A stretch of 32,243 nucleotides of DNA, taken from the NCBI GenBank assembly GCA_020435995.1, contig JAGQYO010000041.1, positions 1 through 32,243 of the forward strand, in the 5' to 3' direction. Positions 1-32,243 of the stretch are shown here, piece after piece. The position numbers and the translations under genes are program-made. Within the stretch, counting starts at the first letter, position 1; the number at the start of each line of letters is the position of its first letter. The notes beneath the pieces are model-generated. The model was given only the letters and a program-made list of their open reading frames with translations. It did not search any database and was not told the DNA's origin. The DNA comes from Flavobacteriales bacterium. GTDB taxonomy: Bacteria; Bacteroidota; Bacteroidia; Flavobacteriales_G; Salibacteraceae.

Positions 1-74
1 CTCCGGGACTTCCCGAAACTCCATTGTCGTTCGGGATAAACTTCTCGCCCCTTTGTTTTTAATAATATTTGAGC

Positions 75-109
75 AAAAAAAAAGACCCTCCAATTTAATG
101 GAGAGTCTT
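75..109 (-). terminator. Rho-independent terminator of tRNA-Leu
   Basis: Read on the minus strand, a 10-bp stem (arms 100-109 and 82-91, one mismatch) with an 8-nt AT-rich loop is followed directly by a run of nine T (75-83). It begins six bases after the tRNA 3' end, so it ends the tRNA transcript. Confidence 0.9.
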
Positions 110-115
110 ACTTAG

Positions 116-197
116 TACGGGCGGAGGGACTCGAACCCACACACCTCACGGCACTAGATCCTAAGTCTAGCGTGTCTACCAATTCCACCACGCCCGC
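116..197 (-). tRNA. tRNA-Leu (anticodon UAG)
   Basis: The minus strand folds as a class II tRNA of about 82 nt. The acceptor stem GCGGGCG (197-191) pairs with CGCCCGU (one G-U) and is followed by discriminator A. The anticodon stem CUAGA/UCUAG closes the loop CUUAGGA, giving anticodon UAG (reads CUA). A short variable arm follows, then a T loop with GGUUCGAGUCC. The 3' CCA is not encoded, so it must be added after transcription. Confidence 0.96.
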
Positions 198-228
198 GTA
201 CTTTCACGATGCTCAGTAAATTGTACCA

Positions 229-319
229 ACTATCAAAAGATAGTGTCTACTCCCGGAGGTTCCGAAATCTCTGATTTCGATGAACCTCCGAGGATGCTCG
301 AAATTCTAAAAGAATTTCG
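229..319. repeat. Three consecutive hairpins between tRNA-Leu and the next gene
   Basis: Three inverted repeats stand in a row. ACTATC/GATAGT has a 4-nt loop (229-244). A long hairpin at 254-290 has 9 bp outside (CGGAGGTTC/GAACCTCCG), a 2-nt bulge and 7 bp inside (CGAAATC/GATTTCG) around a 3-nt loop. A perfect 9-bp hairpin CGAAATTCT/AGAATTTCG lies at 299-319. A further inverted repeat (TCCCGAA/TTCGGGA, 11-36) sits near the window start. None has a T-run, so they are not standard terminators. I see no gene in 198-489; the rest is AT-rich leader and a promoter. Confidence 0.6.
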
Positions 320-462
320 GCACAATCCACCAAATTTTCGGTATTGTGTTCAAAGAACAATTCCCTTTTTAGGGGCGGCAAATATATAATTTTACTCATC
401 TGAAAAATAAATATTTGCTAATGATTTGCGTCAAAAAATTATTAATAATTGTAGGCATTCTT

Positions 463-470
463 TACTTTTG
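463..470 (+). promoter_or_regulatory. Bacteroidota -7 box (TACTTTTG) for the flavin reductase gene
   Basis: TACTTTTG fits the Bacteroidota consensus TAnnTTTG exactly and lies 19 bases before the ATG at 490. I see no convincing -33 TTTG at the usual spacing. The octamer is identical to those before bipA and ahcY. Confidence 0.55.
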
Positions 471-489
471 AGCCCCGCAAATAAAACAG

Positions 490-1386
490 ATGATTAGCAT
501 TAACCCGAAAGATATTCCAATTCCTCATTTACATGGTTATTTATTGGGTGCGATTGGTCCAAGACCTATTGCCTTTGCGAGTACTATAAATGAAAAAGGC
601 GAACCCAATCTAAGTCCTTTTAGCTTTTTTAATGTTTTTAGTGCCAACCCACCTATTGCTATTTTTTCACCTGCAAGAAGGGGGAGAGATAACACAACAA
701 AACATACCTACGAGAATGTAAAAAAGGTTCCAGAAGTTGTCATCAATGTGGTGAATTACAACATGGTGGAACAAATGAGCCTAGCTTCTACAGAATATCC
801 CGATGGAGTAAATGAATTTGAAAAGGCCGGCTTTACCATGCTTAAATCGGATATAATAAAGCCCTTCAGAGTTGCGGAAAGTCCAGTTCAATTTGAATGT
901 ATTGTAAAGGAAGTTGTTGAACTTGGTGCCGAAGGTGGTGCAGGAAACTTGGTCATAAGTGAGGTGGTTAAAATCCATATTGCGGAGGATATACTGGACG
1001 AAACGGGAAAAATAGATAACCGCAAAATTGATCTGGTAGGAAGAATGGGAGGCGATTGGTACGTAAGGGCTCATGGTAATGCTTTATTTGAAGTAGCTAA
1101 GCCTTTAACAACCTTGGGAATAGGAATTGATCAAATACCTCATGATATTAGAAACTCCTCTATTTTGTCAGGAAATGATCTAGGAAAATTAGGAAACACT
1201 GAAACACTTCCTGATGAGACGGCAGTGAATGAATATAAGCTTATCGAACTCAGTGAATTATTTCAAGAATTCGAAGACGATCCAAAAACCCTAGAAATTG
1301 AATTACATAAGCTTGCAGCTCAATTGCTTTCTGAAAAGAGGGTGGAGGATGCATGGAAAACATTACTAGCATTTAACAACGAATAA
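490..1386 (+). CDS. Flavin reductase-like FMN-binding split-barrel protein
   Basis: 298 residues. The first ~200 resemble the flavin reductase-like (DIM6/NTAB, FMN-binding split barrel) family: the N-terminal segment with IGPRPIAFAST, then LSPFSFFNVFSANPP, a nearby RDNTTKHT stretch, and the EVVKIHIAED strand near residue 165. Such proteins bind FMN and often pass electrons to partner oxygenases or reduce flavin with NAD(P)H; the substrate cannot be read here. The last ~90 residues are helical, acidic and leucine-rich and lie outside the core fold. No signal peptide, so cytoplasmic. ATG start 19 bases after a TACTTTTG box. It ends 11 bases before the DUF3127 gene, so the two are probably co-transcribed. 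Confidence 0.85.
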   Translation: MISINPKDIPIPHLHGYLLGAIGPRPIAFASTINEKGEPNLSPFSFFNVFSANPPIAIFSPARRGRDNTTKHTYENVKKVPEVVINVVNYNMVEQMSLASTEYPDGVNEFEKAGFTMLKSDIIKPFRVAESPVQFECIVKEVVELGAEGGAGNLVISEVVKIHIAEDILDETGKIDNRKIDLVGRMGGDWYVRAHGNALFEVAKPLTTLGIGIDQIPHDIRNSSILSGNDLGKLGNTETLPDETAVNEYKLIELSELFQEFEDDPKTLEIELHKLAAQLLSEKRVEDAWKTLLAFNNE

Positions 1387-1397
1387 TAATTAAGAAC

Positions 1398-1769
1398 ATG
1401 GAAGTATCAGGCAGAATTAAAGAGATAGGAAAAACTCAGGAATTTGGGTCAAATGGTTTTAAAAAGAGGGAATGCGTTGTTGTTACCCAAGAGCAGTACC
1501 CTCAAACTATACCAGTTGAGTTTACTCAGAACAATGTGGGCGTATTAGATGCTTATAAAACAGGTGATGATGTTACTATTCAAATTAACCTACGAGGTAG
1601 AGAATGGACAAATCAACAAGGTGAAACCAAGTATTTTTTGAGCCTCAATGGTTGGAGAATTGAAAAAGCGGGCGCGGCTCCAGCAGCGGGTGGTGCACCT
1701 GTAAAATCCCCATCCCCCTCGGCTGCTGACGCACCATCGGCGGATGACGATGACGATTTGCCATTTTAA
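1398..1769 (+). CDS. DUF3127 protein with SSB-like acidic C-terminal tip
   Basis: 123 residues. Residues 1-90 match the DUF3127 family of Bacteroidota: MEVSGRIKEIG, the stretch around VEFTQNNVGVLDAYKTGDDVTI, and LRGREWTNQQGETKYFLSLNGW. The predicted fold is a small beta barrel resembling an OB-fold. A linker rich in Ala, Pro, Gly and Ser (about 91-115) leads to five Asp followed by LPF (116-123). That is the layout of single-stranded DNA-binding protein, whose acidic tip ending in Pro-Phe docks repair and replication proteins. Function is unproven; DNA binding is inference. It is the second gene of a two-gene operon and is followed by a strong terminator. Confidence 0.85.
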   Translation: MEVSGRIKEIGKTQEFGSNGFKKRECVVVTQEQYPQTIPVEFTQNNVGVLDAYKTGDDVTIQINLRGREWTNQQGETKYFLSLNGWRIEKAGAAPAAGGAPVKSPSPSAADAPSADDDDDLPF

Positions 1770-1787
1770 TTGACACATAGAAGCAAT

Positions 1788-1814
1788 AAAAAGCCCGAGT
1801 TAATCGGGCTTTTT
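1788..1814 (+). terminator. Rho-independent terminator after the DUF3127 gene
   Basis: AAAAAGCCCGA (1788-1798) pairs with TCGGGCTTTTT (1804-1814) across a 5-nt loop, ending in T-rich sequence. It lies 18 bases after the stop codon. Confidence 0.9.
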
Positions 1815-1839
1815 ACTTTTATTACCTTCAAAAGAACAA

Positions 1840-3240
1840 GTGAAATACAGTAATAAGTATTCTGATTGGTTTGCAAGAATTCTTCCATCGCCTTTTGCGA
1901 TTGCTGTGCTGTTGACGGTTTTTACTTGGTTTTTGACATTCTGTTTCGGGCAATTCGACGATTCAGGAATTCTATCAAGAGTTGTTCAAATTAGTAGCTA
2001 TTGGGAGTTAGGCGTATGGGATAATAGTTTGTTGGTATTTGCTGTGCAAATGATGCTTATGCTAGTACTTGGTCATACTCTTGCGTTGACTCCACAAATT
2101 CAAAAACTGATTGTTTCGTCACTTAAGTATTGTAAAAACTCTGCCAGTTCAGCAGCTATTGTTGTGTTTCTTACCATGGTGGTTGGCTTTTTTAATTGGG
2201 GCTTAGGTTTAATCTTCGGAGCCATATTGGCTCGATCGGTGGGTGAATATGCTTTGAGAAACAACATTCCGTTAAATTACCCTCTTATTGGAGCAGCTGG
2301 TTACTCTGGCTTATTGGTTTGGCACGGTGGGTTTTCTGGTTCTTCCCTTACCAAAATTGCTGAACAAGGACACATGAAGAACATGATGGTTGGAATATTA
2401 CCGGAAAATGAAATAGCGGGATTACCTGATTTCATTGATTTTTCTCAAACTGTTTTTAGCCCCATGAACATAGTTGTATCGTTGGCTTGTCTTATCGTAA
2501 TTCCTTTGGTATTCTATAGAGTGGGCCTGGCTGTTAAAAATCGGCCTCTTTTAGAACGCAATTTAAACAGTGAAGCAGAAAATGGCTTGCGGGCTGAAGA
2601 TCATGGCGGAGCTGAAAAATTAGACCATTCATTGTGGATGGGTCGGTTATTTGGAGCTATTTTATTTTTTGTGTTAGGAGTTAAAATTTTTTACGGTAAA
2701 GGCGATTCCTTATTGTCTGAATTCACACCCAACAACATCAATCTTACCTTACTTGCAGTAGCATTATTTTTTCATGGAAGCTTTCATTCTTTTCTCCAGG
2801 CATTGGAAAAAGCTATTGGAGGAGTAAGTGGTATACTTATTCAGTTTCCACTTTATTTCGGAATTATGGGAATGATGAGAGGCTCAGGGCTAGTCCTTCT
2901 TTTTTCTGAAAATATTGTTGCTATCTCTAATTCAAATACCTATCCCATTTTTACTTTTATATCTGCTGCTGTGGTCAATCTATTTGTGCCTAGCGGAGGG
3001 GGGCAATGGGCAATTCAAGGGCCCATCATTATCCAATCGGCAACCGAGCTCGGTGTGTCACTTCCGAAAAGCATAATGGCTATGGCGTATGGCGATCAAC
3101 TCACAAATATGCTCCAACCGTTTTGGGCTTTGCCCCTTCTTGGGATTACTGGCTTAAAGGCCAAGGAAATTATCCCATATACGTTTATTCTGTTTTTATT
3201 AGGTTCGGTTATCTTTATTACCGCACTAGTAATATTTTAA
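1840..3240 (+). CDS. atoE: Short-chain fatty acid transporter, AtoE family
   Basis: 466-residue inner-membrane protein of about a dozen hydrophobic segments, the length expected for AtoE. It shows the family's NWGLGLIFGAILAR segment near residues 125-140, and near the C-terminus PSGGGQWAIQGP, then AYGDQLTNMLQPFWALPLLG. AtoE proteins import short-chain fatty acids such as acetoacetate or butyrate; the true substrate cannot be read from sequence. Start is GTG (GTG AAA TAC), giving a normal cytoplasmic N-terminus (KYSNKYSDWFARILPSPFA). A terminator separates it from the DUF3127 gene, so it should have its own promoter, although I see no clear one. bipA follows 94 bases on and has its own -7 box. 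Confidence 0.9.
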   Translation: MKYSNKYSDWFARILPSPFAIAVLLTVFTWFLTFCFGQFDDSGILSRVVQISSYWELGVWDNSLLVFAVQMMLMLVLGHTLALTPQIQKLIVSSLKYCKNSASSAAIVVFLTMVVGFFNWGLGLIFGAILARSVGEYALRNNIPLNYPLIGAAGYSGLLVWHGGFSGSSLTKIAEQGHMKNMMVGILPENEIAGLPDFIDFSQTVFSPMNIVVSLACLIVIPLVFYRVGLAVKNRPLLERNLNSEAENGLRAEDHGGAEKLDHSLWMGRLFGAILFFVLGVKIFYGKGDSLLSEFTPNNINLTLLAVALFFHGSFHSFLQALEKAIGGVSGILIQFPLYFGIMGMMRGSGLVLLFSENIVAISNSNTYPIFTFISAAVVNLFVPSGGGQWAIQGPIIIQSATELGVSLPKSIMAMAYGDQLTNMLQPFWALPLLGITGLKAKEIIPYTFILFLLGSVIFITALVIF

Positions 3241-3308
3241 AGTATCTAGTATTCAAATTGGTGTTTTTCTTAGTTTTCTAAAAACGTAATTTCTGCAAAG
3301 AGAAAAGC

Positions 3309-3316
3309 TACTTTTG
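3309..3316 (+). promoter_or_regulatory. Bacteroidota -7 box (TACTTTTG) for bipA
   Basis: TACTTTTG matches TAnnTTTG exactly. Its final TTG is in frame with bipA, but a -7 box cannot lie inside the message it starts, so the gene must begin at the ATG at 3335. The surrounding gctacttttgcagc is shared with the ahcY promoter. Confidence 0.65.
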
Positions 3317-3334
3317 CAGCCAATTTTGAATACT

Positions 3335-5131
3335 ATGCAAAACATTAGAAACGTGGCCATTATTGCCCACGTAGACCACGGAAAAACAACTTTAGTAGAT
3401 AAGATTCTACACCATTGCGAGCTTTTTCGTGACAATGAAGAAACAGGTGATCTTATTTTGGACAACAATGACCAAGAAAGAGAACGGGGAATTACCATTT
3501 TCTCTAAGAATGTTTCTGTGGCGTATAAGGATGCTAAAATCAACATCATAGATACTCCGGGTCACGCCGATTTCGGTGGTGAAGTAGAGCGTGTATTGAA
3601 TATGGCGGATGGTGTTTTGCTTTTGGTAGATGCCTTTGAAGGACCGATGCCTCAAACTAGATACGTTCTTTCCAAAGCGCTTGAACTTGGATTAAGGCCT
3701 ATCGTGGTAATTAATAAAGTTGATAAACCGAATTGCAGACCAGAAGAAGTTCACGAAATGGTTTTCGACCTTATGTTTAATCTTGAAGCTACCGAGGAGC
3801 AATTAGATTTTCCAGCGGTTTATGGCTCCGCCAAGCAAGAATGGATGAGCACCGATCCGGATATTAAAACGGACTCAATTGCGCCACTTTTAGATATGAT
3901 TTTGGCTGAAGTGCCTGCTCCTGTTATTAAGGAAGGAACACTCCAAATGCAAATTACCACAATTGATTATTCATCATTTGTAGGAAGAATTGCTATTGGT
4001 AGAGTTAGCCGTGGTATTTTGAAAGAAAATATGCCGGTAAATTTGGTGAAAAGGGATGGAAGAACGGTTCGTTCAAGAACCAAGGAGATCTTCACTTTTG
4101 ACGGCCTCAGCAAAAAGAAAGTTTCTGAGGTTCAAACTGGTGATTTGTGTGCATTAACTGGAATTGAAGAATTTGAAATAGGGGATACCATTGCAGATTT
4201 TGAAAAACCAGAAGGAATGAAACCGATTACTATCGATGAGCCAACGATGAGCATGATGTTTACCATCAACAATTCACCCTTTTTTGGAAAAGAAGGGACT
4301 TTTGTAACTTCTCGTCATTTAAGAGATCGCTTATTTAAAGAAACTGAAAGAAACTTAGCTTTAAGGGTTGAGGATACCGACTCTCCTGATCGTTTGATGG
4401 TTTTTGGAAGAGGTATTATGCACTTGTCGGTGCTGATTGAAACCATGCGAAGAGAAGGCTATGAATTGCAAGTGGGGCAACCACAAGTGATTATAAAAAC
4501 AATTGATGGTAAAAAATCGGAGCCTATGGAACTTCTTACCATTGATGTACCTGAACTAAGCTCTGGAAAGGTGATTGAATTGGTAAATCAACGAAAGGGT
4601 GAAATGTCGATCATGGAGCCAAGAGGCGATATGATTCATTTGGAATTTACCATTCCTGCGAGAGGCATCATCGGATTAAGAACATTAATATTAAACGTTT
4701 CAGCAGGTGAGGCCATTATGGGTCATCGCTTTTTGGATTATCAACCTTGGAAAGGTGAGATTCCGACTAGAAAAAACGGAACGCTCATAGCCATAGAGAC
4801 TGGAACTGCTATTCCTTTTGCATTAGACAAACTACAAGATCGAGGTAAGTTTTTTATCCATCCTGGGGTTGATATTTATGAAGGCCAAGTGATTGGTGAG
4901 CATATTAGACAAACAGATTTGGGAATAAACATTACCAAAACAAAGAAGCTTACTAACATGCGTACGCAAAGTACAGATGATAAGGTTAGACTTGCGCCTC
5001 CAGTTATTTTTTCTTTGGAGGAAGCCTTGGAATACATTCAAAAGGATGAGTATGTTGAAGTAACGCCAAAGAGTATTCGCCTTAGAAAAATTAAGCTGAA
5101 GGAAAACGAAAGAAAAAGGGCGGAGGCTTAA
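3335..5131 (+). CDS. typA: Ribosome-associated GTPase BipA/TypA
   Basis: 598 residues, normal for BipA. G domain at the N-terminus: P-loop AHVDHGKT (11-18), switch I RGITI (51-55), DTPGH (73-77), NKVD (127-130). An EF-Tu-like domain 2, EF-G-like domains III and V and the BipA-specific C-terminal domain follow (RGIIGLRTLILNVSAGEAIM, then the conserved VRLAPPVIFSLEEALEYI). BipA is a translational GTPase that binds 70S ribosomes, helps late large-subunit assembly and is needed under cold or other stress. I use ATG 3335 rather than TTG 3314 because the latter lies in the -7 box. Its stop codon overlaps that of the convergent barrel gene (shared TTAA). Confidence 0.97.
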   Translation: MQNIRNVAIIAHVDHGKTTLVDKILHHCELFRDNEETGDLILDNNDQERERGITIFSKNVSVAYKDAKINIIDTPGHADFGGEVERVLNMADGVLLLVDAFEGPMPQTRYVLSKALELGLRPIVVINKVDKPNCRPEEVHEMVFDLMFNLEATEEQLDFPAVYGSAKQEWMSTDPDIKTDSIAPLLDMILAEVPAPVIKEGTLQMQITTIDYSSFVGRIAIGRVSRGILKENMPVNLVKRDGRTVRSRTKEIFTFDGLSKKKVSEVQTGDLCALTGIEEFEIGDTIADFEKPEGMKPITIDEPTMSMMFTINNSPFFGKEGTFVTSRHLRDRLFKETERNLALRVEDTDSPDRLMVFGRGIMHLSVLIETMRREGYELQVGQPQVIIKTIDGKKSEPMELLTIDVPELSSGKVIELVNQRKGEMSIMEPRGDMIHLEFTIPARGIIGLRTLILNVSAGEAIMGHRFLDYQPWKGEIPTRKNGTLIAIETGTAIPFALDKLQDRGKFFIHPGVDIYEGQVIGEHIRQTDLGINITKTKKLTNMRTQSTDDKVRLAPPVIFSLEEALEYIQKDEYVEVTPKSIRLRKIKLKENERKRAEA

Positions 5132-5838
5132 TCAAATTCGCCTTTTGGGATTGTAGGGCTATTTTCTGCGGGTTTGGTTGAAGGAATTTTAATTGTGATG
5201 CCGAATTGAACAAGTGCCCCTCCTAGGCCCAATGGTTCGATATTAATCCCAATGTATTTTGACGGAAAAAACCGCAACCCAAAGGCTGCTCTAAAAGCCA
5301 AGGAATAAGGAAGTTGGTTTTCTCCGATTCCTACATATTGAGGAAGTTGTGTGGAAATGTTATATCGGTTTATTTTAAATCCTGCCATCAAAGGGAAGTA
5401 CACATCAAACCATTTGATTCCAGGGCTTAAATGAAAAACAATTTTTGGGGTAATGAGCGTTTTGCTTTTTGCAATGTGAACACTCGCCGTGGGGTTTGTA
5501 GATTGAATATCAAATTCTAACTTCGAATAATAAATATTGCCCCCAATTCCTATTTTGTCGGTTACCATATATTCTCCGCCTACACCTGTCATAATCAATG
5601 AAGGTTGAGTCACAGTATACGGTGGTGTAAAATTCATGGACAGGTTTCCTTGGTTAACTACAAAATAGTTTTCATAGTTTAAAACTTCTTGAACGAACAA
5701 TATGGCATGTCCCACGTCACTACCTAGGCTTCCTTCAATCATTACATCGTCCTTGAGTTGGCTTTTTAAACTTAAAGTACTGGTAGTCAGTAGAAAAAGT
5801 AAGAGTGAAAGTCTGATATAATTACACACGGTTAACAA
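5128..5838 (-). CDS. Predicted outer-membrane beta-barrel protein
   Basis: 236 residues with a hydrophobic signal segment (LSLLLFLLTTSTLSL, about 10-24) followed by SQ, a plausible signal peptidase I site. The rest shows alternating strand patterns with glycines and aromatics (GVGGEYMVTDKIGIGGNIYYS; FRAAFGLRFFPSKYIGINIEP; GGALVQFGITIKI), typical of a small 8-strand outer-membrane barrel. No enzymatic motif; I do not recognise a named family. The start is uncertain: TTG 5838, or GTG 5829, which also keeps the signal peptide; there is no ATG upstream. It converges on bipA and overlaps it by four bases, and is divergent from the dehydrogenase gene. Confidence 0.75.
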   Translation of the reverse strand: MLTVCNYIRLSLLLFLLTTSTLSLKSQLKDDVMIEGSLGSDVGHAILFVQEVLNYENYFVVNQGNLSMNFTPPYTVTQPSLIMTGVGGEYMVTDKIGIGGNIYYSKLEFDIQSTNPTASVHIAKSKTLITPKIVFHLSPGIKWFDVYFPLMAGFKINRYNISTQLPQYVGIGENQLPYSLAFRAAFGLRFFPSKYIGINIEPLGLGGALVQFGITIKIPSTKPAENSPTIPKGEFD

Positions 5839-5943
5839 GTAAAGAAATTAATGTACTTCATTCTAAGAAGGAATCAAATTATTCAATAAAAGTATGATAG
5901 AAATGGCTGGTAAGATTTATCTTTAATGTTACATTTATCAGAT

Positions 5944-6765
5944 ATGAGTTATTATAAAAACAAAACGGTATTTATAACCGGAGCAACAAGGGGAATTGGG
6001 AAAGCGATTGGTATAAGGTTAGCCTCGGAAGGTGCCAATATTGTGGTTACTGGAAAATCATCGGTTCCGCACCCCAAGCTTGAAGGAACCATTCACAGCT
6101 CTGCAGAAGAAATGATTAAAGCGGGTGGCAATGCCTTGGCCGTTGAAATGGATGTAAGGGATGAAGCTCAAGTAGTGCACGCCGTTAATTTGGCGGGAAA
6201 AACGTTTGGTGGTATTGATATTCTTATCAATAATGCTTCGGCTATCAACCTTCAAGATACGGAACATCTTGAAATGAAACGATTTGATTTGATGCATCAA
6301 GTAAATGTGCGAGGCACTTACATGACTAGCAAATACTGCATTCCTCATCTGAAAGGAAGCGAAAACCCACATATTCTGAATTTATCACCACCGCTAAACT
6401 TTGAGGCGAAATGGTTTGGTCCTCATTTGGGGTATTCCATGGCCAAGTATGGTATGAGTTTATGTGTGTTGGGAATGAGTGAGGAGTTGAAGAAGTATGA
6501 TATTGCTGTAAATGCTCTGTGGCCAGTTACTACAATTGGTACTGCGGCGGTTCGTAATTTATTGGGTGGAGAAGAGATAGTTCGACGTTCAAGAAAGCCG
6601 CAAATACTGGCTGATGCGGCCTACTATGTTTTACAAAAGAACAGCAGTAAGGCTACTGGTAATTATTTCACAGACGAAGCCGTTCTTGCCGAAGCAGGAA
6701 TACACGACTTAGATCCATACAGCATAGAACCTGGATCGGATTTAATTCCTGATTTTTTTATTTAA
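5944..6765 (+). CDS. Short-chain dehydrogenase/reductase, HSDL2-like
   Basis: 273 residues. Rossmann fold with cofactor motif TGATRGIG (12-19), NNAS (96-99) and a catalytic set of Ser148, Tyr164 and Lys168 (YSMAK). The stretch HPKLEGTIHSSAEEMIKAGG and the motif ILNLSPPLN followed by YSMAKYGMS are characteristic of the hydroxysteroid dehydrogenase-like 2 group, linked in eukaryotes to fatty acid metabolism. It probably uses NADP(H) or NAD(H); the substrate is unknown. No SCP2 domain is fused at the C-terminus, unlike animal HSDL2. An upstream ATG at 5926 adds six residues, but it directly follows a -7-like TATCTTTA (5918-5925), so I prefer 5944. The 3' end overlaps the convergent lipoprotein gene by eight bases. 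Confidence 0.9.
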   Translation: MSYYKNKTVFITGATRGIGKAIGIRLASEGANIVVTGKSSVPHPKLEGTIHSSAEEMIKAGGNALAVEMDVRDEAQVVHAVNLAGKTFGGIDILINNASAINLQDTEHLEMKRFDLMHQVNVRGTYMTSKYCIPHLKGSENPHILNLSPPLNFEAKWFGPHLGYSMAKYGMSLCVLGMSEELKKYDIAVNALWPVTTIGTAAVRNLLGGEEIVRRSRKPQILADAAYYVLQKNSSKATGNYFTDEAVLAEAGIHDLDPYSIEPGSDLIPDFFI

Positions 6766-8143
6766 GGAATTTGTCAAGTACATTTTTAGTTATAGTTGAT
6801 ACGACTGAATCAGAGTTGATACAAGAGACGTATGTAATTGATCCGGTTGAAAAGACTTTGCCACGGTTTACATTTTCATAATATACCATATCTGCACCTC
6901 CGCCATCGGGGTTTGTTCCCTTTGCAAGGTGAATTAAATTTTGGGGACTTTGCTTGGTAATCTTGTCTGTCTCATGCCCGGACCCACCTCGCTGCACGCA
7001 TTCAGTTCCAAATGTATCACCATTTTTGAGGTTGGTGCCATTAAAAACCCAATGTGATGATTCTCGGACACTATACGGGTGATAAGTGTCATAGCCACGA
7101 GCGTCATACTGTACACCTAGCAAGGCTGACTCTGGTTTATTTAAGCTGCGCCACAATCCCCCTACACTTCCGTCGTAATAGTGTAACGTGTTTTCTCTTC
7201 TTAATTCTAAGATTTTTAATAGTGGGTTAATAACCACTTTGCCATATAGTCCATTAGCACCTAGATACATAAGGTGTCCACCATTTTTAACGTAGTCCAC
7301 AAGAGAGTTGTACATTGTTTCGGTATAATACTCGGGATGAACTGAAAGAATAATGACTTTATGGTTCGTAATTTCTCCGGGATGAGTATGTAAATCTATA
7401 TCTGCGTACATATCAAATGAATACCCTTTTTTTTCTAACCACTTTATGAAATTCACCTCGGCCCCGGCCAAATGTTGATTTTCGTATGGGTGGCCTGCTA
7501 AATTCGGTCTTAAGAATGAAATATTTTCAGAAGATTTAGTTTCCTCTTCTACAGTGTTATTGTAGAATGATCCTCCTCCCCATTGGTTGTAAGCACACCA
7601 AGTGTTGGTAGAAGCCATTAATGCAATATCACTGGTTTTAAAAGGATGTGTTACAACGAAGCTAACCCAAAAATTACCGAAGTCATTTGAAATAGATGCA
7701 CTATAGATGCCTGATTTTAAGTTTTCTGGAAGTTTATATTTCATGGTTACGTCCCAATCGCACCCCCATGAATAAGAATAACACAGGTAATTTTGGATTG
7801 CACCATCATCTTTATCTAAAGTACTTATCAGGTCTGTGTTTTCACCAAAACGGTAAAGTTTGAAATTGTACTTTGGGGTTCTACTATGAATGTAAAAGAA
7901 AACAGTCTCTCCTGCTTCGTAACTTTGTTTGTCGGTGTATCCTTCTATTGATGCTGTATTCCGGATAAGTTCACCGGGTTGGCAAGTATGACTTAACTGT
8001 GTTCCGGGCAAAATAGCACGATTTTCATCTACTAAATAACCATTCGCAATTGTTTGATTTACTTCTTCCTTTTTATGGCAAGATGAAAGAAGTAGAACGA
8101 TCGCAACGGATATTATTAAGAGAAAACTTTTCTGTGACTGATT
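6758..8143 (-). CDS. Lipoprotein with N,N-dimethylformamidase large-subunit-like domain
   Basis: From TTG 8011 the reading frame gives 417 residues that resemble the C-terminal domain of N,N-dimethylformamidase large subunits: TWCAYNQWGGGSFY (138-150), RPNLAGHPYENQH, FIKWLEKKGYSFDMYADIDLH, the HPEYY motif (His225, Glu227), GGHLMYLGANGLYG. In the characterised enzyme a mononuclear iron is held by Tyr and Glu side chains; HPE may correspond to part of that site (from memory, not checked). The frame stays open upstream of 8011 and encodes a clear lipoprotein signal (KSFLLIISVAIVLLLSSC, Cys at 8078-8080), so the protein very probably starts near 8143, after AGGAG at 8151-8155. No ATG, GTG or TTG exists there, so the 5' coordinate is approximate. 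It follows the BNR gene directly, suggesting one operon. Confidence 0.75.
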   Translation of the reverse strand, partial: NQSQKSFLLIISVAIVLLLSSCHKKEEVNQTIANGYLVDENRAILPGTQLSHTCQPGELIRNTASIEGYTDKQSYEAGETVFFYIHSRTPKYNFKLYRFGENTDLISTLDKDDGAIQNYLCYSYSWGCDWDVTMKYKLPENLKSGIYSASISNDFGNFWVSFVVTHPFKTSDIALMASTNTWCAYNQWGGGSFYNNTVEEETKSSENISFLRPNLAGHPYENQHLAGAEVNFIKWLEKKGYSFDMYADIDLHTHPGEITNHKVIILSVHPEYYTETMYNSLVDYVKNGGHLMYLGANGLYGKVVINPLLKILELRRENTLHYYDGSVGGLWRSLNKPESALLGVQYDARGYDTYHPYSVRESSHWVFNGTNLKNGDTFGTECVQRGGSGHETDKITKQSPQNLIHLAKGTNPDGGGADMVYYENVNRGKVFSTGSITYVSCINSDSVVSTITKNVLDKFLK

Positions 8144-8153
8144 AAATAAACTC

Positions 8154-11100
8154 CTATTTTGGCAACCAGCCTGGTGTATAACCTGCTCCCTTATCGCTTA
8201 ACTGATTTTGAATATCTATGACTTGGGTCTTAATGGTTTTCAATTCACCGTTTACAAAAGCGAGATCTGATTTTGCTAGTTCGTATTGTTCTCTTTGGGT
8301 TGTGGTAGGCGCCGAAGTGGTTCGCCACAAATAATATACGGCAGTACCTACTCGCTCATTAATGGAAGAAGGCGTTTCGAATTCTCTTTTTGACAAACTG
8401 CGATCACCATTCATTTTAATGCTCAATTGTTCTAGATGTTGTTGAATTTTATTCAGATCTTCTAAAATAGCCAAGCCAGCATCTGGAGTTGTGATAACAG
8501 CTTGCTTTAAATATTTTATTCTATTTTCAAAATCTGAAATCGCCTTGTTCGCCTTTGCTGCATTATTTCTTAAGTCTGCCAATTTGCTCGCAAATGACTC
8601 AACCGCGGTTCGATCAAAACTTATCTGTTTGTTGATTTCCAAAAATTTTAATGAGAATCCAATGGGTTCGGTTAAATCCTGAATTTTACCTCGGTGGTAT
8701 TGACTTAGCGAAACCGTATATTTTCCAGGTAGGGCCATTCTTCCAAAATCGTATCCCTCATAAATGTTTTTAGGGGTTTTTTCTTCCAAAGAAACAGGGC
8801 TTTCGGTGTCCAGTCTTAAATCCCATACAAATCGACTCAATCCAGAAGTTGGACTTCTTTTTATTTTCCTCACTACTTTATTATTCGCATCTCGAATTGT
8901 AAAAATTAAGTAAGGAGCATCCTCGTTGTCTTCTGCTCGAATTTCTTCAGGAGAAGGGTAGGGCACATCGTTTTTATCCTTTATAAGCTTGGCCTCTCGT
9001 TCTTGTCGTTCTTCTTTTAGCGTTTTCAGTTTGTCCTTCATGTAATAGGTAATTACCGCACCTATTTCTGGATTTGGAGTTGTGAAATAAGACTCGCCTT
9101 GAAATGTTTTTCCTCTTCTTCCCAATGGTGTACTTTGAATAAACATAGCGCCGTCCTTTACGGGAAAAACTATGGCAATGGAGTTTTTCAATTTATCTTC
9201 TGTTACACTTCTCAATGGAGAATAATCGTCGAGTACATAAAAGCCCCTCCCAAAAGTGCCCAAAACCAAATCATTTTCTCGACTTTGAATCTCAAGGTCC
9301 CTCACGGCAATGGTAGGTAGCCCAGCTTTTAGTTGAACCCATTTTGCACCACCATCATTGGTAAAGAACACGCCGAACTCCGTACCAACAAATAATAAAT
9401 TTGGATCAACATGGTCTTCAGCTATACAATAAACACTACCTCTTTCGGGAAGATTGCCGCTCATGTTAGTCCAAGTAGCACCCTTATCTCTGCTTCGATA
9501 AACATAAGGCTTGAAATCCCCGTTTTTGTGGTTGTTGAAAACAGCATAAGCCGTGTTTTCACTGTGTTGAGAGGCCAGTAGCATATTTACGTAGGTTTTT
9601 TCAGGCACTCCCGAAACTGATTCTATTTTTTTCCAGTTTTCTCCACCATCCTGCGTGATTTGCAGAAGCCCATCATCCGTTCCAACATAAAGTAGGTTTT
9701 CCTGGATGGGTGATTCTGACAGCGCAACAATGTTTCCGTAAATGGTAGTTGACTCGTTTTTTGCTATTGCATCCATGCCCCACACACGGCCCATTACGGG
9801 TAACTTGTTTCTGTCTATTTGACGGGTAAGGTCGAATGAAATCGTTTTCCAAGTATTACCTTGATCGTCAGACCTAAATACTTTATTTGCAGCAAAATAC
9901 AGTCTTTTGTTGTTGTGCGGAGAGATAATCAATGGTGCATCCCAGTTCCAGCGATAGGGCGATTCATTTTTTCCATGCATGGGTTTAATATCTACCATTT
10001 CTCCTGAGGCTTTGTCGTACCTCACCAGATAGCCATATTGTGATTGGGCATATACAATATTGGGATCCTTGGGATCTATGGCCGACTCAAAGCCGTCCCC
10101 ACCCTTGGTCACTACCCAATCTGAGTTGACAATACCAGCTGCATTGGTGGTTTGAGATGGCCCAATTAGGCTAAAATTATCTTGGGTTCCGCCTGCGATA
10201 TTATAGAAGGGTTCGGCATTATCAACGGTTACTTTATAGAACTGTGTGATTGGTAAATTAGCTTTAAAACCCCATGTTTTGGCCTTGTCGAATGATTCAT
10301 AAATTCCTCCATCACAACCCATTACATAATGTTCAGGGTCATTAGGGTCGATCCACATACAATGGTTGTCTACGTGCTTGCTCTTTTCACCGATGGGCTT
10401 CCAGGTTGCACCTCCATCATCACTTACTTGGGTCCAAGTATCCATTGAATATAGTCGGTCGAATTGATGAGGATCACAAACCAACTCAACATAGTAATTG
10501 CCCGAAGAGCAGTATTTATTTACCTTACTCCAAGATGCTCCTCTATCTTTAGATTTATAAGTGCCGCCCGTTTCTGGTGTTGCCTCAATTAAAGCGTAAA
10601 TCACATCTGGGTTTTGAGGCGAGATAGCCAATGCAATTCTTCCTACGTCACCTTTAGGAAGTCCATTACTCAATTTGTCGAATGTTTTACCACCATCTAC
10701 TGATTTGTAGATAGCCGACTCTGGCCCTCCACTAATGTAAGTCCAAACGTGTCTACGCCTTTGATGTGCCGTTACATAAATATGATCTGGATTTCTCGGA
10801 TCAAAATGAACTTCATTGATGCCGTTGTTTTCGGAAACTTCTAATGCTTTGTTCCAAGTTTTTCCCCCGTCTTCGGTTAGGTATAATCCTCGATCGCCAC
10901 CTTCCTTCCAGAGAGGTCCATAAGCGGCAACGAATACACGGTTCGAATTTCTAGGATCTATCTTAATCATTCCAATATGTTCGGATGCTTTAAGCCCCAT
11001 ATTTTTCCATGTACTTCCTCCATCTTCAGATTTATATACACCATCGCCATAAGCCACTGAACGCTGGTTGTTGTTTTCTCCAGTACCCACCCAAACTACA

Positions 11101-11429
11101 TTATTGTTGTTAGGATCGATGGTCACACAACCGATTGAATATGAACCTTGTTTGTCAAATAATGGCTTCCATGTGTTTCCCGCATTTACAGTTTTCCATA
11201 CACCACCTGATGCAGCTGCAACATACCATGTGTTTGGTTTTTGGGGATCCACGGCTAGGTCGGAAACCCGACCAGAGGTAAGCGCTGGACCTACTGACCG
11301 AAATTTTAGAGCGGATAGTACGTTAGAGTTTAACTTGTCTTTTTCTTTTTCCACAGTGGGGGCAACCTCTTCTTGTGAAAATCCTAAAGTAGAAAGTGAA
11401 ATAAATATGAAACAAATAAGTTTTCGCAT
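8154..11429 (-). CDS. Secreted BNR/VPS10-sortilin-like beta-propeller protein
   Basis: 1091 residues with an N-terminal signal peptide (RKLICFIFISLSTLGFSQ). About ten Asp-box (BNR) motifs of the SxDxGxTW type are spread over residues 80-700, for example KSEDGGSTWKN, LTEDGGKTWNK, KSVDGGKTF, KSKDRGASW, VSDDGGATW, RSDDQGNTW, ITQDGGENW, RSRDKGATW and FTNDGGAKW. This indicates one or two multi-bladed propellers like those of VPS10/sortilin and bacterial BNR proteins, often labelled glycosyl hydrolase without proof. The C-terminal ~350 residues hold an Ig-like stretch (LIFTIRDANNKVVRKIKRS) and a coiled-coil-prone region. No T9SS C-terminal domain is visible. ATG 11429 gives a proper signal peptide; the TTG at 11453 only adds eight residues. 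Confidence 0.85.
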   Translation of the reverse strand: MRKLICFIFISLSTLGFSQEEVAPTVEKEKDKLNSNVLSALKFRSVGPALTSGRVSDLAVDPQKPNTWYVAAASGGVWKTVNAGNTWKPLFDKQGSYSIGCVTIDPNNNNVVWVGTGENNNQRSVAYGDGVYKSEDGGSTWKNMGLKASEHIGMIKIDPRNSNRVFVAAYGPLWKEGGDRGLYLTEDGGKTWNKALEVSENNGINEVHFDPRNPDHIYVTAHQRRRHVWTYISGGPESAIYKSVDGGKTFDKLSNGLPKGDVGRIALAISPQNPDVIYALIEATPETGGTYKSKDRGASWSKVNKYCSSGNYYVELVCDPHQFDRLYSMDTWTQVSDDGGATWKPIGEKSKHVDNHCMWIDPNDPEHYVMGCDGGIYESFDKAKTWGFKANLPITQFYKVTVDNAEPFYNIAGGTQDNFSLIGPSQTTNAAGIVNSDWVVTKGGDGFESAIDPKDPNIVYAQSQYGYLVRYDKASGEMVDIKPMHGKNESPYRWNWDAPLIISPHNNKRLYFAANKVFRSDDQGNTWKTISFDLTRQIDRNKLPVMGRVWGMDAIAKNESTTIYGNIVALSESPIQENLLYVGTDDGLLQITQDGGENWKKIESVSGVPEKTYVNMLLASQHSENTAYAVFNNHKNGDFKPYVYRSRDKGATWTNMSGNLPERGSVYCIAEDHVDPNLLFVGTEFGVFFTNDGGAKWVQLKAGLPTIAVRDLEIQSRENDLVLGTFGRGFYVLDDYSPLRSVTEDKLKNSIAIVFPVKDGAMFIQSTPLGRRGKTFQGESYFTTPNPEIGAVITYYMKDKLKTLKEERQEREAKLIKDKNDVPYPSPEEIRAEDNEDAPYLIFTIRDANNKVVRKIKRSPTSGLSRFVWDLRLDTESPVSLEEKTPKNIYEGYDFGRMALPGKYTVSLSQYHRGKIQDLTEPIGFSLKFLEINKQISFDRTAVESFASKLADLRNNAAKANKAISDFENRIKYLKQAVITTPDAGLAILEDLNKIQQHLEQLSIKMNGDRSLSKREFETPSSINERVGTAVYYLWRTTSAPTTTQREQYELAKSDLAFVNGELKTIKTQVIDIQNQLSDKGAGYTPGWLPK

Positions 11430-11462
11430 GAGAGCAATTGTTAGGAGAAACAACGAATTAAG

Positions 11463-11496
11463 TTAGAAACTCGAATATACATTAATCAGTTTCTAA
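11463..11496. repeat. 9-bp perfect inverted repeat upstream of the BNR gene
   Basis: TTAGAAACT (11463-11471) and AGTTTCTAA (11488-11496) are perfect inverted copies separated by 16 bases. They lie 34-67 bases before the BNR gene's ATG and downstream of the SPOR gene. There is no T-run on the minus strand after it, so a regulator site is as likely as a weak terminator. Confidence 0.4.
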
Positions 11497-11546
11497 TGGA
11501 AATCAAAAAAATGATATTCGATGATAAACAGGTTTTAACGGAGGCG

Positions 11547-12560
11547 TTACTCCTCAATTTTCATGACGTAAGCATCGGGCTGTAAATTGCGAATGGCAGG
11601 AAGCATGGCTTGGGCATCTTCTGCCGTTTTGTAAGGCCCAACATAAACTTTGTATAATTCTTTGTCCGACGGAAAATATTTAGGAATCCAATAAATTCCA
11701 GCATCGTAGCCGAGCGCTTCGAGGGTACTGTAATTTGTGTTTGCCAGTGGCTTTTTAGAATTAGCCGAAAACGCGATAATCCAGCTAGGAACTTCGAAGT
11801 CACCTTTTTTTCTTACGATTTTCGTTTTTAAAGCTGCTTTTTCAGTTTTTTCTTCCGTTTGCTTTGGGTTATCAACTTTTGCCTGCTTCATTTCCTTTTC
11901 AAAGGAGTTGTCCTCAGATAAATCGCTACTCGCTTCATCTCCTTCCTTCGCCCATTCGCTCGATGCCTTGGCATTTGTTTCGCTCTCGGAACCTGACTCT
12001 GTTTCGCCCGATTCCTCTTCAATATCTCCGGTACCTTCCGCTTCCGATTCGGAAGTCATTAAAACTGCCTCGTCGTCTGTTTCTTTTTCAGAAGATGAAA
12101 TATGGTTCATAATTAACGATCCGACTACCACTAAACCAAGCAGAACTACTATGGCCACAATAATGCCCATTCGTTTTTTCTTCTTGCTGGTTTTTCCACT
12201 TTTGCTTTGTGGAGGTGTTGCTTTTGTAGGTTCTTTTGATATAGTTGCTTTTTCTTCTTTTATTGTTGCCGTGGGAGGCACTGGCGCTGCCATCGTTTTT
12301 TCCTTTTTACTCTCTATTGCTTCACTAGATTTTTCTGCCATTTTATTATCAACCGAAGCTTCCTTACTGGGCTCTGCCGGTGTAGGTGAAACTTTTTTTG
12401 ATTCTTCTGGGGGCGTCATAGATTCCGTTTTTTTTACTTCGTCTTCTTTAGATGAACTTGGGGTAGAATTTCCATGCGAGTTCGTATCTGAATTTGAGGT
12501 GGATGCTGAAGATTTTCTTCTTCTAAAAGCGGGGTCTCTTTCTCTTCCTGAGGTAGTCAT
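11547..12560 (-). CDS. SPOR-domain single-pass membrane protein
   Basis: 337 residues. Residues 1-125 are low-complexity and hydrophilic, rich in Ser, Pro, Lys and Glu. KKKKR (126-130) precedes one transmembrane helix (131-153). An acidic Glu/Ser/Asp-rich linker (156-230) follows, then a SPOR domain (about 258-335: SWIIAFSANS, a tyrosine-rich middle and YKVYVGPYKTAEDAQAMLP). SPOR domains bind denuded glycan strands of peptidoglycan, usually at division sites. The topology is therefore inner membrane with the SPOR domain in the periplasm and a long disordered cytoplasmic tail. ATG start at 12560. It lies 52 bases after the glycosyltransferase gene on the same strand. The opposite strand carries a long open frame that only mirrors its biased composition. 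Confidence 0.88.
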   Translation of the reverse strand: MTTSGRERDPAFRRRKSSASTSNSDTNSHGNSTPSSSKEDEVKKTESMTPPEESKKVSPTPAEPSKEASVDNKMAEKSSEAIESKKEKTMAAPVPPTATIKEEKATISKEPTKATPPQSKSGKTSKKKKRMGIIVAIVVLLGLVVVGSLIMNHISSSEKETDDEAVLMTSESEAEGTGDIEEESGETESGSESETNAKASSEWAKEGDEASSDLSEDNSFEKEMKQAKVDNPKQTEEKTEKAALKTKIVRKKGDFEVPSWIIAFSANSKKPLANTNYSTLEALGYDAGIYWIPKYFPSDKELYKVYVGPYKTAEDAQAMLPAIRNLQPDAYVMKIEE

Positions 12561-12612
12561 ATAATTATTGTTTGATATGTGAAATTAGAACATTTTGTTC
12601 AAATAGTCAATT

Positions 12613-13713
12613 TCAAAATTCAACAGATCTATTTTTCCACTTTGGGGAAGTTACTTGGGAGTAAATCCCTATCCCGATTATATAAAATGGATAAAAAAAT
12701 CCAAAAAGAAGAACAAGGGGACTTGAATACGATTTGTCAATTCTAAAAGTGAATTGATTTAACAACATTCTTTCTACAATGGTTTTAAATAATGCCACTA
12801 CCAGAAAGAATTTAAAATGTAAAAATGCCAATAGAATGAGTGAAACATTCACCATGCCCACAAGGGCCATAACAAGTAGATAATTCGGGTCTTTTACCTT
12901 TCTGTTTTTTCCAGCCCACCGTGCTCTTTGGTCAATAAACTCCATCAAGGATGGTTTTGGCTGGGTTTCTACCAGATATTTTGGTGAAAGTACGGCTACT
13001 ACGTTGAAATTCAACTTTTTTGCTGCGTGCAAAAAGAATATGTCATCGCCAGAAGTAACGTCATCGGTACGGATTTGAAGACTCTTTTCGAAGACATCCT
13101 TTTTGTAAAGCAGGTTGGCGGCACTGCATAAAATGGGATGTCTATTCAAAGCCATGCCGAAGGCTACAGCTTGTAAAGCGCTAAATTCGATGGATTGAAA
13201 AATTGCCGAAAATGGATCAGACGAAAAGGGAATGAATACTGGGAGTATGTATAAGTCTGCTTTTTTCGCGTCGTGTAAATTTTGAAGGTTTGCCAGATAA
13301 TCATTTCCAAATTGGCAGTCCATATCCGTTTGAACAATGAGTTCATATTGTGCGTTTTGCACCCCAAGATTCACGGCGTTTTTTTTACCGGTGGAATCAC
13401 CTAAATTGAGAACGCTTATGTTGGTAAGGTTTAATTTATGAATGTAAGCATTGATAATCGACAATGTGTTATCGGTAGAGTGGTCGTCTATCAAAATAAC
13501 TTCAAAAAAATTAGGGTCGATTCTTTGTTTTTTTATTTTTTCTAAAAATTCCTTTGCGTTTTTTTCTTCATCCCGAAAAGGCACAATAAGCGATATCCTC
13601 ACCTCAAGGGCATTATTGCTAGAAATGGGAACATCCTCTTCAGTGACACCTTTTATGAGCCAAAAAAGGAATAGAATGTAGGTTCCTAAGAGAAGTAATA
13701 TACTTGGAATCAT
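12613..13713 (-). CDS. Membrane-anchored family 2 glycosyltransferase
   Basis: 366 residues. An N-terminal membrane helix (about 2-20) is followed by a GT-A catalytic domain: ISLIVPFRDEEKN (about 42-54), IDDHSTDNT, the metal-binding QTDMDCQF, the acceptor-site aspartates of TDDVTSGDD, and QRARW (typical QxxRW). Two or three transmembrane helices close the protein (about 276-355). This arrangement is typical of processive or lipid-linked sugar transferases such as those that glycosylate membrane lipids or start surface glycans. It overlaps the upstream flippase-like gene by ATGA (13710-13713), so the two are translationally coupled and probably act on the same glycolipid. The precise sugar and acceptor cannot be told. 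Confidence 0.88.
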   Translation of the reverse strand: MIPSILLLLGTYILFLFWLIKGVTEEDVPISSNNALEVRISLIVPFRDEEKNAKEFLEKIKKQRIDPNFFEVILIDDHSTDNTLSIINAYIHKLNLTNISVLNLGDSTGKKNAVNLGVQNAQYELIVQTDMDCQFGNDYLANLQNLHDAKKADLYILPVFIPFSSDPFSAIFQSIEFSALQAVAFGMALNRHPILCSAANLLYKKDVFEKSLQIRTDDVTSGDDIFFLHAAKKLNFNVVAVLSPKYLVETQPKPSLMEFIDQRARWAGKNRKVKDPNYLLVMALVGMVNVSLILLAFLHFKFFLVVALFKTIVERMLLNQFTFRIDKSYSSPLVLLFGFFYPFYIIGIGIYSQVTSPKWKNRSVEF

Positions 13714-14690
13714 GTTTCTTGATTGAAGATTTTTGCTTTGAGGATAAGGAAGCTCCCGATGCCAGCGGGTATTGCAAGATTAATAAGCCAAAGCAGAAAA
13801 GTAGCTGAGATGATTCCAAGGTGATTATCCGAAACTTGTCCTAAAAAAGTTAGGGCTACTGCTTCTCTTATTCCTAATTCGGCCAAAGCAATGCTCGGTA
13901 TTACGGCTAAAACGAGGAAAGATATAGGAATGAGTATGGCTAATAAGTTCAACGGAATGTCAACTTGAAAAAAATACAGAAGAAGAATTAATTGAATAGA
14001 AAAAACAAAGTATCTCAAGGTACTCCAGCCCAATACAATAATTAATTCTCTGGTGTGGTACCTTTTAAAAATGGACAAATAGTTACTGGCTTTTGTACTC
14101 AGTTTAAGTTTTTTGATTAACAATAGAAGAGCTGACGAGTTTAAAAACACTATTAAAATTAATATATTAAATAGTAGAATGAGGATAAGTAAATAGGATT
14201 CGAACCATGATTCTTCGATCGATTTTATAAAAAATAAATAGTAAAAATAGAAGGCTGAAGTGCCAAATAGAATGGTTGCCGTTATTTGGGCAACGCCGCT
14301 AAGGATTGTACATAATGCCACATAAATTCTACTTCTGTGAGCTACAAAGAGCACGCGACCGGCATATTCCCCGATTCTATTAGGGGTAATTGCACCTAGA
14401 GTTACTCCCGCTAAAACTGATTTGAGGGAGACTGCAAATGAAATGTTTTGAACTTTTTTTACAAGAAAACGCCATTTTATAGATTCGATGATCCAATTGA
14501 GTGGTAGAAGTAACATGACCAGACCCAATAAAAGCAATTGGTTTTCTTGATTGATAACGCTTTTGTAGTAAGTCTGAATATCACCAAAATCTTTGTTGTT
14601 GGTAACCTTATACACTACTGCACTTAGGGTGCAAATAATAATCCCAATTTTGAGGGAGATACTCAGATAACGTAAGCTTTTTTTTGTCAA
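13710..14690 (-). CDS. LPG_synthase_TM/UPF0104 (flippase-like) membrane protein
   Basis: 326 residues with about eight transmembrane helices. The conserved GVTLGAITPNRIGEYAGR block near residue 90 and the segment ALAELGIREAVALTFLG near 265-281 place it in the lysylphosphatidylglycerol synthase TM / UPF0104 family. Members of this family without the synthase domain occur beside glycosyltransferases and are thought to move or modify lipid-linked substrates. The start is probably TTG at 14690, giving MTKKSLRYLS; there is no ATG just upstream in frame. It shares ATGA with the glycosyltransferase. The 38-base gap to ruvC on the other strand must hold both promoters. Confidence 0.82.
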   Translation of the reverse strand: MTKKSLRYLSISLKIGIIICTLSAVVYKVTNNKDFGDIQTYYKSVINQENQLLLLGLVMLLLPLNWIIESIKWRFLVKKVQNISFAVSLKSVLAGVTLGAITPNRIGEYAGRVLFVAHRSRIYVALCTILSGVAQITATILFGTSAFYFYYLFFIKSIEESWFESYLLILILLFNILILIVFLNSSALLLLIKKLKLSTKASNYLSIFKRYHTRELIIVLGWSTLRYFVFSIQLILLLYFFQVDIPLNLLAILIPISFLVLAVIPSIALAELGIREAVALTFLGQVSDNHLGIISATFLLWLINLAIPAGIGSFLILKAKIFNQET

Positions 14691-14728
14691 GTTTATTTGA
14701 GTTAAATAGAGAACGAAAGTACGTTTAA

Positions 14729-15274
14729 ATGGATAAAATAATCTTAGGAATGGATCCAGGAACTACGCTGATGGGGTACGGACTGATACACGTGAAAGAT
14801 AAGAAAATGTCTATGATTCAAATGGGCGTAATTCAACTTTCTAAATTTGAAGAACATTCGGATAAGCTCAAACGAATTTTTGAAAGAACACTAGAATTAA
14901 TTGACAATTATAAGCCAGACGAATTTGCCGTAGAAGCCCCATTTTACGGTAAAAATGTACAATCCATGTTAAAACTTGGAAGAGCTCAAGGGGTGTCTAT
15001 GGCTGCCGCATTGTATCGCAACATACCCATTATGGAATATTCGCCAAGGAAAATAAAACAAAGCATAACGGGTAATGGTAATGCCTCTAAAGAACAAGTG
15101 GCCGCAATGCTGCAGAGTTTGTTGAAATTTGAGGAAATGCCCAAAAACTTGGATGCCACAGATGGGCTTGCTGCTGCGGTTTGTCATTATTTTCAAGGGG
15201 GAGGGGAGAGTAAGAAGAAAAAATATGCAAGTTGGAAATCATTCGTGAATGGAAACCCAAAGAAGGCAAGTTAA
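14729..15274 (+). CDS. ruvC: Crossover junction endodeoxyribonuclease RuvC
   Basis: 181 residues, a normal length. RNase H-like fold with the four acidic catalytic residues in place: Asp9 in GMDPGTT, Glu69 in [11 protein letters not shown], and Asp142 and Asp145 in [13 protein letters not shown]. The dimer-interface and DNA-binding loop [18 protein letters not shown] is well conserved. RuvC resolves Holliday junctions in recombination repair with RuvAB, which are not in the window. ATG start at 14729. Its TAA stop overlaps the stop of the convergent HIT gene within a shared TTAA (15271-15274). Confidence 0.98.
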
Positions 15275-15663
15275 AGGTTTTTTCTAATTTGTGCTGCAAT
15301 TTGCTCAAATTCATCGGTGGTGAGCTGGAGTTTTTCGTTTGCGAAATTCATGTCCGATGTTTTATTGATTGGAATTAGATGCACGTGAGCATGTGGAACA
15401 TCGAATCCAATAATAGCACTTCCAATACGATGGCAGGAAAAGGCCTTTTTAATTCCTTTCGCCACTTGTTTTGAGAATGACATGAGTTCTTTAATCATGT
15501 GGTCGTCGAGCTCAAAAAACTGATCAACTTCTGTTTTAGGCACCACCAAAGTATGGCCTTTTTGAAGTGGATAAATGTCTAAGAAAGCATAGCAAAACTC
15601 ATTTTCTGCAATCTTATAAGACGGAATTTCTCCCTTTATTATTTTAGTAAATAAAGTAGCCAT
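15271..15663 (-). CDS. HIT family nucleotide-binding protein
   Basis: 130 residues. Cytosolic histidine-triad protein: [14 protein letters not shown] at the N-terminus, GHTLVVPK near residue 36, and the catalytic triad HAHVHLIPI (His91, His93, His95). HIT proteins hydrolyse nucleoside phosphoramidates or dinucleotides; the role in this organism is unknown. The ATG at 15663 overlaps the greA stop by one base (TAATG), so the pair is translationally coupled. A TTG three codons upstream lies inside greA and is less likely. Confidence 0.94.
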
Positions 15664-16136
15664 TAGAGGCAAATTTCTAAAATTTCAAATTTAATAATAC
15701 CACCCGGAGTTGTAATTTCAGCCACAGAACCAACAGTTTTTCCCAGTAGGCCTTGCCCAATAGGTGAGTCCACGCTTATTTTCCCAAGTTTTAGATCTTG
15801 TTCATTCTCCGCTACAAGCGTATAAGTGAATTCCATTTGATTTGCCAAATTTTTCAATCTAACAGTCGAAAGAATTAAAACTTTGCTTGAGTCTAATTGG
15901 CTTTTGTCGATGACCCGAGCATTGCTAATAAGATCTTCAATTTGTGCGATTTTCATTTCTAGCAATCCTTGAGCTTCTTTAGCTGCGTCGTATTCAGCGT
16001 TTTCAGATAAGTCACCCTTATCACGTGCTTCACCAATTTGTAATGAAATTTTTGGTCGCTCGACTCTTTTGAGATAGTCAACTTCGCTACGTAATTTTTC
16101 TAATCCTTCTTCGGTATAATATGCCACTTTGCTCAT
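15663..16136 (-). CDS. greA: Transcription elongation factor GreA
   Basis: 157 residues, typical of GreA. The N-terminal coiled coil (about 1-75) carries the conserved tip with acidic residues (DKGDLSENAEYDAAKEAQ, about 40-57). The C-terminal FKBP-like domain includes ISVDSPIGQGLLGKTVGS and an EITTPGG motif. GreA enters the secondary channel of RNA polymerase and stimulates cleavage of backtracked RNA. ATG start at 16136. A terminator belonging to the upstream PorV-like gene separates greA from the 16-25 kb operon, so greA and the HIT gene form their own unit. Confidence 0.97.
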   Translation of the reverse strand: MSKVAYYTEEGLEKLRSEVDYLKRVERPKISLQIGEARDKGDLSENAEYDAAKEAQGLLEMKIAQIEDLISNARVIDKSQLDSSKVLILSTVRLKNLANQMEFTYTLVAENEQDLKLGKISVDSPIGQGLLGKTVGSVAEITTPGGIIKFEILEICL

Positions 16137-16160
16137 ATGTTTTTTTATATAAGGGGTATC

Positions 16161-16193
16161 ATAAAAAATGGAACCCCAAATGAGGCTCCATTA
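16161..16193 (-). terminator. Rho-independent terminator of the TonB receptor/PorV operon
   Basis: On the minus strand, about 20 bases after the PorV-like gene, a stem formed by 16184-16193 and 16166-16175 (one mismatch) with an 8-nt loop runs into a T-rich stretch (16168-16161). Confidence 0.75.
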
Positions 16194-16214
16194 CAAAAAT
16201 ATAAGTATTTAATT

Positions 16215-17291
16215 CTAAAGGCTAAGTCTTAATCCAATGCTGTGATTTCCTCCAAATGGATTTGTAGTTCGGTATGCGTAATCAACACCAATTGTTGATT
16301 GACTTTTTCCCAATGGGTACTCGAAAGTTAAACCCATAGCAGGTCCAGTGTATATGGTAGTACGCTGATCTTGCTTGAAAATACCTTTTTCACTCATCAA
16401 GCCAACCCTTACCATTACCATTTCTCTCCAACCATATTCAACACCAAATCGGAGTTGATCTTTTCCAAACGACCTCGAAACAAAGGTTCCATGACCTGAA
16501 ATTCTGTGATCTGTTTTATCTGACTTGCCCGTTGAATCAGTTTTAGCCCCAACATAATAATCATAAGAAACTCCAATCATAAGTTCTGCGGGTAATTCGA
16601 ATGCTTCAGACCGCTGACTCAAGGTAAACTCCTTTTCATCGAAATCTGTTTTTACGCTAAGTCCGTTTCCAGAATATTTAAGCTTAGGGCCAATATTGCG
16701 AAGCGCAATACCAAATTTAAGGTTGTCATCTTTACCGGTTTGGTAACGAATTCCAATATCAAATGCTACACCTTGAGTTTTTACGTTTGAAATAGACTCC
16801 GAAACCACTTTCATGGCTATTCCACCATAAATGCTGTTGGAGAATGTTCTCGCATACGCCAAGTTTAAATTCAGAAATTGTGGAGAGTAAATTCCGATAC
16901 CACCTTCAGGATTGTCCTCAGTAGTAATGTCAATATCCCCAAAAGACATATTCATGATTTGGATTCCAAGAACGCCCGATTCCCCAATTCGCTGGGAAAG
17001 TCCCGCGGTGTTGAGTTTAGTAGCTCCACCCATATAATTGGTGTAGGCATAAATAACTTCTGTTTTTGGTGTAAATGCCAAGCCAGCAATATTGGAGGCA
17101 ATGGCCTCAAGCCCTATTGCAGATACAGAATTTGCTGATGCAAAACCACTACTTCTTGCCCAGGGGTTTATGCTCAGTTCATTGGCGCCATTTTGTCCTA
17201 TTCGATCCTTATTACCTGCGAGGGCGTCGATAGAAGTTAATGAGGATGCCAGTCCGAGTGCGAAAATTATAACTAGATACCTGTTTCTCAT
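16215..17291 (-). CDS. PorV/PorQ family outer-membrane barrel
   Basis: 358 residues. N-terminal signal peptide (RNRYLVIIFALGLASSLTSIDALA), then the family's opening pattern: INPWARSSGFASANSV, followed by EAIASNIAGLAFTPKTEVIYAYTNYMG (conserved N-x-AGLA), and repeated amphipathic strands ending in SIGLRLSL. PorV-type proteins are 14-strand barrels of the type IX secretion system that carry substrates from the translocon to the attachment complex; PorQ proteins are relatives. I cannot tell which subgroup this belongs to. It is the last gene of an apparent operon, 31 bases after a giant secreted protein with a T9SS-like C-terminus, so it may be that protein's dedicated partner. A terminator follows. 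Confidence 0.83.
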   Translation of the reverse strand: MRNRYLVIIFALGLASSLTSIDALAGNKDRIGQNGANELSINPWARSSGFASANSVSAIGLEAIASNIAGLAFTPKTEVIYAYTNYMGGATKLNTAGLSQRIGESGVLGIQIMNMSFGDIDITTEDNPEGGIGIYSPQFLNLNLAYARTFSNSIYGGIAMKVVSESISNVKTQGVAFDIGIRYQTGKDDNLKFGIALRNIGPKLKYSGNGLSVKTDFDEKEFTLSQRSEAFELPAELMIGVSYDYYVGAKTDSTGKSDKTDHRISGHGTFVSRSFGKDQLRFGVEYGWREMVMVRVGLMSEKGIFKQDQRTTIYTGPAMGLTFEYPLGKSQSTIGVDYAYRTTNPFGGNHSIGLRLSL

Positions 17292-17322
17292 AATGTTTTA
17301 TCCTATAGTCCTGAATTCAATT

Positions 17323-20300
17323 TTAGAAGTTGTCTAAGTCAATTGGGCGCATAACTCCCATCCATTTTAATACTCGTTCTCCCACGTCTTGAGCATCTAT
17401 ATGGAAAATGTACATTCCCGATGCAATGGGTACACGACTTTGGTTTTTGAGATCCCACTCCAAATATGTAATGGTGTCATCATCTTTTTTCAGAGTTCTT
17501 ACTAGAGTGCCATTTACTGTGTAAATTCTAACAGTTACCACCCTTGGTAAATTTGTTATCCTAATTCGGTTATCCAATTTATCTGTTTCGTAACTGGAAT
17601 AAGCGTAGTAAGGATTAGGAACTATCTTAATAAGATCCAGCGCATTAGATAAGGTATTATCGCTGTTGAAAGTGGGTGCTAGATCCGTGGTGGAGAAGTT
17701 GTACAACGGCAAACCTCCATTAATTGATCTCATCAACACATCAACCGAATCATTTCCTTCGCGAGAAACAGTAGAGTTTCTGTAATTTCCATAACGATAG
17801 CTCACGGTAGCAGCATTTGCGGTAAGTGTCATACCTCTAACATAAATGGAATCTGTGGCTGTATCCTTCACTTGTTTTACGGGGCCAGCAGCCACGTAGT
17901 AAGTTTCACCAACCACCAATGGATCTGTAGGTTTTAAGAAGTCATTAGAGGTGCCATAGGCTTCATAGGGTTTTTGAACCCTAAGTTTAATGGTAGCTTC
18001 ACCTGGAGGCACATTTTTATTTGTGAATTTCTTACCCTCCTCGAGTAGTGGAAAGGCCACCCACATACCTGCTCTAAATACAGCGCCTGCTCTTCTCTTA
18101 ATTTCAACACCGGTAGAATCTCTTAATGCAGGATTCGGATAGCCATAGATGCCATTTAGCATGGTGTAGGCAAATTTACCAGCATCATAGGCAGGCATTC
18201 TGTTTACGGGATAGTTGTAGTTCCAAGTCATTGCTGGACTTTCTACGTCTTTTTCTTGGTGCTGATCGTAGCGATTTACTTCATCCTCTACAGCGTTATT
18301 TCTAAATACATAGATATAGTGCATACCACCTAAACGCAATTCACCCGCTGGACCTTCAACCAAATTAGCAGTAGGATTCCATATCATATCACGTCCATTT
18401 TCTGCCGGTAAATAAGAATCTTCGCTAAATGCCATATTTAACCTTTCACCAGTTTCCAAATTGATGGCATAACCTGGGAACCAACCCATTCCATTAGGAC
18501 CAATATAAGCAGCACTCTCTGGATCATCTGACGCAACAGCGCCTGCTGTTGCTGGATTTCCGTTTTTATCAACCGAAGGGGCATCTCTTAATTGCCCTCT
18601 GATGGAGCGATTGGTGGTTCCCCCTAGCTTAATGCTATCAGCCATTTCGAATACTGGACATCTTGTCCACTTCGACTTGTCTCTCGTAATCACTAAATCA
18701 ACGCTATTTAAATAGTGCAATTGATTGAAGGAATCGACTCCTACCACGTATGCACTATCATTTGGAGGCGACGGCAGATTCTTCTTGATAATGATGTTGT
18801 TATATTGCCAGAGATGCCCTCCAAATACCGGAGAACCATCAACTTTAGCGGGAAGCCAACCAGGTACTGGTCCGTTGGATGTTTTAAATGCAGTCATTCT
18901 GAACGGCGCGACAGTTCCACTAAGAACCTGTTCCCAAAGTTGCCCAGGATCCAAACCTTCACCATTTTTAGAATAACCACTAGTACCGCCATCTCGTTGT
19001 CTATAATTCCAATCATCATAATTTTCTTCATGAACCGGTGAATTAGGATCAGGTGGAGTAGTTTGTGTTCCCGAAAGGATCCAGTTTAGCGGGGTGTAGC
19101 CATCTACATCTTCTACGCCAGTGATCCATTCAGGACTTTGTGAAATTTCTGCACTCAACAAGCCCATATCAGTAGTTCTATTTGATTTAGCTCCTGGAGG
19201 ATCCACTTGTGCAATAGTTAAGGAAATACCGAGATCAAAAAGAATGGTTTCAGTCCCGATTTTTATGTTTTTGGTTGAAACAATTGGGCTAGATAACCCA
19301 CCGCCTTCAATCTGCCAGTAAGCGTCAGATAAATCTCCATTAGAAGTAGTATCAATAAATCGTATGGTGTAATTTCCTGGCTTCACGTTTAGTGGGTCTA
19401 CCACTTTAATTGAAACTGGGCCCTTTCCTCTGAGGTAGGTAATCGTTTTGGCTCTACCATACTTCACAATAGAATCGCGGCTGTTCTGAGAAATCTCAAG
19501 CACGTTACCACCATTGCCAGTTCCTTCAATTCTTGTTAGTACGACACCATCACCATAACGTGAATTGAGAATTGTTCCACCATTCTGAACTTCCGTTTTA
19601 TGTGGAATAGCCTTAACGGGGCTTATACCACCTGTAGGGCTTTTTCTACTTCCAATATATGGAAAACTCGGGGCGTTCATGTTACTTGCATAAGCCACAG
19701 CCATAAAGTAATACGCCTTGTTGTTAATGAGTTTTTTATCGCCTTCGGCAAACTGATCCTGATCAATTGAAAAGGAGGTAAGGATTCCCTCATTATTTCC
19801 ATCGACTTCAAGTCTAGGAACTTCTGCTCCTAAATCGCTATCGAAGTAATAGTTGATTATTTGATCAATAGAATCTTTAATATCCACTTGCGCAACTAAT
19901 CTTGCCAAGTCAGCTTTACCTAAATCGCCTGAAGAAACCGAATTGTTTTTCAATTGATAGATCTTATACCCTTGGAATCTATATGTCTTGAATTCGCGAA
20001 TTTCGCTTTCCGTCATGGGTCTATTACCAATAGAATCTGGAGGAATAATGGTAGGATCAAGCTCTAAATAATTCTCATTGAAGTTGTTAGAAATGATGGG
20101 ATTATTCAAGTAAAGAATAATCTGATTTTCAAACTCACGAGCAGTTAATGTGGGCGCATCTGGACCATTTAAAAGTTGAAAACAGTTATCAAATAACGCT
20201 TGGGTTTTGTCATCGTGCTTTTTAAGAACTTTAACCGATTCGGTGTTATTTCCAGTCGTGGCTCTCGACCAAACAACTCCTACGGTAATGTTATTTACTG

Positions 20301-21813
20301 CTCCTGGTTCAAGTGTAAATGGACCAGCACTTTGCATAAATCTTCTGTCACCTTTGGTGTTGCCGGCTGTCACCTCCGTCCATTCTGGTTGAGGAGCACC
20401 GCCAGTTCCCCAGCCAATTGGATCCGAGTTACCAGGGAACATATAATCTGCGTTAATAGTTCCACCTGATCCAGAATGGCCTGTACCACCATAAACCATG
20501 CGGCTACCATCTCGCCAGATACTTCTTAGGTAATTGTAATATTCTACTCCTGTATTTGGATCCCCTCTCACAGTGTTATCATTGTTGTGATAAAGGAATT
20601 TTCTCATTCCAAAACGTTCGTTGTCAATAACTCCATCGCCATATCCAATTCCAATTCCCTTATATGGGATTCCTAGATTGGCTTGAGCTTCAGTGTATTT
20701 TCTGATCAAGGGATTATCAATTCCATCGGCATCCTGATAAGGTCCTTGGAAAAAGTCAACTCCAATGGCAGGTGGTAAGTTTCCGTACCCTGTAACTCCT
20801 CTACAGTCTTCATCATAAGTATCACCATTATAGGCAAAACCCAACCCTCTCTCAACATCACAACCTACATAGTCATCACTTGAACATCCTAAATCGGCAT
20901 CTACCCATTGACCGAAATAGGTATCCGTAAGGGTAAACGTAGACCTATTAACCAATTCATAGTTATAGAAAGTCATGTTATTTACCTCGTCATTGGTTGA
21001 AAATGCAAAAGCTTGGGCCCTGATTTCCATACCAATTGCGCCAGCGCCTGATTCCGTGTGAATATTTCCCTTGTCGTTAAATATCCACCATAAGTTTTGA
21101 TCTCCATAGATATCTGTAATGTTTGCATTACACTCGCTGGCATTATTCAAATCATAAGCGGGGTAGTCACCACTTTCGGGATTATAGTTACCATCTCCAT
21201 CTCGGTCAACAAATGGCGCTAAGTAATAATCTTGGTTATATGGAGCAGCGTTTTCTCCATGTGCAGGCCAATCAATTATGGAGCGAGGAACCGTGTAATC
21301 TGGGAACAATTCGGCTTGCTTTGCTGGATCGTTTTGTCCTGTTTCGTACCAACCCACAAATTGGGCAACCTCGCTTCTTGTGGTCAAAAAGTGTTTATCC
21401 CATTTTGAACATTCTGCTTGGGTAATTTCTGCATCTACTGTGCTTAGTGGCCCAGTCCAGAAATCCACCCCGTTGCTTCTAAATCTTTGTGCGGCAACTT
21501 TTAACTGTCCAGAAATATCTCTTCCTCCTAACCAAAGTGCACCAGCAAAAAGTGCCGTGTGACCCGAGTTTTTTGGAATTTCATATTGCGCTTTGGCAAA
21601 ATCCCACCACATATCACCACCAGTTTGAATAACCGCTCTGGTATTGTTAATGTTTAGCTCAGATGCAAAACTTGACGGTGCGCAATTCGCTGCGAGACCA
21701 CTATTTGGTTTTTTTCCTCCTCTAGAGCCACCTTCAGTGGGGCCAACATGAGAGAAGGCGGTAAGACCAATTGTCGCGAAAACTAATGTGCCGAGGGTAA
21801 TTCTTTTTATCAT
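17323..21813 (-). CDS. Giant secreted protein with T9SS-like C-terminal domain
   Basis: 1496 residues with a signal peptide (IKRITLGTLVFATIGLTAFS). A Gly/Lys-rich segment is followed by a conserved-looking block (NNTRAVIQTGGDMWWDFAKA, then ALFAGALWLGGRD). Near residues 200-212 is DRDGDGNYNPESGD, a calcium-loop-like pattern. Several predicted beta-sandwich segments follow. The last ~100 residues (IVPNPYYAYSSYETD, TVRIYTVNGTLVRTL, LEWDLKNQ, SGMYIFHID) have the form of a type A T9SS sorting domain, but extend past the usual end into a short tail finishing RPIDLDNF. The protein should be exported and kept on the cell surface; no enzyme motif is visible. It sits 20 bases after the TonB receptor gene and 31 before the PorV-like gene, consistent with one operon. 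Confidence 0.8.
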   Translation of the reverse strand: MIKRITLGTLVFATIGLTAFSHVGPTEGGSRGGKKPNSGLAANCAPSSFASELNINNTRAVIQTGGDMWWDFAKAQYEIPKNSGHTALFAGALWLGGRDISGQLKVAAQRFRSNGVDFWTGPLSTVDAEITQAECSKWDKHFLTTRSEVAQFVGWYETGQNDPAKQAELFPDYTVPRSIIDWPAHGENAAPYNQDYYLAPFVDRDGDGNYNPESGDYPAYDLNNASECNANITDIYGDQNLWWIFNDKGNIHTESGAGAIGMEIRAQAFAFSTNDEVNNMTFYNYELVNRSTFTLTDTYFGQWVDADLGCSSDDYVGCDVERGLGFAYNGDTYDEDCRGVTGYGNLPPAIGVDFFQGPYQDADGIDNPLIRKYTEAQANLGIPYKGIGIGYGDGVIDNERFGMRKFLYHNNDNTVRGDPNTGVEYYNYLRSIWRDGSRMVYGGTGHSGSGGTINADYMFPGNSDPIGWGTGGAPQPEWTEVTAGNTKGDRRFMQSAGPFTLEPGAVNNITVGVVWSRATTGNNTESVKVLKKHDDKTQALFDNCFQLLNGPDAPTLTAREFENQIILYLNNPIISNNFNENYLELDPTIIPPDSIGNRPMTESEIREFKTYRFQGYKIYQLKNNSVSSGDLGKADLARLVAQVDIKDSIDQIINYYFDSDLGAEVPRLEVDGNNEGILTSFSIDQDQFAEGDKKLINNKAYYFMAVAYASNMNAPSFPYIGSRKSPTGGISPVKAIPHKTEVQNGGTILNSRYGDGVVLTRIEGTGNGGNVLEISQNSRDSIVKYGRAKTITYLRGKGPVSIKVVDPLNVKPGNYTIRFIDTTSNGDLSDAYWQIEGGGLSSPIVSTKNIKIGTETILFDLGISLTIAQVDPPGAKSNRTTDMGLLSAEISQSPEWITGVEDVDGYTPLNWILSGTQTTPPDPNSPVHEENYDDWNYRQRDGGTSGYSKNGEGLDPGQLWEQVLSGTVAPFRMTAFKTSNGPVPGWLPAKVDGSPVFGGHLWQYNNIIIKKNLPSPPNDSAYVVGVDSFNQLHYLNSVDLVITRDKSKWTRCPVFEMADSIKLGGTTNRSIRGQLRDAPSVDKNGNPATAGAVASDDPESAAYIGPNGMGWFPGYAINLETGERLNMAFSEDSYLPAENGRDMIWNPTANLVEGPAGELRLGGMHYIYVFRNNAVEDEVNRYDQHQEKDVESPAMTWNYNYPVNRMPAYDAGKFAYTMLNGIYGYPNPALRDSTGVEIKRRAGAVFRAGMWVAFPLLEEGKKFTNKNVPPGEATIKLRVQKPYEAYGTSNDFLKPTDPLVVGETYYVAAGPVKQVKDTATDSIYVRGMTLTANAATVSYRYGNYRNSTVSREGNDSVDVLMRSINGGLPLYNFSTTDLAPTFNSDNTLSNALDLIKIVPNPYYAYSSYETDKLDNRIRITNLPRVVTVRIYTVNGTLVRTLKKDDDTITYLEWDLKNQSRVPIASGMYIFHIDAQDVGERVLKWMGVMRPIDLDNF

Positions 21814-21833
21814 ACCTATCTATAAGTATTTGT

Positions 21834-24800
21834 TTAAAATGATACACGTACCCCAATTCTGGTCTGACGAGGTATGTTGTAACTATTAGGATTTGCTACT
21901 TTAATGTTGTAAAGTTCTGTAAAAGACTGTGTGTCGTTTTGGCTTTCGATATCCTTAGCCCATTGAGGATCTGCTAAGTATCCATCATCATCTGGGCTAC
22001 CTGTATAACGATATACGCTTGTGATGTTTTTAGAGTTGAGCATGTTCAGAATTTGAAGATAAACTGTCATATCTAAGTTCTTGTTCTTTTCCTTGCCCAC
22101 TTTAAGTGTGAAATCTTTATCAATTCTACCATCTAATCGGAAACTCCAAGGTAATCGATTGCCATTAATAGAACCCTCGATAAACGCACTTCCTTGATTA
22201 GCTTTAAACCCCGTACCATTTGATCTTACTTGACCACTATAAGGAACACCTGACCCCAAGTTTGCAGTTAAGTTAAAACCTGAGTTCTTTAAAATTTGCT
22301 TATCGGCTATAATAGGGCCGTTGTAGTGTTTACCTTCCGAATACCTAAAGTCAAAAACTCCCTGTATAGTATGCCGCTGATCGTAGTTAAGTGGATTTGT
22401 TACCCTTAAATTGTCTTTGCCAGCGTTGATTAGCGATGAGGCAAATGTGGCGTCGGATCCAGTACCTTCAGCAAATTGTAGGGTATAAGATCCTTTAAAC
22501 GAAACATTTCCTGTTCTTCTTAAGTCATAAGTTATTGTTAAACCTTTAACTGTTCCGAAGTCAATGTTTTCAAAAGTTGAATACGATCTTGGATAAGCTT
22601 GCTTCCTTCGTATGGCTTGAATTTGATCTCTCATTTCACGATAGAAAGTGGCAATTTTTAATGAGCTGCTGTTGGTCAATTTCTGCTGAAAACCGATTTC
22701 GTAATCAACTGTTTTTTCCGCTTTTAAGTTTGGATTATTTCTAAGAGTTTGGTTATTAGTGGTGAGTAAAAAGTAATAATCGTTGGGGTCCAATCTATTT
22801 ACACTAGAAGGAGGTCTTCTTGTTAAGACATCATAGTGTGCAAAGAATAGTGCTTCATCACTAATGGGGAATGAAAAGGCAATTCTAGGCATAAAGTTGG
22901 TTTGAGGTTTATAATCTTCAAAACCATCAATACCTAAATCTCTATCTCTTGTACGATCTTTGTCTACTAAGAGTGGAGCAATTCCATTACTGGTGGCAAT
23001 TTGATCGGGATTAGAAATCTCAACACCCTCAGCATTATACCATATATTACCATCGCGGTATCCTCTGATGGAGCTTGGGTCCTTTACGTCGTCTACATAA
23101 ACAACAAAGTCTTCACCTATATTTTCTGGATGACGTCCATCAGCTAATTTGAGTGCTTCGCTTTCGCCAGCTTTTACTGTAGGAAAAAACACATAAGGAT
23201 CCTTCAATACTTTTTGATTCGCATCGTATCTATCTATTCTTAATCCTACGTTGAAAATAAGATCTGAAATAGCAAACTTATCTTGAATATAACCCGCAAC
23301 ATAAATAGGAGTGAAGGCCCCTACTTGACGAGTATAGTTACCAAACTCATCTTTTCCGGAGAAGTAATCTTCTAGGGTTACATTTTCTTTCAATTTAGTT
23401 CCATACGCGTCGTAACCATAATAAGAAACTATTGCATTTCCTTGATTAAGAAGCTCATCAGGACTAAAATAATCAAGCTTTAGTCTCTCAGGATCAATGT
23501 TGTCTAAGTCGATGTAATCCGTACCATCTGTTCCGCCTGGCGCTAAGTCAGTCAGGTTTTTTCTCAAGTTGTAATCAAAAAATGATTGTGCATCGTCCGG
23601 GCTATATTCTCCTGGTGCAGCATTCAATCTGTTATAGGTGTAAACTGGCGCTCCTGGGAAAGCATCCGAAGAATCTACTATGGGGTTACTTAAATCTCTT
23701 TCTTTAATATGTAGATTAACTAATTGACGACCTCGAGTCCAAAGACCTCTAGGTGCAACTCCATACGATCTATCCACTCGTTGCTCATATTCGAAACCCA
23801 ATTTAATTTCGTGATCTCCAATATCAACTGCACCATTTGCAGAAAGACGGTATTGGTTATTTGTGAATTTGCTATTGCTGTTGTAACGCTGACCAGGAGC
23901 ATTATACAACCCGTAAATATCTCTTGGCTCATCTCCATTGAGTAAGGCTCCATTGGTTTGCATAAAACCTCTTTCACTTAAATATTTGTTGTTTCTCCCT
24001 GGATCTGTAGGGTCAGTTGCTTTTTCTTTATCAAAAACAGGGTTACCATTAGCGTCGTATCCTTCCCAACCAAATAACTTATAGTATTGTGTAGTGTATT
24101 CGGCTAAATCTGGGTTTGCTGTTCCGGGAGTATAACCCACCAAAGTATCTTCCCAGTTTTGATGAATATATCCAAGTTGGCTTGTTGCAGAATCTATCCC
24201 GTATGCATAGTTTTTCGCTTGGTAGTTTTTAAAATAACCAATATGCCCATACTTGAATAGGTCATCCTTGTGGTCTGGGTCATAGGTCTTAGAGTTGTTG
24301 TTGGTGTAATCAAATTGAACAGAATAATACGCGTTTTTCACAACGGACGCATTTTCATCTCCCTGCTGGTTGTTAAAACGCTGTGTAAATCTAGCAAATC
24401 CATTATAATCTTGGGAAACCGTTTTGGGCATTATGTTCCAATTCATCAGCGTATTTGGATAGAGGTTGGCGGCGCCGGTTCCATCTGAATAAAAGCCACT
24501 TCCACTTCCATTTCTATCTGTTCTAGAATAGTTTCCACCCACTGCTAAGCTTGTGGTTTTTCCTGTTTTAATTTCTAACTTACCATTTATAGACACGGCA
24601 TTTCTTTGGTTATTTGGTTTGAGTCGGGTATTTTCTAAGTCGTTCATCCTCACAAATTCACCATTGTGTGCGGTACCACTTCCAGTAGGATGAGTTCTTA
24701 AAGGATCGGCACGAAGGTTATCCAAAGTTTCGTCCTTTAATTTCCACACGCCATTATGGGAGGGGCGTTGATCAGCGTCAAATTGATAATTTGCCGAAAC

Positions 24801-25661
24801 GAAAAAACCCAGAATAGGATCTTTTTTCTGATTAGCGCTGTCCTTACTCCAAAGAATGGGACCTAAAGCCGATACTTCAAAAAGATTGTAAGCATAAGGG
24901 TCGAGACCTACGTATTTTTTTCCGTCGCCAAAACGGTAACCTGAAGTTACGTACTCAGCATTAAAGCCATATTCTCTTGCGGCCCCTTTTGTTGTAATCG
25001 AAATTATACCTCCAGTTATATCACCGTATTGTGCTGGTACACCACCAAGCATTACAGACACTTCTGCGATAGCAGATTGAGGAATTAAATTAGCTCCTCC
25101 ACGTACTTTGATACCATCAACAAAATAGTAGTTCGCATCACTTCTCGCACCCCTAACGTTTAAGTCTCCATCCGAAGATGTATAAACACCACCTATTTGA
25201 GATGCGACTCCGGCGGCAGAACGCGTCGCCATTCTGTCTATTTCTTCTGACGTCATAGTACCACCCGATGTAGTGTTATCTTTCGAGATAAGTGGAACTT
25301 TATATCCTTCAACTATAAAGGCTTCCATCTCTACTGCCGTGGTTTCCATTTTAATATCAAGGAATGTGATTTTATCAGAATTCACAACAACATCCGTCCT
25401 CATCATTGGCTTGTAACCTACGAATTTCACCTTCACATCATACTTGCCTGGTGAGAGAGATTTAACAACATAAACTCCATCAAAATCCGTTGAAGCTCCC
25501 GTAATAAGGTTTCCCCCTTGTTCTATACTGACATTAACAAAAGGCAAAGGCTCTCCTGTCTCTGTGTCGAGGATTTTTCCTTTTATACTTCCCTGCTGGG
25601 CATGGGCTATTGAAAAGAGTGAAAAAATTATCACCAATAAGGCAAATAAATTCTTAGTCAT
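21834..25661 (-). CDS. TonB-dependent receptor with CarboxypepD_reg head
   Basis: 1275 residues. Signal peptide TKNLFALLVIIFSLFSIAHA, then a CarboxypepD_reg-like domain (about 22-110: GSIKGKILDTETGEPLPFVNV, DFDGVYVVKSLSPGKYDV), the plug domain (about 125-250; the key segment is LNVRGARSDANYYFVDG, then GGVPAQYGDITGGIISITTKG), and a 22-strand barrel ending in aromatic VRVSF. It takes up an unknown large ligand across the outer membrane with TonB-ExbBD energy. No SusD-like lipoprotein follows; instead the next gene encodes a large T9SS-type protein, which may replace it at the surface. I chose ATG 25661, since TTG 25691 only adds ten residues. A promoter with both -33 and -7 elements lies upstream. 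Confidence 0.9.
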   Translation of the reverse strand: MTKNLFALLVIIFSLFSIAHAQQGSIKGKILDTETGEPLPFVNVSIEQGGNLITGASTDFDGVYVVKSLSPGKYDVKVKFVGYKPMMRTDVVVNSDKITFLDIKMETTAVEMEAFIVEGYKVPLISKDNTTSGGTMTSEEIDRMATRSAAGVASQIGGVYTSSDGDLNVRGARSDANYYFVDGIKVRGGANLIPQSAIAEVSVMLGGVPAQYGDITGGIISITTKGAAREYGFNAEYVTSGYRFGDGKKYVGLDPYAYNLFEVSALGPILWSKDSANQKKDPILGFFVSANYQFDADQRPSHNGVWKLKDETLDNLRADPLRTHPTGSGTAHNGEFVRMNDLENTRLKPNNQRNAVSINGKLEIKTGKTTSLAVGGNYSRTDRNGSGSGFYSDGTGAANLYPNTLMNWNIMPKTVSQDYNGFARFTQRFNNQQGDENASVVKNAYYSVQFDYTNNNSKTYDPDHKDDLFKYGHIGYFKNYQAKNYAYGIDSATSQLGYIHQNWEDTLVGYTPGTANPDLAEYTTQYYKLFGWEGYDANGNPVFDKEKATDPTDPGRNNKYLSERGFMQTNGALLNGDEPRDIYGLYNAPGQRYNSNSKFTNNQYRLSANGAVDIGDHEIKLGFEYEQRVDRSYGVAPRGLWTRGRQLVNLHIKERDLSNPIVDSSDAFPGAPVYTYNRLNAAPGEYSPDDAQSFFDYNLRKNLTDLAPGGTDGTDYIDLDNIDPERLKLDYFSPDELLNQGNAIVSYYGYDAYGTKLKENVTLEDYFSGKDEFGNYTRQVGAFTPIYVAGYIQDKFAISDLIFNVGLRIDRYDANQKVLKDPYVFFPTVKAGESEALKLADGRHPENIGEDFVVYVDDVKDPSSIRGYRDGNIWYNAEGVEISNPDQIATSNGIAPLLVDKDRTRDRDLGIDGFEDYKPQTNFMPRIAFSFPISDEALFFAHYDVLTRRPPSSVNRLDPNDYYFLLTTNNQTLRNNPNLKAEKTVDYEIGFQQKLTNSSSLKIATFYREMRDQIQAIRRKQAYPRSYSTFENIDFGTVKGLTITYDLRRTGNVSFKGSYTLQFAEGTGSDATFASSLINAGKDNLRVTNPLNYDQRHTIQGVFDFRYSEGKHYNGPIIADKQILKNSGFNLTANLGSGVPYSGQVRSNGTGFKANQGSAFIEGSINGNRLPWSFRLDGRIDKDFTLKVGKEKNKNLDMTVYLQILNMLNSKNITSVYRYTGSPDDDGYLADPQWAKDIESQNDTQSFTELYNIKVANPNSYNIPRQTRIGVRVSF

Positions 25662-25713
25662 ACTATTGTGATTAACGTTATGAAATATCAACTAATGAAG
25701 CGAATCTGGGCGG

Positions 25714-25743
25714 TAAAGATATAATAAATTGAAGTCTACCAAA
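25714..25743 (-). promoter_or_regulatory. Promoter of the TonB receptor operon (-33 TTTG, -7 TATCTTTA)
   Basis: On the minus strand TTTG (25743-25740) is followed after 18 bases by TATCTTTA (25721-25714), close to the Bacteroidota consensus TTTG-N18/19-TAnnTTTG (last base A instead of G). The expected start of transcription is about 45 bases before the ATG at 25661. Confidence 0.55.
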
Positions 25744-25851
25744 ATAAAATGGACAGAAGAGCATGCCTGCGTTAGCAAAAGGAACACATTGACTTTTAAG
25801 TGGTATTATGTAGGTTCATTTTCAGTTCTTTAACACCGAAAACCAAACTTA

Positions 25852-26214
25852 TTATTTTTTCTTTCTAAAGGTTTTTCTAAATAATTTGGTGGTAGATCGC
25901 CACCAACGAATGGCAAAAAAGTCTCTTTTGTGGTCATTATGACGTGTAGCTTTTTTCATATTTCGCTTCATTCTCTTTCTTGTGGATTTGGTTTGGTTTG
26001 ACCGGTGAAGCCGTCTTAGTTCTTCTGAAACATCTACAGTTTCTGCATTGGATTTGTCGGTACTTTTATGTCCTTTTTTGGTTTCACGCTTTAATTTCCC
26101 TTTACTTGGTACATCATTTTTTTGGCCAAGTAGCTGGTTTGGGAGAATGCTCCCGAATAATAATAATATGAAGAAAAGGACAATTCTCAAATTGCGGTAG
26201 TTTTGCAAGTGCAT
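25852..26214 (-). CDS. Small, very basic secreted protein
   Basis: 120 residues from ATG 26214. An N-terminal hydrophobic segment (RIVLFFILLLFGSILP, about 9-24) is followed by LLGQ, a plausible cleavage site. The mature part is dense in Lys and Arg (TRKRMKRNMKK, KLFRKTFRKKK), with one Trp-Trp pair near residue 101. I do not recognise a family. High positive charge plus export suggests binding to nucleic acid, LPS or acidic surface polymer, but this is inference. Divergent neighbour: its ATG overlaps that of the Rieske-like lipoprotein (CATG 26212-26215). A TTG at 26232 would add six residues. Confidence 0.6.
   Translation of the reverse strand: MHLQNYRNLRIVLFFILLLFGSILPNQLLGQKNDVPSKGKLKRETKKGHKSTDKSNAETVDVSEELRRLHRSNQTKSTRKRMKRNMKKATRHNDHKRDFFAIRWWRSTTKLFRKTFRKKK
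26198..26205 (+). promoter_or_regulatory. Bacteroidota -7 box (TAGTTTTG) for the Rieske-like lipoprotein
   Basis: An exact TAnnTTTG, only seven bases before the ATG at 26213. If used, the message would begin at or within a few bases of the start codon and be leaderless. It lies inside the 5' end of the divergent gene's coding sequence. Confidence 0.45.
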
Positions 26215-26650
26215 GATAAAATTGATTTTCAAAGTTAGTGTTATACTTTATTATATCGCTCTTTTAATAGGATGTAAAAAGGACAAGAAGGAAGAGGTCT
26301 ATAATCAATTGCCTGAAGTACCAGTAAATATTTATATAAACCTGAGTGAACCTGCGTATTTTGGTTTAACGGTAATTGGCGGCTACACTTATATAGATGG
26401 TGGCTCAAGGGGAATCATAGTGTATAGAACATCTGATGAGTACAAGGCTTATGAAAGACATACACCCTACGAGTCGGAAAAACCCTGCGCCCAAGTATCA
26501 GTTGATTCTACTGCTACCTTTATGGTTGACGAGTGCTCTGGCTCTCGTTTTTATTTAATCGACGGTAGTGTTGAGCGCGGGCCGGCTACAATTCCTTTGA
26601 AACAATATTTCACTTCTGAAAACCAAGGAAGTCTTCGGATATATAACTAA
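26213..26650 (+). CDS. Lipoprotein with degenerate Rieske-like fold
   Basis: 145 residues. Lipoprotein signal MIKLIFKVSVILYYIALLIGC with Cys21 as the acylated residue, then the charged segment KKDKKEE. The C-terminal half follows a Rieske pattern: YRTSDEYKAYERHTPYE, KPCAQV, DECSGSRFYLIDGSVERGPATIPLKQY, where a true Rieske protein has CPHxxC and CPCHGSxFdl with a later GPA. The two ligand histidines are absent at the expected places, so binding of a [2Fe-2S] cluster is doubtful. Related His-less proteins are common in Bacteroidota (from memory). The ATG at 26213 gives the signal peptide with no extra residues. A bidirectional terminator follows. Confidence 0.72.
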   Translation: MIKLIFKVSVILYYIALLIGCKKDKKEEVYNQLPEVPVNIYINLSEPAYFGLTVIGGYTYIDGGSRGIIVYRTSDEYKAYERHTPYESEKPCAQVSVDSTATFMVDECSGSRFYLIDGSVERGPATIPLKQYFTSENQGSLRIYN

Positions 26651-26678
26651 AAAAGGGCCGAATTTCGGCCCCTTTTTT
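26651..26678. terminator. Bidirectional terminator between the Rieske-like gene and ahcY
   Basis: A GC-rich stem (GGGCCGA 26655-26661 with TCGGCCC 26665-26671) flanked by A-run and T-run on the two sides lies directly between two convergent genes and can end both transcripts. Confidence 0.85.
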
Positions 26679-26700
26679 TATTGATTGAATAATTTTAAGA

Positions 26701-28020
26701 TTAATATCTGTAGTGCTCCGGCTTATAAGGTCCTTCAACATCCACTCCTATATAGTCCGCTTGATCTTTTCTCAATACGGTTAATTCAACGCCAATTTTA
26801 GCAAGGTGCAGATAAGCTACTTTTTCATCAAGGTGTTTAGGCAACATATATACCTTGTTTTCATAAGCTGAAGAATTCGTCCAAAGTTCCAGTTGAGCCA
26901 AAGTTTGATTTGTAAACGAGTTACTCATCACAAAAGAAGGATGTCCAGTGGCACAACCTAAATTTACCAACCTTCCTTCAGCAAGAATAATGATGTCGTT
27001 GCCATTTACATTATAAATATCAACTTGTGGTTTTACGGTTATCTTAGTAGAACCATGATTTTTAATTAACCATGCCATATCGATTTCATTGTCAAAGTGG
27101 CCAATGTTGCAAACAATAGTTTTGTCTTTCATAGCCAAGAAATGCTGGCTCTGCACGATGTCCTTATTACCAGTAGTGGTAACCACGATATCAACATTGT
27201 CTACAACACTCTCTAATTTTTTAACCGCAAATCCGTCCATTGCTGCTTGAAGCGCGCAAATAGGATCAACTTCGGTAACGATTACTCTAGCACCAGCACC
27301 TCTCAAGGAAGCAGCAGAGCCTTTACCTACATCGCCATATCCACAAACTACGGCTACTTTTCCAGCCATCATTACGTCCGTAGCACGGCGGATAGAATCA
27401 ACTAACGATTCTTTACAACCATATTTGTTGTCAAATTTTGATTTGGTTACCGAGTCATTCACATTAATTGCAGGCATTACCAAAGTGCCATTTTTCATTC
27501 TTTCATACAAGCGATGAACCCCAGTAGTAGTTTCTTCTGAAAGACCTTTAATGTCTTTGGTAAGTTCAGGATATCGATCAAATACCATGTTGGTAAGATC
27601 GCCACCATCGTCCAAAATCATATTCAAAGGTTTGCCACCTTCGAAAGCAAATAAAGTTTGTTCTATACACCAATCAAACTCTTCGTCATTCATTCCTTTC
27701 CACGCGTAAACTGGAACACCTGACTCTGCTATGGCTGCAGCCGCGTGATCTTGCGTAGAAAAAATATTGCAGGAAGACCAACTTACCTCCGCACCTAGGG
27801 CAACTAATGTCTCAATGAGAACGGCCGTTTGAATTGTCATGTGCAAACAACCTGCGATTCGAGCTCCTGCTAATGGCTTAGTATTGCCATATTCTTCACG
27901 CAAACTCATTAATCCAGGCATTTCTGCTTCTGCCAATCTTATTTCATTTCTTCCCCATGGGGCGAGAGAAATGTCTTTTACTTTGTACTTAGGTGTTGCT
28001 TCTGTATTTGTATTATTCAT
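26701..28020 (-). CDS. ahcY: Adenosylhomocysteinase (SAH hydrolase)
   Basis: 439 residues from ATG 28020, the usual length. Cytosolic NAD-dependent enzyme that splits S-adenosylhomocysteine into adenosine and homocysteine, recycling the by-product of methylation. Markers: substrate-domain motifs [36 protein letters not shown] and [17 protein letters not shown]; the NAD-binding [18 protein letters not shown]; the C-terminal [14 protein letters not shown]; and the final KPEHYRY. An alternative start at TTG 28053 falls inside the -7 box, so it can be dismissed. It is transcribed alone, with a terminator shared with the convergent gene. Confidence 0.98.
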
Positions 28021-28050
28021 AAGTTCCTTTATGTTTGAAAAAAAACGCTG

Positions 28051-28058
28051 CAAAAGTA
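28051..28058 (-). promoter_or_regulatory. Bacteroidota -7 box (TACTTTTG) for ahcY
   Basis: On the minus strand TACTTTTG lies 30 bases before the ATG at 28020. It is flanked by ggc and cagcg, nearly the same as before bipA. No clear -33 element at the standard distance. Confidence 0.65.
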
Positions 28059-28101
28059 GCCATTAAATAGTTATTCTTTAGCCTAAAAGCTTGAGCTAAA
28101 T

Positions 28102-28728
28102 ATGAGTGCAAATAGAATACAGAAATTAGAGTTAGAAAACCAGTCTATTTATTATTGGTTTTGTAGTCATTCTAGTGATGCGCTGCGAAAAGAAATCACC
28201 CTTTCAGAGGAAGAAGTTGTGATGTTCACGGGCTTCACTCATGAACGCCGGCGCAAAGAATTTTTGGCAGTCAGGGTTTTGCTCAAAGCGTTTTCGGGCC
28301 ATGAGAAAATTTACTACGATACCAATGGACGTCCGTTTTTAAAAAGCGGAAAGAAAATTAGTGTTAGCCACAGCCATGGCGTTGTTATGCTGGGTGTTTG
28401 CAATTCTGAAATAGGTGTAGATGTAGAAAAAATAAGTCCGAAAATAGAGCGAATTAAGCACAAATTTCTAAATGATTTAGAATTCCAATGGTATAATTCA
28501 TTAGAGACATTGACCTTGATTTGGTCGGTAAAAGAGGCGATTTTTAAGTTGTATTCGAAAATAGTTTTCCTTGAATTTGCAAAGGACATTTGCGTAATAG
28601 AATTAAGCCAAAACGAAGAGCCAAGTTTTGTGCGGGTTAAAGTTTTAAAGAGTGGTTTTGAAAACGAATTTAGTTTGGGGTATTTCAAAAAGGAGGGTTT
28701 CATCTTTACTTTTACCTTGATTGACTAA
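28102..28728 (+). CDS. 4'-phosphopantetheinyl transferase, Sfp type
   Basis: 208 residues. Sfp/AcpT-like fold with the metal-binding motif GVDVE (105-109), SVSHSHG (88-93) in the coenzyme A-binding region, and the C-terminal WSVKEAIFKLYSK (141-153, WxxKEAxxK). It transfers the phosphopantetheine arm of CoA to a serine in acyl or peptidyl carrier proteins, so it is needed for fatty-acid-type, polyketide or non-ribosomal synthesis. No carrier protein is nearby. ATG start at 28102. The following gene's ATG lies ten bases after this stop codon, so it is probably the first gene of a three-gene operon. Confidence 0.92.
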   Translation: MSANRIQKLELENQSIYYWFCSHSSDALRKEITLSEEEVVMFTGFTHERRRKEFLAVRVLLKAFSGHEKIYYDTNGRPFLKSGKKISVSHSHGVVMLGVCNSEIGVDVEKISPKIERIKHKFLNDLEFQWYNSLETLTLIWSVKEAIFKLYSKIVFLEFAKDICVIELSQNEEPSFVRVKVLKSGFENEFSLGYFKKEGFIFTFTLID

Positions 28729-28738
28729 TATTGTGTTG

Positions 28739-29473
28739 ATGATTCAAGAGCAACTGAACAATTTGAAGGAGGCCCAAAAAAAAGGCTTAGCTGTTTTGAT
28801 CGATCCAGATAAAATGGATCAAAAATCGCTTCAAAAAAGAATTAAACTTTGCAATGTAAACCAAGTCGATTTCATTTTTATCGGTGGTAGCTTGGTTGCA
28901 GGCAATTCTATGGATGATGCCATAAGTGAAATCAAACAACTTACTTCAATACCTGTAATAATCTTTCCAGGCAGTGTATATCAAATTTCAAAAAAAGCGG
29001 ATGCCTTGCTATTTCTTTCATTGGTTTCGGGTCGAAACCCAGAGTATCTTATAGGAAATCAAGTAATTGCCGCGCCTTATATTAAGAAATTAGGCATTGA
29101 AGCGCTCTCCACAGCTTACATGTTAATCGATGCTGGAGCAATGACTACGGCGAGTTATATAAGCGGAAGCGCCCCTATTCCTGCTAATAAACCTTCTATT
29201 GCGTTAGCTACAGCCCAAGCATCAGAATTATTAGGCTTTAGGAATGTCTACTTGGATGCGGGAAGTGGCGCTCAAGATTGTATTGGGCAAGAAATGATTA
29301 ATAAAGTAGCTCGAGAAATTAAATTACCTTTAATTGTAGGTGGCGGGATAACCAACCCCGAGAAAATAAAAATGGCCTGGGAAGCCGGAGCAGATGTGGT
29401 AGTTGTGGGAAATGCCATTGAGTTGCGGCCAAGTCTCATTCAAGAGTTTAGTGAAATAAAATTTAGCCTTTAA
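28739..29473 (+). CDS. Geranylgeranyl/heptaprenylglyceryl phosphate synthase (GGGPS/PcrB family)
   Basis: 244 residues. TIM barrel with the family motifs GLAVLIDPDK (about 16-25), DFIFIGGSLV, IPVIIFPGSVYQISKKADA, LFLSLVSGRNPEYLIG, NVYLDAGSGA, and GGGITNPEKIKMAWEAGAD followed by VVVGNAIE. The enzyme joins a polyprenyl diphosphate to sn-glycerol-1-phosphate by an ether bond, the first step of archaeal-type lipids. Several Bacteroidota have a homolog of the archaeal-like group, and chain length cannot be read here. A glycerol-1-phosphate dehydrogenase is not in the window. ATG 28739 is preferred; earlier GTG, TTG and TTG codons (28733, 28736, 28721) are possible. Confidence 0.92.
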   Translation: MIQEQLNNLKEAQKKGLAVLIDPDKMDQKSLQKRIKLCNVNQVDFIFIGGSLVAGNSMDDAISEIKQLTSIPVIIFPGSVYQISKKADALLFLSLVSGRNPEYLIGNQVIAAPYIKKLGIEALSTAYMLIDAGAMTTASYISGSAPIPANKPSIALATAQASELLGFRNVYLDAGSGAQDCIGQEMINKVAREIKLPLIVGGGITNPEKIKMAWEAGADVVVVGNAIELRPSLIQEFSEIKFSL

Positions 29474-29478
29474 GCACA

Positions 29479-30111
29479 GTGAAGTTAATTGTAATCTCCA
29501 GCCCGAATAAATCCAATTCAGAACTAAAGCATATCATTAATTTTTTTGAAAATGGATTAGAAATTTTTCATATCAAAAAGAAGGGGTTTACGAATGCCAA
29601 AATGATTGAGTTTATTAATTCAATTCCGAGGAAATACCACGAAAGGCTTGTCCTTCATTCTCACTATCATTTAGCCGTTAAATTTTCTGTTAGGGGAATC
29701 CATAAAGGGTCCAAACGCAAGTTCAAGTTTTTTTCGGTTATAAAATTTTACTATGCACGTTTTTTTGGCAGATCTTTGAGAGTGAGCAAGTCATTTAATT
29801 CGATACAAAGTTTGACTTCGGATAAAGGTAAGTATGATTATGTGCTGCTAAGCCCCATATTTGATCGGCATGATATGCAGGAATTTAGTGCTGCTTATAG
29901 CGAAAAACAGCTAAGAAATGTACTGTTCAAATGCCAACATAATGTAATTGCCTTCGGAGGAGTAAAGGAGAGTCGTGTTAATTTAGCCAGAAGAACTGGA
30001 TTTGACGGAGTTGCAGTACATTCAGATATATGGAGGGAAAAGCAGAATCGATTGGCGAAGTTTATTGGGTTGATTAACGCGGTAAAGGAAGCAGAAAAAA
30101 ATATCAATTAA
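29479..30111 (+). CDS. Divergent thiamine-phosphate-synthase-like (TenI/ThiE fold) protein
   Basis: 210 residues with GTG start at 29479, five bases after the GGGPS stop. The overall plan is ThiE/TenI: MKLIVISSPN strand, FENGLEIFHIKKKG, LVLHSHYHLAVKFSVRGIHKG, DYVLLSPIF, and VIAFGGVKESRVNLARRTGFDGVAVHSDIW. Where ThiE has a TxTK-type loop and the GxHLGQxD motif, this protein has DRHDMQEF and IHKGSKRKF, so the usual pyrimidine and pyrophosphate contacts are missing. It may have lost thiamine phosphate synthase activity and taken on another role, as in TenI. No other thi gene is nearby. It converges on the porin gene and overlaps it by eight bases. Confidence 0.75.
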   Translation: MKLIVISSPNKSNSELKHIINFFENGLEIFHIKKKGFTNAKMIEFINSIPRKYHERLVLHSHYHLAVKFSVRGIHKGSKRKFKFFSVIKFYYARFFGRSLRVSKSFNSIQSLTSDKGKYDYVLLSPIFDRHDMQEFSAAYSEKQLRNVLFKCQHNVIAFGGVKESRVNLARRTGFDGVAVHSDIWREKQNRLAKFIGLINAVKEAEKNIN

Positions 30112-32083
30112 GAAACTCCCACTGAATCCCGAACTTTAGCGCCCTATCTGACATGGGATAGTGTGGTGCAGCATAGTAGTTATAGTAAGGAATACCTTCT
30201 GCAACGTTAGCTACCTTAACGAAAAATGATGCACGGTCGACTCGAACCATCATAAAGAAATCCAGTATTGGGGATAATCCGATTTTTTTTTGTGTTTGTA
30301 CCAGATACTGCCGAATTGCTGGGTTATATACGTCGCCAAAATATTCGCTAGTAAGGTATAAGTCTACCCCAAGTCTCACAAGCATTTCTTTTTGAAACAT
30401 GAGGGTTTCAAAATAAAAGCTATTGTGGGTCAACAACTCAGGAAGGTTTATTATTCCTATTTGATCAACAAACTGATATTGCAACTTCAGCCGTAAATGG
30501 AATTTATATACGTTGAAATATTGTTGGGCATAGGCCGAGAATACGTTAATGTCGCTGTTGTATTGCTTTACACTAGATAATTCATCGAAATACAAGTGGT
30601 TTATTGTGGATTGATAATAAGTCCCGAAGGTGAGATTTAAATGCGGAATTTTTAGGTCTCCGCCAAAAAACAATGCGCCTTGATCATTCAGGTTGGGATT
30701 TGCCCAAGAATAAACGGTGGATTCATAACTATTAAAAATCAATGAAGGGGAATATGACCGATAACAACCATTGAATGCCAATTGTAGTTTATTTAATTTA
30801 TGCTTCGTTTTCCCTTCAATTAAAAAATCGCCGCCATTGTAGCCATCTAGGTATAATTTTCCCCCAAGATCAAAAGAATGAGGCTGTTTAGGATTTGACT
30901 GTATGCTCGATAGAAGGTATAAATTAGTGAAATATTGATTGTTCAATAGTTCCTCTCCCCACGAATAGGTAGATCTCTGTTTATATTCGGTGTATTGGTA
31001 TCCAGCTCCCGCATTTAGAGTAAGGTTGCCTTTATGAACATCATTGCTGCCTAAACGAATGGATACAAGAGCTTCGTTAACTAAATCATTGGTAAAGGTT
31101 TTGTCAATAATATCATAGTTGCCATAGGGTAAGGGGTTGGAGTAATTCGAGGAGTCGACAAATTGGTCTTCGTAGGTGTATTCTGCAAGGTTGTAGGTGC
31201 CATTGTGAGAAAAACTTAATCTTGGAATAGTCCATTCCGATACAACTGAATCCAAGTAGATGGAATCATTTTCATCCTTATAATAAGTGCGTTTTGTGGA
31301 ACCTAGGTTAAACCGCTGGCGAATATTATATTCATAATTTCTGCTGGTGTTTTTTGCGGAATTAAATCGAATTGGAATTGCCGTTCGGTTTACCTTTTGC
31401 AGCGAATACTCGAAAAGCGTGTCGTTTATTATACCTCCGTTTTCCTCGTAATAGGTGTCGTTGTATATTAAAGTTCCTAGAATATTATAACGATTATCTT
31501 TTGATCGGGCACTTTGAAAAAACCTAAAATTATTGATGGCTGTTTTTTGCCTTGGATAAAACCCTTCGCCACCAGTTTTTTTGTATTGAATTCCCCAATT
31601 CCAATTTTCTCGAATGTTTTGTGAAAATTCAATATCGATTCCCTCTTCCTTTTTGGCTCCGTTGATATATGAAACTTTGGCGTAAGGCTGTGAAAGTTCA
31701 AAATATTTTATGGAGTCGCTTAAAAAACGAAAATCATTTATTTGATCGAAATCTAAATCAATGTTGGTTTTTTTTGAAAGGGTGAAAATGAGATTTTTTT
31801 GGGGTCCGCCGTTAATGCCGAGATTCGTTTTGAAATTATATTGTTGGGGTGAGTAGTAGAAGAATTTTTCTAAACTGCTATCTATTGCACAAGTGAATGG
31901 CGTATCTGCGGAGAACTGATGCGGTAAAAACTCTGAAAAATTTTCTAACTTTTTTACCTTGGGTTTAGTGGTATCCGCCTTGCCAGTTATAATTTTTGAT
32001 TGCCCATACGAAATGGACACCACTATGCATAGAACTGCTAGGGCACTTACTGTTTTATAAAGGTAAAATCTCAAGACTGCCAA
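30104..32083 (-). CDS. Putative porin (Porin_10 family)
   Basis: 659 residues. Signal peptide (FYLYKTVSALAVLCIVVSISYG followed by Q), then the N-terminal pattern of Bacteroidota putative porins: YSPQQYNFKTNLGINGG, YAKVSYINGAKKEEGIDIEFSQN, NWNWGIQYKKTGGEGFYPRQK, RYNILGTLIYND, NGGIIND. The remainder is dense in aromatic beta strands ending LKFGIQWEFLN, as expected for a large outer-membrane barrel. Substrate unknown. The start is uncertain: TTG 32083 overlaps a perfect -7 box TATTTTTG (32081-32088), so TTG 32074 is equally plausible and would give a nearly leaderless message. No ATG is available before the signal peptide. Confidence 0.82.
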   Translation of the reverse strand: MAVLRFYLYKTVSALAVLCIVVSISYGQSKIITGKADTTKPKVKKLENFSEFLPHQFSADTPFTCAIDSSLEKFFYYSPQQYNFKTNLGINGGPQKNLIFTLSKKTNIDLDFDQINDFRFLSDSIKYFELSQPYAKVSYINGAKKEEGIDIEFSQNIRENWNWGIQYKKTGGEGFYPRQKTAINNFRFFQSARSKDNRYNILGTLIYNDTYYEENGGIINDTLFEYSLQKVNRTAIPIRFNSAKNTSRNYEYNIRQRFNLGSTKRTYYKDENDSIYLDSVVSEWTIPRLSFSHNGTYNLAEYTYEDQFVDSSNYSNPLPYGNYDIIDKTFTNDLVNEALVSIRLGSNDVHKGNLTLNAGAGYQYTEYKQRSTYSWGEELLNNQYFTNLYLLSSIQSNPKQPHSFDLGGKLYLDGYNGGDFLIEGKTKHKLNKLQLAFNGCYRSYSPSLIFNSYESTVYSWANPNLNDQGALFFGGDLKIPHLNLTFGTYYQSTINHLYFDELSSVKQYNSDINVFSAYAQQYFNVYKFHLRLKLQYQFVDQIGIINLPELLTHNSFYFETLMFQKEMLVRLGVDLYLTSEYFGDVYNPAIRQYLVQTQKKIGLSPILDFFMMVRVDRASFFVKVANVAEGIPYYNYYAAPHYPMSDRALKFGIQWEFLN

Positions 32084-32088
32084 AAATA
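32081..32088 (-). promoter_or_regulatory. Bacteroidota -7 box (TATTTTTG) for the putative porin
   Basis: On the minus strand TATTTTTG fits TAnnTTTG exactly, but it overlaps the TTG that opens the porin frame. No convincing -33 element. Confidence 0.35.
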
Positions 32089-32167
32089 AGAAAGGGTAGT
32101 GGAGCTATACTTGAATTTTAATTGAATTATTCCCAATTTATGAGGGGTTATATATTTGAGAATTAGT

Positions 32168-32207
32168 CAAAAAAAAACCCATCTAGTTACCTAGACGGGT
32201 TTTTTTT
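32168..32207. terminator. Terminator after the 5S rRNA
   Basis: AACCC-ATCTAG (to 32186) pairs with CTAGAC-GGGTT (from 32191) around a 4-nt loop; A-run on the left and T-run on the right. On the minus strand it sits a few bases beyond the 5S 3' end and so ends the rRNA operon; it could also act in the other direction. Confidence 0.88.
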
Positions 32208-32212
32208 AAAAT

Positions 32213-32243
32213 CGGCGGCGACCTACTCTCCCACTTAGTATAG
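32213..32243 (-). rRNA. rrf: 5S rRNA, 3' end only (cut by window edge)
   Basis: On the minus strand the last bases read ctatactaagtgggagagta and then ggtcgccgcc, the conserved 3' part of a Bacteroidota 5S rRNA. Only about 31 of ~110 bases lie in the window. The terminator at 32168-32207 follows. This implies a 16S-23S-5S operon beyond the right edge, read towards this window. Confidence 0.9.

Follow-up and report, generated by a model that had tools for sequence, protein, structure and literature searches.

Three minus-strand genes lie in a row in the window, the whole 32,243-nucleotide stretch of DNA that was analysed. The most upstream gene (21834..25661) encodes a TonB-dependent receptor with a signal peptide, a CarboxypepD_reg-like N-terminal domain, a TonB-box-like stretch, a plug, and a barrel. 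Its start is likely the ATG at 25661, which gives a protein of 1275 aa; the 1285-aa frame begins at a TTG. The second gene (17323..21813) encodes a giant surface protein of 1496 aa, whose signal peptide has no lipobox, and the third (16215..17291) encodes an outer-membrane barrel of 358 aa. The coordinates of the three genes and the gaps of 20 and 31 bases between them agreed exactly with the original prediction. The single terminator expected 3' of the barrel gene was also recovered on the same strand, since folding gave an 11-bp stem and a T run at 16192-16167, with a dG of -16.1 kcal/mol and a z of -3.2 against shuffled sequences. The candidate promoter (25714..25743, minus strand; TTTG ... 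TATCTTTA) looks by eye like the Bacteroidota -33/-7 type. A promoter scan of the region, covering the sigma-70 type only, gave sites at chance level.

Downstream of the terminator, greA (15663..16136) and a gene for a HIT-family protein (15271..15660) follow on the minus strand, and both are syntenic neighbours of the trio across the class; greA is probably not part of the function of the trio. Immediately upstream of the operon, a very basic, secreted-looking protein of 120 aa is encoded on the minus strand (25852-26214), for which no family above the cut-off was found. Reading away from the DNA upstream of the trio is a small lipoprotein-like gene (26213-26650, plus strand), a relative of which also precedes the trio in 33 of the loci fetched. 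A LytTR-type response regulator was located at -2/-3 upstream of the giant in 27 loci, and it is a possible regulator of the trio.

The family search assigned the CarboxypepD_reg-like and Plug domains to the receptor, whose plug and C-terminus were conserved in an alignment of 34 members (A5). The window receptor did not match the SusC/RagA family TIGR04056 at E<=0.001; by the same E-value criterion, 16 of its 34 relatives did. The barrel matched the PorV/PorQ family NF033709 with 139.4 bits (cut-off, 90), as did 37/37 trio barrels at E<=0.001, which bears out the earlier designation of this protein as PorV-like. It is distinct from the PorV, PorQ, and PorV2 equivalogs, falling below the cut-offs of PorV proper (NF033710, 57.3 vs 250), PorQ (NF033711, 69.5 vs 220), and PorV2 (NF052325, 60.1 vs 325); the score for PorP/SprF (TIGR03519) was 13.1, below its cut-off of 90.55. 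A sequence search of solved structures with the giant and with the barrel gave no match.

For the giant, no family of Pfam and NCBIfam was found above the cut-off, and the Pfam matches to Tower, SRP54, and COX16, all below the cut-off, were dismissed as noise. The AF2 model of aa 25-735 was confident (pLDDT 91.3, pTM 0.86). Within it, an N-module (aa 44-547; 20173..21684, minus strand) was found by VIA to resemble the N-terminal beta-super-sandwich of the GH94, GH65, GH116, and GH15 enzymes, with Z scores of 17-19 over about 255 residues (19.4 to 9ju0 and 18.6 to 8xi1) and a sequence identity of 5-13 percent. The catalytic (alpha/alpha)6 barrel is absent from the modelled N-terminal part. It is reasonable to suppose from the model that the N-module may bind carbohydrate; the super-sandwich fold by itself does not prove glycan binding. 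Between about aa 736 and 1390, the giant was modelled with modest confidence and gave no interpretable match. Two N-module paralogues in the genome of the window (C200 and C141) carry a canonical Por_Secre_tail above the Pfam cut-off, indicating that the N-module is placed outside the cell via the T9SS route. Stand-alone proteins of 560 aa, consisting of the N-module only, were observed in tandem arrays of 11 and 7 genes on contigs C96 and C200 of G311. The 40-50 matches found per genome should not be read as 40-50 giants, since many of them are stand-alone 560-aa N-modules or matches to the C-terminal domain only.

For the C-terminal half of the giant, the model reached moderate confidence (pLDDT 76.9). 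In the model, aa 1392-1489 (17347..17640, minus strand) adopt the Ig-like C-terminal domain fold of T9SS type A cargo. The closest fold by VIA was that of PorZ (5m11; Z 10.8, 90 residues, 2.4 A), followed by that of PorU (6za2; Z 8.9); in the next tier (Z 7.2), the CTDs of RemZ and NucA from the SprA translocon stood alongside unrelated Ig-like domains. At the sequence level, the last ~100 residues scored 29.6 bits to NCBIfam PorZ, far from the full-length equivalog cut-off of 260, and the PorU equivalog was matched in the C-terminal domain only, with 17.7 bits against a cut-off of 420. The score to Por_Secre_tail/TIGR04183 was 14.4 bits, below the cut-off of 23, and 21/29 relatives matched it at E<=0.01 with a best E of 1e-4. 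The domain is conserved as well as the better core blocks of the giant.

After the last strand, the giant ends in a tail, RPIDLDNF (17326..17349, minus strand), which was modelled as a short helix. The tail had been pointed out as unusual, and it proved to be real and conserved in the class: among 90 trio giants, R at -8 was kept in 86, D at -5 in 85, and the final F in 78, and the motif KWxGxMRPxDLxxF following the last strand was nearly invariant. Outside the class, the tail is different (e.g., IIQEQQILDRF) or absent (GKFAIIK). Retention of the domain may not be general, given the plain type A-like tail found on some distant trio giants. A few giants (at L132 and L154) run on for one or two residues after the conserved F (NSFK), and the motif is therefore not necessarily the very end of the protein. 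A final F/Y was present in 84/87 trio giants and in 11/16 orphan giants (p 0.002), and a loss of the tail in giants without neighbours was considered. This reading was rejected because the variant endings belong to one Fluviicola/Crocinitomicaceae-like clade, in which the trio giants end alike.

Relatives of the giant were detected in 59/60 of the nearest genomes and in 222/395 genomes spread over the phylum, a sample that includes metagenome-assembled genomes; in a minority of the 222, the match is weak and covers no more than the C-terminal domain, such matches being admitted by the E-value thresholds. Since 140 loci were fetched by similarity to the giant alone, the gene order around them is an independent observation. 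The receptor gene was directly upstream in 112/140 giants and the barrel gene directly downstream in 112/140; both were present on the same strand in 110/140, and the median gaps of the trio were 28 and 32 bases. The trio was intact in 20/20 loci from other classes of Bacteroidota, where the giants have only 1000-1280 aa and nothing beyond the N-module and the C-terminal domain is shared with the window giant. Some classes carry ten or more divergent giant copies per genome, and in three genomes of another class with many giant paralogues each, 18/20 fetched copies were complete trios. In about 77 loci of the window's class, greA and then the HIT gene follow the trio, and this linkage also holds in clades with a second, lone giant copy. 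Hence the locus is ancestral, and the trio forms a unit. Giants without an adjacent receptor or barrel exist. The assumption that they are barrel-less systems was rejected, since 8/8 such genomes tested carry a close barrel elsewhere; in 7/7 of the fetched orphan-giant genomes, the barrel adjoins a giant at the conserved locus, with greA following. Rare co-occurrence of the three genes had been set beforehand as the outcome that would speak against the original prediction, and the trio was found to recur far above chance. The trio is not limited to this window: the module extends across the phylum and, in the class, occupies a conserved locus beside greA and the HIT gene.

SprA, the channel of the T9SS, was found in 303/395 genomes. 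It was present in 221/222 giant-positive genomes, the lone exception being a weak match; 82 genomes had SprA and no giant, and 91 had neither (Fisher p 2e-39). That the giant is a core component of the T9SS was rejected on account of these 82 genomes. The genome of the window itself carries canonical SprA, canonical PorV and PorU encoded side by side, and TonB proteins. It has been reported that PorQ anchors PorZ and PorV anchors PorU, and that both cargo proteins keep their C-terminal domain (PMC5562754). Type B cargo is held by a PorP/SprF barrel encoded downstream (PMC9143113; PMC12618676). Every type A domain is stated to be recognised by PorV as the shuttle (PMC12618676), so that a barrel of the PorV family dedicated to a single protein would be a novelty, PorQ-PorZ excepted. 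A review has proposed that retained domains are protected by PorV-like barrels (PMC10202324). The assignment of the giant to the T9SS is thus supported by its predicted fold, its canonical-tailed paralogues, and its co-occurrence with SprA, but its sorting domain stays under the type A cut-off. Since this domain is also PorZ/PorU-like, a giant kept on the barrel is a better fit than one that is shuttled and cut off. The suggestion that the giant has its own PorV-like shuttle is supported by gene adjacency and correlated divergence.

Divergence of the three genes was compared. Among paralogous trios within single genomes, it proceeded in step for receptor-giant, giant-barrel, and receptor-barrel (r 0.83-0.93). 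In 70 greA-linked trios, the correlations survived removal of the greA and HIT distances, which control only weakly for the species tree, with partial r values of 0.67, 0.50, and 0.53; of these, 0.67 was for the receptor and the giant core, the strongest correlated divergence among all pairs, and 0.50 for the C-terminal domain and the barrel. Moreover, the C-terminal domain tracked the barrel better than the remainder of its own protein (bootstrap p 0.013), and the giant core was closer in divergence to the receptor than to the barrel (bootstrap p 0.001). However, in multi-copy genomes, the C-terminal domain followed the receptor a little more closely than the barrel (0.85 vs 0.80), against the class-level pattern. 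Binding of the domain to the barrel and contact of the core with the receptor would be expected to give the class-level pattern; linked, co-duplicating genes co-diverge without contact as well, and linkage and differences in rate can produce the same picture.

From the conserved gene order, the co-occurrence with SprA, the predicted folds, and the correlated divergence, we propose that the operon encodes one surface complex, in which the T9SS-exported giant is held on its own barrel and catches a ligand for the receptor. We assign this reading a probability of roughly 55%. By homology and co-occurrence, the giant would be taken to the periplasm by Sec and cross the outer membrane via SprA, led by its C-terminal Ig-like domain, and the private PorV-family barrel would draw it out and capture it. 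The uncleaved domain and the tail may then keep the giant on the barrel, as PorZ is kept on PorQ and PorU on PorV; the resemblance to PorZ/PorU and the tail point to this step. Judging from gene order and correlated divergence, the N-module and the beta-rich remainder would be positioned over or beside the receptor as a ligand catcher or lid, and the receptor would import the caught ligand, most likely a glycan or glycoconjugate, in a TonB-driven manner. The original prediction had offered lid, adhesin, or ligand catcher as roles of the giant, and these we infer rather than observe. Its interpretation was partly supported: the link to the T9SS and the recurrence of the trio were borne out, and the giant, judged by its sorting domain, is not a plain T9SS cargo. 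The 82 T9SS-bearing genomes without a giant count against the proposed complex.

The giant and the barrel could also be an independent PorZ/PorQ-like surface unit for envelope or glycan handling, e.g., polysaccharide attachment, the receptor being merely co-transcribed for an unrelated transport. Such a unit would agree with the closeness of the C-terminal domain to PorZ and with the super-sandwich as a carbohydrate-enzyme fold. It would also agree with a giant-less pair in the genome (L235:1441-5342, G000:C185), in which a second TonB-type receptor (964 aa) is directly followed by a PorV-family barrel (351 aa); barrels and receptors can thus pair in other ways. We consider it unlikely, because the receptor lies directly upstream of the giant at 112/140 loci and at 20/20 distant ones, and because divergence is most tightly correlated between the receptor and the giant core. 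If, on the other hand, the giant were an ordinary T9SS cargo, cut by PorU and either released or glycolipid-anchored as an enzyme or adhesin, the barrel would be a dedicated shuttle only, and the receptor would import what the giant releases. Against this, trio giants resemble type A tails weakly (14.4 bits against a cut-off of 23 for the window giant), an extra tail past the last strand is conserved in 86/90 giants, and a domain as conserved as the better core blocks does not look like a disposable signal. The canonical type A tails of the N-module paralogues and the type A-like ends of some distant trio giants would fit ordinary cargo, which we nevertheless regard as improbable.

A structural role of the complex, as a surface coat, adhesin, or assembly factor in which the plugged receptor barrel anchors and does not import, appears very improbable. 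A near-universal, strongly conserved ancestral locus by greA does resemble a core envelope part over a substrate-specific importer, and the Bacteroidota BAM is a precedent for large extracellular assemblies carried on barrels (PMC12578637). However, the receptor keeps a TonB-box-like stretch and a conserved plug, and the divergence among ten or more copies within single genomes of some classes looks like ligand diversification.

Compared with known systems, the proposed ligand-catching complex is similar to SusCD, and also to BtuB-BtuG, in that a TonB receptor with a carboxypeptidase-like N-terminal domain adjoins the gene of a large extracellular partner; the multi-copy expansion in some genomes is likewise shared with SusCD. 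Unlike in SusCD, the partner has neither a lipobox nor a SusD family match and is a T9SS-type giant with its own barrel, and the window receptor has no SusC/RagA match at E 0.001. By analogy, the trio may work like SusCD, with a T9SS giant on a barrel replacing the SusD lipoprotein. With PorZ-PorQ and PorU-PorV it would share a T9SS-exported surface protein on a PorV/PorQ-family barrel; the Ig-like domain is retained in the known systems and would be retained in the trio. It is also to PorZ and PorU that the giant's domain is closest in fold and sequence. However, the giant is neither PorZ nor PorU, the barrel is far below the PorV, PorQ, and PorV2 cut-offs, and the trio has a link to a TonB receptor and an extra conserved tail.

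In the type B systems (SprB-SprF and PG1035-PorP), a cargo gene is similarly followed by its own FadL-like barrel gene, and the barrel holds the cargo on the surface, as is proposed for the trio barrel. The latter is, however, of the PorV family and not PorP/SprF, the C-terminal domain is type A/PorZ-like, and a receptor is added. The predicted super-sandwich fold is common to the giant and the GH94, GH65, GH116, and GH15 N-terminal domains, but the N-module part of the giant lacks their catalytic (alpha/alpha)6 domain. In the Bacteroidota BAM with BamG and BamH, a large surface protein is carried by a FadL-family barrel next to a second barrel, an arrangement similar to that proposed for the trio; the trio differs in having no BamA and in belonging to different families. 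The trio is a combination, at phylum scale, of two known kinds, SusCD-like and PorZ-PorQ-like, and belongs to neither by family membership. Among the open-access papers searched, none described the trio as a system.

We tentatively suggest that the trio may represent an ancient, phylum-wide second class of TonB-dependent machine, made of a receptor, a T9SS-exported glycan-binding giant, and a PorV-like anchor barrel, in parallel to SusCD and with about ten specificities per genome in some classes. If so, the T9SS would build nutrient-receptor complexes beyond secreting enzymes and adhesins, and PorV-family barrels could serve as private, permanent subunits. With a phylum-wide module and one conserved locus in the class, the role of many orphan PorV-like barrels becomes a testable question. 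A further PorV-family barrel was observed at L234:6165-12340 (G000:C130), followed by a PorU-like protein of 1691 aa; the two apparently form a second sortase/shuttle pair beside the canonical PorU/PorV on C185.
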